Shown piece by piece: positions 1-64,000 of a DNA stretch of 64,000 nt. The notes below the pieces were generated by a model. That model was given only the letters and a program-made list of their open reading frames with translations, had not been told where the DNA came from and made no database searches. The stretch comes from Henriciella marina DSM 19595 (GTDB taxonomy: Bacteria; Pseudomonadota; Alphaproteobacteria; Caulobacterales; Hyphomonadaceae). Numbering within the stretch: position 1 is the stretch's first letter; every line of letters starts with the position of its first letter. A program made the position numbers and the translations under genes. The stretch spans positions 2,046,001 to 2,110,000 of the forward strand of contig NZ_AQXT01000002.1 of assembly GCF_000376805.1 (NCBI RefSeq). The letters run 5' to 3'.

Positions 1-2
1 TG

Positions 3-191
3 ATCCCGCTGCCTTTCCTGCAGCCCAACGGCACTGGCGCAATGTTCGATATCGGTCTACCTAGCGTTGATGACCTCGCCCCGGGAAACTGGCCAGGTCT
101 CGACACAATCACTGACGGAATCCTTACAGGCGTGCCCTTCGTCTTCGAGGCGGAACACGCGCCGACTACAGGCAGCCCTCTGGAGCGCTGA
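3..191 (+). CDS. C-terminal end of an upstream gene (unknown function)
   Basis: An open frame enters from the left edge and ends at TGA 189-191, giving about 62 residues that finish with ...TGSPLER. The stop lies one base before the ATG of the next gene (193), a spacing typical of an operon, which is why I treat it as a real partial gene. The fragment shows no motif I recognise. Because the neighbours are polysaccharide genes, an outside glycan enzyme is possible, but this is only context. Confidence 0.55.
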   Translation: MPLPFLQPNGTGAMFDIGLPSVDDLAPGNWPGLDTITDGILTGVPFVFEAEHAPTTGSPLER

Positions 192-192
192 T

Positions 193-1725
193 ATGTTTGA
201 CAACATCAAGAACTTCTTCAAACCGCCGGCCCCACTTCCACCGCCAGATCCGGACAGTGATTTCCCACCGAAGGATGGCGTCGAAAAAGAGTCATGTTCC
301 GCAAAGGATATGAAGCTCAGACGGTTCAGTAGCCTGAGAAAATTCTATCGGCCCCGTGAGAAGTCCAAAACGGAGCTGTTGCTGAACCCGTTCGGTGATC
401 CCTGGATCACCCGAACGGCGCCCAACCCGTATATCCGGACAATGACCGGCTCGCTTCTTGGCTATATGAGGAAGCAGGTCGGCGACGTTGCGGTTCCCAT
501 GATGGGCACAAAGGAAGTGGTTCGCGCCTATACGCACTATTCCGGTTATTCGACCAGCGGCTTTCATTACGATGAAAATGTTGGCCGACTTAATATGAGT
601 ATGCCCGAATTTCATAAAATGCGGGAGCTCTACAGTACGATTGGCCTCACGAAGAAATTCATCGCTTATGCGGTTCTAAACTATGACGACCACAATCTCT
701 TCGGCAAGACGTCCGGTCTGCCCGAAGAATATTTCGTTCATAAACCGGAAGACAGCCGGGATCCAAAGGACCGACTAAATTTTGTCGATGGCCAGGGTCT
801 CATTGCCCACGGACATGTTTTCGATATCCGCCGCCCCGAGGTTCGCACGAGACTCTGTGAGCGCGTTCTGGAAATGATGATCACGAACGATGTCGGCGCC
901 GTTCTCATTGACTATGCTGTGCGGCGCTATGCGTTCGGCTCACCGCACCTGGTGCACGACATGCCGGAAGACTGGTTTCCAAACTTTCAGGAACACCAGA
1001 TCAATCTCTTCATGGAGCTCTTCGAGCTGCTCGAGAAAAACAATAAAATGCTGTTCCTGAACGGCACCATGCTGGACAGCATTCTTGTGACCGAGCCGCA
1101 GCTTGTGCGCCAGTTCACAAAGAGTTGCCATGGCATGATGTGGGAGCAGCCTTTTCGCTGGGAATGGCGCAACTATGAGAAAGACGGGATCGACTATTAC
1201 GAGCGACTAGGTCAGTTTTTCGAGAACTCACACAACTTCAAGCGCCAGCACATTATCAAGTCCGGAACCTATAGGTTTCATGGCACCGAAGACGTCATTC
1301 CAGGCTGGACGACGCGCTTCAAGAAAACCAATTACGGTATAGAGCGTCATCTCGCAGCGTATGCGACGTGCTTCTTTCTTCTGTATGCAGACCGACGCTA
1401 CGACACGCTCTACCATACGCACCCGACAGCAGCTTACGACATCTACTCAAGCGAGCCTTACTTTGACATATGGGCGACCGATCTGGGGGAAGCGCTGACC
1501 AAGCGCGTGCCCTATTCCAAACATGTCCATATCCGCGAGTTCGAAAACGCCTTCGTCATTCTTAACAATACAAAGCGGTCGGTAAGGCTGAAGCCAGAGC
1601 TGATGGAGGGGCAATTCTCGGTCCCCCTTCCCGGCGTGAAGCTGAAGCCGGTGTCCGGGACGATTGTGATGAAAGAGCCTGCTGCGGAAACGGAAGACGA
1701 GCTCGCGGCAGCGGCCAACGGCTGA
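193..1725 (+). CDS. Putative glycoside-hydrolase-like TIM-barrel protein (GHL15-like)
   Basis: This 510-residue protein has no clear signal peptide. The open frame extends back to 67, but the ATG at 193 sits directly after the stop of the upstream gene and avoids an implausible basic leader, so I chose it. The central part alternates strands and acidic or aromatic loops (for example ...GAVLIDYAVRR... and ...MLFLNGTMLD...), and the end (...FENAFVILNNTKRS...) reads like the beta-sandwich that follows many hydrolase barrels. This pattern fits the hypothetical glycosyl hydrolase GHL15 group, but I cannot name catalytic acids with certainty. It lies just upstream of a CMP-sugar and glycosyltransferase operon, so processing of a surface glycan is the likely role (inference). 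A purely structural or synthase-associated protein is an alternative. Confidence 0.5.
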   Translation: MFDNIKNFFKPPAPLPPPDPDSDFPPKDGVEKESCSAKDMKLRRFSSLRKFYRPREKSKTELLLNPFGDPWITRTAPNPYIRTMTGSLLGYMRKQVGDVAVPMMGTKEVVRAYTHYSGYSTSGFHYDENVGRLNMSMPEFHKMRELYSTIGLTKKFIAYAVLNYDDHNLFGKTSGLPEEYFVHKPEDSRDPKDRLNFVDGQGLIAHGHVFDIRRPEVRTRLCERVLEMMITNDVGAVLIDYAVRRYAFGSPHLVHDMPEDWFPNFQEHQINLFMELFELLEKNNKMLFLNGTMLDSILVTEPQLVRQFTKSCHGMMWEQPFRWEWRNYEKDGIDYYERLGQFFENSHNFKRQHIIKSGTYRFHGTEDVIPGWTTRFKKTNYGIERHLAAYATCFFLLYADRRYDTLYHTHPTAAYDIYSSEPYFDIWATDLGEALTKRVPYSKHVHIREFENAFVILNNTKRSVRLKPELMEGQFSVPLPGVKLKPVSGTIVMKEPAAETEDELAAAANG

Positions 1726-1822
1726 GGAGCCACCAATTGACCTTGCCGGGGCTGGCTTTAATCGGCTAGCACCGGGACGCGCGCCGCCGCGGCGCAAATA
1801 AAGACGATCACAGGAGCTGTCA

Positions 1823-3286
1823 TTGCTGGACTCATTCGATCCGCAGAACGTGAAATCCCTGATCAATGGAGAGGCCGTTGCCAGTCAGACCACGTCTGAC
1901 ATCCTCAGCCCCCACACCGGACAGCCCATCGCCAAGCTGCACCATGGCGGCGCAGACGAGGTCGAGAAGGCCATCGCCGCCGCAAAGGCCGCGCAGAAGG
2001 CCTGGGCCGATACGCCTGCGGTCCAGCGCGGACAGATCCTGCACGCCGCCTGCAATTTGATCGAAGCGCGCGCCGAAGAGCTTTCGAAGATCGTCGCTGA
2101 AGAAGCCGGTAAGCCGCTGTCTGCCGCCTTGGGCGAGACAACCGGATCTGTCATGTGTGGGCGCTTCTATGCCGGTGAAGGCCAGCGCCTCTTCGGCCGC
2201 ACCATGCCGTCCGGCGCGCCGAACAAGTCCTGCATGACGGTCCGCCAGCCTTGCGGTGTCGCGGCCCTGATCGCCGCCGCAAATACGCCGGCCCCGAACT
2301 TTGCCTGGAAAGTTTTCCCGGCGCTTATCTGCGGCAATGCCGTCGTGCTAAAGCCTGCAGAAGACACCCCGCTTTCAGCTGACTGGATGGCCCGCGCCCT
2401 GATTGAGGCAGGCGTGCCTGCAGGCGTGATGAACGTCGTCCAGGGTCTCGGCCAGGAAGTCGGCCCGCCGCTGACTGCTCACAAGGATGTCGACGTCATC
2501 TCATTCACCGGCTCGACCCGTGTCGGCCGAGAAATCGCTGGCAAGGCAGGCGCAGACCTCAAAAAGGTCTCGCTGGAGCTTGGCGGCAAGAACGCCTTCA
2601 TCGTCTGCGACGATGCCGACATTGAAAAGGCTGTTCACTGGGCTTCTCTCTCTGCCTTCTCCAATGCGGGCCAGCGCTGCGCGTCGGGCAGCCGCTTCAT
2701 CGTTATGGACGCCGTCTATGACAAGTTCGTCGACGCGTTCGTGGCCAAGGCAAACTCCCTCAAGGCCGGTGTCGGCGACGATTGTGAGCTTGGCCCTGTC
2801 ATTAATGAGCGCCAGCTGAATAACATGCTGAGCGCCATCGAGCGCGCCAAGAGCGAAGGCGCCAAGGTGCTTTGCGGCGGCGAGCGTATCGGCGGCGACC
2901 TCGCGGGCGGCTTCTATCTGCAGGCCACACTGATCGAAGGCTCCCCGGCAGACTCCCACCTTTCGACAACAGAGCTCTTCGGCCCGGTCGGCGCGATCTA
3001 CAAGGTCAGCAGCTTCGAAGAGGCTGTCGCGCTTGCCAATGACAGCCCATACGGCCTTACCGGCACGATCCACACGACAAGCTGGGACCGCGCCTGGACC
3101 TTCACCAAAGAACTCAGCACCGGCGTCGCTGTCGTCAATGCGGGTACGTTCGGTTCAGAACCGCACATGCCGTTCGGCGGCCTTCGCGCCTCGGGCAATG
3201 GTACGCGTGAGCCCGGCACTGAAGCGCTGGACGTCTATACAGAGCTGAAAGACATCTACCTCATCACCGAGCCGGGACGGCTCTAG
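1823..3286 (+). CDS. NAD(P)-dependent aldehyde dehydrogenase family protein
   Basis: A 487-residue member of the aldehyde dehydrogenase superfamily, close to the usual length. It shows the nucleotide-binding motif FTGSTRVGREI near residue 230, the general-base glutamate in LELGGKNAF, and the catalytic cysteine in NAGQRCASGSR near residue 286. Translation probably starts at TTG 1823, because AGGAG at 1812-1816 is well spaced from it and no ATG fits. Close relatives include succinic and alpha-ketoglutaric semialdehyde dehydrogenases. Here the gene is only four bases from a CMP-sugar synthetase and is followed by a transketolase, which argues for oxidation of a sugar aldehyde during polysaccharide precursor synthesis rather than central catabolism. 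The true substrate cannot be read from the sequence. Confidence 0.9.
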   Translation: MLDSFDPQNVKSLINGEAVASQTTSDILSPHTGQPIAKLHHGGADEVEKAIAAAKAAQKAWADTPAVQRGQILHAACNLIEARAEELSKIVAEEAGKPLSAALGETTGSVMCGRFYAGEGQRLFGRTMPSGAPNKSCMTVRQPCGVAALIAAANTPAPNFAWKVFPALICGNAVVLKPAEDTPLSADWMARALIEAGVPAGVMNVVQGLGQEVGPPLTAHKDVDVISFTGSTRVGREIAGKAGADLKKVSLELGGKNAFIVCDDADIEKAVHWASLSAFSNAGQRCASGSRFIVMDAVYDKFVDAFVAKANSLKAGVGDDCELGPVINERQLNNMLSAIERAKSEGAKVLCGGERIGGDLAGGFYLQATLIEGSPADSHLSTTELFGPVGAIYKVSSFEEAVALANDSPYGLTGTIHTTSWDRAWTFTKELSTGVAVVNAGTFGSEPHMPFGGLRASGNGTREPGTEALDVYTELKDIYLITEPGRL

Positions 3287-3290
3287 GCTC

Positions 3291-4058
3291 ATGGCAGAGG
3301 CGTCTTCCCCAAGCTGTATCGCGCTCATCCCGGCCCGCTCGGGCTCCAAACGCGTGCCGCACAAGAATATCGCGCCGCTCATGGGCCATCCGCTGATCGC
3401 CTATACGATCGCGGCGGCCAAGCAGTCCGGTATTTTCGGGCGCGTCATCGTCTCAACAGACTCGCATGACTATGCCAAGGTCGCCCGCCATTATGGCGCC
3501 GAGACGCCTTTCATGCGCCCGCCGGAATATTCAGGCGACAAGTCCCCGGACATTGACTGGATCCAGCATGCGCTGCGCTGGTTTGCCGACAAGGGCGAGG
3601 CCTATGACGCCTTCGCCCTGCTGCGCCCGACCAGCCCGTGCCGTCTGCCGTCCACGATCCAGCGCGCCTGGGACCAGTTCACCCGCCAGACCGGCGTCGA
3701 CAGCCTGCGCGCGGTCGAGCCTTGCGCGCAGCACCCCGGCAAGATGTGGGTCGTGCGCGGTGAGCGGATGCACCCGCTGATGCCGATGCAGCCTGAAGAG
3801 ATCACGCCCTATCACTCGACCCAGTATCCCGGCCTGCCGCGCGTCTATGCCCAGAATGCCAGCCTTGAAATCGCCTGGTCGCGCGTCGCCCTGGAAGCCG
3901 GCACGATCGCTGGCGAAGTGCTGACCCCCTTCCTGACGAGCGGCTCCGAAGGTCTCGACGTCAACTCGCCGCGCGACTGGCGCCTGCTTGAAATGATGGT
4001 CGAGGATGGCGAAGCCGAGCTGCCGAAAATCGAACAATCCGCCTGGCAAGGCGCCTGA
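3291..4058 (+). CDS. Acylneuraminate (NeuA-type) cytidylyltransferase family protein
   Basis: A 255-residue cytidylyltransferase of the NeuA/PseF/LegF group. The N-terminal signature IPARSGSKRVPHKNI is the CTP-binding P-loop-like motif of the family, and RPTSPCR corresponds to the conserved RPTSP segment. Such enzymes join CMP to the anomeric hydroxyl of a 2-keto-3-deoxy sugar acid (sialic, pseudaminic, legionaminic or ulosonic acids). It starts four bases after the aldehyde dehydrogenase and is followed 25 bases later by a transketolase, so the three are almost certainly co-transcribed. No NeuB-type synthase or nonulosonate amine-sugar genes are seen nearby, so a classical sialic or legionaminic acid is not supported. 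The sugar acid it activates is unknown. Confidence 0.85.
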   Translation: MAEASSPSCIALIPARSGSKRVPHKNIAPLMGHPLIAYTIAAAKQSGIFGRVIVSTDSHDYAKVARHYGAETPFMRPPEYSGDKSPDIDWIQHALRWFADKGEAYDAFALLRPTSPCRLPSTIQRAWDQFTRQTGVDSLRAVEPCAQHPGKMWVVRGERMHPLMPMQPEEITPYHSTQYPGLPRVYAQNASLEIAWSRVALEAGTIAGEVLTPFLTSGSEGLDVNSPRDWRLLEMMVEDGEAELPKIEQSAWQGA

Positions 4059-4083
4059 CCAGAAGACTTGAGGAAACGACACC

Positions 4084-5997
4084 ATGGGTGACCTGATTAC
4101 CGAAGCCGTCTCCGGCACACTCTACTATCTCGACAAGCCTGCCTTTGACCGCGTGCAGGCGTGCAACGCCTCGGCTGAGCAGCGCACCAGCATCTTCGCC
4201 GACATGGCGCGTCTCAACACGCTCTACATGATCGCCAATGCAGGCTCCGGCCATATCGGATCGAGCTTTTCCAGCATGGATGTCGTCGCCTGGCTCTATC
4301 TCAATGAGATGAAGGGCGAAGACCTCTATTTCTCCTCCAAGGGCCATGACGCGCCCGGCCTTTATGCCGTGCTGACCGCGCTCGACGTCCTGCCCTTCGA
4401 CAAGATCCACAAGCTGCGCAAGATTGATGGCCTGCCAGGCCACCCGGATGTCGGTGTGGCTGGCATGGTCACCAATACCGGCTCGCTTGGCATGGGCATC
4501 TCCAAGGCCAAGGGCATGGCCTTCGCCAACCGCATGCTGGGCAAGCCGGCCCGCATCTATGTGATGACGGGCGACGGCGAGCTGCAGGAAGGCCAGATCT
4601 GGGAATCTCTGATCTCAGCCGCCAATCACGGCGTCGCCGAAGTCACCGTGATCGTCGATCACAACAAGATCCAGTCAGACTATTCGGTCGAGCGCACGTC
4701 CAGCCTTGGCGACCTTGAAGCCAAGTTCAATTCCTTCGGCTGGCACACGCAGAGCATTGACGGCCATGACCTCGACGCGATGCGCACCGCCCTCAATGCG
4801 GCCCGCGAGGACGAGAAGCGCCCAAGCGTGATCATCGCCAACACGGTCAAGGGCAAGGGCGTCAGCTTCATGGAAGGCGTCTCCGTCGACAGCGATGTCG
4901 AGCGCTTCCAGTTCCATTCCGGCGCCCCGCAGGCCGAGGACTATACGCGCGGCGCGCAGGAGCTCATCTCCCGCATTCTCGAGGGCCACAAGGCTGCTGG
5001 CCTGCCAGAGCCGGAATTCGAGACCATCGAACGCCCGGCGGCCCCGCAGGGCGGCAACCCGGTCAAGCTCTTCCCGTCCTATACGGCCGCCCTGCTCGAT
5101 CAGGCAAAGCGCAATGACAAGCTGGTCGCGCTCGACGCCGACCTTGTCCTCGACATGGGGCTGGAGCCGTTCCGCGATGCGCATCCGGACCGCTTCATCG
5201 AGTGCGGCATCGCAGAGATGGACATGGTCAGCCAGGCTGGCGGCATGGCGCTGAAAGGCCTGCTACCGGTCGTGCATTCCTTCTCCTGCTTCCTCTCGAC
5301 CCGGCCGAACGAGCAAATCTACAACAACGCCACAGAGCATACGAAGATCGTCTATGTCGGCGGCCTGTCGGGTGCGCTGCCGGGCGGCCCGGGCCACTCG
5401 CACCAGTCGGTGCGCGAGATTTCGGCCCTCGGCTCCATTCCGAAAATGGCGATGGTCGAGCCGGCCCATCCGGACGAGGTCGCGCCGCTTCTCGACTGGT
5501 GCCTCAACAGCCATGACGGCCCGTCCTTCCTGCGCCTTGTCTCGATTCCCTATGAGACGGCTTACGACGCCGATGGCAGCTGGACGCCTGTAGCCGGACA
5601 GGGCCGCGTCGCGCGCAAGGGCGATGGCAGCGCCGTTCTTATCGCCTCGGGCCTTGTCGGCACCGCGCAGGCGCTGAAAGCTGCAGAGCTTCTGTCGGGC
5701 AATGGCGTCGATGCGACCGTCATCTCCCTGCCCTTCCTCAACATGGTGGATGGCGCGTGGCTCGCAAAGACGATCGGCGAGGCAAAACTGGTCGCGACCA
5801 TCGACAATCACTATCGCCGCTACGGTCAGGGCGACGCCGTCGCGTCCGCCCTTGCCGAAGCAGGCGCCCTGTCGAACCGGAAATTCATCCGCCTCGGCCT
5901 CGACCTGACCCCGCCATCCGGCACCAATGACCAGGTGCTGAAGGCGGTCGGCCTCGATGAGGAAACCATTGCCATGGCTGTGAAGGCCGCGCTCTAG
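4084..5997 (+). CDS. Transketolase, fused N- and C-terminal parts, biosynthetic type
   Basis: A 637-residue thiamine-diphosphate enzyme. The cofactor signature runs from GDGELQEGQ to the Asn of VDHNK, roughly residues 160-195. The pyrimidine domain holds the activating glutamate in ECGIAEMDMVSQAGG near residue 380, and a standard transketolase C-terminal domain follows. The segments GHIGSSFS and SKGHDAPGLYAVL resemble the split transketolases (separate N and C subunits) found in secondary-sugar pathways more than housekeeping TktA, and the protein is slightly short for TktA. The start ATG follows GAGGAAACGACACC. Between a CMP-sugar synthetase and a glycosyltransferase, it likely moves a two-carbon ketol unit to build or shorten a surface sugar (inference). 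It could also be a relocated housekeeping enzyme. Confidence 0.88.
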   Translation: MGDLITEAVSGTLYYLDKPAFDRVQACNASAEQRTSIFADMARLNTLYMIANAGSGHIGSSFSSMDVVAWLYLNEMKGEDLYFSSKGHDAPGLYAVLTALDVLPFDKIHKLRKIDGLPGHPDVGVAGMVTNTGSLGMGISKAKGMAFANRMLGKPARIYVMTGDGELQEGQIWESLISAANHGVAEVTVIVDHNKIQSDYSVERTSSLGDLEAKFNSFGWHTQSIDGHDLDAMRTALNAAREDEKRPSVIIANTVKGKGVSFMEGVSVDSDVERFQFHSGAPQAEDYTRGAQELISRILEGHKAAGLPEPEFETIERPAAPQGGNPVKLFPSYTAALLDQAKRNDKLVALDADLVLDMGLEPFRDAHPDRFIECGIAEMDMVSQAGGMALKGLLPVVHSFSCFLSTRPNEQIYNNATEHTKIVYVGGLSGALPGGPGHSHQSVREISALGSIPKMAMVEPAHPDEVAPLLDWCLNSHDGPSFLRLVSIPYETAYDADGSWTPVAGQGRVARKGDGSAVLIASGLVGTAQALKAAELLSGNGVDATVISLPFLNMVDGAWLAKTIGEAKLVATIDNHYRRYGQGDAVASALAEAGALSNRKFIRLGLDLTPPSGTNDQVLKAVGLDEETIAMAVKAAL

Positions 5998-6013
5998 GTC
6001 CATATACAGAGCA

Positions 6014-6053
6014 TCCAGGCCGGATCAGGGGGCTTCCTCTGGTCCGGCCTGGA
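6014..6053. terminator. Strong 11-bp hairpin between transketolase and glycosyltransferase genes
   Basis: A perfect inverted repeat TCCAGGCCGGA (6014-6024) and TCCGGCCTGGA (6043-6053) with an 18-base loop lies 16 bases after the transketolase stop. It has no T-run, so it may attenuate or protect the message rather than end it fully. The following gene is on the same strand. Confidence 0.5.
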
Positions 6054-6107
6054 CACCGACAGCCCTCGCAAACCATGTTCTGGCTTGCTTGACCGGAGTT
6101 GCAGACA

Positions 6108-7148
6108 TTGGTTGCCGCCTCGCCCTTCCGCGCCAGCGTCATCATCGTGAATTACAATGGCGGCGACTATATCCAGTCGGCGGTCGACCATCTGAAAACA
6201 CAGACCCTCAAGCCTGTTGAAGTCCTCATAGTCGACAATGCGTCCACGGACGGGTCTGCCGACCGGCTGGATCTCTCGGGCCTCGAGGGCGCGCGCCTGA
6301 TGCGCATGGACGACAATCTCGGCTTTGCAGGCGGCAATAATGCCGGCGTGCGCGAGGCGCGCGGCGACTGGCTCATCCTGCTCAATCCCGACACCGAGCC
6401 GCGGCCAGACTGGATCGAAAAACTCGCCGATGCGGCCCGCCGCTATCCGGACGTGACACAGTTTGCCAGCGCGCAATTCGACGCCGAAAACCCTGACCGG
6501 CTCGACGGCACAGGCGACTGCTACTCGGTCTTCGGCTTTCCATGGCGGGGCGGCTTCGGCGCGAAGGCAAGCGACCTGCCGGAAGAAGGCGAGTGCTTTT
6601 CGCCCTGCGGCGCGACGGCGATGATCCGAAAGGACATATTCGAGGCTGCCGGCGGCTTTGACGAGAGCTATTTCTGCTATTGCGAGGATGTCGATCTTGG
6701 CTATCGCCTGCGCCTGCAGGGCGAGCGCTGCATATTCGTGCCCGGCGCCATTGTTGGCCATCATGGCAGCGCGATCACCGGCCGACAGAGCGACTTCACC
6801 GTCCGGCTCGGCACGCGCAACCGGCTGACCACCTATCTGAAGAACACCCCGCTCCTGCTCCTGATCGCCAGCATGCCCGGGCATATTCTGCTGACGCTGT
6901 ATCTCTATGTCTCAGCTTTCGGAAAGCCGCGCGCAAAGTCGATAAGGCGCGGCCTGTCGGAAGCATTCGGACGGTTTGGCGGCACGATGAAGGCCCGCCG
7001 CAAGGTGCAGCGCGAGAAGAAACTGTCCAGCTGGCAGATCTCCCGCGCCATGCACTGGAGCCCGATCACGCTCAGCCGCAGGCGCCCGCATGTCTGGCGC
7101 GCCCGGCGCTATCCGGCACCCGGCACCAGCCTCTCCCGCGACAGCTGA
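6108..7148 (+). CDS. Family 2 glycosyltransferase
   Basis: A GT-A fold glycosyltransferase of family 2, 346 residues from the TTG at 6108. It starts with the nucleotide-binding strand SVIIVNYNGGDY and carries the metal-binding acidic motif LLNPDTEP near residue 95, then a CEDVDLGYRL acceptor-side motif near residue 195. Both features are typical of rhamnosyl-transferase-like family 2 enzymes. A hydrophobic stretch around residues 250-270 (LLLLIASMPGHILLTLYLYV) suggests membrane association, followed by a basic tail. The GGAG at 6094-6097 is too close to the upstream TTG at 6099 and fits the one at 6108. It probably adds a sugar to a lipid-linked surface glycan. The donor is unknown. Confidence 0.88.
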   Translation: MVAASPFRASVIIVNYNGGDYIQSAVDHLKTQTLKPVEVLIVDNASTDGSADRLDLSGLEGARLMRMDDNLGFAGGNNAGVREARGDWLILLNPDTEPRPDWIEKLADAARRYPDVTQFASAQFDAENPDRLDGTGDCYSVFGFPWRGGFGAKASDLPEEGECFSPCGATAMIRKDIFEAAGGFDESYFCYCEDVDLGYRLRLQGERCIFVPGAIVGHHGSAITGRQSDFTVRLGTRNRLTTYLKNTPLLLLIASMPGHILLTLYLYVSAFGKPRAKSIRRGLSEAFGRFGGTMKARRKVQREKKLSSWQISRAMHWSPITLSRRRPHVWRARRYPAPGTSLSRDS

Positions 7149-7170
7149 ACCCGCCGCGTCTGCCGCGCCT

Positions 7171-9075
7171 CTAACTCCCGATCAGCCCTGCCTGCTCCAG
7201 CCTTGCAATGACCACATCGGCGGCCGCTTCAGGGCTCAGCCTGTCGCTGTCGAGATGGATTTCAGGATCCTGCGGCGCTTCATAGGGGCTGTCGATGCCG
7301 GTGAAGTTCTTGATCTCGCCGGCGCGCGCCTTCTTGTAGAGGCCTTTGACATCGCGGCTTTCAGCAACATCCAGCGGCACATCGACGAAGACTTCCCAGA
7401 ACTCGCCATCCTCGACCATCTGGCGCACGATCCGCCGCTCGGCCCGGAAGGGCGAGATAAACGAGACGAGCACGATGAGGCCGGCATCCAGCATGAGCTT
7501 GGCGACCTCGCCGACGCGGCGGATATTCTCCACCCGGTCGGCATCGGTAAAGCCAAGATCATTGTTGAGGCCGTGGCGGACATTGTCGCCGTCGAGGGTA
7601 TAAGTGTGCTTGCCCATCGCGGCGAGCCGCTTCTCGACAAGGTTTGCCACGGTCGACTTGCCTGCGCCCGACAGCCCCGTGAACCACAGCATGACCGGCT
7701 TCTGGCCTTTCATGGAGGCGCGCAGCTCCTTGCCGACATCCATGGACTGGCGATGGATGTTGGAGGCGCGGCGCAGCGCGAAATTGATCAGGCCAAGGCC
7801 GACCGTCTCATTCGTCATCCGGTCGATGACGATGAACCCGCCCATGCGGCGATTGTCCTTGTAGGCATCGAACGCAATCTCCCGGTCGAGGGCGATATTG
7901 ACGATGCCGATCTCATTGAGATCCAGCGTCTTGGCCGCCTCATGGGCGCGCGTATTCACATCCACACGGTAGCGCTGTTCGGTGACCTGCATCTGGCATT
8001 CACGCGCGCCGATCTTCATGATGTAGGAGCGCCCCGGCAGCATGGCGGCGTCCGACATCCAGAGCATCGTCGCCTGGAACTGGTCTGAGACTTCGGCAGG
8101 TGCCTGGTCAGCGCAGAGCACATCGCCGCGCGAAACGTCGATTTCGTCTTCCAGCGTCAGCGTGACCGATTGGCCTTCGACCGCTTCATCGAGATCACCG
8201 CCCATGGTGACGATACGGGCGACCTTGCTGGACTTGCCAGATGGCAGGGCGCGGACGCCATCACCGGGCCTGAGCGCCCCTGAAAGGATCTGCCCGGCAA
8301 AGCCGCGAAAATCGAGGTTCGGCCGGTTCACCCACTGGACCGGCATGCGGAAGGGCTGGTCCTGCACGTCCGAGGCGATCTCGACCGTGTCGAGATATTC
8401 CATCAGCGGCGGGCCGTCATACCAGGGCGTGTTGGCGCTGGGCGCGACGACATTGTCGCCAGCCAGAGCGGAGACAGGGATGGCCTGTATCGTCTCGAAC
8501 CCGAAATCGGCGGCAAATTCGCGGTAGTCGGCCTCGATCTCGTCGAAGACGCCCCGGTCATAACCGACAAGGTCCATCTTGTTGATGCAGAGCACGACAT
8601 TGCGGATGCCCAGCAGCGAGACGATGAAGCTGTGACGCCTCGTCTGCGTCAGCACGCCCTTGCGCGCATCGATCATCACAATGGCAAGGTCGGCCGTCGA
8701 GGCGCCGGTCGCCATGTTGCGGGTATACTGTTCATGGCCGGGCGTATCGGCGACGATGAATTTGCGCCGGTCGGTCGAGAAGAAGCGATAGGCGACATCG
8801 ATGGTGATGCCCTGCTCGCGCTCGGCGGCAAGCCCGTCGACCAGAAGCGCGAAGTCGATCTCCTCGCCCTGCGTCCCGAACTTCTTCGATTCATTCTTCA
8901 GCGAGGCAAGCTGGTCGTCGAAGATCATCTTCGACTCGTAAAGCAGCCGGCCGATCAGCGTGGACTTACCATCATCGACAGAGCCGCAGGTGATGAAGCG
9001 CAGGAGCGATTTCTTCAGCTGGCTGTCGAGATAGGTCTCGATATCGGCAAATTGCGGGGCAGCATAGGCAGGCAT
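7171..9075 (-). CDS. cysNC: Bifunctional sulfate adenylyltransferase subunit 1 / adenylylsulfate kinase
   Basis: This 634-residue fusion makes PAPS. The first about 430 residues are an EF-Tu-like GTPase (CysN) with [25 protein letters not shown] and NKMDLVGYD. The C-terminal about 180 residues are an APS kinase (CysC) with the P-loop [10 protein letters not shown]. CysN with CysD forms ATP sulfurylase driven by GTP hydrolysis, and CysC phosphorylates APS to PAPS in the cytoplasm. The start codon overlaps the cysD stop by one base (ATGA arrangement), so they are translated together. The same NodPQ-like fusion supplies PAPS for sulfation of carbohydrates in rhizobia. In this polysaccharide locus, glycan sulfation is as likely as cysteine synthesis. 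Confidence 0.96.
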
Positions 9076-9977
9076 CAGAAATACCCCTCCTGCTTCTTCA
9101 TTTCCATGGAGGCGGGCGCATCCTTGTCGATGGCGCGGCCTTCGCGTTCCGAGGTCGTGGTGCGCAGCATTTCCTCGATGATCTCGGTGACGGTCGAGGC
9201 AGAGGATTCCACAGCGCCGGTCAGCGGATAGCAGCCAAGCGTGCGGAACCGCACCTTCTTCATCTGCGGGGTTTCGCCAGGCTCCAATGGCAGGCGGTCA
9301 TCATCGACCATGACCATAATGCCGTCGCGCTCCACGACAGGACGCTCGGCGGCAAAATAGAGCGGCACCAGGTCGATATTCTCCTGATAGATGTACTGCC
9401 AGATATCGAGCTCGGTCCAGTTCGAGATCGGGAAGACCCGCACGCTCTCGCCGGGCTTGATGCGGGTATTGTAGAGCGACCAGAGCTCCGGGCGCTGGGT
9501 CTTCGGGTCCCAGCGGTGCTGGGCCGAACGGAAAGAGAAGATCCGCTCCTTGGCGCGCGACTTTTCCTCGTCGCGCCGCGCCCCGCCAATGGCCGCATCG
9601 AACTTGTACTTGTCGAGCGCCTGTTTGAGGCCTTGCGTCTTCATCACATCGGTATGGACCGCAGAGCCATGCGTGAACGGTCCGATGCCCTGCTCGACGC
9701 CTTCCTGATTGATATGAACCAGAAGCTCCGTCTGCGGATCATCATTGAGCGCATCGCGAAAGGCGATCATTTCCTTGAACTTCCAGGTCGTATCGACATG
9801 CAGCAGCGGGAACGGGATGGGCCCGGGATAAAACGCCTTGCGCGCCAGGTGCAGCAGGACGGAACTGTCCTTGCCGATGGAATACATCATCACCGGGTTC
9901 TGCATCGAGGCGGCCACTTCCCGCAGGATATGGACGCTCTCAGCCTCAAGCCGGTCGAGATGGGTCAGGTCTGTCAT
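9075..9977 (-). CDS. cysD: Sulfate adenylyltransferase subunit 2
   Basis: The 300-residue CysD subunit of ATP sulfurylase belongs to the PAPS reductase/ATP pyrophosphatase fold. It carries the PP-loop variant [14 protein letters not shown] near residue 35 and the C-terminal RYRERE-type region replaced by the usual family tail. The ATG giving [17 protein letters not shown] is chosen, because an extra 13 residues in the longer open frame do not match the family. It is the first gene of the cysD-cysNC pair and is read away from kdsB through a 195-base divergent intergenic region. It converts sulfate and ATP to APS. Confidence 0.96.
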
Positions 9978-10172
9978 GATATATCCGGAATTGCGCAACA
10001 GTCGGTTAGGTAACAAGCAGGACTTGCGCCAACAATGTAGGGACGGTCAACTCAGACACGGGGTTTTGCTAAACCTGCACGATATGCGTGCTGTTTGGAC
10101 CATGGCCCCCGCTTGACGAAACCGGCTGCCGCGCGCAGACCCGCTGGGCGTCATCAGCTAGCTTGCCCGCCC

Positions 10173-10988
10173 ATGAAAACACTCATCGTCATCCCTGCCC
10201 GGATCGGGTCGACCCGCTTTCCGGCAAAGCCGCTTCACAAGATTGCGGGACATTCGCTCGTCTCGCGGGTCGCGGACGTCGCCGCCCGCGTGGCCGCCGC
10301 GCGCAGCGATGTGAGCTATGTCATCGCTACCGATGATCAGGCAATCATGGATCATGCAAACGAGATCGGCGCGCCCGCCGTGATGACGGACCCGGACCTT
10401 GCATCGGGCACCGACCGCGCGCTTGCCGCCGCCCGCACCCAAGGCGAAGCGCCAGACTTCATTCTGAACCTGCAGGGAGACGCGCCCTTCACGCCGCCCG
10501 CCTATCTGGACGCGCTCATCGAAGCGGCATCTACCACGGACGCAGATGTCGTCACGCCGGTCGTGCAGCTCGACTGGGCCGCGCTCGATACGATACGTGA
10601 CCAGAAAATCCGCGAGCCTTTCAGCGGCACAAGCTGTATCCGCCGCACCGACGGCATGGCGCTCTGGTTCTCCAAACAGATCATCCCGGCCGTCCGCAAG
10701 GAAGAGGAACTGCGCGCGGAAGGCCCGCTTTCGCCGGTCTTCCGCCATATCGGGCTTTACGGCTTTCGGATGGCGGCGCTGGACCGGTTCGCCAGCCTGC
10801 CTGTTGGCCACTATGAAGCGCTTGAAGGCCTTGAGCAGCTGCGCTTCCTCGAAAACGGGATGAGCATTCTGACCGTCGCGGTGGAGCCCGGCGCAAACGC
10901 GATGTGGGGCATTGATACGCCAGAGGATGCGCGCTTTGCCGAAACGCTGATCGCCGCTGAGGGCGACCCGATGGAGGCCCTGCGCTGA
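10173..10988 (+). CDS. kdsB: 3-deoxy-manno-octulosonate cytidylyltransferase (KdsB family)
   Basis: A 271-residue CMP-Kdo synthetase family enzyme with the signature IPARIGSTRFPAKPL, the SGTDR metal/nucleotide loop, QGDAPF (QGDEP in most homologues), HIGLYGFR and LEGLEQLRFLENG. The ATG at 10173 starts exactly at the family N-terminus; the frame upstream is unrelated. It couples CMP to Kdo for lipid A core or capsule. The Glu-to-Ala change in QGDEP is within the substrate-facing loop and may mean a modified sugar acid. It is the first gene of a plus-strand run whose next gene overlaps it by one base. A KdsD homologue lies at 24160, so Kdo supply is partly encoded here, but this copy could be a second, capsule-specific KdsB. 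Confidence 0.9.
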   Translation: MKTLIVIPARIGSTRFPAKPLHKIAGHSLVSRVADVAARVAAARSDVSYVIATDDQAIMDHANEIGAPAVMTDPDLASGTDRALAAARTQGEAPDFILNLQGDAPFTPPAYLDALIEAASTTDADVVTPVVQLDWAALDTIRDQKIREPFSGTSCIRRTDGMALWFSKQIIPAVRKEEELRAEGPLSPVFRHIGLYGFRMAALDRFASLPVGHYEALEGLEQLRFLENGMSILTVAVEPGANAMWGIDTPEDARFAETLIAAEGDPMEALR

Positions 10989-11605
10989 TGGCTGTCGACC
11001 TCTATATTGTTCGCCACGGCAATACATTCGACAAGGGCGATACCGTCACCCGCGTCGGCGCGCGCACTGACTTGCCCCTGTCGGTTTCCGGCACCGCTCA
11101 GGCAGGCGCGCTTGCCGAGCACTTTAAGGACATCGCTTTCACGCAGGCCATTGCCGGCCCTCTGAAACGTACCCGGCAGACCGCTGATGCCATTCTCGCC
11201 GCGCAGGCGAGCCCCCCTGAGCTGGAGATTGGCAATTTCCTGCGGGAGATCGACTATGGCCCGGATGAAAACCAGCCAGAAGACGCGGTGATCGCCCGTA
11301 TCGGACAGAACGCGCTCGACGCCTGGGAACGGAGCGCCACACCGCCGCCCGGCTGGCGGTTCGACCCGGTCGCCATCGAGGGCCAGTGGCAGAGCCTGTT
11401 CGCCAAACTGGTAAAGTCCGGTACGCCCGGACCGGTCCTCATCGTGACCAGCAATGGCATCGCCCGTTTCGCGCTGACGGCTGGCGGCCTGAAGCCGGAT
11501 GCCAGCCAGCAGGACACGCTGAAGCTGAAAACCGGCGCCTATGGCCGCTTCACGCTGTCCGACGATGCCGAGCTTACCCTCCGTGACTGGAATGTAAGGC
11601 CGTAA
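10988..11605 (+). CDS. Histidine phosphatase superfamily protein (phosphoglycerate-mutase-like)
   Basis: A 205-residue protein with the catalytic RHG motif in YIVRHGNTFDKGD near residue 9 and the second conserved segment GPLKRTRQTADAI. Its start codon overlaps the stop of the kdsB-type gene (ATGA), so it is translationally coupled. In such a position the likely job is removing phosphate from a sugar-phosphate intermediate of the CMP-sugar pathway, comparable to KdsC or heptose phosphatases in function though not in fold. This is inference. A general phosphatase is possible. Confidence 0.8.
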   Translation: MAVDLYIVRHGNTFDKGDTVTRVGARTDLPLSVSGTAQAGALAEHFKDIAFTQAIAGPLKRTRQTADAILAAQASPPELEIGNFLREIDYGPDENQPEDAVIARIGQNALDAWERSATPPPGWRFDPVAIEGQWQSLFAKLVKSGTPGPVLIVTSNGIARFALTAGGLKPDASQQDTLKLKTGAYGRFTLSDDAELTLRDWNVRP

Positions 11606-11660
11606 GGCGCAGACGGAGAGTTGCCGCCCCTGCGTAGACTGGTTACGCGGGGGAGCTTGT

Positions 11661-12650
11661 TTGCGAAGGTCCAGAGTGCCCCTGATGAAAGCGTTGCGTT
11701 TTGCAATTCTTGGAAAAAGCCGTCTCGCTGTGGAGCGGCTTCAGGCTATCGAAGATAATGAAAATACCCGCATCGTTCGCAGCTATTCGGCCGCGCAGGT
11801 CAGCCGCTTTGCGAAAGCCGACTGGACCTCTCTCCTTAATCGCCGGCATGTTGACGCCATCGTCCTCGCCCTTCCGGCAAAGCTTGCCGCAGATGCGGCC
11901 CGCCGCGCCCTTCTGGCAGGCATACACGTTCTCAGCGAACTGCCAGGCGGACTGACCGTCGAAGACATCATCAATCTGCGGGAAGCGGAAACCAAAAGCC
12001 GCGCCATTCTCAAGTTCGGATGTTCCCTGCGCTATCATGAAAGCGTGCGGGCGGCAGAGGATCTGGTCCGCACCCAACCCTATGGGGAGCTGCTGACAGC
12101 CCGCGCGACATACGGCCATGCCGGATTTCCCGGACCGGACGCCAAGGAACATGGCGTCCTGCTGGGCCATGGCATCCATATGCTGGACCTGCTGCATGTG
12201 TTCTTCGGCCCGTTCGAGAGCGTGAAGGCCATGTGCCCGGAGGGGCGCGACGCGAGCGCCAATCTGTTCGCCATTCTGAAAGCCGGGACAGGCGCGATCG
12301 CGCAGCTGCACACCTCTGCCACTTCTTGGCGCCAGACCTTCCGGCTGGAGCTTGGATATGAGCGCGGCTATGTCTGGCTCGATGGTCACCTTCCAGGCCT
12401 TGAAAACTATGGCCCTGAAATGCTGATCCACGCGCAGCTCGTGCAGGATGACGAGACGGGTGCGACGCTGCCCAATCCGGAGGAAACGGTCACCGAGTTT
12501 GCCAGCGTCGATTTTGCGAGTCAGGAGCTCTCTGAATTCATCGATGCGGTAACGGGCAAGGCCCCGCTGCGCCATGGCACCAGCCGCCACGCATTCGACG
12601 CGATGAATATCGCCCAGCGGATTTGCGCGGCCACAGAAACGTGGGCATAA
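11661..12650 (+). CDS. Gfo/Idh/MocA-type oxidoreductase
   Basis: A 329-residue Rossmann-fold sugar oxidoreductase. The N-terminus reads FAILGKSRLAVERL, a degenerate GxGxxG, and the usual EKP catalytic motif is replaced by SELPGGL near residue 100. The later segment GVLLGHGIHMLDLLHVF matches the conserved active-site histidine helix of the family. Because both the nucleotide loop and the EKP lysine are altered, activity may be changed or lost. The TTG at 11661 has GGGAG five bases upstream; an ATG at 11685 is the alternative. The gene sits between the Kdo-type genes and cysQ, suggesting modification of the same surface sugar. Confidence 0.72.
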   Translation: MRRSRVPLMKALRFAILGKSRLAVERLQAIEDNENTRIVRSYSAAQVSRFAKADWTSLLNRRHVDAIVLALPAKLAADAARRALLAGIHVLSELPGGLTVEDIINLREAETKSRAILKFGCSLRYHESVRAAEDLVRTQPYGELLTARATYGHAGFPGPDAKEHGVLLGHGIHMLDLLHVFFGPFESVKAMCPEGRDASANLFAILKAGTGAIAQLHTSATSWRQTFRLELGYERGYVWLDGHLPGLENYGPEMLIHAQLVQDDETGATLPNPEETVTEFASVDFASQELSEFIDAVTGKAPLRHGTSRHAFDAMNIAQRICAATETWA

Positions 12651-12689
12651 GCGCTCCGGACTGACCCTTCCATGAGACCAGGAGACGGC

Positions 12690-13487
12690 ATGACGACGAT
12701 CACAGGCGAACAGCTGGCGCGTATTGCCCTCGATGCAGGCAAGCTGGTGATGGAGGTCTATTCGACCGACTTCGACGTCGAGCGAAAGGATGATGCCTCG
12801 CCTGTCACGGAAGCTGACGCAAAGGCTGAAGTCCTGATCCTGGCGGGACTGAAAGCGGCTGAGCCAGACCTCAAAGTCGTTGCCGAGGAGTCGGCATCGG
12901 CCGGCCACATCCCTGAGCACGGCCACCGCTTTGCCCTGGTCGATCCGCTGGATGGCACGCGCGAATTCGTCAATCGCAACGGCCAGTTCACGGTCAATAT
13001 CGGCATCATCGAACACGGCAAACCTGTGATGGGCGTCGTCTATGCGCCCGCCCTCAACCGGCTATTTGTCGCCGAAGGCCCGGACACGGCCTGGCAGGCT
13101 GACGTGAAGCCGGGCGAGCCTGTGCCCGCAAGCGATGTTCGCCGCCCACTGCATATCCGCAAATGCCCGGACGTCGGCGTCACGGCCATTGCGTCCAAGT
13201 CCCACCGGTCCCCCGAAACCGATGCCTTCCTGAAGAAATTCAAGGTCGGCGAGATCATCTCGGCAGGCTCATCCCTGAAGTTCTGCCTGCTGGGTGCGGG
13301 AGAGGCCGACCTCTATCCCCGCATGGGCCGCACGATGGAATGGGACACAGCTGCCGGACAGGCAGTCGCCGAAGCGGCTGGCGCCGTCGTCCTCACAGAA
13401 GACGGCACGCCGCTACGCTATGGCAAACGCGAGCGCGGCTACGATAATCCGCACTTCATCGTCTATGGCGATGTGGCGCCTATCTGA
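12690..13487 (+). CDS. cysQ: 3'(2'),5'-bisphosphate nucleotidase
   Basis: A 265-residue inositol-monophosphatase-fold enzyme that hydrolyses PAP to AMP. The metal site is visible in VAEES, DPLDGTREF near residue 95 and WDTAAGQAVAEAAG near residue 220, which is the CysQ form of the family. AGGAGA at 12678-12683 is ideally placed for the ATG at 12690. PAP is the by-product of every PAPS-dependent sulfotransfer, so its presence in the same cluster as cysD-cysNC strengthens the idea that PAPS is used nearby for sulfation or sulfite production. It ends two bases before the convergent galE. Confidence 0.93.
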   Translation: MTTITGEQLARIALDAGKLVMEVYSTDFDVERKDDASPVTEADAKAEVLILAGLKAAEPDLKVVAEESASAGHIPEHGHRFALVDPLDGTREFVNRNGQFTVNIGIIEHGKPVMGVVYAPALNRLFVAEGPDTAWQADVKPGEPVPASDVRRPLHIRKCPDVGVTAIASKSHRSPETDAFLKKFKVGEIISAGSSLKFCLLGAGEADLYPRMGRTMEWDTAAGQAVAEAAGAVVLTEDGTPLRYGKRERGYDNPHFIVYGDVAPI

Positions 13488-13489
13488 GC

Positions 13490-14485
13490 CTAATTGTCAG
13501 GGCGGGATTTGTGATCGTCCTTCTGGTGCCAGGCCCAAGCCGTCTCGAGAATCGTATCGATATCAGAACGCATTGGCTGCCAGCCGAGCACGCGTTCAGC
13601 CTTGGCCGCTGAGGCGACCAGTGATGGCGGATCGCCCGGACGACGCGCACCCGCCTGTCTTGGCACAGGCCTTCCAGCCACCCGCGATACCGCGTCGGCC
13701 AGTTCACTCACCGAAACGCCCCTGCCGGTCCCGAGATTGAAGATGTCGCTGTCGCCTCCGCCCGCCAGGTAATCGAGCGCGCGCCAGTGAGCATCTGCGA
13801 GATCGCTGACATGCACATAGTCACGCACCGGCGTGCCATCGCGGGTATCAAAGTCAGTCCCATTGATCGTGAAGGTGAAGGTGCCATCCATGGCGCCCAT
13901 GATCGCCAGAGGGATTACGTGCGGTTCAGGGTCGTGACGTTCTCCGGTCATGCCTTTCGGATCGGCGCCGCCTGCATTGAAGTAGCGCAGGATAACCGAC
14001 TTCAGGCCGTGGGCCATGCCAAAGTCCTGTATCACCCGCTCCGCCATCATCTTGGACGCGCCATATGGGTTGATCGGCCTTTGAGGCGTGTCCTCGGTGA
14101 TCAGGTCAGCATGAATGCCGTAAGTCGCACAAGACGATGAGAAGACCAGACGTCTGACATCAGCCGCCTGCATTGCCTCCAGCAGGCTCAGCGTTCCAGC
14201 GACATTATTCTGATAGTAAAGGCCGGGTTGCTGCATGGATTCAGCGACATAGGCATAAGCCGCAAAGTGAGCGACAACATCTGGCTGCACGGTTTGCAGC
14301 GTTTTCGTCAGATGTGCGGTGTCATGCAGATCGCCTTCAACCAGCTCGCCCCATTTTACGAAATCCTTCCAGCCTCGGGAAAGATTATCGTAGACGACGA
14401 CCTCCCAACCGGCTTCGGCAAATGCCTTGCAGCTGTGGCTGCCTACATAGCCTGCTCCGCCTGTCACCAGCACTTTTTTCGTCAC
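13490..14485 (-). CDS. galE: UDP-glucose 4-epimerase
   Basis: A 331-residue short-chain dehydrogenase/reductase of the extended type. It begins VLVTGGAGYVGSH (NAD-binding GxxGxxG) and has the catalytic Ser/Tyr/Lys set in SSSCATYG and YGASKMMAE, near residues 120-150. Length and motifs match bacterial GalE, which interconverts UDP-glucose and UDP-galactose for glycan precursors. It is read convergently to cysQ. Upstream on its strand lies the terminator of the TonB receptor, so it has its own promoter within 14486-14570 or nearby. A related UDP-sugar epimerase specificity is possible. Confidence 0.92.
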   Translation of the reverse strand: MTKKVLVTGGAGYVGSHSCKAFAEAGWEVVVYDNLSRGWKDFVKWGELVEGDLHDTAHLTKTLQTVQPDVVAHFAAYAYVAESMQQPGLYYQNNVAGTLSLLEAMQAADVRRLVFSSSCATYGIHADLITEDTPQRPINPYGASKMMAERVIQDFGMAHGLKSVILRYFNAGGADPKGMTGERHDPEPHVIPLAIMGAMDGTFTFTINGTDFDTRDGTPVRDYVHVSDLADAHWRALDYLAGGGDSDIFNLGTGRGVSVSELADAVSRVAGRPVPRQAGARRPGDPPSLVASAAKAERVLGWQPMRSDIDTILETAWAWHQKDDHKSRPDN

Positions 14486-14570
14486 TTGCCTCAGCCTCGC
14501 ACTCGATCAAACCCGTGGCGTTCACGCCTAGGCCAGAACGCCAGACTTTGGAATGCCTCGCGGCCTATAG

Positions 14571-14598
14571 AAAAAGGCGGCACCGGAGCGCCGCCTTT
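14571..14598 (-). terminator. Intrinsic terminator of the TonB receptor gene
   Basis: A hairpin AAAGGCGGC (14573-14581) and GCCGCCTTT (14590-14598) is followed on the minus strand by a run of T. It lies about 30 bases past the receptor stop and has the classic form of a Rho-independent terminator. Confidence 0.85.
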
Positions 14599-14629
14599 CC
14601 CGAATTTCTGCCGTTGGCGTCTGCCGGGG

Positions 14630-17524
14630 CTAGTTCCCGCCGAAACGCTTCGTAACACTGATCTTGAAGGTCCGGCCGAACGGATTGTGCGTGTAAGGAT
14701 CGTAGCTCACATCGAAGTAGGCGAGCGGCGGATCCTCGTCGAACACGTTCACAACCGACAGACCAAGGTCGAGTTCATAGTCAGACCGCCAGGTGTAGAA
14801 GGTGTCCAGCGTCGTCATAGAGTCGATCTCTGACGGACCGCCAACAAAGGCGCCCTGCAGGTTCGGCGTACCACGTTCGTCTTCATAGGAATCTATGTGA
14901 CGGATGACGCCGCGCAGGTTGTGATTGCCGAACGCAAAGTTCGCTGTGACGTTCGCTTTCCACTGTGGCAGGGAACGCGAGAAGTTGGACCGGTTGAACT
15001 GACCAACACGGTCACCACCTGCGATAATCACATCCTCAATGGCAAAGTCACCGACGTCATATTCGAGAATATAGGTTGCATCGACACCGAGCGAGAACTC
15101 GCCGCGACCCGTATCCCAGACCTGTTCAGCACGGAAATCGATACCCGACGTCTTGATATCCGGACCATTGACAACATTCGTGCGGATACGCGCGATACCT
15201 GCCCCTGTCGGATTGGCGGGATCCTGAAAAGTGATCCGCGACAGGATGGCGGCGTCTGTATTGCCGGCGGCAAGCGCGGCGAGCGCTGCAGGGACAATAG
15301 CAGACTGGTCTTCAACAATGATTGGGTCTTCAAAATCGAAGTTGTAGTAATCGACTGAAGCCGTGAAGCCATTATTGTTGTCGAACAGCGCGCCGAGGTT
15401 AAAGCTGAACGCCGATTCCGGGCTAAGCTGCGGGTTGCCGAACTGGTCGACCGCCTTGAACGCCGATGCCGGTGCCACGAATTGCAGCGTGGTGACCTGA
15501 CCATCCACCTGGTTCAGCGTCGGGCCCTTGAAGGAAGTCTGGGCAGACCCGCGAAGAGCAAAGCTTTCAGTCGCCTGCCACTTCAGAGCAACCTTGGGGT
15601 CGAACGTCGAGCCAATTTCGCCGCCATAATCTTCGTAGCGGGTCGCGACCTGTACGTTCAGATTGTCGTAGAGCGGGATCTGAAGCTCGCCGAAGAGCGC
15701 ATAGATCGTCTGGTCACGATCGGAGGCGTTCGTACCGGCAAGGAACGAGAAGGGTCCGGTTCCGCCCGGTCCAGGGCTGACCGCAAGGTCCGTGACCTGG
15801 TTCGGCTCAACCTCGAAACCTTCGCGGCGGACCTGCGCCCCGATAGCCCAGCTAACCGGGCCGCCTTGTGCAACCACATTGCTCTGACCGCTCATGGCCG
15901 CATCAAACACGAGAAGGTTTGACGTCACGACCGTACCGACACCATCGGTCAGCCAATCGGCAAGCGTTGTAGAGTTTTCGAGCCCAGGCACATAGTTCGG
16001 GTTCGGATTTCCGGTAATGGCATTCGACGCAATCGCGTTCGAGAACGGGTTGTAGTACTGACAATCCCCCTGGCCCGCAACGAGACCGCCCGCATAGCCC
16101 GGATTGCTGAACGGTGTGGTTCCGGTGGCAGGATCGACGCCGGTTGCCGCATCCGTACAGACACCAAAGCCGTTCAGGGCCGCACTGAAGCCACGGATGT
16201 ACGTGTCATTCGTGATCCGCTCGCCTTCGGTTTCATGGAAGGTGAGGCCTGCATTCCAGGTTACACCATTATCGAACTCACCATCGAAGCTGCCCGCGAG
16301 GCGGTAGCTGTCATAGGTCCGGAAACCTTCCTGCGCGCCGCCTGTCGATGGGAAGCCGCCCCAGCCGAAGGACCGGCCGATGAAGAGGGCCGCAACCGTT
16401 CCAGGCGGGAATGCACCGGGATTGTCCGCCATGAAGCGCTGGAAACCAGGGCTCGAGGCCGGAACGACCTGTGTTGCGAGTTCCTGTGGTGGATAGGACG
16501 GTGAGGTTTTCCACTCAGGCACGTCCGTGTGGGCATAGAGGCCTTCCAGGTGGAAATTGATGCCGTTTCCGAAGGTATGATTGTACTCGGAGAAGATCTG
16601 ATAGCGCTCTTCTTCCTCCACCAGGTTATCGAACTGGGTGAACTGGAAGTAGCACTGATTGACGGCAGCAACGTTCGGGTTCGGGAAGCCGCCGACGGCG
16701 GCGCAACCGGTATCATTCACGTTGGCGGCCAGCGGGGTGATGCCATTTGGCCCGATGCCCAACGGAACATAACGGCCCGGATTGGAGAGCGACGACCACC
16801 CGCCGACAGGGTTGACGTTATAGTCGCGGATCGCCCAGTCTTTTTCGATCAGGCCGGTTTCGCTGCGGAACTGATAACCGGCAGACGTGACCCAGTTCCA
16901 GTTGTCGCCCTGAAGACCGTAAGCGGCAGATATATCATACTCGCCGTCAGAACCTTCAAATGTCTCGTACTGCGCCGAGATCTCGAAACCCTCAAGATCA
17001 TCGCGCGTAATGAAGTTCACCACGCCGGCAATTGCGTCGGACCCGTAAACGGCTGCAGCGCCATCCTTCAGCACTTCGATACGGCCGATGGCCGCCGACG
17101 GGATAACGTTGGTGTCCACGAAGAGCTGAGCCTGCTCACCGACGCCATATGGCGCAAAGGTCTGGCGCTTTCCATTCAGCAGGACGAGCGTCCGGCCTGG
17201 GCCAAGGCCCCGCAGGTTGATGTTCGACGTGCCCTCAAGGCCGTTCGATGAGAACTGGTTCGTCTGGCCGTCGACACCTGTCGACACACCGAGGTTGCGG
17301 ATCAGTTCGGTGATGGACGGGTTGCCTTCGAGCTGAAGGTCAGCTGCGGAGAGCACATCAACCGGCAGCGCGGCGTCTTCCGGCGTGCCGGCAATTGCCG
17401 ACCCGGTAACCGTCACTGTCTGCTGGCGAAGCTCTTCGCCGTCATCATTCTGGGCGTTCGCAGCGCCGGCTGCGCTAAGCGCAAACACCGACGTCGCGAG
17501 CAGCCACTTGTTCGTAGTTTTCAT
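14630..17524 (-). CDS. TonB-dependent outer-membrane receptor
   Basis: A 964-residue outer-membrane receptor. It starts MKTTNKWLLATSVFALSA with a signal peptide cleaved after about residue 24 (AANA-QND), followed by a TonB-box-like stretch QQTVTVTGS and a plug domain containing GRTLVLLNGKR and KDGAAAVYGSDAIAGVVNF. The remaining about 750 residues are beta-barrel with many Gly/aromatic repeats and a strand-like end. The ATG at 17524 has GGGAGGAAACG upstream; the longer frame is rejected. The length and the Oar/CirA-like plug suggest uptake of a peptide or carbohydrate polymer rather than a small siderophore (inference). It stands alone, with selO divergent from it. Confidence 0.95.
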   Translation of the reverse strand: MKTTNKWLLATSVFALSAAGAANAQNDDGEELRQQTVTVTGSAIAGTPEDAALPVDVLSAADLQLEGNPSITELIRNLGVSTGVDGQTNQFSSNGLEGTSNINLRGLGPGRTLVLLNGKRQTFAPYGVGEQAQLFVDTNVIPSAAIGRIEVLKDGAAAVYGSDAIAGVVNFITRDDLEGFEISAQYETFEGSDGEYDISAAYGLQGDNWNWVTSAGYQFRSETGLIEKDWAIRDYNVNPVGGWSSLSNPGRYVPLGIGPNGITPLAANVNDTGCAAVGGFPNPNVAAVNQCYFQFTQFDNLVEEEERYQIFSEYNHTFGNGINFHLEGLYAHTDVPEWKTSPSYPPQELATQVVPASSPGFQRFMADNPGAFPPGTVAALFIGRSFGWGGFPSTGGAQEGFRTYDSYRLAGSFDGEFDNGVTWNAGLTFHETEGERITNDTYIRGFSAALNGFGVCTDAATGVDPATGTTPFSNPGYAGGLVAGQGDCQYYNPFSNAIASNAITGNPNPNYVPGLENSTTLADWLTDGVGTVVTSNLLVFDAAMSGQSNVVAQGGPVSWAIGAQVRREGFEVEPNQVTDLAVSPGPGGTGPFSFLAGTNASDRDQTIYALFGELQIPLYDNLNVQVATRYEDYGGEIGSTFDPKVALKWQATESFALRGSAQTSFKGPTLNQVDGQVTTLQFVAPASAFKAVDQFGNPQLSPESAFSFNLGALFDNNNGFTASVDYYNFDFEDPIIVEDQSAIVPAALAALAAGNTDAAILSRITFQDPANPTGAGIARIRTNVVNGPDIKTSGIDFRAEQVWDTGRGEFSLGVDATYILEYDVGDFAIEDVIIAGGDRVGQFNRSNFSRSLPQWKANVTANFAFGNHNLRGVIRHIDSYEDERGTPNLQGAFVGGPSEIDSMTTLDTFYTWRSDYELDLGLSVVNVFDEDPPLAYFDVSYDPYTHNPFGRTFKISVTKRFGGN

Positions 17525-17657
17525 GTGTCGTTTCCTCCCAAATACTGGACGATCCGCTCTTTTGACGGCGGATTCCCATTGATCTCTGCTGATTTGGAAA
17601 TCGAATTCAATCGCAATTCGGTGTTGCAGTGCGGCATAAATACCTGACAACTTCGAC

Positions 17658-17677
17658 AGCTATCAAAACTGATAGCT
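17658..17677. promoter_or_regulatory. Perfect 8-bp palindrome in the TonB receptor/selO divergent region
   Basis: AGCTATCA (17658-17665), loop AAAC, TGATAGCT (17670-17677). It lies about 135 bases upstream of the receptor start and 110 upstream of selO, a position suited to an operator or an mRNA hairpin. No regulator gene adjoins it. Confidence 0.4.
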
Positions 17678-17785
17678 CTCCATGGGTAAGGCTGACTGGT
17701 ATCGGCTTTCTCACTTCGGCCTTCCGTAGGGTCATTTTTGCCTCTTCTGCTTGCTGCACCCGACAAAAACTGTCATCAGGCGACC

Positions 17786-19219
17786 ATGAAATATCAGGCC
17801 GCGCCCGCATTTCTCGCCCTGGCTGACGCCTTCGCAGACGCAGCAGAGCCCGCGCATTTTCGCATGTCCGTGTTGCGATTTCGCAACACTCGCTGGGATC
17901 AGCGCGTCGGATTAGGGCAGCTGACGCCGGAAGCATGGGCAGATCACTTCGCCAGATTTCGACCGCTCCCGGACAATATCGAGCCGCCGCTTGCCATGCG
18001 GTATCACGGTCACCAGTTTGGCGTTTACAACCCCGAACTCGGCGACGGTCGGGGCTTTCTGTTCGCGCAGCTAAAAGACGATCTTGGACGCGTTCTGGAT
18101 CTTGGCACAAAGGGGTCCGGCCAGACCCGCTGGTCGCGGCGCGGTGATGGACGTCTCACACTCAAAGGCGGCGTGCGCGAGGTGCTGGCGGCCCAATACC
18201 TTGAGGCGCATGGCGTAAAGACGTCCAAGCCCTTCAGCCTGATCGAAACCGGTGAAGACCTGCAGCGCAATGATGAGCCGTCCCCGACGCGCAGCGCCGT
18301 CCTCACCCGCCTCTCGCACAGCCATATCCGTTTCGGGACGTTCCAGCGTGCTGCCTCGCTGGGTGAGACAGAGAACCTTGCCCGGCTGATCCGTCATTGC
18401 TGCGAGGTCTATTATCCAGATGCGCTGGATGAGGACCTTGCCATCATGGCGCCCGCGCTTCTTCACCGCATCGCAGAGCAGACCGCCCGCATGGTGGCGC
18501 AATGGATGGCGACCGGTTTTGTGCACGGCGTCATGAACACCGACAATTTCAATATTACCGGCGAGAGCTTCGATTACGGCCCCTGGCGCTTCCTGCCGGA
18601 GTCCGACCCGAACTTCACTGCCGCCTATTTCGACCAGCAGGGTCTTTACCGGTTCGGGCGCCAGCCGACGCAAGGCCTCTGGGCTTTGCAGCAGCTTGCA
18701 ATCGCCCTATCGCCTCTCTGCGACACCGACCCGCTGGGCGAGGCCCTTCAGGCTTATGAGCCTGCCTATCAGGCCGCGCTTGCCGAACATAATCTCAAAC
18801 TCTTCGGGCTTCAGTCCTCAGGCGACCTGCATGATGACCTCGTCTGGCTGCAGGCGCTCTATACCTGGATGTCGGAAACGCGTGTGCCGTGGCCGCAGGT
18901 CTTCTTCGACTGGTTCTGCGGGCGCGAAAGCGAAGCGCGCGCAAAGGCGAGCCCCATCGCAGCGCAGTATGGTGGCGACAGCTTCGCCCCGGTCCGCGAG
19001 GGGCTGTTTGCCCGCGAGCCTGAGCGGCCGTCTCGCCTCTCCCATCCCTATTGGCAGCGCCAGAAACCGGTTTCTCTTCTTTATGATGAGGTCGAGGCGA
19101 TCTGGGCACCGATCGCAGAGGCTGACGACTGGAGCCTTTACGACCAGACGCTTGCCGATATCGACGCGGCAAGAGAGGCGCTCGACATCACTTTTGAACC
19201 TTCCGCCCAAAAGGCATAA
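17786..19219 (+). CDS. selO: Protein adenylyltransferase SelO (UPF0061/YdiU)
   Basis: A 477-residue pseudokinase of the SelO family, close to the usual bacterial length. Signatures include YHGHQFGVYNPELGDGR near residue 75, LKGSGxT-type text as LGTKGSGQTRWSR, the GGVREVL helix and HGVMNTDNFNI, which corresponds to the metal-binding active-site Asp/Asn pair near residue 250. SelO transfers AMP to Ser, Thr or Tyr of proteins and is linked to the oxidative stress response. The ATG giving MKYQAAPAF is chosen because the preceding 16 codons are unlike the family. Monocistronic by layout, followed by a hairpin at 19227-19255. Confidence 0.93.
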   Translation: MKYQAAPAFLALADAFADAAEPAHFRMSVLRFRNTRWDQRVGLGQLTPEAWADHFARFRPLPDNIEPPLAMRYHGHQFGVYNPELGDGRGFLFAQLKDDLGRVLDLGTKGSGQTRWSRRGDGRLTLKGGVREVLAAQYLEAHGVKTSKPFSLIETGEDLQRNDEPSPTRSAVLTRLSHSHIRFGTFQRAASLGETENLARLIRHCCEVYYPDALDEDLAIMAPALLHRIAEQTARMVAQWMATGFVHGVMNTDNFNITGESFDYGPWRFLPESDPNFTAAYFDQQGLYRFGRQPTQGLWALQQLAIALSPLCDTDPLGEALQAYEPAYQAALAEHNLKLFGLQSSGDLHDDLVWLQALYTWMSETRVPWPQVFFDWFCGRESEARAKASPIAAQYGGDSFAPVREGLFAREPERPSRLSHPYWQRQKPVSLLYDEVEAIWAPIAEADDWSLYDQTLADIDAAREALDITFEPSAQKA

Positions 19220-19226
19220 GCTGCCC

Positions 19227-19255
19227 CTGCGGCAATAAATGTCGCTGCGCCGCAG
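19227..19255 (+). terminator. Probable terminator after selO
   Basis: CTGCGGC (19227-19233) and GCCGCAG (19249-19255) form a 7-bp stem soon after the selO stop, followed by CAAAATTT. The loop is large, so termination strength is uncertain. Confidence 0.45.
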
Positions 19256-19324
19256 CAAAATTTGTGTCAAATGCGCCCCGGTGCGATAGATACATGGCGC
19301 AAGAGACGCCCGGAGGGATAGAAA

Positions 19325-21010
19325 ATGGACGGTACAGCCGCAGAAAAGATTTCACCTGTGATGGACGGCCTGCTTCCTGCGATGAAGGAAGCGGTGGTCA
19401 GCCTCGAAGCCTTTGGTGCGGACGCAACCGCTGCCATGCGGGACCGGCTCGCCCCCGAAGGCAAGGTCGACCGTAAACTTCTCGACCATCACCAGCATTC
19501 GGCCCACGGCCTTGCCTGGGTCATTACCTATGTCGAAACGCTGCGCGAGACGGCCGACTGGGCCGACCGTATGGAAGCCGAAGGCAAATTCGGTGAGATC
19601 GAACAGCTTCTCTCCCAGATCCTCTTCTCGGAATATTGCGCCCAGCTGATTGGCGGCATCCCGATGAACCAGGGCGAGATCATTCGCCCAGCCGACATTG
19701 GCGTCTCCAAGGAGGGCATGCAGCGCCTCTTCGAGCCGGCCGTCCAGCGCTTCCTCACCGAAGGCAAGACCACCGAGGTCATGGCCGCCGCCGCGAAACA
19801 CCTGCCCGACGCCCTGTCGCGCGCCACGGTGGAAGAGACCGGCCTCGACGAAACGCTCAACATGGTCCGCGACCAGTTCCGCCGGTTCGCCACCGACAAG
19901 ATCGTGCCGTATGCCCATGAATGGCATCTGAAGAATGAGTACATCCCGATGCCCGTCGTCGAAGAGATGGCAGAGCTCGGCGTCTTCGGTCTCACCATCC
20001 CTGAAGAGTTTGGCGGCCTTGGCATGGACAAGACAGCCATGTGCGTGGTCTCCGAGGAGCTGAGCCGCGGCTATATCGGCACTGGCTCGCTCGGTACCCG
20101 GTCAGAGATCGCCGCAGAGCTGATCCTGATCGGCGGCACCGACGCGCAGAAACAGAAATTCCTGCCGTCCATCGCATCCGGCGACATCCTGCCAACAGCC
20201 GTCTTCACCGAACCGAACACCGGCTCCGACCTCGGCTCGCTGAAGACCCGCGCCGTCAAGGATGGCGACACCTACACCATCACCGGCAACAAGACCTGGA
20301 TCACCCACCCGGTCCGCGCCGACATGATGACCGTGCTCGCACGCACCGACCCGGCGACCAATAATTTCTCTGGCCTCTCCATGTTCCTGGCTGAAAAGCC
20401 ACGCGGCGATGACGCCAACCCCTTCCCCGCCGACGGCATGACCGGCGGCGAGATCGAGGTACTCGGCTATCGCGGCATGAAAGAGTACGAGATCAGCTTC
20501 GATGAGTTCGAAGTCCCTGCGGCAAACCTGCTGGGCGAAACCGAAGGCATGGGCTTTCGCCACCTGATGGCAACCTTCGAAAGCGCCCGTATCCAGACCG
20601 CCGCCCGCGCCATCGGCGTTGGCCAGAACGCGTTCGAGCTCGGCCTCAAATACGCCCTCGACCGCGAACAGTTCGGCCGCTCCATCTTTGAATTTCCACG
20701 CGTCGCCAACAAGCTCGTCATGATGGCCGCGGAACTGATCGGCGTGCGCCAGCTCACTTATTATTCTGCCCGCCAGAAAGACTCAGGCAAGCGATGCGAT
20801 CTCGAAGCCGGCATGGCCAAACTCCTCGGCGCCCGCGTCGCCTGGGCGGCGGCCGACAACGCCGTCCAGATCCACGGCGGCAACGGCTTCGCGCTGGAAT
20901 ACCCGGTGTCCCGCGTGCTGCAGGATGCCCGCATCCTCAACATCTTCGAAGGCGCTGGCGAAGTGCAGGCGATGGTGATCGCACGGCGGCTGGTCGAAGG
21001 CGGGAATTAA
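19325..21010 (+). CDS. mcd: (2S)-methylsuccinyl-CoA dehydrogenase-like acyl-CoA dehydrogenase
   Basis: A 561-residue flavoprotein. Residues about 170-561 are a normal acyl-CoA dehydrogenase (FAD/substrate motifs FTEPNTGSDLGSLKT, NKTWITH, DREQFGRSIFEFP, QIHGGNGFALEYPVSRVLQDARI). The first about 165 residues form an extra all-helical domain (…VSLEAFGADAT… and …HSAHGLAWVITYVETLRE…). This N-terminal extension and total length are the hallmark of methylsuccinyl-CoA dehydrogenase, the ethylmalonyl-CoA pathway enzyme that oxidises (2S)-methylsuccinyl-CoA to mesaconyl-CoA during C2 assimilation. Start at ATG 19325 after GGAGGGATAGAAA. No other pathway gene is in the window, so the assignment rests on domain build. 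Confidence 0.82.
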   Translation: MDGTAAEKISPVMDGLLPAMKEAVVSLEAFGADATAAMRDRLAPEGKVDRKLLDHHQHSAHGLAWVITYVETLRETADWADRMEAEGKFGEIEQLLSQILFSEYCAQLIGGIPMNQGEIIRPADIGVSKEGMQRLFEPAVQRFLTEGKTTEVMAAAAKHLPDALSRATVEETGLDETLNMVRDQFRRFATDKIVPYAHEWHLKNEYIPMPVVEEMAELGVFGLTIPEEFGGLGMDKTAMCVVSEELSRGYIGTGSLGTRSEIAAELILIGGTDAQKQKFLPSIASGDILPTAVFTEPNTGSDLGSLKTRAVKDGDTYTITGNKTWITHPVRADMMTVLARTDPATNNFSGLSMFLAEKPRGDDANPFPADGMTGGEIEVLGYRGMKEYEISFDEFEVPAANLLGETEGMGFRHLMATFESARIQTAARAIGVGQNAFELGLKYALDREQFGRSIFEFPRVANKLVMMAAELIGVRQLTYYSARQKDSGKRCDLEAGMAKLLGARVAWAAADNAVQIHGGNGFALEYPVSRVLQDARILNIFEGAGEVQAMVIARRLVEGGN

Positions 21011-21088
21011 CGCCTGACCAAAGACGACCGCTCATCACCGCGAAGGTGGGGATCTAATTCAATTTGTATTCGGAGTTAGCTGCACGAG

Positions 21089-21108
21089 ATTCCCGCCTTT
21101 GCGGGAAT
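21089..21108. repeat. Short hairpin repeat (ATTCCCGC/GCGGGAAT)
   Basis: A perfect 8-bp stem with a 4-base loop. The word CCCGCN3-4GCGGGAATGA is a common interspersed palindrome of proteobacterial intergenic regions. Confidence 0.75.
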
Positions 21109-21222
21109 GATCGGCTGTATGGGTTTGCTCGTGTCCAGCATCGCGCCACGGATACCTTTTTGCGCAGGTATCTGTCCCGTCGGGGCGCTTCAGTGTCCTT
21201 ATCATTTAGAAAGAAGCGCTTT

Positions 21223-21381
21223 CCCCTCTCCCTTGGGAGAGGGGCAGGGGTGAGGGGGCGCAACATTTGCTGCTTACGGAACACCCGTAGTGACGAGATG
21301 AGCGGAGCATCACAGCAAATGCCGCGCTTGCCGGAACGCTGCTCCCCCTCATCCCCGGCCCTTCTCCCGGTGGGAGAAGGG
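21223..21381. repeat. Inverted pair of CCCTCTCCC-type palindromic elements
   Basis: Left arm hairpin CCCCTCTCCC-tt-GGGAGAGGGG (21223-21244) is followed by GCAGGGGTGAGGGG. The right arm, in inverted orientation, is CCCCCTCATCCCCGG followed by hairpin CCCTTCTCCC-ggt-GGGAGAAGGG (21359-21381). The two arms flank about 80 bases that themselves contain CATTTGCTG/CAGCAAATG in opposite orientation. The shape is that of a REP-like doublet (BIME-type). Confidence 0.8.
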
Positions 21382-21422
21382 AGCGCTCACCACCCCGCCT
21401 AGATCACGCACACCACCCGCGT

Positions 21423-21530
21423 GGCGTCATCCCGGAATTTGCAAAGCAAATATCCGGGAACCAGCTTGCGGGCGTTGCGCGTGGTTCACTAGGTCCCGGT
21501 GTTTCGCTTCGCGAAAACCGGGATGACGCC
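21423..21530. repeat. Inverted pair of ATCCCGG-type palindromic elements
   Basis: Outer 13-bp inverted repeat GGCGTCATCCCGG (21423-21435) and CCGGGATGACGCC (21518-21530). Each arm also folds locally: TCCCGGAATTTGC with GCAAATATCCGGGA, and CCCGGTGTTTCGC with GCGAAAACCGGG. A second REP-like doublet of a different family. Confidence 0.8.
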
Positions 21531-22036
21531 GAAAGGCGTCATCTGTGCGACAAAACCAATCCATCCCCACCCCTCCAACCTTGAGCCATACTATACGCCT
21601 CCCATCACCAGACAGGGCGGTCCGGACCGACCGGGTGGAGATGGTTCTCGCGATGCTGAGGCCAGCCGGAAAGACCCCGGCAGGTTTTCAGCAAAGCGGA
21701 GGGCTCATGCGCGGCAATCGCGGCACATGAGCGGAGTGCGAAGGAGACGAGTGCTGTCGGTATGGGACTAACGGCCCTGCCAATGGCGGTCCGCGCTATC
21801 CACTTGTCCAGTCAGGCGACGGCTCGCCTTTCTGAGTCCTCTGGGCGGCCTGCGTCAAACGAGCGGGCAATCGCAGGGCGCGCCACTGACCGGCGCTCTA
21901 CAGCCACGCCGAAAGGCTGGCATTACCTATCAGCGTCGATCCATGGCGCGCCCGGCCCTGTCACAAGGGCGAGACTGTAAGCGTACCGCCAGCGGGATGC
22001 CCCGCATGGCGCTATCTGTGTTTGCTGGAAGGCCCT

Positions 22037-22113
22037 GTGGTTCGACTTCGCTCACCATGCGGGCCTTAATTGCCGCCCTCTCAAAGCCCGCATGGTGAGC
22101 GAAGTCGAACCAC
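22037..22113. repeat. Perfect 28-bp inverted repeat
   Basis: The 28 bases at 22037-22064 are repeated exactly in inverted orientation at 22086-22113, with 21 bases between. The arm starts GTGGTTCGACTTCGCTCACC. It would give an exceptionally stable hairpin and resembles a mobile palindromic element. Confidence 0.85.
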
Positions 22114-22146
22114 GCGGGCGGGATGAGCGGGATCGAAGGAAAACCC

Positions 22147-23613
22147 CTAATCCCCCACATTGCCCACAAGGTCGCGGACACCGTTCACCAGACGCTCTGC
22201 CAGGCCTCCGCCCACCTCTTCGGGGTCGGCGAACTCATTCTCGGCGAGGATATTGGCTTCGCCGTTGATCTCTGACTGTTCGAAGAGCCGCAGGGACCGG
22301 CCCTCGCCTTTCAGCGCGGTAATCGCCCCGATCAGCGAGCCGCCGGTTGCAAAGATCGCCTGTTTCAGCGCGTCTTCACTGACACCGAGATGTTCGCTCA
22401 CGAGCCCATTGCGAAGACCCCCGATACTTTCACGGATCGCCCCTGGGTCATCGCAGTGCGCCGCTTCGACAGCGAGGTCCGTTTCGGTGTCGAAACCCAA
22501 TGAGCGATTGTTGAGATTGGAGGACCCGACGCGGACCAGCACATCATCGAGGATCAGCACCTTCGCATGCACATAAATCGGTTCCCCGCTGGCGGTGACG
22601 GGGTAATAGGCGGCAAACCGGTGATAACGATCATGCGCCCAGAGATGCTCCAGCATGCGCACCCGAGCCCCGTCCATCGCCTTCTGTCGCAGCCAGCCTT
22701 CGGCATTGCGCGGCAGGACCAGCACGATTTCGGGGCCGTCCTCTTCCTGCAACCGTTCGGTCATTGCATGGACCAGCGTCGCGGAGGCGAGATACTGGCT
22801 CTCGATGTAGAGCGTGTCCCTGGCCCGCGCGATCGCTTTCAGATACAGCGCCTCGACCTCGCGAACCTCATCAAAATCCTGAAAGCCGGGGAAAGTCCGC
22901 GCGACGCCCACCGGCACGTTGTTCCAGGTCAGATCAAGGCCCGGCCAGACTGGATCATTGTCACATTGCGGGGGCGACAGCTTCTCACTTGTGGCACGCA
23001 GCCAACGCTCGCGCGCGATATCGCCAAGCGCGCAGGCAATGTCGCCAGACACAGCCACCGTCGCATCGTGCCAGGGCTTGGGCATCTCGCTCTCGCCGGG
23101 CAGCGTGCGGCAGGGCTGATCGTCGAGATGATCGCACGTGTCCCAGCGCCCTGCCGTCATGTCGATGCCGCCGCAGAAAGCCATCTGGTCGTCGATGACG
23201 ATAATCTTGGAATGGTGCGCCGCGCCAACCGGGTGCGTCGAATCGAGATGGAAATGGAAATTGTCACTGAACCGCATGGGGCGCAGCGCGATCGGCACCA
23301 TGCCGCGCATGATGGACTGCATCGCCCCGACGTCCCATTTCAGCATGTAGAGCTGCAGATGCTCGCGTTCGGTCGAGAGCCAGGAGAGGAATTCGCCAAG
23401 CTGGTTCGGGCCGTCCAGCGTCTGCTCATCGGGTTCAAATTCGATACGCGTGTCGAAATCCCATCCGATCATCATGATCGTCTTTTCGGCGTTCAGCATC
23501 GCCTCTTTGACGGCCCTGAAATAGTCGCGCCCTTCCAGGATGATGCGAAGCTTGTCTGCGGTCTCTATACGCTGACAGGTCTTTCCCGGCACAAGTACAT
23601 TCTCAACAGCCAT
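22147..23613 (-). CDS. Phospholipase D-like / cardiolipin-synthase-type protein
   Basis: A 488-residue protein with two HKD motifs, HHSKIIVIDD near residue 133 and HAKVLILDD near residue 347, each followed by GSxN-like text (GGIDM, GSSNLNNRS). Two HKD halves form one active site that hydrolyses or transfers phosphatidyl groups. There is no signal peptide and no N-terminal membrane helix pair, unlike ClsA, so it resembles the soluble phospholipase D/transphosphatidylase group found in alphaproteobacteria. Target lipid unknown. Gene stands alone, next to the repeat-rich gap. Confidence 0.87.
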   Translation of the reverse strand: MAVENVLVPGKTCQRIETADKLRIILEGRDYFRAVKEAMLNAEKTIMMIGWDFDTRIEFEPDEQTLDGPNQLGEFLSWLSTEREHLQLYMLKWDVGAMQSIMRGMVPIALRPMRFSDNFHFHLDSTHPVGAAHHSKIIVIDDQMAFCGGIDMTAGRWDTCDHLDDQPCRTLPGESEMPKPWHDATVAVSGDIACALGDIARERWLRATSEKLSPPQCDNDPVWPGLDLTWNNVPVGVARTFPGFQDFDEVREVEALYLKAIARARDTLYIESQYLASATLVHAMTERLQEEDGPEIVLVLPRNAEGWLRQKAMDGARVRMLEHLWAHDRYHRFAAYYPVTASGEPIYVHAKVLILDDVLVRVGSSNLNNRSLGFDTETDLAVEAAHCDDPGAIRESIGGLRNGLVSEHLGVSEDALKQAIFATGGSLIGAITALKGEGRSLRLFEQSEINGEANILAENEFADPEEVGGGLAERLVNGVRDLVGNVGD

Positions 23614-23761
23614 TTGCGCCGCCCCGTATCTGCCCTTTGAAGTATGATGGCGTATCGCCTCTCCAGTCGATCAACGCAACTGCAGCCGCTGGGTTGCCCG
23701 GCTTCGCCCGCAGGCCCGTTTCTGGCATAAGGCGCGAGAAATTTTTGAAGGGTATACCGCC

Positions 23762-24106
23762 ATGGATGAAGCCGACTGGAACTTCACAGAACAACAGGCC
23801 GAGACCGTCTTTACATGCGAACAGCTGCGCGACTCCAAGGGCGTGAAGCCGCACAGCGAGATCATACTCGACCTCTTCTTCGTCCCCATCGAAGGCGAGG
23901 AAGCTCGCCGCGCTGCATTCGAAAAAGCGCTGGAAACGTTTGGCTATCAGCTTGGTGAGGCCGAAAAAGAGACAGAGGTTGCCGCCTCGATTGGTCCGAT
24001 CCCCTTTACTCCGCAGGACATCTGGCTGCATGAGGAACGCACGACCAAGATGGCGCTGGCCCGCGGCTACAAACCGGATGGCTGGGGCTTTGCTGAACCG
24101 GAATAG
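23762..24106 (+). CDS. RraB-family ribonuclease E inhibitor-like protein
   Basis: A 114-residue soluble protein. The C-terminal end ...LARGYKPDGWGFAEPE and the IILDLFFVPIEGEEAR segment match the RraB fold (regulators of RNase E activity B), which ends in a conserved DGWG. RraB-type proteins bind RNase E and change mRNA decay. ATG 23762 follows a reasonable leader; the gene is read toward kdsD with about 50 bases between. Sequence similarity is judged by eye, so the family call is moderate. Confidence 0.6.
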   Translation: MDEADWNFTEQQAETVFTCEQLRDSKGVKPHSEIILDLFFVPIEGEEARRAAFEKALETFGYQLGEAEKETEVAASIGPIPFTPQDIWLHEERTTKMALARGYKPDGWGFAEPE

Positions 24107-24159
24107 ACAAGGTCGGCGCATCCCAGGCGCCATTCCTTGCAAGCGTGAAGAGACCGTCG

Positions 24160-25128
24160 ATGTCATCTGGACCAGAATCCGATCTTGAAACTGCACGCCG
24201 CGTGGTGCGCATCGAGCGCGAGGCGCTGGACGCGCTTTCGCAAAGTCTCGACGCGTCTTTCTCTCAGGCTGTCGATGCGATTGCGGGCTGCGGTGGCTAT
24301 CTGATCGTGGCGGGCGTCGGCAAGTCCGGTCATGTCGGCCAGAAGATCGCCGCCACCATGGCTTCAACGGGGACGCCGGCTTTCTTCCTGCATCCGACCG
24401 AGGCAAGCCATGGCGACCTAGGCATGGTGCGCCCAGACAGCGTCGTGCTTGCCATCTCCTATTCAGGGGAAACACGCGAGCTGATCGATCTCCTGCGTTA
24501 TTGCCGCTCGCATGACGTCAAGCTGATCGCGATGACGCGCTCGGCCGACAGCCTGCTAGGCCGCAATGCCGACGTATTGCTGCCGCTTCCAGCCCATGAA
24601 GAAGCCTGCCCCAACGGACTCGCACCCACCTCGTCCACAACCATGACCCTCGTCATGGGTGATGCGCTGGCCGTCGCGCTGATGGCCCGCCGGGGGTTCA
24701 GCAGAGAAGACTTCGGCGCGCGTCATCCGGGCGGCAAGCTTGGCAAGGCGCTGCATACGGTGGCCGACTATCTCATGTCGCGAGATGCCACCCCGCCAAT
24801 TGTGCCTGAAACGGCTGGCCTTCGCGATGTCATTCAGGCCATCGCCGAAGGCCGTCAGGGCTGCGTGGCGGTTGTCGATGCAGGCGGCGCCTATATCGGT
24901 ATCGTCACGGACGGCGACCTTCGCCGCTATATGCAGGACGGCCGCGAGGCTGGCACGGCGCGCGAAATGATGACCCGCGGAGGCAAGACCTTTACTCCGC
25001 CGGACCGCATCGCGCTGGTTGTCGATGTGATGACCAAACTCAGAATCTCGAACGGCTTTGTCCTTGAAGACAGCAAGCCGATCGGCATTATTCATACCAA
25101 GGACCTGCTAGAGGAAGGCTATATCTAG
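24160..25128 (+). CDS. kdsD: Arabinose-5-phosphate isomerase
   Basis: A 322-residue KdsD/KpsF enzyme that makes arabinose 5-phosphate, the first step toward Kdo. It has an N-terminal SIS sugar-isomerase domain (GVGKSGHVGQKIAATMASTG, EASHGDLGM, SYSGETREL, ARHPGGKLGK) and a C-terminal pair of CBS domains (residues about 205-322). ATG 24160 is preferred over GTG 24145 because GAAGAGA is well spaced. It links with the kdsB-type gene at 10173. Confidence 0.95.
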   Translation: MSSGPESDLETARRVVRIEREALDALSQSLDASFSQAVDAIAGCGGYLIVAGVGKSGHVGQKIAATMASTGTPAFFLHPTEASHGDLGMVRPDSVVLAISYSGETRELIDLLRYCRSHDVKLIAMTRSADSLLGRNADVLLPLPAHEEACPNGLAPTSSTTMTLVMGDALAVALMARRGFSREDFGARHPGGKLGKALHTVADYLMSRDATPPIVPETAGLRDVIQAIAEGRQGCVAVVDAGGAYIGIVTDGDLRRYMQDGREAGTAREMMTRGGKTFTPPDRIALVVDVMTKLRISNGFVLEDSKPIGIIHTKDLLEEGYI

Positions 25129-25165
25129 AAGCCACCCCCGAGGGGGCTGAGCTCAAGATACGCGC

Positions 25166-25663
25166 ATGGAAAACATCGACGTCGATATCGTACACAGTAT
25201 CGAACTGGCCGTCGCGCCGGTCTTCCTGATTGCGGGGATCGGCGCGCTCCTTACAGTTCTGACCAACCGGCTTGGCCGCACCGTGGACCGGTCGCGCGCG
25301 CTGGAGCAGGAGCTGATGGTGGAAGGCGCCATGGAAAGCCATCCGCGCTGGCGGTCCGAAATCATCCTGCTGGACCGTCGCATTTCATGGATCAACCGCG
25401 CCATTGTTCTCTCGACAGCGGCCATGCTTCTCATCTGTCTGGTCATCGTGACGCTTTTTGCTGGCCAGTTGTTCAGGCTCGACGTCGGTATTCTCGTTTC
25501 GGTGCTTTTCATCATGACGATGGGCGCGCTGATCTCGGCTACCGGCAGCTTTCTCTGGGAAATTCATCTCGCCGCCGCGATGATCCGTGTCCGCACAGAT
25601 GTCTTGCAGCGCGCCCAGCCGGTGGGCCGGCCGAAAGTGCGTTTCTGGAAACGCTGGAAATAG
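25166..25663 (+). CDS. DUF2721 family membrane protein
   Basis: A 165-residue protein with a helix near residues 10-35, a hydrophilic region with RLGRTVDRSR, and two helices near 75-120 (STAAMLLICLVIVTLFAGQLF and VSVLFIMTMGALISATGSFL). This layout is that of the DUF2721 family. Function unknown; inner-membrane location predicted. It follows kdsD by 37 bases in the same direction and precedes the RNase P RNA gene on the other strand. Confidence 0.82.
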   Translation: MENIDVDIVHSIELAVAPVFLIAGIGALLTVLTNRLGRTVDRSRALEQELMVEGAMESHPRWRSEIILLDRRISWINRAIVLSTAAMLLICLVIVTLFAGQLFRLDVGILVSVLFIMTMGALISATGSFLWEIHLAAAMIRVRTDVLQRAQPVGRPKVRFWKRWK

Positions 25664-25664
25664 G

Positions 25665-26042
25665 CTGACCAGACGGCCTGTAAGCCGGGTTCTGTCCAGC
25701 GCCTTGCGGCGCCTGTGCAGTCATTCCTCTGGGAGCCGGCTCGCACCGACCCTCACGCGACACACCCGGGGCACGGGCTGGAAACGGCCCATATGCGCCC
25801 CCTATTCGGTCTTGCTCCAGGCGGGGTTTACCATGCCAGGGACGTTACCGCCCCCGCGGTGGGCTCTTACCCCACCCTTTCACCCTTACTCCGGACGAAT
25901 CCGGAGCGGTCTGCTCTCTGTGGCACTTTCCCTCGGCTTGCGCCGGGCGGACGTTATCCGCCGCCCTGTTTCCATGGAGCCCGGACTTTCCTCCAGCACA
26001 GCCTTATCGGCCATACCAGCGACTGCCCGGCCGTCTGGTCAG
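25665..26042 (-). ncRNA. rnpB: RNase P RNA
   Basis: The catalytic RNA that matures tRNA 5' ends, read on the minus strand. The ends pair exactly: CTGACCAGACGGCC at 25665-25678 with GGCCGTCTGGTCAG at 26029-26042 (helix P1). Inside are bacterial type A core words, such as the 3' ACCCGGCTTACAGGCCGTCT (minus strand), TAAACCCCGCC and GACCGAATAGG, and the 5' GGGCAGTCGCTGG. The about 378-base length is normal. Confidence 0.95.
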
Positions 26043-26137
26043 GGCGTCCCTATAGGCCAGATGAACTGGCCTCGCCAGTGCCGATTTACAAACCTCGCAA
26101 GAGGGAACCAGCAAGAGAGGCATCCGTTGGAAACCAG

Positions 26138-26731
26138 ATGATAAAAACGTCAATGACCGCCCTCGCCCTCGCTTCTGGCCTCTTCATGGCAGCCTGCTCG
26201 CCCTCAGACGAGCCCGCCATGGACACCTCCACCGATAATGAGACACCGATTGTCGATGCGCAGGACAGTGCTGTTGAGACACAGTCTGACGCCTTGTTGC
26301 CTGACGATACCGACGAAACGGATATGGGCGTGACTGGGGATGATGCAGGACTATCGACACTGCAGCCGGTCAGCGCAGAAGATGTCAGCATGCTCGAAGG
26401 CGACCTTGCCTGCAACTTTGCGACGTCCGATGAAAACAATACCTTGCTCGTTGCCCGCGCCGACGTCTCGGAGAATGGCCGCGCCACGGCCGCGATCAAT
26501 AGTGATGGCTTTGCCCTGCAGCTTTACGGCGAACAGCTCGGCGGGTTCAGCGGCCTTGAAGAAGATGGCGGCACATTTGCGGGCGAAGGCATGGTCATCG
26601 TCGTGGAGCTTGGCGACGCGGCGCTCGGGGGATCTGAAACCGGACAGTCCAGCCAGGTTGCCACGATGACGGTCAACCGAGCTGACGGCGCGACACGCAC
26701 ATTTGATGGTGAATGGGTGTGCGGCCCCTAG
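26138..26731 (+). CDS. Small lipoprotein of unknown function
   Basis: A 197-residue protein starting MIKTSMTALALASGLFMAAC, a lipoprotein signal with the acceptor Cys at residue 20. It continues with a low-complexity acidic linker rich in Asp, Glu and Thr (about residues 22-70), then a compact domain with one further Cys pair (LACNFATS and EWVCGP). A longer frame back to 25715 runs through the rnpB gene and is rejected. Likely membrane-anchored. Nothing more specific is visible. Confidence 0.75.
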   Translation: MIKTSMTALALASGLFMAACSPSDEPAMDTSTDNETPIVDAQDSAVETQSDALLPDDTDETDMGVTGDDAGLSTLQPVSAEDVSMLEGDLACNFATSDENNTLLVARADVSENGRATAAINSDGFALQLYGEQLGGFSGLEEDGGTFAGEGMVIVVELGDAALGGSETGQSSQVATMTVNRADGATRTFDGEWVCGP

Positions 26732-26843
26732 GCCAGTCTGATTGCCGCGTGTTCCTCATAGGGGACGCGGCGGGGCGAAGACTGGTCAAAATCGGGGAAC
26801 GCGACCATCTTGAGGCCTGAGCAGTTCCTGCGAAGGCCTCAGC

Positions 26844-27785
26844 ATGCAAGCATGGCTTACCAAATTGCCGCTTCCGGATTTTATCCTGAACTGGATGGTC
26901 CTGCCTTTCTGGAAGGCGATCGTGCGGCTCTCGAAGCCAGAAGTTCGCATCGTCACGGGCGGGATCAGTTTCTACGCCCTCTTCTCGATCTTTCCTCTGA
27001 TCTACCTGACGCTGACCCTGCTCTTCTCGCTGCTGCCGCATGATCTGTCGCAATCGCTTTCAAATACGGTCGACCAGGTTCTGACTTCCGCAGTTGCGCC
27101 GTTAAGGCAGGCCGATTTGACGACAATTAGGGATTCGACCCCGCAAGGCCTTACCATCCGCGCCGTGGCGGCGGTGCTCATCGTTCTCTATACGGCGAGT
27201 TCAGGGGCGAAGGCAGCGATTACAGGCATCCGCATGGTGGCGGGAAGCGAACGGCGCTCGAACATCATCCGGTTTCAGGGTGTGTCGTTACTGATGACGA
27301 CGCTGCTTATCCTGATTGTCTGGCTACTTGGGGCGCTTCAGCTTCTCATGTCATTTGCGACAGAACGGCAAGGCTTCATCGCGTTTGAACTGGCGCGCGA
27401 TATCTCCAACCTCGCCTCCCAGCTCTGGCTCGGCAAATTCATTGCCTGTTTTGTCATCTTCTACCTCATCATCTCGCTATCGCTATATGGCCGGATCAAT
27501 TCGGGCCGGTCCATGACGATGGGAGCAGCAGCCGGGGCGCTTTGCTGGAGTGTCGCGACCTGGGCCTATCATATCTACCTGCAGGTCTCGGTTCTCGACA
27601 CGTTCTACGGCGCCCTCGCTTCGGTGATCCTTGGCTTCATCTGGCTGCTTGTGTCGGTGTCTTCCCTGCTGCTCGGGGCAGCGCTCACCGTCGAATGGTC
27701 AGCCCGGTTTGCGAAACTGGATCGGGAAAAGGGCAAAGTGCGCAAAACCAGTCCGGCGCCCGAGCCCGATCACTCCGCCGAATAA
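26844..27785 (+). CDS. YihY/BrkB-family inner-membrane protein
   Basis: A 313-residue polytopic protein with about six transmembrane helices. The first helix region GGISFYALFSIFPLIYLTLTL and the later LYGRINSGRSMTMGAAAGALCW and FYGALASVILGFIWLLVSV match the YihY/BrkB family (once misnamed ribonuclease BN). The tail is basic and disordered. Function unknown. Its end overlaps the convergent amidase gene by 16 bases. Confidence 0.88.
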   Translation: MQAWLTKLPLPDFILNWMVLPFWKAIVRLSKPEVRIVTGGISFYALFSIFPLIYLTLTLLFSLLPHDLSQSLSNTVDQVLTSAVAPLRQADLTTIRDSTPQGLTIRAVAAVLIVLYTASSGAKAAITGIRMVAGSERRSNIIRFQGVSLLMTTLLILIVWLLGALQLLMSFATERQGFIAFELARDISNLASQLWLGKFIACFVIFYLIISLSLYGRINSGRSMTMGAAAGALCWSVATWAYHIYLQVSVLDTFYGALASVILGFIWLLVSVSSLLLGAALTVEWSARFAKLDREKGKVRKTSPAPEPDHSAE

Positions 27786-28453
27786 AGCTTGGCGACCGCT
27801 GAAGCGCGCGCCCGTATCTCGCTATCATCCAGTCCGTCGATGCGGTGCTGAAACCAGCGGCGCTGAAACGCTGTGATCGTGGCTTTCAGGTCGCTGGTGT
27901 CGTAACCGATCGTCTTCAGTGACGTGGCGAGGAGCTGCGACGCGTCGCCCGCCTCATCCGGCCAGAGACCGATGCCGGATGCGGCGAGTCGCTGCCAGGG
28001 AAAATGCTCGCCCGGATCCGCCTTTCGGACAGGGGCAATGTCGCTATGGCCGACCACCCGCGTCTGCGGGATAGACCAGCGTTCGATGATCCCAAGGGCC
28101 AATTCGGTGACCGCCTCGATCTGGGCGTCTGGATAGGCTGGCAGTCCGCCACTGGGCGCAGGCCAGTCATGACCGCCATTGACGATCTCGATGCCGACAG
28201 AGCGCGAATTCAGGTCCTCATCGTCTTGCCAGGATCCGACCCCCGCATGCCATGCCCGCTTGTCCTCATCCACGAGCTTCAGGATGTCGCCATTTTCCCG
28301 AACGACATAATGCGCAGACACGCCAGCTTTCGGGTCGCAGAGCCGCTCTATGGCAGCGTCGCCGGTTTCCATGCCGGTATAATGCAGGACCAGCATGTCC
28401 AGCGGCCCCTTGCGCTCATTGAAGTTCTGGCTGGGATGCAAAGCGATCTTCAT
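27770..28453 (-). CDS. N-acetylmuramoyl-L-alanine amidase (AmiD/AmpD type)
   Basis: A 227-residue zinc amidase (Amidase_2 domain, residues 5-160) that cuts the muramic acid-alanine bond. Zinc ligands are visible in VLHYTGM near residue 24 and VGHSDIAPVRKADPG near residue 135, the latter with the catalytic Lys/Asp set. The C-terminal 60 residues resemble a peptidoglycan-binding helical domain, the AmiD layout. No signal peptide is seen, so cytoplasmic recycling (AmpD role) is equally possible. Start ATG overlaps the stop of the EamA gene by four bases. Confidence 0.9.
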   Translation of the reverse strand: MKIALHPSQNFNERKGPLDMLVLHYTGMETGDAAIERLCDPKAGVSAHYVVRENGDILKLVDEDKRAWHAGVGSWQDDEDLNSRSVGIEIVNGGHDWPAPSGGLPAYPDAQIEAVTELALGIIERWSIPQTRVVGHSDIAPVRKADPGEHFPWQRLAASGIGLWPDEAGDASQLLATSLKTIGYDTSDLKATITAFQRRWFQHRIDGLDDSEIRARASAVAKLYSAE

Positions 28454-29349
28454 CTTGCAACGCGCGCCTTCTCCGGCAGAGCTGCCTCCGGCAGTGACTT
28501 GTTGCGGCGGATAGCGATCACGAACACGCCGCTCAGCGAGATCGCCGCGCCGACGATGAGGCGGAGGGTCAATGGCTCACCAAGCAGGCTGACGGCGAGC
28601 ACGACACCCCAGATCGGCGTCATCAGGGTGAGCGGCGAAAGAAGCGAAATATCGTACTTCTTGATCAGCGTATAATACGCCCCGTGCCCAAAGACGCTGA
28701 CGCCGAGAACGGCGAAGGCCGTCGCTGCCCAGACCATCCAGCCACCGCCGACGAAGGCGTCGACCTGGCCGCTTTCGGTCAGAAAGGAAAAGGCCAGCAA
28801 TGGGGTAAAGCTGAACATGCCGAGCCAGGCTTGAAGCTGCAGCGCGCTGATCGGCGCCATCTTCTTCATCAGGATGCCGCCAGCCGCCCCGACAAAGGCC
28901 GAGATGATCACATAGATAAGGCCGAAGCTGACCGAAAAGCTTTCGGGATCAAACGCAATCAGCGTCACGCCTGCAAAGGCCAGCATGATGCCAAGGCCGC
29001 GCCGCCAGCCGACGGTCTCTCCAAGGAAGGCCATGCTCATCAGCGTCGCGAATGGCACGCCGAGCTGGCCAGTAACCGACACCGCGCTGGCGTCGGCATT
29101 GGCGAGGCCAATGAACAGAAGCGCAAAGTGGACCGCGCCCATACACATGGAGATCGCAAACAGGGTCAGCATCTGCTTTGGCGCGGGAAACAGGAATGGA
29201 ATAAGGACCAGCGCGATCCCGGCAAAACGGACCGCAGCAAAGAAAACGGGCGGTACGGCCGCATCGGCGACGACCCAGCGGGTCACCACAAGGTTCAGCC
29301 CCCAGACAAAGCAGACGCCGAAAAGAAGAAGGAAATCGCGGAAACCCAT
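28450..29349 (-). CDS. EamA/DMT-family transporter
   Basis: A 299-residue inner-membrane protein with about ten helices in two EamA repeats. The repeated pattern is clear: FGVCFVWGLNLVVTRWV at the start and VLGVSVFGHGAYYTLIKKY in the second half, with the conserved Gly-Gly bends. Members export amino acids, nucleotides or metabolites. The substrate is not readable. The 3' end overlaps the amidase start (ATGA), so these two are one transcription unit. Confidence 0.88.
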   Translation of the reverse strand: MGFRDFLLLFGVCFVWGLNLVVTRWVVADAAVPPVFFAAVRFAGIALVLIPFLFPAPKQMLTLFAISMCMGAVHFALLFIGLANADASAVSVTGQLGVPFATLMSMAFLGETVGWRRGLGIMLAFAGVTLIAFDPESFSVSFGLIYVIISAFVGAAGGILMKKMAPISALQLQAWLGMFSFTPLLAFSFLTESGQVDAFVGGGWMVWAATAFAVLGVSVFGHGAYYTLIKKYDISLLSPLTLMTPIWGVVLAVSLLGEPLTLRLIVGAAISLSGVFVIAIRRNKSLPEAALPEKARVAR

Positions 29350-29406
29350 GAGACGGGCTGTAGCAGTGTTTTGTCGCCGCCGTCACCGCCTTTCGGCGCG
29401 GAAAGC

Positions 29407-29823
29407 CTAGCTTGGGCGCACCCGGTCATAGGGGCTGTCGAGAGAGAAAGCGGGGACCCGCGCGCTAAGCTCCTCTCCAGCATCGGAGACGAAGGTATAG
29501 CTGCCGCTCATCATGCCCGACGGCGCAGAAAGCGGCGCGCCGGACGAGTAGCGAAACGTATCCCCCGGCTCCAGACGCGGGGTCTGGCCAACGACACCCT
29601 CGCCATCCACGGTCTGGCGGCGTCCGAGACTGTCAATGATGTCCCAGTGGCGAAGCGTCAGCGTCCAGGTTGTATCCGACCCGTTCTCCATCTCGACCGT
29701 ATAGGCCCAGACAAACCGGCTTCTGGACGGCGCAGACTCGTCTTCCAGAAACTGAGGCGTGACGGCGATTATCATGCCGTCTGTATTGGCTTCGTACCGG
29801 CCGGTCTTGTTGCTTTCTGCCAT
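29407..29823 (-). CDS. apaG: ApaG protein (DUF525)
   Basis: A 138-residue beta-sandwich protein of the ApaG/F-box-associated DUF525 family: TPQFLEDESAPSRSRFVWAYTVEMEN, LRHWDIIDSLGR and the long glycine-rich loop GMMSGSYTFVSDAGEEL. ApaG is linked to Co2+/Mg2+ homeostasis and binds pyrophosphate-type ligands; its exact role is unsettled. It lies 12 bases after metZ on the same strand, the usual alphaproteobacterial arrangement, and is probably co-transcribed with it. Confidence 0.95.
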   Translation of the reverse strand: MAESNKTGRYEANTDGMIIAVTPQFLEDESAPSRSRFVWAYTVEMENGSDTTWTLTLRHWDIIDSLGRRQTVDGEGVVGQTPRLEPGDTFRYSSGAPLSAPSGMMSGSYTFVSDAGEELSARVPAFSLDSPYDRVRPS

Positions 29824-29835
29824 GACCTGCCCTCC

Positions 29836-31032
29836 CTAACCGGCCATCGCCGAGAGCGCCGACAGGATGTCGGCCTCCAGATCGCTGACATCTTCAATGC
29901 CGACCGAAATCCGGATCCAGCTCTCGTCGAGCCCCATAGAGGCGCGCTCTTCTTCATTGAGCGCCCGGTGTGTCGTCGAGGCCGGATGACAGGCCAGCGT
30001 TTTCGTGTCGCCAAGATTGTTCGAGATATCGACGAGCTTCAGAGCGTTGAGTACACGGAAGGCTTCGGGCCGTGCGCCCTTCACCGAAAACGCGATCAGC
30101 GTCCCGCCCTCATCCATCTGCTTTGCGTGCACGTCGTAATGCGGATGATCGTTACGGCCGGGATAGCGAACCGCTTTGACATTCTCATGCCCGGCGATCG
30201 CATCCGCAAGACGGGCCGCATTGCGGCTCGCCTGGCGCACCCGCAGGTCCAGCGTCTCAAGGCCTTTCAGCACGACCCAGGCATTGAAGGGTGATGGGGC
30301 CGGGCCCGTATGGCGCAGCCACGGGTCGATGACCTCTTCCATCCAGTCCGATCGCCCGAGGATCGCCCCAGCCAGCACGCGGCCCTGCCCATCCATATGC
30401 TTGGTCGCTGAATAGACCGAAATGTCTGCGCCAAGCTCCAGCGGGCGTTGCAGGATGGGTGTGGCAAACACATTGTCTACGATGAGCTTGGCGCCCGCCT
30501 TGTGAGCCAGCTCTGCGACCGCTGCAATATCGACGGCCTCAAGCAGCGGATTGGACGGCGACTCGACCAGCACATAGTTCGCCGGGCGCGAGAGCGCAGC
30601 CTTCCAGGCATCCAGGTCATAGCCCTGAACGAATTCGGTCTCGACGCCGTAACGCGGCAGGATGGTCTGGCAGATGACCCGGCAGGACCCGAAGAGCGCA
30701 CTGGCGGCAACGACACGGTCGCCCTGACCCACCGGCGCGATGAGCGCAGATGAGATGGCGGCCATGCCGGACGCTGTGACGCGGCAGGTCTCGGCACCTT
30801 CCAGCAAGGCAAGCCTGTTTTCGAGCATACGCACGGTCGGGTTGGCATAGCGGGAATAGACATAGCCTTCTTCCTCACCGGCCATGCGGCGCGCGGCCTG
30901 TTCGGCGCTGTCATAGGCATAGCCAGATGTCAGAAAGACCGCCTCTGATGTCTCTCCGAACTGAGAGCGCATCGTCCCGCCGCGCACGAGCTTCGTCGCA
31001 GGCTTCCAGTCCTTGCTATCTTCAGCCGCCAT
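29836..31032 (-). CDS. metZ: O-succinylhomoserine sulfhydrylase
   Basis: A 398-residue PLP enzyme of the Cys/Met metabolism family. The PLP lysine is in YSATKHMDGQGR near residue 205, with the conserved YSRYANPT near residue 60 and SPSNPLLE near residue 155. MetZ joins sulfide to O-succinylhomoserine to give homocysteine. Two in-frame ATGs exist: AAGGATGAAGTCCATG places the ribosome site correctly only for the second, so I start at 31032 rather than 31041. Sulfide for this step would come from assimilatory reduction fed by cysD-cysNC elsewhere in the window. Confidence 0.93.
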   Translation of the reverse strand: MAAEDSKDWKPATKLVRGGTMRSQFGETSEAVFLTSGYAYDSAEQAARRMAGEEEGYVYSRYANPTVRMLENRLALLEGAETCRVTASGMAAISSALIAPVGQGDRVVAASALFGSCRVICQTILPRYGVETEFVQGYDLDAWKAALSRPANYVLVESPSNPLLEAVDIAAVAELAHKAGAKLIVDNVFATPILQRPLELGADISVYSATKHMDGQGRVLAGAILGRSDWMEEVIDPWLRHTGPAPSPFNAWVVLKGLETLDLRVRQASRNAARLADAIAGHENVKAVRYPGRNDHPHYDVHAKQMDEGGTLIAFSVKGARPEAFRVLNALKLVDISNNLGDTKTLACHPASTTHRALNEEERASMGLDESWIRISVGIEDVSDLEADILSALSAMAG

Positions 31033-31095
31033 GGACTTCATCCTTCCAAACCTGAGCGGTCCGTCTTAAGCCTCTTGGCGGAAAGGGATCAAGGC

Positions 31096-32112
31096 ATGGT
31101 TCAGGCAAGACAGGGCGTCCTGCCCGATGGTGATCTGAAAGCGCTGCTCGATGCAGGGGCAATTGCCTACGAGCGGGCGCTGGACGACGACCAGATCCAG
31201 CCCGCCAGCCTCGATCTCCGGCTAGGGTCCGTTGCCTACCGTATCCGGGCGAGCTTCCTGCCCGGCGACCGCCGCCGGGTCTCGGACGTTCTCGAAGAAC
31301 CCGGCCTGGCGTTGCACGAAATTCCGCTGACAGAAGCGGGCGCGGTGCTTGAAACGGGCTGCGTCTATCTTGTTCCGCTACTTGAGTCAGTGCGCCTGCC
31401 CGATGAGATATCGGGCCGGGCGAACCCGAAAAGCTCAACCGGGCGGATCGATGTCTTCACTCGGCTGGTCACAGACCGCGCAAGTGCTTTCGATGACATA
31501 TCAGCCGGATATGAGGGCCCGCTCTGGCTGGAGATCAGCCCGCGCACCTATTCCATCCTTGCTCGGCCCGGTGACCGTCTCGCCCAGCTACGCCTCCGGC
31601 GCGGCAAGCCGCAGAATGTCAGTGACCTCATCGTCTCCATCGACATGGAAGCCGGCGATGGCAAGCCGGTCGGCTGGCGGGCAAAACACCATGCAGGTCT
31701 GATTGATCTGCGCGCGATTGGCGGTCATGAGGTCGCCGACTTCTGGGAACCGCTCTTCCCGCACAAGGGCAGGCTCGTCCTCAACCCGGAAGATTTCTAC
31801 ATCCTCGCCTCGCGTGAGAGCGTCAGCGTCGCGCCGGGACAGGCGGCGGAGATGGCCCCTGTCGCCCCGGAACTCGGTGAATTCCGCGCCCATTATGCCG
31901 GCTTCTTCGATCCCGGTTTTGGCACCAATGCAGGCGGCTCGCGCGCTGTGCTCGAGGTCCGCTCCCGCGATGTCCCGTTCATTCTCGAACATGGCCAGCC
32001 CGTGGCTAAGCTTGTCTATGAGGACATGGCGGCCGACCCGCAGGCCGTTTATGGCGGCAAGTCGAGTAATTATCAGGGCCAGAAGCTCAAACTCTCGAAG
32101 CATTTCGCCTGA
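31096..32112 (+). CDS. dcd: dCTP deaminase, long alphaproteobacterial form
   Basis: A 338-residue 2'-deoxycytidine 5'-triphosphate deaminase, much longer than the 190-residue E. coli Dcd because the family here is a tandem, duplicated dUTPase-fold protein. Signatures: IQPASLDLRLG near residue 35, GRANPKSSTGRIDVFTR near residue 115 and GYEGPLWLEISP. It makes dUTP for dTMP synthesis. ATG 31096 is chosen with GAAAGGG upstream; the frame also reads from a TTG at 31075. Divergent from metZ. Confidence 0.93.
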   Translation: MVQARQGVLPDGDLKALLDAGAIAYERALDDDQIQPASLDLRLGSVAYRIRASFLPGDRRRVSDVLEEPGLALHEIPLTEAGAVLETGCVYLVPLLESVRLPDEISGRANPKSSTGRIDVFTRLVTDRASAFDDISAGYEGPLWLEISPRTYSILARPGDRLAQLRLRRGKPQNVSDLIVSIDMEAGDGKPVGWRAKHHAGLIDLRAIGGHEVADFWEPLFPHKGRLVLNPEDFYILASRESVSVAPGQAAEMAPVAPELGEFRAHYAGFFDPGFGTNAGGSRAVLEVRSRDVPFILEHGQPVAKLVYEDMAADPQAVYGGKSSNYQGQKLKLSKHFA

Positions 32113-32188
32113 TAGCCGAAATTGCTGGACAAGGTTCGCGCAGACCGATTGACTCTCCTGTGTCTTTGAACCTCAGGGGGCCCCGGCC

Positions 32189-32713
32189 ATGAAATACACG
32201 TTATTCAGCGTTGCAATCGCAAGTCTCGCCCTCGCCGCCTGCGGTGGTGCAGATACAGATACCGACACACCAGCAGCCGACACTGAAATTACAGAAGAAG
32301 CAGCTGCAGACTCAAGCGACGACACGACCCTCGCCGAAGAAGCAATGACAATGGACGCGGCGGATCTGCAGGAAGACTGTGGCATCCTCGCCACCGACCC
32401 GGAAGCGCAGGAAAACTTCGCCGAAATGGGCACCGATGGAGAAGGTTTCTGCGCCTGCTTCGTGCAGCTCGTCGAAGCGAAGCCCGATGATGAGCGCGAG
32501 CAGATCCTGATGACATTGGGTGAAGTGACCGACGACATGCAGGCCACGGGCGAAGGCGCTGAAGAAGCCGTCAGCCGTCTGATGAGCGATGCCATGATCA
32601 ATTCGGAAAGTGAAGCAGCCCAGGCGACGACAGCTGGCGTGATGATGATCGGCGATATCATCGACGACATTGGGAATGCCATGGAAGATGGCGGCAGCTG
32701 CCCGGCCAGCTAG
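32189..32713 (+). CDS. Small acidic lipoprotein of unknown function
   Basis: A 174-residue protein with a clear lipoprotein signal, MKYTLFSVAIASLALAAC, and acceptor Cys at residue 18. It is followed by a very acidic Asp/Glu/Thr/Ala-rich linker (residues 20-55) and a helical domain with three further cysteines (EDCGILA, GFCACFV) plus one near the C-terminus (SCPAS). The cysteine pattern suggests disulfides in the periplasm. Not a family I recognise. The layout echoes the lipoprotein at 26138. Confidence 0.75.
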   Translation: MKYTLFSVAIASLALAACGGADTDTDTPAADTEITEEAAADSSDDTTLAEEAMTMDAADLQEDCGILATDPEAQENFAEMGTDGEGFCACFVQLVEAKPDDEREQILMTLGEVTDDMQATGEGAEEAVSRLMSDAMINSESEAAQATTAGVMMIGDIIDDIGNAMEDGGSCPAS

Positions 32714-32814
32714 GCATAGTCACCCGTCAGCGCGATTGACTTCCCGGGCGTCAGGGGCGTTTTCGTCCGGTTGAACAGACCTGTCGGCGAGACAGGCCGA
32801 CCGGAGGAATGCTC

Positions 32815-34554
32815 ATGACCCATGATCTAGTTATTCGAAATGGTTTCGTTGTTGACGGGACCGGCGGGCCCGGCCGTGAAGCCGATATCGCTATCGATGG
32901 CGGTCATATCAGCCATGTCGGGCAGGTCTCCGCGCGTGGCCGCGAAGAAATCGATGCAAAAGGCGAAGTGGTCACGCCCGGCTTTGTCGATGTGCACACC
33001 CATTATGATGGCCAGGTGACCTGGGGCGACAGCCTGACGCCCTCCTCCATTCACGGCGTGACAACAGCCATCATGGGCAATTGCGGAGTGGGGTTTGCGC
33101 CCTGCCGCGATGAGGATCATGACCGTCTGATCCGGCTTATGGAAGGCGTTGAGGATATTCCCTTTCCGGTCCTTTCAACGGGCCTTCCCTGGAACTGGGA
33201 GAGCTTCCCGGAATATCTTGATAGCCTTTCCGGCAAATCCTTCGACATCGATTTCGGCGCACAGCTGCCGCATGCGGCGCTTCGGGTGTTCGTCATGGGC
33301 GAGCGCGGGGCGAACCGCGAAGACGCAAGCAAGGCCGAGATCGCCGAAATGGCACGCCTTGCCGGTGAGGCCGTGCGCGCAGGCGCTCTTGGCTTTTCCA
33401 CCTCCCGGACGCTCAACCATCGCACCTCCGACGGCCAGCCGACCCCGACGCTTACCGCCAGCGAGGAAGAACTGACCGGCATCGGCATGGCGCTGAAAGA
33501 AGTCGGCAAGGGCGTCCTTCAATTCGTGTCTGACTTTGACGACCCGAAGAAAGAAGCGGCCATGCTGCGCCGGATCGTCGAGACGACCGGGCGGCCTCTG
33601 TCAGTTTCACTGGCACAGTCCGATGTAGCCCCCGATGGCTGGCGCGTCCTGCTGGGGGCGATCGAACAGGCGGCTGAAGATGGCCTGCCAATGCGGGCCC
33701 AGGTCTGCGGGCGTCCGGTCGGCGTCCTGCTCGGCCTCGACCTCACCATGAACCCGTTTATCGCCCATCCGGTCTATCAGGAGATCAGGGACAAGCCGCT
33801 GAATGAGAAGGTCGCCGCCCTGCGCGACCCTGAGTTCCGGGCTCGTCTTCTGGCCTCAAAACCAGATACGGGAAACCCGTTCGTGAAAAGCCTGCTGCGC
33901 AATTTCGGCAAGCTCTTCACGCTGGACGCTGTGCCAGACTATGAGCCAGACGCGACCCGGACCGTTGAAGCCATCGCCAGAGCGCGCGGCGTCACACCGG
34001 AAGAAGCCGCGCTCGATACACTGCTGGAGGATGACGGCCGGGGCATGCTGTATCTGCCCTTCCTCAACTATGCGAACGGCTCACTCGACCCGTCCTATGA
34101 GATGCTGAGCAGCCCGGCGACCATTCCGGGTCTTTCCGATGGCGGGGCACATGTCGGCATGATCTGCGACGGCTCCTTCCCGACCAGCATGCTGACCCAC
34201 TGGACCCGTGACCGCTCGCGGGGCCCGAAATTTCCGCTGGAATGGATCGTCAAACGCCAGACCGCTGACACGGCTCACTGGATCGGCCTGCACGATCGCG
34301 GCGTGATCGCGCCGGGTTACCGCGCCGACCTCAACATCATCGATTATGACAATCTGACCCTGCACCGGCCTGTCATCCTGCGCGACCTGCCAGCGGGCGG
34401 GCGCCGACTGATGCAAAGGGCGAGCGGCTATACCGCAACCATCGTTGCTGGTCAGACGATCTACCGCGACGGCGACCCGACGGGCGCGAAACCTGGACGT
34501 CTCGTGCGCGGCGCGCAAAGCGTCCCGGCGCAGGCGAAGGTCGCCGCCGAGTAG
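32815..34554 (+). CDS. N-acyl-D-amino-acid deacylase-like amidohydrolase
   Basis: A 579-residue metal-dependent amidohydrolase. The first metal site is VDVHTHYDGQ near residue 65. Later conserved parts are NCGVGFAP, SLSTSR-like GFSTSRTL, and SDGGAHVGMICDGSFPT near residue 440, ending with ADLNIIDYD. The family (D-aminoacylase, COG3653) removes N-acyl groups from D-amino acids or related N-acyl compounds. ATG 32815 is preferred since GGAGG at 32802-32806 is eight bases away, while the first ATG at 32809 is too close. Substrate unknown. It ends three bases before a convergent MFS gene. Confidence 0.88.
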   Translation: MTHDLVIRNGFVVDGTGGPGREADIAIDGGHISHVGQVSARGREEIDAKGEVVTPGFVDVHTHYDGQVTWGDSLTPSSIHGVTTAIMGNCGVGFAPCRDEDHDRLIRLMEGVEDIPFPVLSTGLPWNWESFPEYLDSLSGKSFDIDFGAQLPHAALRVFVMGERGANREDASKAEIAEMARLAGEAVRAGALGFSTSRTLNHRTSDGQPTPTLTASEEELTGIGMALKEVGKGVLQFVSDFDDPKKEAAMLRRIVETTGRPLSVSLAQSDVAPDGWRVLLGAIEQAAEDGLPMRAQVCGRPVGVLLGLDLTMNPFIAHPVYQEIRDKPLNEKVAALRDPEFRARLLASKPDTGNPFVKSLLRNFGKLFTLDAVPDYEPDATRTVEAIARARGVTPEEAALDTLLEDDGRGMLYLPFLNYANGSLDPSYEMLSSPATIPGLSDGGAHVGMICDGSFPTSMLTHWTRDRSRGPKFPLEWIVKRQTADTAHWIGLHDRGVIAPGYRADLNIIDYDNLTLHRPVILRDLPAGGRRLMQRASGYTATIVAGQTIYRDGDPTGAKPGRLVRGAQSVPAQAKVAAE

Positions 34555-34557
34555 CAT

Positions 34558-35865
34558 TCAGCTTTTGCTGGCGGCGGTCTCTTTGACGGCTTGCTCTTCA
34601 ATGCCCGCGAAACGGTCTGCGCGCGCGAGGTCCGGGAACAGCCGTGTCCAGAGAAGGGCTGTGGCGATCGCCATGCCGCCGCCAAAGACAACAGCGCCGA
34701 CCGGCCCGAGCAGGCGGGCGGCGACCCCACTTTCAAATTCGCCAAGTTCGTTGGAGGCCGAGATGAAGATGAAGGACACCGAGGAGACCCGGCCCTTCAT
34801 CTCATCCGGCGTCGCAAGCTGTATTAGCGAGGCCCGCACATAGACCGAAATCTCATCAGCTGCGCCGGTGACGATCAGGGCTGCCATCGACAGGAAAAAG
34901 AAGGGCGAGAGCCCAAAAACCAGTGTCGCTGCGCCATAGATGCCGACGGCCCACATCATCCATGGGCCGACATTCCTTGCCAGCGGGCGTGTGGCGAGGA
35001 TGAAAGCCACGGTGGCTGCGCCGATGGCCGGGGAGGCTGCGAGGATGCCAAGGCCTTCCTGCCCGACATGCAGGATATCGCGGGCGAAAACAGGCAGGAG
35101 CGCCTTTGCTCCCCCGAAAAAGACCACAACAAGGTCAAGCGAGATCGCGCCCAGGACGATCTTGTTGCGCTTGATATAACCAAGCCCTTCGAACACCATC
35201 GACCAGCCACGCACATTGAGAACCTTCTCATGCGGGGGCGTCTTCGCCGTCGCGATGGCGAGAATGGCAAAACTCACCAGAACGATCGCCACAGTGTAGA
35301 CGGTAGCCGCACCAAAGAAGCCATAGATGAGGCCGCCAATGGCCGGGCCGATGATGACGGCGGTCTGGAAGCCAAGCGAATTCCACGCAATGGCGTTTGG
35401 CAATTCCTTGCGCGGCACCAGGCGCGGGAAGAGCGAGCTGGCCGCCGCAGGCGTGAAGGCATTCACACAGCCAAGCAGCATCGCAACGCCAAAGATGATC
35501 GGCAGCGCGTTCGACGCGGGCAGAAAGACCGAGGCCAGCAGCCCGAAGGATAAAAGGACCCGCACCGTGTTTGATACGATGAGGATCATCTTCCTGTTGA
35601 GTCGGTCTGCCGCCTGTCCGCCGACGAGGGACAGGAGCAGAACGGGCACAAACTGGGCAAGACCGACCAGCCCGAGAAGGAAGGCCGAGTTCTCTATGCT
35701 CCAGCCGAGACCGCCTGTCTCGACAGGTCTGCGGGCAAGGTCATAGACCTGATAGCCGATCGTGATGGCTTCCATCTGGCGCGCAGCCGCGATGGAGACG
35801 CGCATCAGCCAGAAATGCAGATATGCGCGGTGCCGGAAGACCTGGAGGGAGGGTGCGAGCGCCAT
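34558..35865 (-). CDS. MFS transporter (EntS/MFS_3-like)
   Basis: A 435-residue transporter with about twelve membrane helices. The N-terminal half shows LSLVGGQAADRLNRKMILI, the loop 2-3 motif of the major facilitator superfamily. It resembles the MFS_3 group that includes enterobactin exporter EntS and multidrug exporters. The gene is read divergently from a small membrane protein and Xre-type regulator, with a repeat-bearing promoter region between them, so the regulator could control it. Substrate not readable. Confidence 0.9.
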   Translation of the reverse strand: MALAPSLQVFRHRAYLHFWLMRVSIAAARQMEAITIGYQVYDLARRPVETGGLGWSIENSAFLLGLVGLAQFVPVLLLSLVGGQAADRLNRKMILIVSNTVRVLLSFGLLASVFLPASNALPIIFGVAMLLGCVNAFTPAAASSLFPRLVPRKELPNAIAWNSLGFQTAVIIGPAIGGLIYGFFGAATVYTVAIVLVSFAILAIATAKTPPHEKVLNVRGWSMVFEGLGYIKRNKIVLGAISLDLVVVFFGGAKALLPVFARDILHVGQEGLGILAASPAIGAATVAFILATRPLARNVGPWMMWAVGIYGAATLVFGLSPFFFLSMAALIVTGAADEISVYVRASLIQLATPDEMKGRVSSVSFIFISASNELGEFESGVAARLLGPVGAVVFGGGMAIATALLWTRLFPDLARADRFAGIEEQAVKETAASKS

Positions 35866-35913
35866 GGGTGGGCTGTCCTAAACCCTGCGCCAGCGATGGG
35901 AAAGCGCAATTTT

Positions 35914-35958
35914 TGTCAAGGTCGCTTGACTGACAAGTGTCCTTGTCATAGTGTCAAG
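35914..35958. promoter_or_regulatory. Divergent promoter with repeated TGTCAAG/CTTGTCA operator-like words
   Basis: Between the MFS gene and the 136-residue membrane protein. TGTCAAG (35914) is followed by CTTGAC (35925), TGACAAG (35931-35937), CTTGTCA (35942-35948) and GTGTCAAG (35951-35958). They alternate in orientation, giving an inverted repeat TGACAAG-tgtc-CTTGTCA that overlaps a TTGACT -35-like hexamer (35926-35931). This is what a repressor site for the nearby Xre protein would look like. Confidence 0.55.
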
Positions 35959-35988
35959 GAAACACGACAACTCTTCGAGGACATAAAT

Positions 35989-36399
35989 ATGGCTCAGCAA
36001 TTGGGATTCAACGCCGCCCGCAAACGTTATCACCGGGTCTTCTGGCCAGCGATGCTCGCCTATGTCGTGATCGTGCTGGGCGGCGCCTGGCTGATCGATG
36101 AGGGGACAACGCCGCAATGGCTGGCGGGTCTGGTGGCGATTGCAACCGCCCTGCCCGTCTGTCTCGCGCTCTGGGCCATCGTGCGCTGGATGAGCGAGAC
36201 CGACGAGTATACCCGCATCAAACACCTCAAGGCCTTCGCCCGCGCCGCGGCGATCACCGTGTCCGGCATCTTCATCGTCGGCTTCATGCAGCTTTTCGAA
36301 GTGGTCGGGAATTTCGAGGTTTTCTGGTTTGGGCCGGCGTTTTTCCTGGCCTATGGCCTGTCGACCTGCGTCCCGATGATCTTCGGCAAGACTGTTTAG
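35989..36399 (+). CDS. Small membrane protein paired with an Xre regulator
   Basis: A 136-residue protein with about four hydrophobic segments (FWPAMLAYVVIVLGGAWL, WLAGLVAIATALPVCLALW, AAAITVSGIFIVGFMQLF, FFLAYGLSTCVPMIF), and a charged middle loop ETDEYTRIKHLK. ATG 35989 follows CGAGGACATAAAT; a longer frame starting at 35815 is not credible. It lies 12 bases before the Xre gene and is co-transcribed with it. Such pairs recur in alphaproteobacteria, function unknown. Confidence 0.78.
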   Translation: MAQQLGFNAARKRYHRVFWPAMLAYVVIVLGGAWLIDEGTTPQWLAGLVAIATALPVCLALWAIVRWMSETDEYTRIKHLKAFARAAAITVSGIFIVGFMQLFEVVGNFEVFWFGPAFFLAYGLSTCVPMIFGKTV

Positions 36400-36411
36400 C
36401 TGAGGCGTTTC

Positions 36412-36630
36412 ATGGACAATATCATTCGCACACTACGCGTCGAGCAGGGATGGAGTCAGGCCGCCCTTGCCGAGCATCTGGATGTTTCCCGCCAGTCGGT
36501 AAACGCGATCGAAACCGGCAAATATGATCCGTCCCTGCCGCTCGCCTTTGCGATCGCGCGCCTGTTCGGCAGGTCGATCGAGGAGGTCTTTCAGGACCCC
36601 GCCGCGCCGGCTTCGAAAGTTGCGAAGTAG
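36412..36630 (+). CDS. Xre-family helix-turn-helix transcriptional regulator
   Basis: A 72-residue DNA-binding protein that is a single HTH_3 domain: LRVEQGWSQAALAEHLDVSRQSVNAIETGKYDPS gives the two helices and the turn. It belongs to the small YozG/SinR-like group. ATG 36412 follows GAGGCGTTTC. Being last in the pair with a membrane protein, it may read a signal relayed by that protein and act on the repeated words at 35914-35958. Confidence 0.88.
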   Translation: MDNIIRTLRVEQGWSQAALAEHLDVSRQSVNAIETGKYDPSLPLAFAIARLFGRSIEEVFQDPAAPASKVAK

Positions 36631-36792
36631 CGCTCTTCCCGCACAGAGCACAAAAGCGTTTCAATGATCCCGGGAGTTGCAACGCTGCGCTTGCATCCCG
36701 CAGCCATCTAAGCCAGCGTCTGGCAAACTAAAGGCCAAAGGGTACCACGCAGCGCGACACTGCTCACTGGTCCAGGGGAATGGGGGAGCAGG

Positions 36793-38252
36793 TTGGTCTT
36801 TTCATCTATTGAATTCCTATTCTACTTCCTACCCATTTCGCTTCTTGCATATTTTTTACTCCGGCTTTCCAAGAAGCTTCATCCGCTCTCCACTATCAGC
36901 CTTCTGATTTCGAGCCTCGTTTTCTACACTTGGGGCGGCGGATCACTTGTATTTCTTCTACTGTTCGTAATCTGCGCAAACTATATTATTGGGCTGCTTA
37001 TAAATAAAATACAGAAAAATGGAAAGAAAGGCGCACTCCCATTAACTATTGGCATAATCATAAATATTTCCGCACTAGGATACTTCAAGTACTTCAATTT
37101 TGCCGTCGATAACTTCAACTCCATCCTTGGATGGATGGGTGTACCGGCGAGTTTTGAAAGTAATGTCATCCTTCCGATCGGCATATCGTTCTACATCTTT
37201 CAAGCCATAAGCTACCTGATCGACCTGTACCGCGGAGAGGTGAGGGTCTTTCGCGACCCGCTAAAAGTCGCCTTGTATATCTCCATGTTCCCGCAGTTGA
37301 TTGCCGGACCGATTGTGCGTGCCCGAACTGTCGAAAAGGAAATCCGGAGCCGCCGGGTTTCCGCCGACGATTTCGGCTATGGCGCTGCGCTGTTTTCACA
37401 TGGACTGTTCAAGAAAGTCGTCATTGCGGACAGTGTCGCGCCGCTTGCGGATGCCACATTTGCAATGTCGCCACAGGACCTGACCCTACCGACCGCATGG
37501 ATCGGCATTCTGGCATACACAGTACAGATCTATTTCGATTTTTCGGGTTATTCTGATATGGCGATTGGTCTGGGCCGAATGTTTGGCTTCCACTTTCCCG
37601 TAAACTTCTTCCGCCCATATTCCGCGGTCTCTGTAACGGATTTCTGGCGCAGGTGGCACATCTCGCTGTCCAGCTGGTTTCGGGATTATCTTTACATTCC
37701 GTTGGGTGGATCAAGGGGCTCGACTTTCAGCACCTATCGAAACCTGATCATCGTGTTCCTGATAACTGGCATCTGGCATGGTGCGGCCTGGACGTTCCTT
37801 TTCTGGGGACCTACCATGGGGCCCTTCTCGTAATCGAGCGGATTACCGGTCTGCGTAATGCCAAGGATGCCAGGTTCTTTCCGGTCAGGCGTCTGGTCAC
37901 TTTTGGCCTGATCGTTGTCGGGTGGGTCGTCTTCCGGGCAGAGAACATGGATCAGGCCGCCGGCTTCGCGCTTGCCATGACTGATGTGACCCAGCTCGGT
38001 ATGGATCCGGAGGTGGCAGTACTCTTCGGCACCAAGGCTGGCTACGTCCTGGCTTTGGGCCTGCTCGTGGTTGCACTGCCGCGGTCATTCACATTCGCGC
38101 AGTTCCTGGACGAAAAAATCTGGCATGCGCAGGGAATTCGGCAGATGGCCCTCAAGTCAGGGGCGCTTGCCTACATGGTGATCGGCCTGTTTTTTATTGG
38201 ACTGATCGTCTCGGCACAGAACTATAGCCCGTTCCTTTACTTCCAGTTCTGA
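36793..38252 (+). pseudogene. MBOAT-family O-acyltransferase (AlgI-like), frameshifted near 37805
   Basis: The gene encodes an AlgI-like membrane O-acyltransferase that brings acetyl groups across the inner membrane. In the first frame, residues 1-341 contain the conserved LPIGISFYIFQAISYLIDLYRG, DFWRRWHISLS and TGIWHGAAWTFLFWG (catalytic His). That frame stops at 37833 soon after WGPTMGPFS. The expected continuation TYHGALLVIERI is found in the frame ending at 38252. The break falls at TGGGGAC (37805-37808): restoring one G would give an uninterrupted protein of about 486 residues. This could be a real null mutation, a phase-variable or slippage site, or a base-calling error. TTG 36793 is the start, with GGGGAG upstream. 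The first 300 bases are clearly A/T-richer than the neighbourhood, suggesting transfer. Confidence 0.85.
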
Positions 38253-38260
38253 GGACTTCG

Positions 38261-39388
38261 ATGTCTCGAGTTTTCGTTATTATTTTTCTCGCCTTCTTGC
38301 TGGCCCCCACGATTTCTGGTTTTTTCGGAATTCAACCGAAATCGATTGAGAACAGGGATTTAGAAAAACCCCCGGCCCCGTCCGTCCATTCAATTATGAA
38401 CGCGGAATACTTCTTGGAAGCGGGCGCTTACCTAAAGGATAACCTTCCCCTCAGAATCGAAGCGGTTCGCCTTCACAACTGGTTGCTGCTGCATTCTTCG
38501 GCGGGCAGCGTCAGCCCGCGTGTCTATCAGGGCCGGGGGGGCGAGTTGTTTCTGGATATCGAGATCAAATCCCCATGTTCACGCCCGGTGTTCCCGGCCG
38601 ATCTCATTGAAATGGTCGAAAAATTCCAGACTCGGGCCGAGAGAAACCACCAGACGTTTTATTTCGTGTTCATGCCGAACAAGGCTTTCAGTTATCCCGA
38701 ACGAATGACCTCGGCGCTTGCGGGGATGGAAGCTTGTGCGGCAAGCCGCCGCGCAGAACTGAGGGCGGCGATGCGAGAAAGTCCGGCAAGATTTGTCGAT
38801 CTGTGGACGCCAACGGAACAGCATGTCCAAGATGAGGGAGAGAGACTGTTCCCGAAGCTGGGCCGGCACTCAACGACGTTCGCCGGCGTTTTCTTTGCCC
38901 GCGAACTGTTAAACGAAATCGCGCCTGGAAAGTGGGATCCCGACGCACTGCAGGCGGTCGCCGAGCATACAGTGAGCAGCGAACTGCCTCTCCGGTTCAT
39001 GGGTCTTAATTTGCCGGAGACCAGGACCATATACCACGTCGATCGCGGACCCGCTCTGACAACACGATATGAGGAGATCAAGCTCACTCCAGAATCTACA
39101 CGAAACAGTTTTCGGTTCACAACCACTGGCGCGGATGATCACCTCGTGACCGGACGAACCATGGTGTTCCACGATTCCTTCATGGACGCTCCGCGCGATA
39201 TACTCGCCCCGTATTTTGAAGAAATTTATTTCATTCACTGGGGAGAGTTCATGGCCCAGCCCGAAAAGGTTCGCGAAATACTGTTCCCGGCCGACCGAGT
39301 GATTTTCGCCTATGTCGAAGACCTGAAGGAAGAAGCAGTTCCGAACACGATCGGATCAACCCTTCGGTTGGATGCCTACTCGCGCTAA
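38261..39388 (+). CDS. AlgJ/AlgX-like SGNH O-acetyltransferase
   Basis: A 375-residue periplasmic protein with an N-terminal membrane anchor or signal (MSRVFVIIFLAFLLAPTISG). Conserved points of the ALGX/ALGJ SGNH-hydrolase-like family are visible: ENRDLEKPP near residue 30, EAGAYLKDNLPLR, VFMPNKAFSYP, and the catalytic Ser in MVFHDSFMD near residue 300. It follows the AlgI-like gene by eight bases with a GAGG site, so the two form an acetylation unit: AlgI moves the acetyl group, this enzyme places it on a polysaccharide. If the AlgI frameshift is real, this gene is without its partner. Confidence 0.85.
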   Translation: MSRVFVIIFLAFLLAPTISGFFGIQPKSIENRDLEKPPAPSVHSIMNAEYFLEAGAYLKDNLPLRIEAVRLHNWLLLHSSAGSVSPRVYQGRGGELFLDIEIKSPCSRPVFPADLIEMVEKFQTRAERNHQTFYFVFMPNKAFSYPERMTSALAGMEACAASRRAELRAAMRESPARFVDLWTPTEQHVQDEGERLFPKLGRHSTTFAGVFFARELLNEIAPGKWDPDALQAVAEHTVSSELPLRFMGLNLPETRTIYHVDRGPALTTRYEEIKLTPESTRNSFRFTTTGADDHLVTGRTMVFHDSFMDAPRDILAPYFEEIYFIHWGEFMAQPEKVREILFPADRVIFAYVEDLKEEAVPNTIGSTLRLDAYSR

Positions 39389-39441
39389 GGCAAACGCATT
39401 GCTATGACGGCGCGTATTTATGAGCTCACCAGAATCCGGCT

Positions 39442-39531
39442 ATGGATCAGGCGGAAAGCTACGCGATGGGCAAATTGATCGAGGACACGTTTCTCGATAC
39501 TGCCGCCCCGGAGATCAAGGCGGCGGAGTAG
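39442..39531 (+). pseudogene. Short ORF, possible remnant (29 residues)
   Basis: A 29-residue frame (MDQAESYAMGKLIEDTF...IKAAE) lies between the AlgJ-like gene and the convergent radical SAM gene. It has no ribosome site and no recognisable domain. It may be the tail of a decayed gene or chance. Confidence 0.25.
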
Positions 39532-39533
39532 CG

Positions 39534-40481
39534 CTAGGCCGAGCAGCTCGCCCCACCTAAGACGCAGAATGTCGCGCACCAGGGGTGGTTGAGTTGAACC
39601 GGGTCTTCGGTCGCTGCTGCCAGCGTATCGCCCAGCTCAAACTCGGGAGCATAGGCCAGCAAGGTGCACGCCGTCACTGTGGCCCGGCCCGCACCCTTGC
39701 GGCGCACAAGCATACGCTGGCTGGCGCACATCATGTCTGCCGGGTCGACGTCCAGAATGCCCCAGCAAGCGGTCGTGATCTCAGGTGGGCTGTCGCCTTC
39801 GAGCATTTCAGGAAAGAGGACCAGCGTCTTGGGGTCTGCCGGGTCGATGTTGAGGCCAAGCCGGGCGATGAGCTCTCCATAGCCGTGCCGGGCTGCGGCT
39901 TCGCTTTCCGCAAGATCCTGGCGTCCAGCAATGGCCGCCGAAAACCCGCTCTCTGCGAGCCAGGTCATTCCCTCGCAGGCGATGTCGAAACTTCCCTGCC
40001 CGCGTTCGGCATCATGCAGGGGCCGGGAATGGTGGTCCATCGAGACGCGCATCACGATCCGGTCACCATACTGCGCATTCAAGGCTAGCAGCCCTTCGCG
40101 AATGCGCGCCCGCATCATCGGGCGCATCGCATTGGTCAGCACCAGCAGCGAATGCCCGCGCGCCAGCACAGCCTCCATGATTTTCAGGATATCAGGGCAC
40201 ATAAAGGGTTCACCGCCCGTAATCCCTATTTCCTTGGCGCCCTCACCCAGCGCATCGATCTCATCGAGAAAGGGCGTCACATCCTCAAGCGTCAGATAGA
40301 CGAGATCGTCATTCTTCGGCGAGCTTTTGATATAGCAGTTACGGCATTCGATATTGCAGAGCGTGCCGGTGTTCAGCCAGAGCGTCTTCAAGCCCCGCCA
40401 GTCCACCGACCCGCGGGTTTCGCCCTTCGCTGTCACGAATGGATCGCGAAATTTCTGTTCTAACAAAGTCGTATGCGCCAT
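39534..40481 (-). CDS. Radical SAM protein of unknown substrate
   Basis: A 315-residue radical SAM enzyme. The [4Fe-4S]/SAM cluster motif CNIECRNCYI (CxxxCxxC) is near residue 45, with the SAM-binding GITGGEPFMCPD at about 90. Near the end there are further cysteines (TTACWGILDVD, MMCASQ, TVTACTLL, HPWCATFCVLGGASC) that may hold an auxiliary cluster. The ATG giving MAHTTLLEQ is preferred to the upstream frame start. The gene is alone. The closest description is a SPASM-like or class-B-like maturase, but its target peptide or sugar is not evident. Confidence 0.85.
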   Translation of the reverse strand: MAHTTLLEQKFRDPFVTAKGETRGSVDWRGLKTLWLNTGTLCNIECRNCYIKSSPKNDDLVYLTLEDVTPFLDEIDALGEGAKEIGITGGEPFMCPDILKIMEAVLARGHSLLVLTNAMRPMMRARIREGLLALNAQYGDRIVMRVSMDHHSRPLHDAERGQGSFDIACEGMTWLAESGFSAAIAGRQDLAESEAAARHGYGELIARLGLNIDPADPKTLVLFPEMLEGDSPPEITTACWGILDVDPADMMCASQRMLVRRKGAGRATVTACTLLAYAPEFELGDTLAAATEDPVQLNHPWCATFCVLGGASCSA

Positions 40482-40574
40482 GAGGGGAAGTCTAGCCTTG
40501 CCGTAAGGCATGACAAGCGGCAGCCTTCATGCACTCGCGCAATCGTGATTAAGAACCGGCGCGGTCGGGTACCT

Positions 40575-41090
40575 TTACATAACCACGCTGAACAGACCTG
40601 CGACCACCAGCGTATAAAGCAAGACGGCGCCGAGGATCAGGAAGATCTGATAGGCACCGCCAACAGTCGATTTCGTCAGCGTAACCGCTTGGCTCATCAA
40701 ATCAGGCCAGGTGTATGAGACGAAATCGCCCTGCGTCATGATTGAGGTCAGCTTGCCCTGCTCATCGACAATCGGAAGGCGGCGGAACCGCTCATTCGAC
40801 ATGATGCGGAGCCAGTCGATGAGATTATCGTCTTCCTTGGCGACGCGCACTTCAGTGGTCATGATTTCCGAAACCTTGGTCTCGGCAGGGTTTTTCCCGC
40901 CTGCGACAAGCTTTCGCATAACATCGCGCTCAGTTACGAGCCCCAGCACATTGTGCTCTGCATCGGTCACAACGATCGCGCCATAATTGCGGTCGGACAT
41001 CATCTGAACGGCTGACAGTGCTGTTTCATCAGGGCCGCAGACCAGCGGATCGGGCTTGGTTGCATATTCTACACGTTCACGGATTTTCAT
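40575..41090 (-). CDS. CBS-domain protein with C-terminal membrane helix
   Basis: A 171-residue protein with two CBS motifs: residues about 10-70 (ETALSAVQMMSDRNYGAIVV, GLVTERDVMRKLV) and 75-130 (RVAKEDDNLIDWLRIMSNERFRRLPIVD). It ends with one transmembrane helix (IFLILGAVLLYTLVVAGLFSVVM). CBS pairs bind adenosine nucleotides. The ATG giving MKIRERVEY is preferred; the longer frame adds a Cys-rich basic leader unlike CBS proteins. Tethering to the membrane suggests an energy sensor for an envelope partner. Confidence 0.85.
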   Translation of the reverse strand: MKIRERVEYATKPDPLVCGPDETALSAVQMMSDRNYGAIVVTDAEHNVLGLVTERDVMRKLVAGGKNPAETKVSEIMTTEVRVAKEDDNLIDWLRIMSNERFRRLPIVDEQGKLTSIMTQGDFVSYTWPDLMSQAVTLTKSTVGGAYQIFLILGAVLLYTLVVAGLFSVVM

Positions 41091-41207
41091 TGACTTGTCC
41101 TGCTGTCTACATCGCCTGACCCAAGCTGTGACAAACATCTCGCATTTCAAGAAATTCGCTTTATTCGGTCGTGGCGCTCGGATACTTTATAGGACTTGTG
41201 ACGGTGC

Positions 41208-41281
41208 GCGGGTGTAGCTCAATGGTAGAGCAGAAGCTTCCCAAGCTTAAGACGAGGGTTCGATTCCCTTCACCCGCTCCA
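41208..41281 (+). tRNA. tRNA-Gly (anticodon CCC), CCA encoded
   Basis: Acceptor GCGGGTG pairs with CACCCGC and the 3' CCA is encoded. The anticodon loop reads TTCCCAA, giving CCC (reads GGG). The T arm AGGGTTCGATTCCCT is canonical. Confidence 0.95.
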
Positions 41282-41405
41282 ATCCCAACACCTTGTCATG
41301 ATGCGGCAAATTGAAAACACCGGCTTGGCGCGGCCCTAACCTCAATCTGCCATGCTCACTGGATGCGAACGACCTTCAGCTGATCCAGGGCAGATCTCAC
41401 ACGGC

Positions 41406-42482
41406 ATGCCGACAAAAGCAGACTATCTAAATTTCTCCGAGCTGACCGATGATGATCGGCGCACATGGCTGGCATTGCAGGCGGCTGATCCCTGTCTGGC
41501 GAGCCCCTATTTCTCCCCCTCTTACGCCAGCGCCGCCGACGCGGCCCGGCCTGGCGTTAAAGTCCTGAGATTTCGCGAGGGCGTTCGACCTGTCGCCTAC
41601 TGGCCCTTTCGGCCTGGTCCGTTTGGCACGGCACGTCCTGTTGGGGGACCGATGGATGACCTGCATGGCATCATTGCAGCGCCCGATACCGTCCTTGATC
41701 TTGGGCAGCGCGATGTCAGCCGGCACATTGGCGGATACGCCTTTGAGGCCACGCCCGCCAACCAGTACCGCCATGGCCTTGGCGGGCTCAGGGGCGACGG
41801 CAATCAGGTCATGGACCTCTCGGCCGGATATGACGCCTGGCTTGAAGACCGGCAGGCGGATTCGTCCAACTTCCGTAGGGAATACAGAAAGGTCGACGCG
41901 CTGCTGGCTGCGCCAGGGACGGAGGTCCGCCATGATGTACGCGACATCGCCGCATTCGAGCGGCTTCTGGAGCTGAAGCAGACGGCATATGAACAATCCG
42001 GTCACTTCAAACTGTTTTCGCTGGAATGGCCCCGCCAGTTGCTCGAAAGCCTGATGGAGGCGAACGCCGCCGACGCACGCGGCGTCATGTCCACGCTGCA
42101 CATTGATGGGGAGCTGGCGGCCATGGCTTTCAACATGCGGTCAGAGACGGTCCTGCACTACTGGTTTCCGGCCTATGAGGACAAATTTTCCAAGCAGAAA
42201 CCGGGACTTGCCCTTCTGTTCAGCCTGGCCGAATGGGCCGCAAGTGAAGGCCTTGGCGAGCTTCATCTCGGGCTCGGCGATACCCGCTACAAGCGCCAGA
42301 TGGCGAGCTGGATGATGCCGGTTCGCGGCGGTGCCCTGGCACTCGGTGCGCCTCAGAAAATTGCGACGTCTGCGTCGGCGCTCTCGGCCAGACTGGAGGG
42401 CAATCACCGCTTTCTGGATGTGCCAGCAAAGTTCGCCCGCAAGTATCACCGGGTCATGCTGGCCGGGACCTTGCGGGCGTAA
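41406..42482 (+). CDS. GNAT-type acyltransferase (CelD/BcsL, Acetyltransf_6-like)
   Basis: A 358-residue protein resembling the CelD/BcsL/FemAB-like acyltransferase family. It shows the conserved SSNFRREYRKVDALL helix near residue 165 and a C-terminal acyl-CoA-binding region HYWFPAYEDKFSKQKPGLALLF. The ATG giving MPTKADYLNF is used; the upstream frame start at 41352 is improbable. Members acylate surface polysaccharides or lipids in alphaproteobacteria. The target is unknown. Confidence 0.72.
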   Translation: MPTKADYLNFSELTDDDRRTWLALQAADPCLASPYFSPSYASAADAARPGVKVLRFREGVRPVAYWPFRPGPFGTARPVGGPMDDLHGIIAAPDTVLDLGQRDVSRHIGGYAFEATPANQYRHGLGGLRGDGNQVMDLSAGYDAWLEDRQADSSNFRREYRKVDALLAAPGTEVRHDVRDIAAFERLLELKQTAYEQSGHFKLFSLEWPRQLLESLMEANAADARGVMSTLHIDGELAAMAFNMRSETVLHYWFPAYEDKFSKQKPGLALLFSLAEWAASEGLGELHLGLGDTRYKRQMASWMMPVRGGALALGAPQKIATSASALSARLEGNHRFLDVPAKFARKYHRVMLAGTLRA

Positions 42483-42506
42483 ACCATCGCTCAGCGGGGT
42501 CGGAAT

Positions 42507-43445
42507 TTAGCTTGAGCTCCTGCCAACCTTGCCAGTAACCCGGGAGAGCGGCGCAAGCGGGCTTTCAACCCGGCGGTGGGCAATATGCTCCGGCCGCGGA
42601 GACTTGGCCGCGAACGGCTTTTCAAGGCGGTTGGACCACGCATTGAACACGAAGAAGGCATTCATCCGCTCGAACGGGGTAATGTTGCCGTTGGAGGCGT
42701 GCAGCGTGTTGCAGTCAAAAATCACGACTGACCCTGCCTTTGGCGCCGGGGCAACAATGCCGCCTTCATCTACCAGCTGCGCGATGGAGTCAGCATCGGG
42801 GATACCGGTCTCCTGACGTTTCAGCGAAGACTTGTAGTTGTCATCAGGCGTCTCACCCACGCAGGAGATGAAGGTCTCATGGCTGCCGGGCACAAACATG
42901 ACGGGTCCAGCCTGCGGGTGGTTATCCGTCAGCATGACGGACATGGAAAGCGCACGCATGTTCGGCATGCCGTCTTCAGCGTGCCAGGTCTCGAAATCGG
43001 AATGCCAGTAGAACTCTTTGCCCTTGAAGGCTGGCTTATAGTTGAGGCGCGACTGGTGAATGTAGACTTCATCACCGAGGATGTAGCGCGCAACGTCCGC
43101 GAGCCGGGGGTCACGCGCAACCACGTCGAAGTCACTGGTCTGGCGGTGAATGGCGAAAACCGAACGCACTGCGCCGCTGTCCCGCTCTGAGATCACTGTC
43201 TCGTCAGACAGGCTGGCTGGATAGTCGCGCATCTCATTCGCAGTGCCCCGCATCCGGGCGACTTCCTTTGGTGAAAAGACGTCTTCGAGGACGACAAAGC
43301 CGTCGCGCTCGAAATCTTGTATCAGAGATGGGCTAATCGGCGGGCTCGATCCTCTTTTTGCGTGAATGACTCTTTCCCGGCGGTCAATCTGTTCAGGCTT
43401 TTTGTTGAGCCGGGTGGTGTATCTGTCCTTTTGCAGCTGTTGCAT
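42507..43445 (-). CDS. ectD: Ectoine hydroxylase
   Basis: A 312-residue Fe(II)/2-oxoglutarate dioxygenase of the phytanoyl-CoA group. The iron-binding HxD is in FYWHSDFETWHAEDGMPNMR near residue 145, which is the diagnostic EctD signature, and the distal His is in DCNTLHASNGN near residue 248. It converts ectoine to 5-hydroxyectoine, a salt and heat protectant. The ATG at 43445 is chosen because upstream sequence is not EctD-like. No ectABC lies nearby, so it either acts on ectoine made elsewhere in the genome or on imported ectoine. Confidence 0.93.
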   Translation of the reverse strand: MQQLQKDRYTTRLNKKPEQIDRRERVIHAKRGSSPPISPSLIQDFERDGFVVLEDVFSPKEVARMRGTANEMRDYPASLSDETVISERDSGAVRSVFAIHRQTSDFDVVARDPRLADVARYILGDEVYIHQSRLNYKPAFKGKEFYWHSDFETWHAEDGMPNMRALSMSVMLTDNHPQAGPVMFVPGSHETFISCVGETPDDNYKSSLKRQETGIPDADSIAQLVDEGGIVAPAPKAGSVVIFDCNTLHASNGNITPFERMNAFFVFNAWSNRLEKPFAAKSPRPEHIAHRRVESPLAPLSRVTGKVGRSSS

Positions 43446-43559
43446 GGCTAATCGTTCTGATCCTCTCGTTTGCGGCGATTTCTTCGCCGTTTCGGTTCGT
43501 CTGAATGGCGGTATTGCCGCGCATCTGGTCGCACCTACGCCCGCCCACACTATTAGGTT

Positions 43560-43603
43560 GCAAATGACTTGCTCATTTGCCCCTGATTTATAACCGAGGT
43601 TAT
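43560..43603. promoter_or_regulatory. Two adjacent palindromes upstream of ectD
   Basis: GCAAATGA (43560-43567) with TCATTTGC (43573-43580), and ATAACC-ga-GGTTAT (43590-43603). They lie 115-160 bases upstream of the ectD start and in the divergent region to the TRIC-channel gene. The 14-bp ATAACCGAGGTTAT has the size of a MarR/EctR-type operator. Confidence 0.5.
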
Positions 43604-43696
43604 GAATATGGCCGCAGACCGGGCGAACCGGGTGCACGTTTTACGGGTCTTCACTGGAGGTAGACCGCGCGCGGTTTCTCCTTCAGAAGACCGCCC

Positions 43697-44308
43697 ATGA
43701 GCCCTGATCTTCTTGCAGCGTTTGCCGACCGGTTCGGTGTTTTCGTCTTTGCCATATCCGGCGGCGTCCTTGCGGTTCGCAAGGAAATGGATTTGCTCGG
43801 CGTGGTCGTTCTGGCCTTCCTGCCCGCCATCGGCGGCGGCACCCTGCGCGATCTGCTGCTGGACCAGCCGGTCTTCTGGCTGTCAGACACCCTCACCCTC
43901 GTCCTGGCGATTGCAGGGGGCCTGACGGCCTTTCTGTTCTACCGCTTTGTCAGCCAGTTCCGCGCGCTTCGCTGGCCGGACGCAGTTGGCATGTCGCTGT
44001 TTGCCGTGACAGGGGCCGCCAAGGCGATGTCGCTCGGGCACGGCTTTATGGTCGTGGTCATCATGGGCGCCATAACCGCCAGCGCAGGCGGCCTACTGAG
44101 GGATGTGATTGCCAATGAAGAGCCCCTGGTTCTCAAAGAAGGCGAGCTTTACGCGACCTGTGCACTGGCAGGATCTGCGGTTTACTTTGGCGCGGTCACC
44201 CTCGGCGCACCAGAGCAGGTCGCCTTCGTCGCAGGCATGCTGACGGCCTTCATTTCTCGCGCCAGTGGCATTCTATTCGGAATCAAACTGCCGCGCGCAA
44301 AAGGTTGA
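43697..44308 (+). CDS. TRIC-type cation channel / UPF0126 membrane protein
   Basis: A 203-residue protein with seven hydrophobic helices in two repeats of the UPF0126 (YadS/YicG) domain, e.g. GVFVFAISGGVLAVRKEMDLLG and AIGGGTLRDLLL, then AVTGAAKAMSLGHGF and SAGGLLRDVIANEEPL. Prokaryotic TRIC proteins conduct monovalent cations as trimers. Divergent from ectD, both plausibly linked to osmotic conditions (inference). Confidence 0.88.
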   Translation: MSPDLLAAFADRFGVFVFAISGGVLAVRKEMDLLGVVVLAFLPAIGGGTLRDLLLDQPVFWLSDTLTLVLAIAGGLTAFLFYRFVSQFRALRWPDAVGMSLFAVTGAAKAMSLGHGFMVVVIMGAITASAGGLLRDVIANEEPLVLKEGELYATCALAGSAVYFGAVTLGAPEQVAFVAGMLTAFISRASGILFGIKLPRAKG

Positions 44309-44380
44309 CCCTGCGCCATCGTGGCGGGCTTTCCTCGCCGTGCTACAGCTTCCCAACCAACAAGAATGGGAGGAATAGAC

Positions 44381-45418
44381 ATGGCCAAAGGTGCTGACGA
44401 TCCAAGGCTCGACCCGCGCATCCGCGCAATGCTGGCAACGATGCCGCCGCCACAGGCGCGAACGGCAAAAACACGCGATGAGATGGTCGCGAATGCGAAT
44501 ACCGCAGAGGCCAATCAGCGCGCGGCCTTGCTCCAGCAGCTCCTCTCGCAAGTCGATACAGAAAGCATCGCGCCATCAAAGGGCATCGATATCTCGACCC
44601 ATGAATTTGAAAGCGCACCGGACGGCAACACGATCAAGCTGCAGCTGATCAAGCCGGAGGGCGCAGGTGACCTTCCCTGCATCTACTACATCCATGGCGG
44701 CGGGATGCTGGAGTTTTCCTGCTTCGATCCGATGTACCAAGCGTGGGGCCGGATGATCGCCCATCAGGGCGTCGCGGTGGCGATGGTCGACTTTCGTAAT
44801 GCGCTGCGCGCCTCTTCAGCACCGGAAATTGCGCCTTTCCCCGCAGGCCTGAATGATTGCGTCTCTGGTGTGAAATGGGTCTCCGAAAACGCGAGCACGC
44901 TTGGCATCGACAAGAATGCCATCATCATCGCAGGCGAAAGCGGCGGCGGGAATTTGACGCTGGCCACGGGTCTGAAGCTGAAACAGGACGGTGATATCGG
45001 CCTCGTACGCGGGCTCTATCCGCTCTGCCCCTATATCGCGGGCAGCTGGCCGCGCGCTGACCTGCCTTCATCGTCGGAGAACAATGGTATCCTTCTGGAC
45101 CTGCACGAATTTGGCGGGGCCATTGCCTATGGCATCGAAGCCTTCGAAGCCAGGGACCCGCTCGCCTGGCCCCTCTTTGCCAGCGAGGCGGATGTAAAAG
45201 GCCTGCCGCCCGTGATGATCAGCGTGAATGAATGCGATCCGCTGCGCGATGAGGGTATCGCCTTCTATCGCCTGCTGCTGAAAGCGGGCCAGCCTGCTCA
45301 GTGCCGCAATGTCATCGGCACCAGCCACGGCCTCGAAATCGCGACTCATCTCTGTCCCGATATCAGCCGCCAGACCGCGGCCAGTCTGGCGCAGTTCCTG
45401 CGGGATGTCTCAGCCTAG
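44381..45418 (+). CDS. Alpha/beta hydrolase (HSL-type esterase/lipase)
   Basis: A 345-residue hydrolase with the HSL-family oxyanion motif YIHGGGM near residue 105, the nucleophile GESGGGN near residue 188, and the acid and base in NECDPLRDEG and GTSHGLE. These are class IV esterases. ATG 44381 has a very good ribosome site (GGGAGGAATAGAC). The stop overlaps the convergent hydrolase gene by four bases. Substrate unknown. Confidence 0.87.
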   Translation: MAKGADDPRLDPRIRAMLATMPPPQARTAKTRDEMVANANTAEANQRAALLQQLLSQVDTESIAPSKGIDISTHEFESAPDGNTIKLQLIKPEGAGDLPCIYYIHGGGMLEFSCFDPMYQAWGRMIAHQGVAVAMVDFRNALRASSAPEIAPFPAGLNDCVSGVKWVSENASTLGIDKNAIIIAGESGGGNLTLATGLKLKQDGDIGLVRGLYPLCPYIAGSWPRADLPSSSENNGILLDLHEFGGAIAYGIEAFEARDPLAWPLFASEADVKGLPPVMISVNECDPLRDEGIAFYRLLLKAGQPAQCRNVIGTSHGLEIATHLCPDISRQTAASLAQFLRDVSA

Positions 45419-46284
45419 AGAAAGTCCTGGAGCGTCTCGATGAAAAGCTCGAAGCGGTCATGGTGCAGCCAGTGGCCAGCTTCGGGGAACATCTTCACCT
45501 CAGCATGCTCGAAATGCTCGATCCGACCATCTTCTGCCGGGTTCGAGGCCCAGCTTTTCTCACCATAGAGCAGAAGGGTCGGGCAGGAGATCGACTTCCA
45601 CAGTTGGGCGACCTGTTCATGGGTGATGTCCACCGATTCCCAGACGCGCAGATAATTATCGAACTTCCAGGAATAGGTCCCGTCCTCATTGCGGGCGATA
45701 CCATTGATCGTGAGGTGGCGCGCCTGTTCCGCTGACAGGAAGCTGTTCTCATCCTTCATGCGCGCATAGGCCTGTTCGAGCGTGTCATAGCGCTTGGGCT
45801 GGCGCCCGGCGAGGCCGCGCTTGTCGTCGATCATCTTGCGGAAATGCTCCTGCCACGGCGTTTTCCGGCGTTCTGCGAGGCGGCTAGGGCTTGGACCGAG
45901 CCCCTCAATCGCGACGATCTTGCGGACATTTTCCGGATAGAGGCCGGTATAGCGCAGGCAGATATTCCCGCCCAGCGAGTGCGAGACGATGGTCACCGGC
46001 GCAAGCTTCAGCTGATGGATCAGCTGGGCCAGATCATAGATATACGCCTGCATGTTGTAATTGCCTTCGGGCGACCAGGCGCTGTCGCCATGGCCGCGCA
46101 GATCCGGCGCAATGACGTGCCAGTCCTTGCGCAGGAGCTCTGCCGTCCAGTCCCAGCTGCGGCAATGGTCGCGCCCGCCGTGCACCAGAAGGAGCGGCGG
46201 CGCGTCCTCATTGCCCCAGTCTGCGTAGTGCAGCTTCAGGCGCTGGGAAAAATAAGTGTGAGAGGTCGGTCCGAGAAGTGTCAT
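45415..46284 (-). CDS. Alpha/beta hydrolase
   Basis: A 289-residue hydrolase: oxyanion LLLVHGGRDHCRSWDW near residue 33, nucleophile elbow VSHSLGG near residue 100, DLRGHGDS, and a C-terminal EAGHWLHHD supplying the catalytic His. It resembles C-C bond or ester hydrolases of the BphD/haloalkane-dehalogenase-like class. Substrate is not readable. It is directly downstream of rlmB (two bases between) on the same strand and probably co-transcribed. Confidence 0.85.
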   Translation of the reverse strand: MTLLGPTSHTYFSQRLKLHYADWGNEDAPPLLLVHGGRDHCRSWDWTAELLRKDWHVIAPDLRGHGDSAWSPEGNYNMQAYIYDLAQLIHQLKLAPVTIVSHSLGGNICLRYTGLYPENVRKIVAIEGLGPSPSRLAERRKTPWQEHFRKMIDDKRGLAGRQPKRYDTLEQAYARMKDENSFLSAEQARHLTINGIARNEDGTYSWKFDNYLRVWESVDITHEQVAQLWKSISCPTLLLYGEKSWASNPAEDGRIEHFEHAEVKMFPEAGHWLHHDRFELFIETLQDFL

Positions 46285-46286
46285 TT

Positions 46287-47054
46287 TCAGGCCTTTCCTG
46301 AACGCATGGCTTCATAGAATGCAATCGCGGCGGCGTTGGAAACATTGAGGCTTTCCATGCCGGGCACCATCGGGATGCGCGCCAGCGTCGCGCAGGCCTT
46401 GGCCACGGCGGGACGCAGGCCTGAGCCTTCGGCGCCCATGACAAATGCCACCTTGGGTGCGCCAGAAACAGCGGCGTCCAGCATTTCGGTGCCTTCACCT
46501 GCAAGGCCAACCGTATGGTATCCAGCATCGCCGAGCGCATCCAGCGCGCGGGCGATGTTCACGACACGAATTTCTTCGACCGCTTCAATCGCGCCTGCCG
46601 CCGCTTTGGCCACAACGCCTGTCAGCGGCGGTGTATGCCGGGTCTGCAGCACCAGTCCGCCAATGCCGAACGCGGCCGCTGAGCGGAAGATCGCCCCAAG
46701 ATTATGCGGATCGGAAATCTGGTCGAGCACGCAGAGGCGGTCAGGCGCGTCAGGGCGTGCCAGCACATCCTCAAGCACGACAGGCTCCAGCGGCTGGACC
46801 TTGATCGCGATCCCCTGGTGCACGGCATTGTCTGGAAGCAGCTTGGCCAGCGCTTTCTGGTCGAGGACTTCAAAACCGGAAAGCCCTGTGCGCTTGGCCG
46901 CATTCTCTGTCGCAACCCAGCGCAGGATGACCCTGTCCTTGTTCGCAATTGCGGCTTCCACGGCGTGCTGGCCCCACAGCCAGAGGGGCGCTGTCGGGTC
47001 GGGTGCAGCCCGCGCTGCAAATCGCCGTTTCTCATGGTTGCGTGGAATGGGCAT
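46287..47054 (-). CDS. rlmB: 23S rRNA (guanosine-2'-O)-methyltransferase, TrmH family
   Basis: A 255-residue SPOUT methyltransferase. An N-terminal substrate-binding domain (LWLWGQHAVEAAI) is followed by the trefoil-knot catalytic domain with VLDQISDPHNLGAIFRSA, AFVMGAEGSGL and IPMVPGMESLNVSNAAAI. The three motifs are diagnostic. RlmB methylates G2251 of 23S rRNA. It is read away from the tRNA-Tyr gene. Confidence 0.93.
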   Translation of the reverse strand: MPIPRNHEKRRFAARAAPDPTAPLWLWGQHAVEAAIANKDRVILRWVATENAAKRTGLSGFEVLDQKALAKLLPDNAVHQGIAIKVQPLEPVVLEDVLARPDAPDRLCVLDQISDPHNLGAIFRSAAAFGIGGLVLQTRHTPPLTGVVAKAAAGAIEAVEEIRVVNIARALDALGDAGYHTVGLAGEGTEMLDAAVSGAPKVAFVMGAEGSGLRPAVAKACATLARIPMVPGMESLNVSNAAAIAFYEAMRSGKA

Positions 47055-47157
47055 CGTCCCTATAAAGCGCGCTTCGGAGCGCCGGAGGTTGTTTTATTTC
47101 AGCCTTTTGGCGTCCTGATCTGGCAGCGTCAATCTCGCACGCTGCAAGGCAGTCCCT

Positions 47158-47242
47158 GGAGGGGTGGCCGAGTGGTTAAAGGCAGCAGACTGTAAATCTG
47201 CCCGCATAGCGTACACAGGTTCGAATCCTGTCCCCTCCACCA
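47158..47242 (+). tRNA. tRNA-Tyr (anticodon GTA), CCA encoded
   Basis: GGAGGGG pairs with CCCCTCC, with A and CCA following. The anticodon stem-loop CAGACTGTAAATCTG gives GTA. A long variable arm (CCCGCATAGCGTACA) shows the class II form normal for Tyr. Confidence 0.96.
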
Positions 47243-47305
47243 CTCATTTCAGGTGGCCTAAAAGGCCAAAAATCAGTCCGGTGGACTGATTTTACCAAAT
47301 GAGTG
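47241..47305. repeat. Nested palindrome directly after tRNA-Tyr
   Basis: An outer 9-bp stem CACTCATTT (47241-47249)/AAATGAGTG (47297-47305) encloses two hairpins. They are TGGCCT-aaa-AGGCCA (47254-47268) and AAAATCAGTCC-ggt-GGACTGATTTT (47269-47293). The last can act as an intrinsic terminator for the tRNA. The outer stem begins inside the tRNA CCA end. Confidence 0.75.
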
Positions 47306-47502
47306 CCCCGGCAGGGGCTTTATTGAATTGCTTCCGTCTCCTCGCTGCGCTCGTCACATGAAGCGCGCTCAAGGCTGCGCGCCGCGACCACGGTAGCGAT
47401 TAGCCCACCAGTAATTACCCATTAGCTCGCCGCACTGCCAACAACTCCGGCTCTTCCCTTGCATCGCGGGCGCTGGCGAAGTATCTCCAGCCGCTCTGGC
47501 GC

Positions 47503-47576
47503 GCGGATATAGCACAATGGTAGTGCAGCAGCCTTCCAAGCTGAGGATGCGGGTTCGATTCCCGCTATCCGCTCCA
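47503..47576 (+). tRNA. tRNA-Gly (anticodon TCC), CCA encoded
   Basis: GCGGATA pairs with TATCCGC; the anticodon loop CTTCCAA gives TCC (reads GGA and GGG). T arm GGGTTCGATTCCC is canonical. It is the last clearly chromosomal RNA gene before the mobile element. Confidence 0.95.
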
Positions 47577-47669
47577 GATGCCCCCCGCTTCAATCGAAGA
47601 AACTGATGCATCTGAGAGTGTGGCAGACGATGTGCGCGACTTCCGCCCACGCGGCAAACGCCAGCTCTT

Positions 47670-48518
47670 CTACATGCCTTCGGCTTTCGCCTTCCGCCAG
47701 TAGAAAAGCGCAAGACAAGTCACGACAAGCGGGACCATGAGGCCGTATTCGTCGATCCACATCTGTGTGCCCTCGCCCGCGACGGTGAGCGGCGTAAAGA
47801 TCTTCTGAATGAAAATATTGTGGGCGGCGTGAAAGATAATGGCAGGCCAGAAGCTGCCGGTCTTGAACGTGAAATACGTCATGATCACAGAGATGCTAGT
47901 TATCATGAGTGTAAAGCAGGCGACCTGAAAGACGGGGTCACCGCCGCCATATCTGATGATGATCGGAAAGTGCCAGGCTGCCCATATCAGGCCGCTCGTA
48001 ATGGAGACCGCGCCAAAGGGCATGACCTTGCGAAGTTCCCAGACCAGAAAGCCCCGCCAGCCGATCTCTTCCCCAGCAATCGATCCAAGGGATTTGATGA
48101 ATTGCACGCTGGCCAGAAGGCAGATCATCACGATCGTCGACACGACAGGGACGTTCGACGGAAAGCCGATCTCAGACGACCATTCGGAAATGGTTTCGGG
48201 ATTGAACGGGGCACCAAGACCGAACATCCAGATCAGACAATACGCCAAGGCGACATAGCCCGCCGGTATGAAGTATGCCTGAACATTGCTGCGCCAGTCT
48301 CCCCATGCCCAAGGCAGACTGGAGATCGGGCGGCCCCTGATCTTCAGCGTGATGAGGGCGGCAATGGCCGGACAGATCATCAATGCGCCCACATAGAGGC
48401 TGGTGGGATTGAGTTCGAGGATCGCAAAATGTGCAATCGCGCTCAGGACGATCAGGAGTCCCATGAAGATGGAAATCGTTATCCAGGCGTCGCGACGATC
48501 AATCGAAGAATAGGTCAT
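47670..48518 (-). CDS. CPBP-family intramembrane metalloprotease
   Basis: A 282-residue polytopic protein of the CPBP (Abi, CAAX protease-like) family. The active-site motifs are visible: EEIGWRGFLVW near residue 150, AAWHFPII, and FHAAHNIF near residue 230. Eight or so membrane helices surround them. Members cleave prenylated or small membrane peptides and often protect bacteriocin producers. ATG 48518 preferred over TTG 48524. It lies at the edge between the tRNA and the mobilization genes, so it may be chromosomal or cargo. Confidence 0.85.
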   Translation of the reverse strand: MTYSSIDRRDAWITISIFMGLLIVLSAIAHFAILELNPTSLYVGALMICPAIAALITLKIRGRPISSLPWAWGDWRSNVQAYFIPAGYVALAYCLIWMFGLGAPFNPETISEWSSEIGFPSNVPVVSTIVMICLLASVQFIKSLGSIAGEEIGWRGFLVWELRKVMPFGAVSITSGLIWAAWHFPIIIRYGGGDPVFQVACFTLMITSISVIMTYFTFKTGSFWPAIIFHAAHNIFIQKIFTPLTVAGEGTQMWIDEYGLMVPLVVTCLALFYWRKAKAEGM

Positions 48519-48524
48519 CCGCAA

Positions 48525-48596
48525 TCACATATCGAATTTCGATAAATAGTCCAGCGCCATCTAAATGGCCGGGTTCTTGACACGAATGCCTGGGGG
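48525..48596. promoter_or_regulatory. Candidate origin of transfer/mob promoter region
   Basis: Directly upstream of the mobC-mobA operon are two small inverted repeats: TATCGAA-t-TTCGATA (48530-48544) and GCCAT-ctaa-ATGGC (48556-48569). A TTGACA hexamer follows at 48577-48582. Hairpins immediately upstream of a mobC-relaxase operon are where oriT usually lies. No nick sequence is proven. Confidence 0.45.
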
Positions 48597-48707
48597 ATGG
48601 CGCGCCTAGAAGGAGAAACTTCGAACGCGCTTTTCAACACTTTATCCGAGTGGAACGACCATCTCAAGACCTCTGACCTGAAGGGACACGATGAGCCCAA
48701 GCCATGA
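48597..48707 (+). CDS. Small 36-residue ORF coupled to mobC
   Basis: ATG 48597 opens a 36-residue frame (MARLEGETSNALFNTLSEW...) whose TGA (48705-48707) overlaps the mobC ATG by four bases (ATGA). GGGGG precedes it but is closer than ideal. Codon use is unremarkable and no domain is recognised. Overlap like that at the next gene pair suggests it is translated. It could be a leader peptide. I rate it as plausible only. Confidence 0.4.
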   Translation: MARLEGETSNALFNTLSEWNDHLKTSDLKGHDEPKP

Positions 48708-49126
48708 AGGGGTCGTCACGCGATCCCTTCAACGGCGCTGCCGATGGCACGCAAAATACGCCTGACTACGGCAAGCCAGTCTCAGTTCGCTTCACAGAAG
48801 AAGAACGCGCAGAGCTTGAGCGCTTGGCGGGTGATCTCACTCTCAGCGCATATATTCGCTCACGATGCATCGGGGATGAGGCTGAACCTCACCGCACACG
48901 TGGCAAGCGGCCTATCAAAGACTTTGAGGCATTAGGGCGCGTCCTAGGCGCGCTTGGTCGCTCGCAGCTTTCAAACAATCTGAACCAGCTTGCGAGGGCG
49001 GCCAATAGCGGAACGCTCGGCCTGTCGCATGAAACTCAGGCGGCAATTGAAGATGCCGCTCAAGATATAGCTTTCATCCGCAACGAACTGATCCAGGCTC
49101 TTGGCCTACGGGACGCGCAGCCATGA
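48704..49126 (+). CDS. mobC: MobC-type mobilization accessory protein
   Basis: A 140-residue protein with an RHH-like N-terminal domain (VSVRFTEEERAELERLAGDLTLSAYIRSRCI) and the conserved helical tail GRVLGALGRSQLSNNLNQLARAANSG, which is the MobC (bacterial mobilization protein) signature. MobC melts oriT and helps the relaxase. Its stop overlaps the relaxase ATG by four bases (49123-49126), so the two are translationally coupled. Confidence 0.88.
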   Translation: MKGSSRDPFNGAADGTQNTPDYGKPVSVRFTEEERAELERLAGDLTLSAYIRSRCIGDEAEPHRTRGKRPIKDFEALGRVLGALGRSQLSNNLNQLARAANSGTLGLSHETQAAIEDAAQDIAFIRNELIQALGLRDAQP

Positions 49127-50367
49127 TCTTCGTCGGGAACTCACGTGCGAACGGGCAGAATCTCGCTCGCCATTTGATGAGTCCTGATAATGAGCATGTG
49201 ACCGTCCAAGAAATATCGGGCTTTTCTGGCGATGATCTAGCGTCAGCATTCAAAGAGGCAGAAGCAACAGCACGAGGTACACGCTGCAAGAAATATCTAT
49301 TCTCCCTCAGTCTCAACCCACCGTCATCGGAGAGGGTCGAAACTGAGGCATTTCTGGAAACCATCACGGAAGTCGAAAATCGACTTAGCCTCTCAGGCCA
49401 GCCGCGCGCTATTGTCTTTCACGAGAAAGGTGATCGTCGCCATTGCCATGTGGTTTGGAGCCGCATCGACAGCGAGGAGATGAAAGCCATTCCCCTAGCC
49501 TTCACAAAACGCAAACTGATGGAGCTCTCGAAAGAGATTTATCTCGAACATGGCTGGGAGATACCAGACGGATTTATCCAGCCTGCCCTTCGCGATCCTA
49601 AAAACCTTACGTTGGCCGAGTGGCAACAGGCCAAACGTATTGGGCAAGATGCAAAGGAACTGAAGGCGGTTTTCCAGTCATGCTGGAAGCGATCAGATAG
49701 CCAACGCTCATTCGCCAACGCGCTGCAAGAGCACGGTCTCGCCTTGGCAAAAGGCGACCGTCGCGGCTTTGTCGCAACCGATCTCAATGGCGAGATTTAC
49801 GCCATCGCGAGGTGGTGCGGCGTCAAGACCAAGGATGTGAGAGCGCGTCTTGGAAAACCAGACAATCTGCCTTCGGTTGCATTGGCCAAGGAGAACCTGG
49901 CGAAGGCTGTTTTGCCTGCCGTTGAGAAGCTCAAGAGACGGGCTGCGCGCAAGGAAGGTCAGATCAAAGAGCGTCAGGAGAAGCTCCTTTGGCAACTTAC
50001 TGAGAAGCATCAGGGAGAGCGCAGACAGCTATCAGATCGCCAGGCCAAACGCTCACAAGCCGAACTTGAGATCAGGCAAGAGCGCTTCAACAAAGGCCTG
50101 CGTGGCCTCTTTGACAGGATCACGGGAGCCTACGGCAAGACGAAGAGACAGAATGAGCTTGAGGCCTACGACGCACTTAGGCGCGATCAGACCGAACGCG
50201 ACAAGCTGGTCTACAGACAGCTTGGAGAAAAGCGTGACCATCTGAAGCGCCAGCGAGACATTCTGCAAAAGGCTCAACAGCTCGGACGCGATCTCAAGAG
50301 TGACCTGAAAAACCTGCGCGAAAAGCGGGAGAGTGATCGGTCAGGGCGCGATGGTCCACAACGATAA
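49123..50367 (+). CDS. mobA: Relaxase/mobilization nuclease
   Basis: A 414-residue DNA strand transferase for mobilization. The HUH metal motif is DRRHCHVVWSRI near residue 107. Conserved family text GTRCKKYLFSLSLNPP lies near residue 52 and HVTVQEISGF near residue 25. The C-terminal 200 residues are long basic helices, likely coiled coil. There is no tyrosine in the first 55 residues where motif I of most HUH relaxases places the catalytic Tyr. The family then either uses another residue or a different Tyr (see findings). Strongly coupled to mobC. Confidence 0.88.
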   Translation: MIFVGNSRANGQNLARHLMSPDNEHVTVQEISGFSGDDLASAFKEAEATARGTRCKKYLFSLSLNPPSSERVETEAFLETITEVENRLSLSGQPRAIVFHEKGDRRHCHVVWSRIDSEEMKAIPLAFTKRKLMELSKEIYLEHGWEIPDGFIQPALRDPKNLTLAEWQQAKRIGQDAKELKAVFQSCWKRSDSQRSFANALQEHGLALAKGDRRGFVATDLNGEIYAIARWCGVKTKDVRARLGKPDNLPSVALAKENLAKAVLPAVEKLKRRAARKEGQIKERQEKLLWQLTEKHQGERRQLSDRQAKRSQAELEIRQERFNKGLRGLFDRITGAYGKTKRQNELEAYDALRRDQTERDKLVYRQLGEKRDHLKRQRDILQKAQQLGRDLKSDLKNLREKRESDRSGRDGPQR

Positions 50368-50388
50368 GAGCCTAGACTAAATCATTCC

Positions 50389-52539
50389 TCATGCGTCGCC
50401 GCCTTCTGGAGCATTTTCCGTTCTGAATGCCTCCAAAAATTTATCTCTGTCATTCAGACGTATCAGGACTGGATCATCACATGAGGATGCCTTACCAAAA
50501 AATACCGCATGGCGTTCTTTTAAACTTGGTAAAACTCGAGCGTACTCGGAACCGATATAATTACCCAGAAAGTCCTTTCCGGTATCATCGAAAGTCCTCA
50601 TCGCGAAAATTGAATTGCACTGGTTTAGTATCGTCTTTGTGACGTTAGCAGTTCTCTGAGTAATGAGAAGGCACCCTAGCCCGAACTTACGACCTTGTAG
50701 AATTGCTCGTGCGCTTGCCGCAGTGGCATTCTTGTCGCCATCGCTTGCAACAGAGTTCCATTCAGGCACCAAACTATGAGCTTCTTCATATACAAGACAA
50801 GCCCGCGCAGTATCGACCATGCCAAGCTCCTGACAGGCCTTTAGCGCAGCGTTGGAGAACATAGCTGTAATTTCGCAAGGCGTCAGGTCAGTAAATGCCG
50901 CTTGGTTCTGATATGCATTAGTCGTCTGTTTGCTAACTCTGAAGCCAGCGGGATTGAAGACTAGAAGTCGTTGTTCAGTTTCGGGTGCAAGAAATGCAGA
51001 TACGGCCTCAATAACTGCGGCATTAAACGTATGCAGAGAGCCACCTTCCTCCTTACCCTGTGCAACAGGCCGTCCCTGCGCGGAGTCGGATAATGCTTGG
51101 TTGACGGCGTTTTGATAGTCTTGGTCGATGAAGTCCTCGAGCAGTGTCGCATACTGATCTGTCAAATCTAGACATATGACCTTTATCCCTTGCGCAATCA
51201 TGCGCTCAACCAACTCGATGGAAAGATAGCTTTTCCCGATGCCGAGAATGCCCAATATAGCGGTATTGTGTGTAACTGCGTCAGATACATCGATTGACAC
51301 CTGATAATCAGTGCCGGGGAAATGACCTACCGCCTCTGCATTGTGAGTGAACTCATCGGTAGATTTCATGAATACCGGGGCGTTAATTCGCGGCAACCAT
51401 TCTGTTGGCTTGAATTTCTTCCCCTCAGTATCCCACTTGCCAATCTTTCGAGCCTTGGCGCGGACGTAGCCATACTTATTTTTCTGTTGCACGGCTTCTT
51501 CACGTGTCAAACCATCAATGACTTGATAGATTACGTCCTCTCCACGGACTTTGACATCAACCAATCGCCCTTCGGAAAGTTCGTCGTCATTGGTGACTTC
51601 TATTTCGATGAACTCAAGGTCGGAATCGCTGTCCACTATTCCGCAAAGCGAGCCGATCCTTTCCAGTACTCTAACCGCCTGAGCTTCCTCTGCTCCAACT
51701 GATAGAAGCGTCGCCGCACCACTTCCAACAGCCGCTTCCTGAGCGTGGCTCTTCAGAGCTGGCGGCACGGGCAGATTCAAAGCTCGCAGCAAAATCCCGT
51801 CATCTCTACCAACATAGTTTAGCGCGACACCTAGCGTCGTAGGACCATGATCGTCGGAAATTGCCATAAGGGTACCCGACTTGTGACGCACGTCATCATC
51901 CTGTCGGATCAGTACGAGCCCTGGAGCCTGATGGGCGGCAACGACACCAAGCACTGCCAACTCTTCTTTACCAAACTTATCACGTACCCAGCCAAGGAAC
52001 TGGAGCACAGATTCGATGGGTTCGAAAGCGACTATCAAAGCCCACAGAGTGAGGATTGTGTAAAGTTCAGCAGTCGAAGATCGGTGGAAGACCCAAGCGA
52101 GCACGAGGATAACCAAAGTGAAGATTGTTCGTGGAGCACCAAACCCCTTTACACTACGCTCGACGCTCAACACCCAGGGGCGGGTTTCAAGCCCGTGCGT
52201 GCGCTTGAGAAGCAAAACGGCCATCGAAAGTAAGAAGCAGGCTGCACAAGCTCCAAAGGCGATCAATAAAATCAGTTGATCATTCGGCAGCGAGGGGTTT
52301 GCGGCCAGTGCCGCAATCAGCGTTCCACCTGCGACGAACGAATTGGTCGCCACGTCCGCTGGTGGAACAAAGTGAGGATTCAGAAGTCGGCTACCGAGAA
52401 TTAGGCTTGCAACGCCGTTGGCGAACCAAAGTAGCTTTTCGTTTAATGGAAAGCCTTGGCCTATGATCGACCACTGGATGAAAACCAATATGGCCAAATA
52501 TAGAATTGTGGCAACCGCGCGTCCCTTTTTATCGTTCAC
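50389..52539 (-). CDS. Membrane-anchored HerA/DUF87-like ATPase
   Basis: A 716-residue protein. The first about 200 residues hold about six membrane helices (ILYLAILVFIQWSIIGQGF through TILTLWALIVAFEPI). Then comes a soluble domain, and from about residue 425 a RecA-fold motor: Walker A GILGIGKSY, Walker B CLVYEEAH near residue 580, and a sensor region LLITQRTANVTK and MRTFDDTGKDFL. The motor resembles HerA/VirB4-type translocases (DUF87). Its N-terminus overlaps the stop of the RHH gene by four bases, so they form an operon. It could be a DNA translocase that helps transfer, or a defence ATPase. No nuclease partner is next to it. Confidence 0.75.
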   Translation of the reverse strand: MNDKKGRAVATILYLAILVFIQWSIIGQGFPLNEKLLWFANGVASLILGSRLLNPHFVPPADVATNSFVAGGTLIAALAANPSLPNDQLILLIAFGACAACFLLSMAVLLLKRTHGLETRPWVLSVERSVKGFGAPRTIFTLVILVLAWVFHRSSTAELYTILTLWALIVAFEPIESVLQFLGWVRDKFGKEELAVLGVVAAHQAPGLVLIRQDDDVRHKSGTLMAISDDHGPTTLGVALNYVGRDDGILLRALNLPVPPALKSHAQEAAVGSGAATLLSVGAEEAQAVRVLERIGSLCGIVDSDSDLEFIEIEVTNDDELSEGRLVDVKVRGEDVIYQVIDGLTREEAVQQKNKYGYVRAKARKIGKWDTEGKKFKPTEWLPRINAPVFMKSTDEFTHNAEAVGHFPGTDYQVSIDVSDAVTHNTAILGILGIGKSYLSIELVERMIAQGIKVICLDLTDQYATLLEDFIDQDYQNAVNQALSDSAQGRPVAQGKEEGGSLHTFNAAVIEAVSAFLAPETEQRLLVFNPAGFRVSKQTTNAYQNQAAFTDLTPCEITAMFSNAALKACQELGMVDTARACLVYEEAHSLVPEWNSVASDGDKNATAASARAILQGRKFGLGCLLITQRTANVTKTILNQCNSIFAMRTFDDTGKDFLGNYIGSEYARVLPSLKERHAVFFGKASSCDDPVLIRLNDRDKFLEAFRTENAPEGGDA

Positions 52540-52748
52540 TTGCGGGCCCCACGGTTCTCGGCTTCTTTTTGATGTTTGGCCCTGTCATTTGCTGGCCCGT
52601 GCGTCCTCACGTATTCTCGCATGAATTCGCGCAATACTTGGGCGGCAGGCTTGTCTTGTGCATGGCAGATTTGCAGGAAATTGTCCCGCAAATGTCTTTG
52701 CATTCTAATCCGAAGCCCAACATCTTTCATGATGCGGAGTGTAACCAT
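52536..52748 (-). CDS. Ribbon-helix-helix-type small protein
   Basis: About 70 residues from the ATG at 52748, with a longer frame beginning at GTG 52802. The pattern of one strand followed by two helices, GLRIRMQRHLRDNFLQICHA then KPAAQVLREFMREYVRTH, is that of RHH DNA-binding proteins of plasmids and antitoxins. It overlaps the HerA-like gene by four bases. It probably represses its own operon from the hairpin-rich region just upstream. Start codon is uncertain because no strong ribosome site is seen. Confidence 0.6.
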   Translation of the reverse strand: MVTLRIMKDVGLRIRMQRHLRDNFLQICHAQDKPAAQVLREFMREYVRTHGPANDRAKHQKEAENRGARK

Positions 52749-52832
52749 TGGATACACATTTAACCAGCGAAATTGTGGCAAAATGCCGAGGATGGAGTTC
52801 ACCTAATCCGCACAACTTTTGTCGAGGGTTTC

Positions 52833-53122
52833 CAAAGGGGCTGCGCAACGCCCCTTTCGGTCATGGGGTCTAGGGGAGCTCGAAGGCTCTCTTAGTCGAT
52901 GGGATTTCACAAGGGAGCTGCGAAACGCTCCCTTTGATCTTTCTGAAAGAAGCGATGGGTTTGCAAAGGGAGAGCGAAGTCTCCCTTGCGAGTGATTGAC
53001 CGACGATACGGTCTTTGGTGCAGAATATGGCTCTGACATCTGGCCTCTTGCCAGATCCTCAGGATGCCTACTTTCCGCGCCAACTGCGAGAGGGATGCAA
53101 CGGGAGAGCGCCTAGCGTCTCC
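52833..53122. repeat. Array of related hairpins (AAGGGAGC-type)
   Basis: Hairpin 1 is AAAGGGGC-tgcgcaac-GCCCCTTT (52833-52856). Hairpin 2 is AAGGGAGC-tgcgaaac-GCTCCCTT (52911-52934). Hairpin 3 is AAGGGAGA-gcgaag-TCTCCCTT (52966-52987). Hairpin 4 is weaker, GGAGA-gcgcctagcg-TCTCC (53103-53122). A degenerate member lies at 52873-52893. Stems share a purine-rich AAGGGAG arm and loops share the word GCGMAA(C). Spacing is irregular. Confidence 0.75.
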
Positions 53123-53360
53123 TTTGCCAAGGTCGGCTTTGTAATACAAAGCACACCTTGCGTTCTCTCTTTTGATAAGACTGTAGGACGAAATTTCCTT
53201 TGTAGGACAAGGCCCGCCTCATGCCTGCCAAACAGGTACGTCGGCAATCCGTGCCTTCACTGTTCTCCGAGTTCGCAGGCTGAACCATACAGGCACTGTG
53301 ATGAAGACAGCGCGAAAACCAACCCCCGGAGTAAGGTTGAGCGTACTTGGTTCGTGCAGA

Positions 53361-53386
53361 AGATGGCGCTCAAAGGAGCGCCATCT
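53361..53386. repeat. Perfect 11-bp hairpin AGATGGCGCTC/GAGCGCCATCT
   Basis: Stem 53361-53371 with 53376-53386, loop AAAG. It belongs to the same gene-free stretch and again uses GGAGCGC-type words, but in opposite order. It could serve as a terminator or a replication/transfer structure. Confidence 0.7.
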
Positions 53387-53516
53387 GTGCGTTCGTAGGA
53401 TCGGGGATTTGATAGACTTCCCGCGCCATTCTCACTGTCGATGGGCCTTGCCACATAGGCTTGCTTGTCACGTGATTATGGATTTCGCGGCTCGCCCAAA
53501 TCTTGAGGCCAGAGCC

Positions 53517-53711
53517 TTAAAAGGTAATGCTGAGCTCTCCTGGCCCGCAAGTGCCACCAAAGATGCCGAGTGCCTCATGCAGAGCAGCTTCCAAGGCTTT
53601 CTCGGTCATGCCCTCAGCAATCTCATCAGCGTAGCGTCTGGCAAAGCCTAATGTTGCTCGCTTGAACGCATGATCGCGCTCTTGCGGACTCAGCGGTGTG
53701 GAGCCGCTCAT
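53517..53711 (-). CDS. Small protein of the element, unknown function (64 residues)
   Basis: A 64-residue, mostly helical protein (ERDHAFKRATLGFARRYADE, TEKALEAALHEALGI). Its start overlaps the stop of the 73-residue gene by four bases (ATGA), which supports a real gene. No known domain recognised. Confidence 0.55.
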   Translation of the reverse strand: MSGSTPLSPQERDHAFKRATLGFARRYADEIAEGMTEKALEAALHEALGIFGGTCGPGELSITF

Positions 53712-53929
53712 CGAGCGTCTCCAGCTTGCGCATCTTTGATCGGGAAAAGGTAAAACCCGTTCTCGATGACTTGTTTGCCTGTCAGGCGAACGTAGAGGCC
53801 TTTGCCATCTTGGCGGTCATAGGCAACTCCAAGCCTGATGAAGCGGGCATTCTCACCCCACCCCAGTCTGGTTTTGACCACGTGGCTCGGACGGTTGGTG
53901 GATTGTGTAGTTTCGTTTGTGTTGGACAT
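53708..53929 (-). CDS. Small protein of the element, unknown function (73 residues)
   Basis: A 73-residue protein with strand-rich text (FIRLGVAYDRQDGKGLYVRL, FYLFPIKDAQAG). A very good ribosome site AGGAGACGACAC precedes ATG 53929, and it overlaps the next gene by four bases. No domain recognised. It probably heads a two-gene operon controlled from the palindromes at 54020-54046. Confidence 0.6.
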   Translation of the reverse strand: MSNTNETTQSTNRPSHVVKTRLGWGENARFIRLGVAYDRQDGKGLYVRLTGKQVIENGFYLFPIKDAQAGDAR

Positions 53930-54019
53930 GTGTCGTCTCCTTCAGTTTCGTTTTGTCGGGCCGGACCTTCCAGCCGATGAGAAGTCGACGAGCCTGTGGC
54001 CGCGTCTGATTTGCCAACA

Positions 54020-54046
54020 GGTCACACGGTGACCGCGTATGCGGTC
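54020..54046. promoter_or_regulatory. Overlapping palindromes GGTCAC-GTGACC and GACCGC-GCGGTC
   Basis: GGTCAC (54020-54025), acg, GTGACC (54029-54034), sharing GACC with the next palindrome GACCGC (54031-54036), gtat, GCGGTC (54041-54046). They lie about 90-115 bases upstream of the 73-residue gene start, a good place for a repressor pair. Confidence 0.5.
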
Positions 54047-54182
54047 AGTGGTGCGGGCAGCCTGTTGCAAACCGAAAAGGGAATCGACGCGTCCTCAGCT
54101 AGAGACCTGGAAGCGAATGGCGGAAGTGACGGACGGACAGGAAAGCGGATAGGATTGGAGGAATGGCTGTCCTCAAACAGAA

Positions 54183-54209
54183 CGGCCCCACCACTGAGTG
54201 GCGGGGCCG
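54183..54209 (-). terminator. Hairpin after the 112-residue gene
   Basis: CGGCCCCACCAC with GTGGCGGGGCCG, one A/C mismatch, 20 bases past the stop of the 112-residue gene on the minus strand. It is followed by TTCTGTTTG on that strand, weak as a U-tract. Confidence 0.6.
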
Positions 54210-54228
54210 AAGGCTGGATGGGTTTGAA

Positions 54229-54567
54229 CTAGTGTCGCGTGATCATTGGCCCAGATGCGGGTCCGCTTAGCTGTGCATAGGCATCCAGGATGGCGACACG
54301 TTCATCATCGGTGCGACGTCCATCAAAGAAGTGATAGAGGTTTCTGACCGATAGCTGATCGACATAAATGCCCGCCTCGCCAGTCTCTTTCCAAATGCGC
54401 TTGCGGTTCGCATGGACAAGCCTTGTAACGTAAGAGTGAAAGCGGGGCATTCCGATATCGAGCTCGATACGGCGCTCGGACAGAATATCTCTCAAACGGG
54501 CGCGTTCGGCGGGTGTGTACATGGCACGGACGACAATCGGGCTCGGTTCGTGGCTAGGCGTGGTCAT
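54229..54567 (-). CDS. Element protein of unknown function (112 residues)
   Basis: A 112-residue basic protein (AERARLRDILSERRIELDIG, RFHSYVTRLVHANRKRIWKE, RNLYHFFDGRRTDDERVAI). AGGAGAGATAG precedes the ATG. The mix of short helices with Arg/Lys suggests DNA or protein binding. I do not recognise a family. It follows the 47-residue gene on the same strand by 17 bases. Confidence 0.6.
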   Translation of the reverse strand: MTTPSHEPSPIVVRAMYTPAERARLRDILSERRIELDIGMPRFHSYVTRLVHANRKRIWKETGEAGIYVDQLSVRNLYHFFDGRRTDDERVAILDAYAQLSGPASGPMITRH

Positions 54568-54584
54568 CTATCTCTCCTTTCTCG

Positions 54585-54728
54585 TCAGTGCTTTCGCTTG
54601 GTGCCGATTTTGAACAGCTCGCTGTTCCAGTAATCGAACATTTTCTGCTCACGAGCGCGCGCTTCTGCGCCTTGATCGTAGTAGCCTTGGTACTTCTTCT
54701 CCTGATTGGATTTGTCGTAATAGGACAT
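54585..54728 (-). CDS. Small element protein (47 residues)
   Basis: A 47-residue, Tyr/Lys/Glu-rich peptide (MSYYDKSNQEKKYQGYYDQG...). The longer frame to 54848 is not used because a strong purine-rich ribosome site (GGAAGAGAAG) stands directly before ATG 54728. No domain. Probably co-transcribed with the 112-residue gene. Confidence 0.55.
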   Translation of the reverse strand: MSYYDKSNQEKKYQGYYDQGAEARAREQKMFDYWNSELFKIGTKRKH

Positions 54729-54840
54729 CTTCTCTTCCTTCAGATCGCAAAGGCCGCCTTTGCTGCGAACTTGCGTTTTGCAAGATGTAGAAGTTATCCC
54801 ACAGACAATGCCCGCCCTGATGGGCAAATTTGGGGGAATT

Positions 54841-55731
54841 ATGCCCATTTCTGATTTTGATAGTGAAGATTTGCGAAGGGACCTTCTGACCCGTTTGCAG
54901 GAGCTCGCGGATAAACCTGGTTCAGAAATGAAGTTTCCAGAACTCGCAGCTGAGATAGAAGATTTCTTCGAGACCTATTATCGGCCTCCAGATGAGAAGT
55001 CGAAGGCACCGCCACCCGGCACGGTCCAGAACTGGCTTGATGGCACGACCAAAGCGATAAATCGTCGCAATGCTCATCTAATTGATGCCTTCTTACGACA
55101 CGCTGACGCCGACTTCACGAAGATACCAATCACAGAGTTTCAGCGGATTTCCGACTTGCTGAAATTTTTTGGCGGGCAACCAAAGCGCATCGCTCAAATT
55201 GGTCCCGCCTTGGCTGGAACATGGATGATGTATCGGCGCTGGGGTGAGCCTCGGACGGACTATATCGTATCGCCAGTTAGCTTTTTCTTCGACGCAAACC
55301 ATCACGTGATTACCACAACTGACACAGTGAAGATGCGCCTGAAGGGTGCAGAATTCGACGGAGCCGAAGAAAGGTGGGATGGAGTAGCGCTGCCTCAAGG
55401 TAGCTACGTTTACACAATCTATCGAACTCCCGACACGGACGCTGAACGTGTGAATAATCTAAAATTCGCGGTTTTCGATGACCTGTCTTTTTCGGATGAA
55501 AAGAGCAGCAATGGCTTACGGAAGCTCTACATAATGTCGGGCTTCTCGATGATTGGAATGAACCATCATACGTCTGGCAATGCGTTTGTCTGCGTCCTTG
55601 AGCGGGTCAAGAAGGAGCGAACCTTTCCAACCAACCCCGTTCCATTCGAAATGCTGCCAGAGCATGTCAAAGACAGATTGGACAAGAAAGAAGGCAAATT
55701 CATTCGCGAGAACCACTTCAAAATTCAGTAG
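54841..55731 (+). CDS. Element protein of unknown function (296 residues)
   Basis: A 296-residue soluble protein. The first about 110 residues are helical (DLRRDLLTRLQELADKPG, AHLIDAFLRHADADF). The rest is strand-rich with several aromatic residues (TWMMYRRWGEP, YTIYRTPDTDAERV). ATG 54841 follows GGGGGAATT. It is divergent from the 47-residue gene. The shape, a helical head with a beta-rich C-terminus, recalls a DNA-binding domain with a sensor, but no motif confirms it. Confidence 0.6.
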   Translation: MPISDFDSEDLRRDLLTRLQELADKPGSEMKFPELAAEIEDFFETYYRPPDEKSKAPPPGTVQNWLDGTTKAINRRNAHLIDAFLRHADADFTKIPITEFQRISDLLKFFGGQPKRIAQIGPALAGTWMMYRRWGEPRTDYIVSPVSFFFDANHHVITTTDTVKMRLKGAEFDGAEERWDGVALPQGSYVYTIYRTPDTDAERVNNLKFAVFDDLSFSDEKSSNGLRKLYIMSGFSMIGMNHHTSGNAFVCVLERVKKERTFPTNPVPFEMLPEHVKDRLDKKEGKFIRENHFKIQ

Positions 55732-55810
55732 GGCCGCTCGAAAATGTATCTGTTTCATACCTGCGGGCTGGCTAACGACAAGACGATTCACGAACATACC
55801 TGAGATCAGC

Positions 55811-55893
55811 CTCCTTGGATAAGGAGACTGAAAATGACAGCAAACGACACGAAGGAGCGCAGAACGCGCTCCTTTCCGGCAGGGCGACCTGCC
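55811..55893. repeat. Hairpins of the same GGAGCG/CGCTCC type at the start of the next gene
   Basis: CTCCTT-ggat-AAGGAG (55811-55826), then AAGGAGCGC-agaac-GCGCTCCTT (55852-55874), then GGCAGG-gcga-CCTGCC (55878-55893). The first covers the ribosome-binding AAGGAG of the 255-residue gene; the next two lie in its first codons. They could control translation. Confidence 0.65.
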
Positions 55894-56601
55894 GACACGG
55901 GCGGCGTAAAGCCCACCTCAAAATCGCAACCGCTCCCAAAGACAAGCATGCCGCGAGGTCTGCTCAGGACGCTTCTGTCACTGACCGCACCAGGGTTCGT
56001 GATTGTGGCCTGCATAGGCGTTGCGGAACTTACTGCGCCTCACGAATGGAAGCCTAGCGTTCTCATTGCCAATGCAATGTCAGACTACGAGAACGAGCTG
56101 ACCGAGCAAACGCTCGCCATTCGTGAAGAGGCAGAGCAGCGGATCGCGCAAGCAAGAGCGGAAGGCGAACGGGCTGCTGAAATCAGGTTTCAGGAAGACC
56201 TGAAAGAGATCGAGCTCGCCTACAATGCAGAACTTCAAACGATCCAGGCCAACCTTCAGAGCGGGATGGATGCCTACAAGTCGCTCTATGATCGGGCCAA
56301 CATGATCCAGCAAGCAGTCTACCAGATGGAAGGCGTCATGCTGAACTATCGTCAGCAAGCCATTCGCGACACTCAAGGCGCAAATAGCTTCCTTGCCAAC
56401 GCAGCCGATATCGGTTGCGTGTTCATGCCTGAATTCTGCGGGGTCAGTGACAACATTCGCACTGATATGGCCGATCAACTCAACGATGCAGGTCGTCGTG
56501 GCGCAGGAAGTCTTAGCCAAGATTACCTTCGAGGCCTGCCTGATCCTGCTCAATTGCAGGGGCAATTGATGCTTCCCCCGCCAGCGCCGCAAGAGCGCTA
56601 G
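55834..56601 (+). CDS. Membrane-anchored coiled-coil protein (255 residues)
   Basis: A 255-residue protein with one transmembrane helix near residues 45-65 (LLSLTAPGFVIVACIGVAEL). A long helical, probably coiled-coil segment follows (about residues 85-165: LAIREEAEQRIAQARAEGERAAEIRF). Two cysteines (IGCVFMPEFCG) and a Pro-rich tail end it. A cytoplasmic N-terminus and large periplasmic or cytoplasmic coil are possible. Neighbour to the coupling protein gene cluster. It may supply the membrane anchor the coupling protein lacks (inference). Confidence 0.6.
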   Translation: MTANDTKERRTRSFPAGRPADTGGVKPTSKSQPLPKTSMPRGLLRTLLSLTAPGFVIVACIGVAELTAPHEWKPSVLIANAMSDYENELTEQTLAIREEAEQRIAQARAEGERAAEIRFQEDLKEIELAYNAELQTIQANLQSGMDAYKSLYDRANMIQQAVYQMEGVMLNYRQQAIRDTQGANSFLANAADIGCVFMPEFCGVSDNIRTDMADQLNDAGRRGAGSLSQDYLRGLPDPAQLQGQLMLPPPAPQER

Positions 56602-56666
56602 GCGTAATCTCATACTCAGCCGCTTTGCGCTCCAGCGCAGAGCGGCTTTTCTTTGGGTGATCCGAT

Positions 56667-57077
56667 ATGTCCAGTCGAAACACGTCTTACGCGCATCAGC
56701 TCGACCGCACTGCCTCAAAACAGGCGGAACGTCAGCGACCTGCCAATTCCAACCAAGCTCCGTCACCAACCTCGTCGAAATCCGCGTTTGATTACAGCAA
56801 GTCGCAACAGCTTCAGGCTAAGGCGCAAAAAGTCTCTAAGCGAGCCAGTCAGAGCTTTGGTCCGTCACCAGATCGCGCGCCACAGCCGCGCGGCATGGGA
56901 GAGCTAGGAGTCAATTGGCAAGCGCATATCAAGCGAGCCGAATCCCTTCGCGAGCAAGAGAACGGAATGAAGCGTGGTGCGAAGAAGCCGCCAGCGCAAC
57001 TGCTCGACAAAGCCAAAAGAGCGACGCGCGAAACCCGCGCCGCCTCGCCTTCCTTCGACAAGTCAGCTTCGCGCTAG
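56667..57077 (+). CDS. Basic, low-complexity element protein (136 residues)
   Basis: A 136-residue protein rich in Ser, Gln, Lys and Arg with many polar runs, largely disordered (SKQAERQRPANSNQ...). No hydrophobic core and no motif. It lies between the coiled-coil gene and the methylase gene on the same strand. It is probably expressed because the frame is long for such polar sequence, but the composition makes this moderate. Confidence 0.5.
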   Translation: MSSRNTSYAHQLDRTASKQAERQRPANSNQAPSPTSSKSAFDYSKSQQLQAKAQKVSKRASQSFGPSPDRAPQPRGMGELGVNWQAHIKRAESLREQENGMKRGAKKPPAQLLDKAKRATRETRAASPSFDKSASR

Positions 57078-57101
57078 CGGCCTTCTAGGGAATTTTCAGA
57101 A

Positions 57102-57605
57102 ATGGCTTCAAAAGAATCTAAGCGCGTAAGTTTCATCACACGGACCGAAGCCACTCGTGATGATTGGCAAACGCCCTTGCCATTGGTGCAAGCACTAGGC
57201 GCATTCGACCTAGACCCTAGCGCAAATTGCCAGTCGCCCACACGGCTCGCAGCTCGCGGCTTCACATTGGCTGATGATGGCCTTCAGCAACCGTGGAAAG
57301 GCCGTGTATGGCTCAATCCGCCCTACGGTGCAGAAGCTCGACACTGGATTTCTCGTCTGGCCGCACACGGCAACGGGATCGCTCTAATTCCGCCGCGTGT
57401 CGGCGCAAAATGGTTTCACGAACAGGTTCTCGACACGTTCGATAGCATCCTGTTCCACAAGGGCAGGATTGCCTTTCTCGATCCCGTGACTGGGAGGCCA
57501 GTCAAAGGCAATAACGCTGACAGCATTTTCGTAGCCTATGGTGACTTCAACACTGAAGCGCTGGCTTCTTCGGGCCTCCCAGGCAAACTATGGAGAGCAC
57601 GGTAA
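57102..57605 (+). CDS. Phage-type DNA N6-adenine methyltransferase
   Basis: A 167-residue Dam-like protein of the phage family PF05869. It starts with the RTEATRDDWQTPLPLVQALG motif typical of these proteins, has FDLDPSAN (SAM-binding acidic site) and the catalytic NPPYG near residue 72, followed by IALIPPRVGAKWF and FHKGRIAFL. It methylates adenine in a short target. No cognate restriction enzyme adjoins it. In the element it could protect transferred DNA from restriction. ATG 57102 follows GGGAATTTTCAGAA. Confidence 0.88.
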   Translation: MASKESKRVSFITRTEATRDDWQTPLPLVQALGAFDLDPSANCQSPTRLAARGFTLADDGLQQPWKGRVWLNPPYGAEARHWISRLAAHGNGIALIPPRVGAKWFHEQVLDTFDSILFHKGRIAFLDPVTGRPVKGNNADSIFVAYGDFNTEALASSGLPGKLWRAR

Positions 57606-57623
57606 TGCTAGGGCCGCATGGAT

Positions 57624-59375
57624 TTACTCTCCCCTTTTTTCCAAGGCTCTAAACGCCTTGTCGGCAAAGTATGGTGTGCGATTGACCGCGTATGGGCCTT
57701 TGCCACTGACGAAGGCCACCATACGTCCCGTCTCACGCGCAAAATGCGCAGCGATCTCATCAACGGTCATCAAGCTCGTCTTGATGATCTGCTCTGAGCG
57801 TGATCGGCCGTTCGTCGTAGAGGCACTTTCAGCAAACGAATGAGATTCAGATTTCTGGCTTGATGCGCCTTCACTTCGACCAGTCTGGTGGCTCTCGGCA
57901 GTCGATTTCTCGAAGCGCCGTGTGAAGACATCGAAGATCGATTGCCCGCCCTGGACGGTCGCCAGTTGACTGAGCGGAGCCATATCAGACTCGGTCTGAG
58001 ATTGGCTATCGGTCCAGCTCTCACCTTCCTGTTGACTTGTACCGTTCGTCTCGCTCGTACCTTTGGTATCCGATGTCGAACTACCTTTGTTTTCACGGAT
58101 GACCTCGGTTTCGCCCATACGTTTTGAGAGCCATTCGAGCGTGCTGAGATCGCTGTTGGCGAAGAACGTTACTGCGCCTGCGTTCGCCAAGAACGTCTCC
58201 CAGCTCTCCCGATAGTGCTTTTTGATCTGTGTGAGGTCTTGGACAATCGGCCAGAGCTTCACGCCATAGCCTGCCATAAGGCCAGCCGCCTTTTCGAGCA
58301 TCTCCATGTGACCGAGTGATGCGAACTCATCGAGGATGAAAAGCACAGGATGGCCACTGGCAGGCTTCTCTAGGCCGATAGCCTCCATACGATAGAGCAG
58401 AATTGAGATGATTAGCCTCAAGTAGCGCGCATGGGTTGGAAACATACGCGCAGGCAAACAGAGATAGATTGTCTGCCCGCCCTTGGACGTCTTGAGGCGG
58501 TCGATGTCGAAGCTTGTTTTCGAGAGATTATGAGCGATTTTTGGTGTCGCCAGAAATCGCATGTTGCGGCGTGCGGTGCTGAGCACACTGCCGCGCTCAT
58601 TCTGCCCCATTGCAGTGATGGTTTCTGCCGAACCGACTATCATGTCGCGCACAAATTCGTTTGTGGCCTCAGACGCCTTCATGTGCGCCCAAAGGCCATC
58701 GAAGCCATTCGTCGATCGTTGCGGTTCTTCCTCATCATCCGCCACGACATCGAGCGCGGCGGCAAAGTCACGATCACCTTTGATGAGAAGTTGCCGCACA
58801 CGGCCCAGGGTGCGGCTTTCGCCTTCCTCAGTGTCGCACACATGCAAAATGAGGCCCGTCAGATAATCGCGGCCTGACTCGTCCCAATGCATGTCCTTGG
58901 CGTTGGCTTTGACCATGATTGCATCGGCAATCAGGCCAGCGATATCGATGGCCTCGTCGCTTTCGATGTCGATCATGTCGAGGGGATTCAGTGTCCCGAA
59001 GAAGGTTGGGTCGAGACCGGATTCAGCAAAGGGATCAAGCGCGATGACCTCATGCCCTTCGATGGCATTGCGATGATGGGCGGTTATCGCGGCATTCTCA
59101 CCCTTTGGGTCAATCACCACTGTACTTCCCGACCAAAGAGCAAGGTTGGGAATGATAAGCCCTGTCCCTTTGCCACTGCGGTTAGCGGCAGTCGTAAATA
59201 GATGGCGGTCATCAGCAACTCCGACTGGCTCACCGCTCTCCCTCCGACCAAGCCAGATCATGCTTTGTTCGAAGCTTGGGAGGTCAAAATGCCAGCGAGC
59301 GGTAGCGAGCTTAGTGGATTTATCGTCAGAGGCTGTTCCCCTTGGGAATGGGCTCTGACCAAATTTCTGAGACAT
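57624..59375 (-). CDS. Type IV coupling protein (TraG/VirD4-like) lacking a membrane anchor
   Basis: A 583-residue coupling ATPase. Walker A is TTAANRSGKGTG near residue 63, followed by VVIDPKGEN, and Walker B is LFILDEFASLGHMEML near residue 345. The C-terminal 120 residues are extremely Ser/Thr/Gln/Glu-rich. The start ATG follows GGAAAGGAAAATTG. The first 60 residues contain no transmembrane helix, whereas VirD4 proteins usually have about two there. So it must be held at the membrane by another protein. It links a relaxosome to a secretion channel. Confidence 0.9.
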   Translation of the reverse strand: MSQKFGQSPFPRGTASDDKSTKLATARWHFDLPSFEQSMIWLGRRESGEPVGVADDRHLFTTAANRSGKGTGLIIPNLALWSGSTVVIDPKGENAAITAHHRNAIEGHEVIALDPFAESGLDPTFFGTLNPLDMIDIESDEAIDIAGLIADAIMVKANAKDMHWDESGRDYLTGLILHVCDTEEGESRTLGRVRQLLIKGDRDFAAALDVVADDEEEPQRSTNGFDGLWAHMKASEATNEFVRDMIVGSAETITAMGQNERGSVLSTARRNMRFLATPKIAHNLSKTSFDIDRLKTSKGGQTIYLCLPARMFPTHARYLRLIISILLYRMEAIGLEKPASGHPVLFILDEFASLGHMEMLEKAAGLMAGYGVKLWPIVQDLTQIKKHYRESWETFLANAGAVTFFANSDLSTLEWLSKRMGETEVIRENKGSSTSDTKGTSETNGTSQQEGESWTDSQSQTESDMAPLSQLATVQGGQSIFDVFTRRFEKSTAESHQTGRSEGASSQKSESHSFAESASTTNGRSRSEQIIKTSLMTVDEIAAHFARETGRMVAFVSGKGPYAVNRTPYFADKAFRALEKRGE

Positions 59376-59479
59376 CAATTTTCCTTTCCGATTGTGGGAA
59401 AGGAAAATTGGCCGAATTGCGTTTGCGCGAGCTATGACCAGCGCGCGCAAGAGCTATGCAACGCGCTAGCCACCAAGCC

Positions 59480-60007
59480 TTAGTGTTGCCAGAAAACGTG
59501 CACTGCATCGAATGAGGTTTGGATGGTGAAAACATCGCTGATTTCCATGTCACGCGCCATCGCCTGATAGTCGATATAGAAAGACAAGTTTTCGGGAATT
59601 GATACGCTTGTTTCCTCGGTGATGCTTCGCGCAAAATCGGCAAGGCTTTCATATGCCCCTGCATAACCTTCGGTCATTGCCTTCTCTGCGTCTTCCAAGC
59701 TGTCAAAGTGGGCAAGAAGCTGTCCACCAAGTGCGCCATGCTCTGCAATGAATGCGGCCATCTTTGAAACATCTTCGAAGCTTTCCCACTCTGAAAGTCG
59801 GACGCCTTCAAAGCCCTCATAATCATGGATAGCCCATTCCTCGGCCTCGGCAATTGGTGAGGCTTTGAGCATGTCCTGCACTTCGTCATAGATTGCCCAA
59901 GCATCCTGCTCGGCATCAATCCAGCGCCCATGTAAAACGCCGTTATTATATGCTGCCAGACAGGCAACATAGATTCTGATTTCTGCTGTGTTTTTGCTCC
60001 CTTCCAT
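59480..60007 (-). CDS. ardA: Antirestriction protein ArdA
   Basis: A 175-residue acidic DNA mimic. It begins IRIYVACLAAYNNGVLHGRWIDA, the conserved ArdA opening, and contains EWAIHDYEGF near residue 62, HGALGGQLLAHFDSLEDAEKAM and a tail FDAVHVFW. ArdA copies B-form DNA and blocks type I restriction enzymes. AGGAGGATTTAGAA precedes ATG 60007. It is the usual escort of mobile DNA. Here it lies beside a type I HsdR in the same element (see findings). Confidence 0.95.
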   Translation of the reverse strand: MEGSKNTAEIRIYVACLAAYNNGVLHGRWIDAEQDAWAIYDEVQDMLKASPIAEAEEWAIHDYEGFEGVRLSEWESFEDVSKMAAFIAEHGALGGQLLAHFDSLEDAEKAMTEGYAGAYESLADFARSITEETSVSIPENLSFYIDYQAMARDMEISDVFTIQTSFDAVHVFWQH

Positions 60008-60258
60008 TTCTAAATCCTCCTTTGGAAAACGGGTTCATCATGAACCTCTGCCTTCCGGCGAGGATGGGGGTAGCAAGGGCAAGGAGGCTCCGAACGAGGG
60101 TTCGATGCGTCAGCGTTGGATACGTTTGGATGCCTTGCCTGCGCGAGGGGCGATGTCCCTTAGGAAATCCCGTTAGCGATCGTCACCCGTGTGGGCCGAG
60201 ACTACAGACTCGGTGCGTGAAACACGCATAGAGCGCGGGCCGTCAGGCAACGGTGAAG
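60008..60258. other. Intergenic region between ardA and the nuclease gene
   Basis: It holds the ardA ribosome site and probably the ardA promoter. Two short hairpins, CCGAG/CTCGG (60196-60213) and GCGTG-aaa-CACGC (60215-60227), lie at the end of the upstream nuclease gene and may terminate it. No gene seen. Confidence 0.5.
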
Positions 60259-61800
60259 CTAGACACTCGATTCTGCTCGCATCTTTCGAGCAACTTTTGA
60301 CAGAGCATGGTTAAAGTAATGCTCCTTCAGTATCTTCTTTAGCGCCGTTGTTTTTGACCTGTCGGCATAATCCTTCACAGCCTGCCCATCGCGCCAACCC
60401 ACAGAGTAGTTATCGAATTCGGTATTCTGCTTCTGGAGCCATTCTACCGCGTCGTCATTGATTGGACCGTTTGTCCAGAATTCAAAGCGAAATGTCTTTC
60501 CAGTGTATGTGCCGCCACTGGACAGGATCGAGTAGATAAGAGGAACGCGATCTTCGTACCATTTCTGAACCTCCGCTAAGGTGGCGCGGGCACCAGGGAT
60601 TTTTGACTTGCACTCCAGAATCAGGACGCCCTCTCCAGCACCCCTGTCCAGTTGGACATCGATTTCAGCTTTCCGACCTGAAATATAGTCGTACCGCTCT
60701 TCGCCAATTTTCAGAAAGCCACCTTCGACGTCTTTGACAAGACTTCCTATGGTGATCTCAAAAAGGGAACCACGCACATTGATCGCCGCGCCCTCAATGC
60801 GCGTGAGAGTGTTCATGACAATATCGATCTTTGCGGGGTCCACTGCGGCCCGCGCACCGAGATCACTGAGCAGAGCTATTAGCTCCTTTAGAGCTTTCGC
60901 GATCTCCTGACCGAAGATGTTATCTAGCGTTAGGGCGATAATCCCCTTCTGCTTAGCCAAGGAAAATGCGCTCTCGGTGAAGACCTGTCCGATTAGCATC
61001 GGCATAATAGGGCTAACATTAGAGGGCGCAGATGCTAGGTCGTGCTTGCGAACGAACGCTGCCACGGCGTCTGTATCGGTCGCTTCATACAGATTGATAT
61101 CGCAGACAAGGAAGCCAGGCTTGGCTCCCGATGAAGTAAGACTCACGAGGGGCCGCACGTAGGAGGGTGCACTTAAGTCCCAAGCGATACCTGAAACGAG
61201 GGGCAACTCGTCATCGTCACGCATTTGGAATTTGTTGAAACTTCCCAACCCAAACCGACGCGCCCATTCCTTTACCGCGAAGAGGGCAATTCGCTCCGCT
61301 ACAGCAATGGCGTTTTGCTCGGCGCTGTTTTCCTGATGATAGTAAAGTGGGGCAAAAGAGACTTCATTCTCTTCACCATTCTCGTCCATAACAAGCTTCA
61401 AGAACTGAACTTGGCATAGACGCTCCAATATCCGTTCTGGCGATAATTGAGCCTTACGCGCAATTGGTGCGCCCGCCACGATCGGGAAGTGGCTCTTCTT
61501 GCAACGCCCACCCCGTGCCTTGAGCGACACGATTGTTGACCAGTATGCTTTGCCTGCCTTCTGAAACGCACCTTCAAGGGCTTCCCAAAATTCCTTCGTC
61601 CCCCATTGCTCTTCCAGGTAGATGAACCTTGCATTCTTTGCGAAGCGCACGCCCGCGAGGCGAACATAGCTTGACTGGGCACGGCTGATTTTCTTACGTG
61701 CCGCAGCTTCAGACATCCCGCTCGCCACGAAGCGTGCGATGACATCGCTTGTCAGGCTGGGACCGATTTTCTTTAGTGCAGCGCTCACACTCTCAGACAT
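60259..61800 (-). CDS. Putative PD-(D/E)xK-like nuclease, unrecognised family
   Basis: A 513-residue protein. The N-terminal region (residues about 1-55) looks like a winged-helix-type domain: TSDVIARFVASGMSEAAARKKISRA. A middle region follows, then near residue 370-400 comes GRKAEIDVQLDRGAGEGVLI followed by LECKSKIPGA. This gives D-x(n)-E-x-K spacing typical of PD-(D/E)xK restriction-like nucleases. ATG 61800 with AGGAG at the right distance is used; TTG 61803 precedes it. It lies between ardA and a type I HsdR, so a restriction or defence function is likely. I do not recognise the family, and the catalytic assignment is by motif only. Confidence 0.6.
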   Translation of the reverse strand: MSESVSAALKKIGPSLTSDVIARFVASGMSEAAARKKISRAQSSYVRLAGVRFAKNARFIYLEEQWGTKEFWEALEGAFQKAGKAYWSTIVSLKARGGRCKKSHFPIVAGAPIARKAQLSPERILERLCQVQFLKLVMDENGEENEVSFAPLYYHQENSAEQNAIAVAERIALFAVKEWARRFGLGSFNKFQMRDDDELPLVSGIAWDLSAPSYVRPLVSLTSSGAKPGFLVCDINLYEATDTDAVAAFVRKHDLASAPSNVSPIMPMLIGQVFTESAFSLAKQKGIIALTLDNIFGQEIAKALKELIALLSDLGARAAVDPAKIDIVMNTLTRIEGAAINVRGSLFEITIGSLVKDVEGGFLKIGEERYDYISGRKAEIDVQLDRGAGEGVLILECKSKIPGARATLAEVQKWYEDRVPLIYSILSSGGTYTGKTFRFEFWTNGPINDDAVEWLQKQNTEFDNYSVGWRDGQAVKDYADRSKTTALKKILKEHYFNHALSKVARKMRAESSV

Positions 61801-62008
61801 CAAACACTCCTGATGTCACACTACTCTATTTATAAAATCTTCTCTATAGGGTGGTTGTCTTTTTTGAAGCTCGACGCTTGATACGATTTCACTCGTTATA
61901 TCAGCGACTTATAAGCGTCGCTTTATGGGTCGATGAAAAGTGGTGTCTCATCAACAGAGCCGAAAAGTGTCACTCAGCAAGTAGAGCATAATCGTGTACT
62001 CCACTTTT
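61801..62008. promoter_or_regulatory. Promoter region of the nuclease gene
   Basis: A 208-base A/T-rich gap upstream of the nuclease gene and downstream of hsdR, both on the minus strand. It contains TATTTATAAAATC (61828-61840) and the inverted repeat GCGAC-ttataagc-GTCGC. No gene seen. A -10-like TATAAA is present, but a clear promoter cannot be fixed. Confidence 0.45.
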
Positions 62009-64000
62009 TCACGGATGCCCTTGGTCACGTACCTCGCGCAGCGCACGATTGAAGAAGTGCCTCGTGGCCTTGTCGCGGGCCTCAGCGTCAGTAAGCACGA
62101 TGTTTCGCATTTCATTGTCCCGTTGGAACATTCGGATCGCTCCTTGGAAAAAGGCATCGCGAAACGCGGCATAGACGACATCAGGCGGATTATTTCTGAG
62201 CATTTCGCTCATATCTTCATCGAGGATTTCTCGGTTCACTTGCTCAAAGCGGATCATGTCCGCTTCGGTGAAATCCGTGCCGTGACGTTCGTTGAAGGCC
62301 TCAAGAATCTCGGAGAGCTCTTTCTTCTCGTCCTCGGTGTAGGGTTTCGCGCCAAACTCGCTAATCGCCTTTAGTGCTTCGGTATCGCCAGCACTAAGCG
62401 AGGCGCTGCCAGCTTCCTTTTGCTCTACCTTGAACGCCTGCAACCGGAGCATCTCGTCAGTAATTTCAATCTCTGGCGGGACTTCACGGTTTGGCAGGAG
62501 TCGGCCAAGCCAATTGCCATATGATGCGAGCTTTTCGAGACTGGTGTCCTCTAGGCTCATAATCTGTGCAATGAAGCTGTAGAAGCGTCCGAAGCTTCGC
62601 AGAAGCTGACGAAACTCCTCCTGTCGGCCTTCGTCGTCATCTGCTTCAAAGCGGCCTACCGCTTGCCTGACTAAACCCTCTAGCCGAGCTCGATCAGCCC
62701 CGCTCAATGACCCACGGAAATAGGTCTCAGCGAAACGCTCGATCTCGTCTTTGTCTAGGTAGCCGAATTTGAAGAGCCTGCCCTCAAGGTCATAGACCAT
62801 GTTGGGGTCTGACATAGCTTCAACCGTTGTAGCTTCGTAGAACGGTTTGAACGCTTCTTGGATATCTTCGATTGTGTTCTGGAAATCGAGAATGAAGGTC
62901 TCTGTCTTGCCAGCGCGCGTTCGATTCAGTCGAGATAGTGTCTGAACGGCTTGAAGGCCTGCCAACTTGCGATCCACGTACATTGCGCAGAGCTTGGGCT
63001 GATCGAAACCCGTCTGATATTTCTCAGCGACAATGAGGATTTGATACGTGGTCGGATATGGAGTGCCATCTGGCTTGAAGCCATCGAAGCGTCCTGGGAG
63101 TTCGGTTTCGGAGAAGTCGTTTAGGTCCGCCTCGGTGTAGGTTTCACCATCCAGTTCCAGTTCGCCTGAAAATGCAACAAGCGCTTTCAGGTCTTCGTAT
63201 CCTTGTTCGCGAATGTATTTCTTGACGCCGAAATAGTAGCGGAGGGCATGCTCTCTGCTCTGAGTGACGATCATGGCTTTGGCTTGACCATTTAGCATCC
63301 CCATCACGTGACGACGGAAATGCTCGACGATGATCTCGACCTTCTGACCTATCGCAGTCGCATGTAGGTTGGCGTATCTGGCAACCTTTCGCTGGCCTCG
63401 CCGCCCACTCAGCTCTGGGTCGTCTTCGATGGTCTTTTCAAGCTGATAATAGGCTTTGTAGGTCATGTAATTCTGGAGCACGTCCAGAATGAAATCCTCT
63501 TCAATCGCCTGCCGCATCGAGTAGAGATGGAAAGGTTGAGGAAGGCCATCTGGCCCAGTGATTCCAAAACGCTCTAGTGTCACATTTCGCGGTGTAGCTG
63601 TGAACGCAAAAAAGCTGATGTTGGACTGAGGGCCGCGAGCCTTTTGGTATTCAGCAATCAGGTCCTCGATGTCGTCGCTCGATGAGGCCTCACGTGTAAG
63701 AGCGTCGGTCATGGCTTGTGCGCTTTTGCCCGACTGGCTGGAGTGAGCCTCGTCGATGATGACAGCGAAATTTCGAGCGCCTTGTCCAGACAGCTCTTTC
63801 AAGTGGTCGGTCGAAAATTTTTGGATCGTTGTGACAATGATCCGAGCGCCCTTGGCAATCGCATCCTTCAGTTGACGGGAAGTGCCATCGATCTTCTTGA
63901 CGACGCCCTGCGTCTGCTCAAACTGCGATACCGTGCTTTGAAGCTGCCGATCTAAGACAATCCGGTCTGTTACGATGATCGCGGTATGGAATACCTGCGC
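62009..64000 (-). CDS. hsdR: Type I restriction enzyme R subunit, C-terminal part
   Basis: The gene enters from the right edge and reads through to 62009, 663 residues visible. It continues VFHTAIIVTDRIVLDRQL and TTIQKFSTDH, then the DEAH-type helicase box VIIDEAHSSQSG near residue 85. Motif III is FFAFTATPRN. Motif V/VI is seen as QILIVAEKYQTGFDQP and LSRLNRTRAGK. The tail is the helical HsdM/HsdS-binding part. The nuclease domain and start lie outside, since HsdR is normally over 1000 residues. No hsdM or hsdS is in the window. Confidence 0.92.
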   Translation of the reverse strand, partial: AQVFHTAIIVTDRIVLDRQLQSTVSQFEQTQGVVKKIDGTSRQLKDAIAKGARIIVTTIQKFSTDHLKELSGQGARNFAVIIDEAHSSQSGKSAQAMTDALTREASSSDDIEDLIAEYQKARGPQSNISFFAFTATPRNVTLERFGITGPDGLPQPFHLYSMRQAIEEDFILDVLQNYMTYKAYYQLEKTIEDDPELSGRRGQRKVARYANLHATAIGQKVEIIVEHFRRHVMGMLNGQAKAMIVTQSREHALRYYFGVKKYIREQGYEDLKALVAFSGELELDGETYTEADLNDFSETELPGRFDGFKPDGTPYPTTYQILIVAEKYQTGFDQPKLCAMYVDRKLAGLQAVQTLSRLNRTRAGKTETFILDFQNTIEDIQEAFKPFYEATTVEAMSDPNMVYDLEGRLFKFGYLDKDEIERFAETYFRGSLSGADRARLEGLVRQAVGRFEADDDEGRQEEFRQLLRSFGRFYSFIAQIMSLEDTSLEKLASYGNWLGRLLPNREVPPEIEITDEMLRLQAFKVEQKEAGSASLSAGDTEALKAISEFGAKPYTEDEKKELSEILEAFNERHGTDFTEADMIRFEQVNREILDEDMSEMLRNNPPDVVYAAFRDAFFQGAIRMFQRDNEMRNIVLTDAEARDKATRHFFNRALREVRDQGHP

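Follow-up and report, generated by a model that had tools for sequence, protein, structure and literature searches.

Gene content of the locus

The window examined here is a 64,000-nucleotide stretch, positions 2046001-2110000 of contig NZ_AQXT01000002.1 (C2), from the complete 3.28 Mb genome of Henriciella marina DSM 19595. Four genes near its start lie on the + strand: an aldehyde dehydrogenase (ALDH, 487 aa, window positions 1823-3286; Pfam Aldedh, 517 bits), a NeuA/PseF-type CMP-sugar synthetase (cytidylyltransferase, 255 aa, 3291-4058; CTP_transf_3), a single-chain non-canonical transketolase (TK, 637 aa, 4084-5997; Transketolase_N, Transket_pyr and Transketolase_C) and a family 2 glycosyltransferase (GT2, 6099-7148; Glycos_transf_2). 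The domain matches agree with the identities and order given in a preliminary description of this DNA, and the spacers of 4 and 25 bases that it reported between ALDH, NeuA and TK can be read directly in the sequence. The operon span claimed there began at position 193, but the reading frame at 193-1725 encodes a GHL15-like putative glycoside hydrolase (25.4 bits, slightly below the Pfam cut-off of 27) and falls outside the pathway. This gene, with ~64% identity in other Henriciella loci, sits between ALDH and the 3' end of a glycosyltransferase gene at window positions 1-191 (+ strand). The complete glycosyltransferase gene (L054:14497-16191 in our locus numbering) encodes a paralogue, with 36% identity, of a 573-aa KpsC-like protein described below; it matches Pfam Capsule_synth (E 1.9e-6, 28 bits, cut-off 20) and is a putative second CMP-ulosonate transferase.

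The preliminary description had also stated that no NeuB accompanies the cytidylyltransferase. This holds inside the window, but a NeuB-SAF synthase is encoded on the opposite strand of the same contig, ~12 kb before the window (C2:2033002-2034105, equal to L054:3002-4105), with both the barrel domain (PF03102, E 2.1e-73) and the SAF domain (PF08666, E 9.8e-8) of the family. Beside it are the genes for the 573-aa KpsC-like glycosyltransferase (L054:1267-2988) and a KdsC-like HAD phosphatase (HAD, L054:752-1270), with an SDR gene nearby (L053:13901-14746). NeuB, HAD and SDR thus lie 12-16 kb upstream of the window genes. The DNA between this half and the ALDH-NeuA-TK half encodes a Wzt-like ABC ATPase, a Wzm/KpsM-like permease, glycosyltransferases and an epimerase-like protein. 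A 429-aa protein with a phage tail-fibre-like look is encoded at L054:4225-5514, between NeuB and the glycosyltransferase genes of the export cluster.

On the other side of the gene set, CysNC, CysD and CysQ (window positions 7171-10016 and 12687-13487) place sulfate activation near the polysaccharide cluster, and a sulfotransferase-like gene is present at L053:3276-4529. These genes hint at a sulfated polymer. The region holds a second cytidylyltransferase gene at 10167-11605, where a KdsB-type CMP-Kdo synthetase is accompanied by a histidine phosphatase; we rejected this KdsB as a pathway partner, as it is a separate CMP-Kdo synthetase gene.

Conservation and co-occurrence of the gene set

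The gene neighbourhood proved to be shared. Nine further loci, including five from outside Henriciella, keep the ALDH-NeuA-TK order, and the set is therefore not a product of chance. In a Hyphomonadaceae metagenome-assembled genome (MAG; L006), a Hellea MAG (L008) and genome G860 (L077), the genes form one contiguous, co-directional series, NeuB-GT-HAD-SDR-ALDH-NeuA-TK, in which GT is the 573-aa protein and identities range from 54 to 77%. As NeuB, HAD and SDR are contiguous with ALDH-NeuA-TK in these relatives, we rejected the earlier reading of a NeuB-free CMP-sugar path in favour of a NeuB/NeuA ulosonate pathway. GT2, which had been counted as the fourth gene of the set, follows TK only in the Henriciella loci L002-L005; elsewhere the TK-linked glycosyltransferase is the 573-aa protein, and we regard GT2 as accessory rather than core.

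Other genomes divide the set in different ways. NeuB-HAD-SDR-ALDH-NeuA occur together in L096, L097 and L098, and G779, G893 and G708 carry this block with TK and the 573-aa homologue as a separate pair. TK adjoins a 573-aa-type glycosyltransferase, apart from NeuB, in four genomes (L072, L075, L076 and L078), an arrangement that fits a late role for TK but not a single operon. G028 has TK, NeuA, ALDH, SDR, HAD and GT in one region and NeuB elsewhere in the genome. Shorter versions lacking this ALDH are NeuB-SDR-NeuA-TK in G281 and NeuB-SDR-TK plus an extra gene in G298; NeuB-SDR-NeuA-TK is the order in L073. On a Streptomyces megaplasmid, NeuB (47% identity), SDR (40%) and TK (50%) are consecutive and have nonribosomal peptide-type genes as neighbours, and no NeuA was seen at that locus. 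The SDR of the Streptomyces locus (L070) and the ALDH of L072 are overlapping frames and were located by tblastn. ALDH and HAD coincided in 8 of 12 loci and were absent together from the other four; we therefore distinguish two sub-types, one with HAD and ALDH, in which the catalytic motifs are intact, and one without both.

Among 385 alphaproteobacterial genomes, TK was found in four and the NeuB clade in five, with an overlap of four (hypergeometric p 5.5e-9, uncorrected for phylogeny in a small sample of kin whose loci are not independent). All nine TK genomes tested had a NeuB match, above 600 bits in eight, and seven of the nine had ALDH orthologs, which adjoin NeuB-HAD-SDR and NeuA. In a tree of 50 NeuB proteins, those from TK genomes fell into one clade of 12 (support 100/98) that includes the Streptomyces protein and the long-branched G708. 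The sole member without this TK, G205, has NeuB-SDR-NeuA-GT and only ordinary transketolases; here TK may be dispensable or replaceable. No relatives of TK were found in viral contigs. The conserved linkage and the co-occurrence of TK with one NeuB clade bear out the assignment of TK and ALDH to the CMP-sugar pathway.

The transketolase

Transketolases are textbook sugar-phosphate enzymes, and to our knowledge few are known outside central metabolism. The window protein belongs to the family, with three TK domains and the ThDP and catalytic residues in place. It is distinct from the housekeeping TK (C2:2506841) and the DXS-type relative that the host also encodes, which match the TK profile at only ~100 bits compared with 1332 for the window protein. 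Eleven members, 50-75% identical to one another, were aligned, and all checked ThDP/catalytic residues were kept (H57, H88, H120, D164, H278, E378 and H440).

The group differs from classical transketolase (EC 2.2.1.1) in the Arg/Ser/His/Arg clamp and the substrate-binding Asp. We take R358, S385, H461 and R520 to be the phosphate-holding sites of the E. coli and yeast enzymes, and D469 to be the Asp that binds the substrate hydroxyl. In the alignment, all 11 members have a gap at R358 and carry D357 in place of S385, L428 in place of H461, S487 in place of R520 and P436 in place of D469. With the clamp replaced throughout, TK quite probably acts on a substrate that lacks the usual phosphate, whether unphosphorylated or otherwise unusual. 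We infer from the residues kept that it would still move two-carbon ketol units. A split TK of Fusobacterium (36% identity), in which Ser, His, Asp and Arg are kept, was considered as a relative of interest and set aside, having an ordinary clamp and no linkage to NeuB. A two-subunit TK encoded 8 kb away from a NeuB-NeuA pair in a Deltaproteobacteria MAG (L024:18224-19925) has other clamp changes (G, G, L and K) and may be another specialised TK.

The synthase and its partner enzymes

The host NeuB scored below the cut-offs for N-acetylneuraminate synthase (TIGR03569, NeuB_NnaB; 266.9 bits against 399.65) and pseudaminate synthase (TIGR03586, PseI; 229.1 against 340.25). A profile search of the host's complete genome gave no match to NeuC and nothing over cut-off for PseB (best 173 bits against 407.75) or LegB (best 132 against 475), in line with the earlier remark that canonical entry enzymes to Neu5Ac, Pse and Leg are absent. 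Standard ManNAc, altro-diNAc and diNAcBac-type acceptor routes are therefore not evident. A long CapD/PglF-like dehydratase frame is present at C2:2565883. All seven aligned members of the NeuB clade have Ser318 where meningococcal NeuB has Arg314, a residue that we assume contacts the N-acetyl group. Taken with the entry enzymes not over cut-off, Ser318 suggests that the NeuB acceptor would lack an N-acetyl group.

The remaining enzymes also belong to their families, and those compared with equivalog models for specific functions fell short of the cut-offs. The cytidylyltransferase has CTP_transf_3 and the conserved IPARSGSKR motif of NeuA-type CMP-sugar synthetases and scored 135 bits as the pseudaminate cytidylyltransferase PseF (cut-off 205.7). 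HAD scored 74.7 bits as a Kdn-9-phosphate phosphatase (NF058599, cut-off 180). In ALDH the catalytic motifs ELGGK and AGQRC are intact, and the best NCBIfam models, those for 2,5-dioxovalerate/ketoglutaric semialdehyde dehydrogenases, matched below cut-off.

The 573-aa glycosyltransferase

KpsC and WbbB are beta-Kdo transferases that use CMP-Kdo. Pfam Capsule_synth matches to the 573-aa protein are weak, and we compared its AlphaFold model (pLDDT 85.8, pTM 0.86) with known structures. The best five matches listed were KpsC enzymes (Z 13.6-14.4, rmsd 4.0-4.3, 266-291 residues; 14.4 over 291 residues at best), and WbbB aligned at Z 11.7-11.8 and rmsd 4.6 over up to 317 residues (11.8 over 317). 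Other GT-B folds gave Z 11-13, mostly at higher rmsd, so that KpsC and WbbB stand out by their lower rmsd. The 573-aa protein, which is longer than these enzymes and only ~11% identical, is thus predicted to share their fold and stands as the leading candidate for CMP-ulosonate transferase.

Proposed pathway and alternatives

The conserved set comprises a NeuB-type synthase, HAD, SDR, ALDH, a NeuA-type cytidylyltransferase, TK and a KpsC-fold glycosyltransferase, near a Wzm/Wzt-type ABC exporter. That it is a dedicated CMP-ulosonate pathway that truly uses TK seems to us very likely. We also think it more likely than not, though we hold this less firmly, that the product is a CMP-activated 3-deoxy-2-ulosonic acid destined for a surface polysaccharide. 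NeuB would join PEP to an aldose phosphate supplied by some route other than those of NeuC, PseB or LegB, mannose-6-phosphate or another common sugar phosphate being the simplest guess, and HAD would take off the phosphate. SDR would then convert the hydroxyl beside the terminal CH2OH to a ketol, TK, without its phosphate grip, would cleave or transfer the two-carbon ketol unit, and oxidation of the newly exposed aldehyde by ALDH would add a second carboxylate, giving a ulosaric acid. NeuA would attach CMP, the KpsC-like enzyme would move the residue onto a glycan, and Wzm/Wzt would export the glycan. In the sub-type lacking HAD and ALDH, the product would have a neutral terminus.

This order of steps would explain why SDR, TK and ALDH stand together. 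Tailoring by these three enzymes after NeuB is nevertheless only a tentative proposal. We hold with similar reserve the broader reading of a new ulosonic/ulosaric acid class, formed by NeuB and then remodelled by a TK that takes unphosphorylated sugar acids, with SDR forming the ketol, TK adding or removing two carbons and ALDH finishing the end. No more securely, such an acid might serve Alphaproteobacteria as a polysaccharide sugar activated with CMP and, where NeuB-SDR-TK occur alone, might be a building block of an actinobacterial natural product. The preliminary description had suggested an unusual CMP-activated acid made by two-carbon transfer and aldehyde oxidation; the TK/ALDH linkage supports this, its NeuB-free argument falls away, and with its chemistry conjectural it stands as the leading idea.

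The main rival places TK ahead of NeuB. Its model is the aminoshikimate (AHBA) path, where a TK precedes RifH (PMC8788734) and feeds this PEP-condensing synthase through iminoerythrose-4-P (PMC8788734; PMC4551226). SDR would make a ketose, TK would remove two carbons, the shorter aldose would be the NeuB acceptor, and ALDH would oxidise either the released glycolaldehyde or the ulosonate end. Streptomyces shares exactly the NeuB-SDR-TK core, and none of the usual sources of an aldose scores above cut-off, so this order deserves serious weight, though we are inclined to doubt it: TK adjoins the glycosyltransferase, away from NeuB, in L072, L075, L076 and L078, and the presence of HAD points to an acceptor that carries a phosphate, something that a TK lacking the clamp would be poorly suited to supply. 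The same Streptomyces gene order would match a TK that branches the sugar. Here SDR would form a ketone on the ulosonate ring or side chain and TK would attach a hydroxyacetyl group there, so that the ulosonic acid is branched; ALDH would act elsewhere. Rif15, a late tailoring TK that extends a ketone by a two-carbon keto unit (PMC6002545), is a precedent, but it is a two-subunit, distant relative, and ALDH is left unexplained; we consider branching unlikely.

Slightly less likely again is the synthesis of ordinary CMP-Kdn or another known nonulosonate by NeuB, HAD and NeuA, with TK and ALDH present for precursor balance or by chance. NeuB, NeuA, HAD and SDR without TK are common, as in Chloroflexota with NeuA-HAD fusions beside NeuB and SDR, and mannose-6-phosphate would be to hand, given the GDP-mannose/fucose genes in L053. 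However, the presence of TK closely tracks that of one NeuB clade, in different families and in Streptomyces, and NeuB, HAD and NeuA lie below the equivalog cut-offs tried. With its phosphate clamp apparently lost, TK would also not serve simple pentose-phosphate balancing. Finally, the ALDH and TK families both have many housekeeping roles, and the two genes could come from an unrelated central-metabolism operon that adjoins neuA by chance. We give this almost no credence: gene order is kept across families, ALDH is flanked by SDR and NeuA even where no TK is adjacent, and the genome has its own housekeeping TK. The possibility, raised in the preliminary description, that ALDH and TK serve an unrelated path is thus contradicted by the conserved neighbourhoods.

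Relation to known systems

The set shares its NeuB-SAF synthase, KdsC-like HAD, NeuA-type CMP transfer and, often, SDR with the nonulosonate pathways for Neu5Ac, Pse and Leg and with the Kdn-9-P route. It differs from them in its additional TK and ALDH, in a host without NeuC, PseB or LegB above cut-off and in a NeuB and HAD that score under the equivalog cut-offs. The new element is the addition of a non-canonical TK and ALDH to NeuB/NeuA ulosonate synthesis of a known kind. It had been remarked earlier that known CMP-sugar paths do not use a TK with an ALDH, and we likewise found no such pathway described in the open-licence literature, where no paper relevantly joins nonulosonic acid or NeuB with transketolase; subscription papers fall outside that scope. 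The TKs of rifamycin L/B conversion (Rif15) and before RifH in AHBA synthesis are likewise specialised enzymes of secondary metabolism, but Rif15 has two subunits and no NeuB/NeuA partner or CMP-sugar. If correct, the association of a sialic-acid-type synthase with a TK clade that has lost its phosphate grip would extend TK catalysis to a new use and would suggest that marine bacteria carry an acidic sugar not yet described.

Related loci in other bacteria

Chloroflexota and related MAGs (L009-L022) recurrently combine NeuB, SDR and a NeuA that is in many cases fused to HAD with a distantly homologous counterpart of the 573-aa glycosyltransferase and a reading frame with a CysC-like kinase end. 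These sets have no TK or ALDH and represent an uncharacterised sister pathway.

In Streptomyces sp. NBC_01237, the plasmid-borne NeuB-SDR-TK triad (L070:13123-16896) lies near adenylation/NRPS, P450 and methyltransferase genes and near genes for an HPPD/hydroxymandelate-synthase-like protein and an aminotransferase. The locus looks like a natural-product cluster with a ulosonate-derived unit, and its nonribosomal peptide surroundings offer a second, independent place to seek the product.
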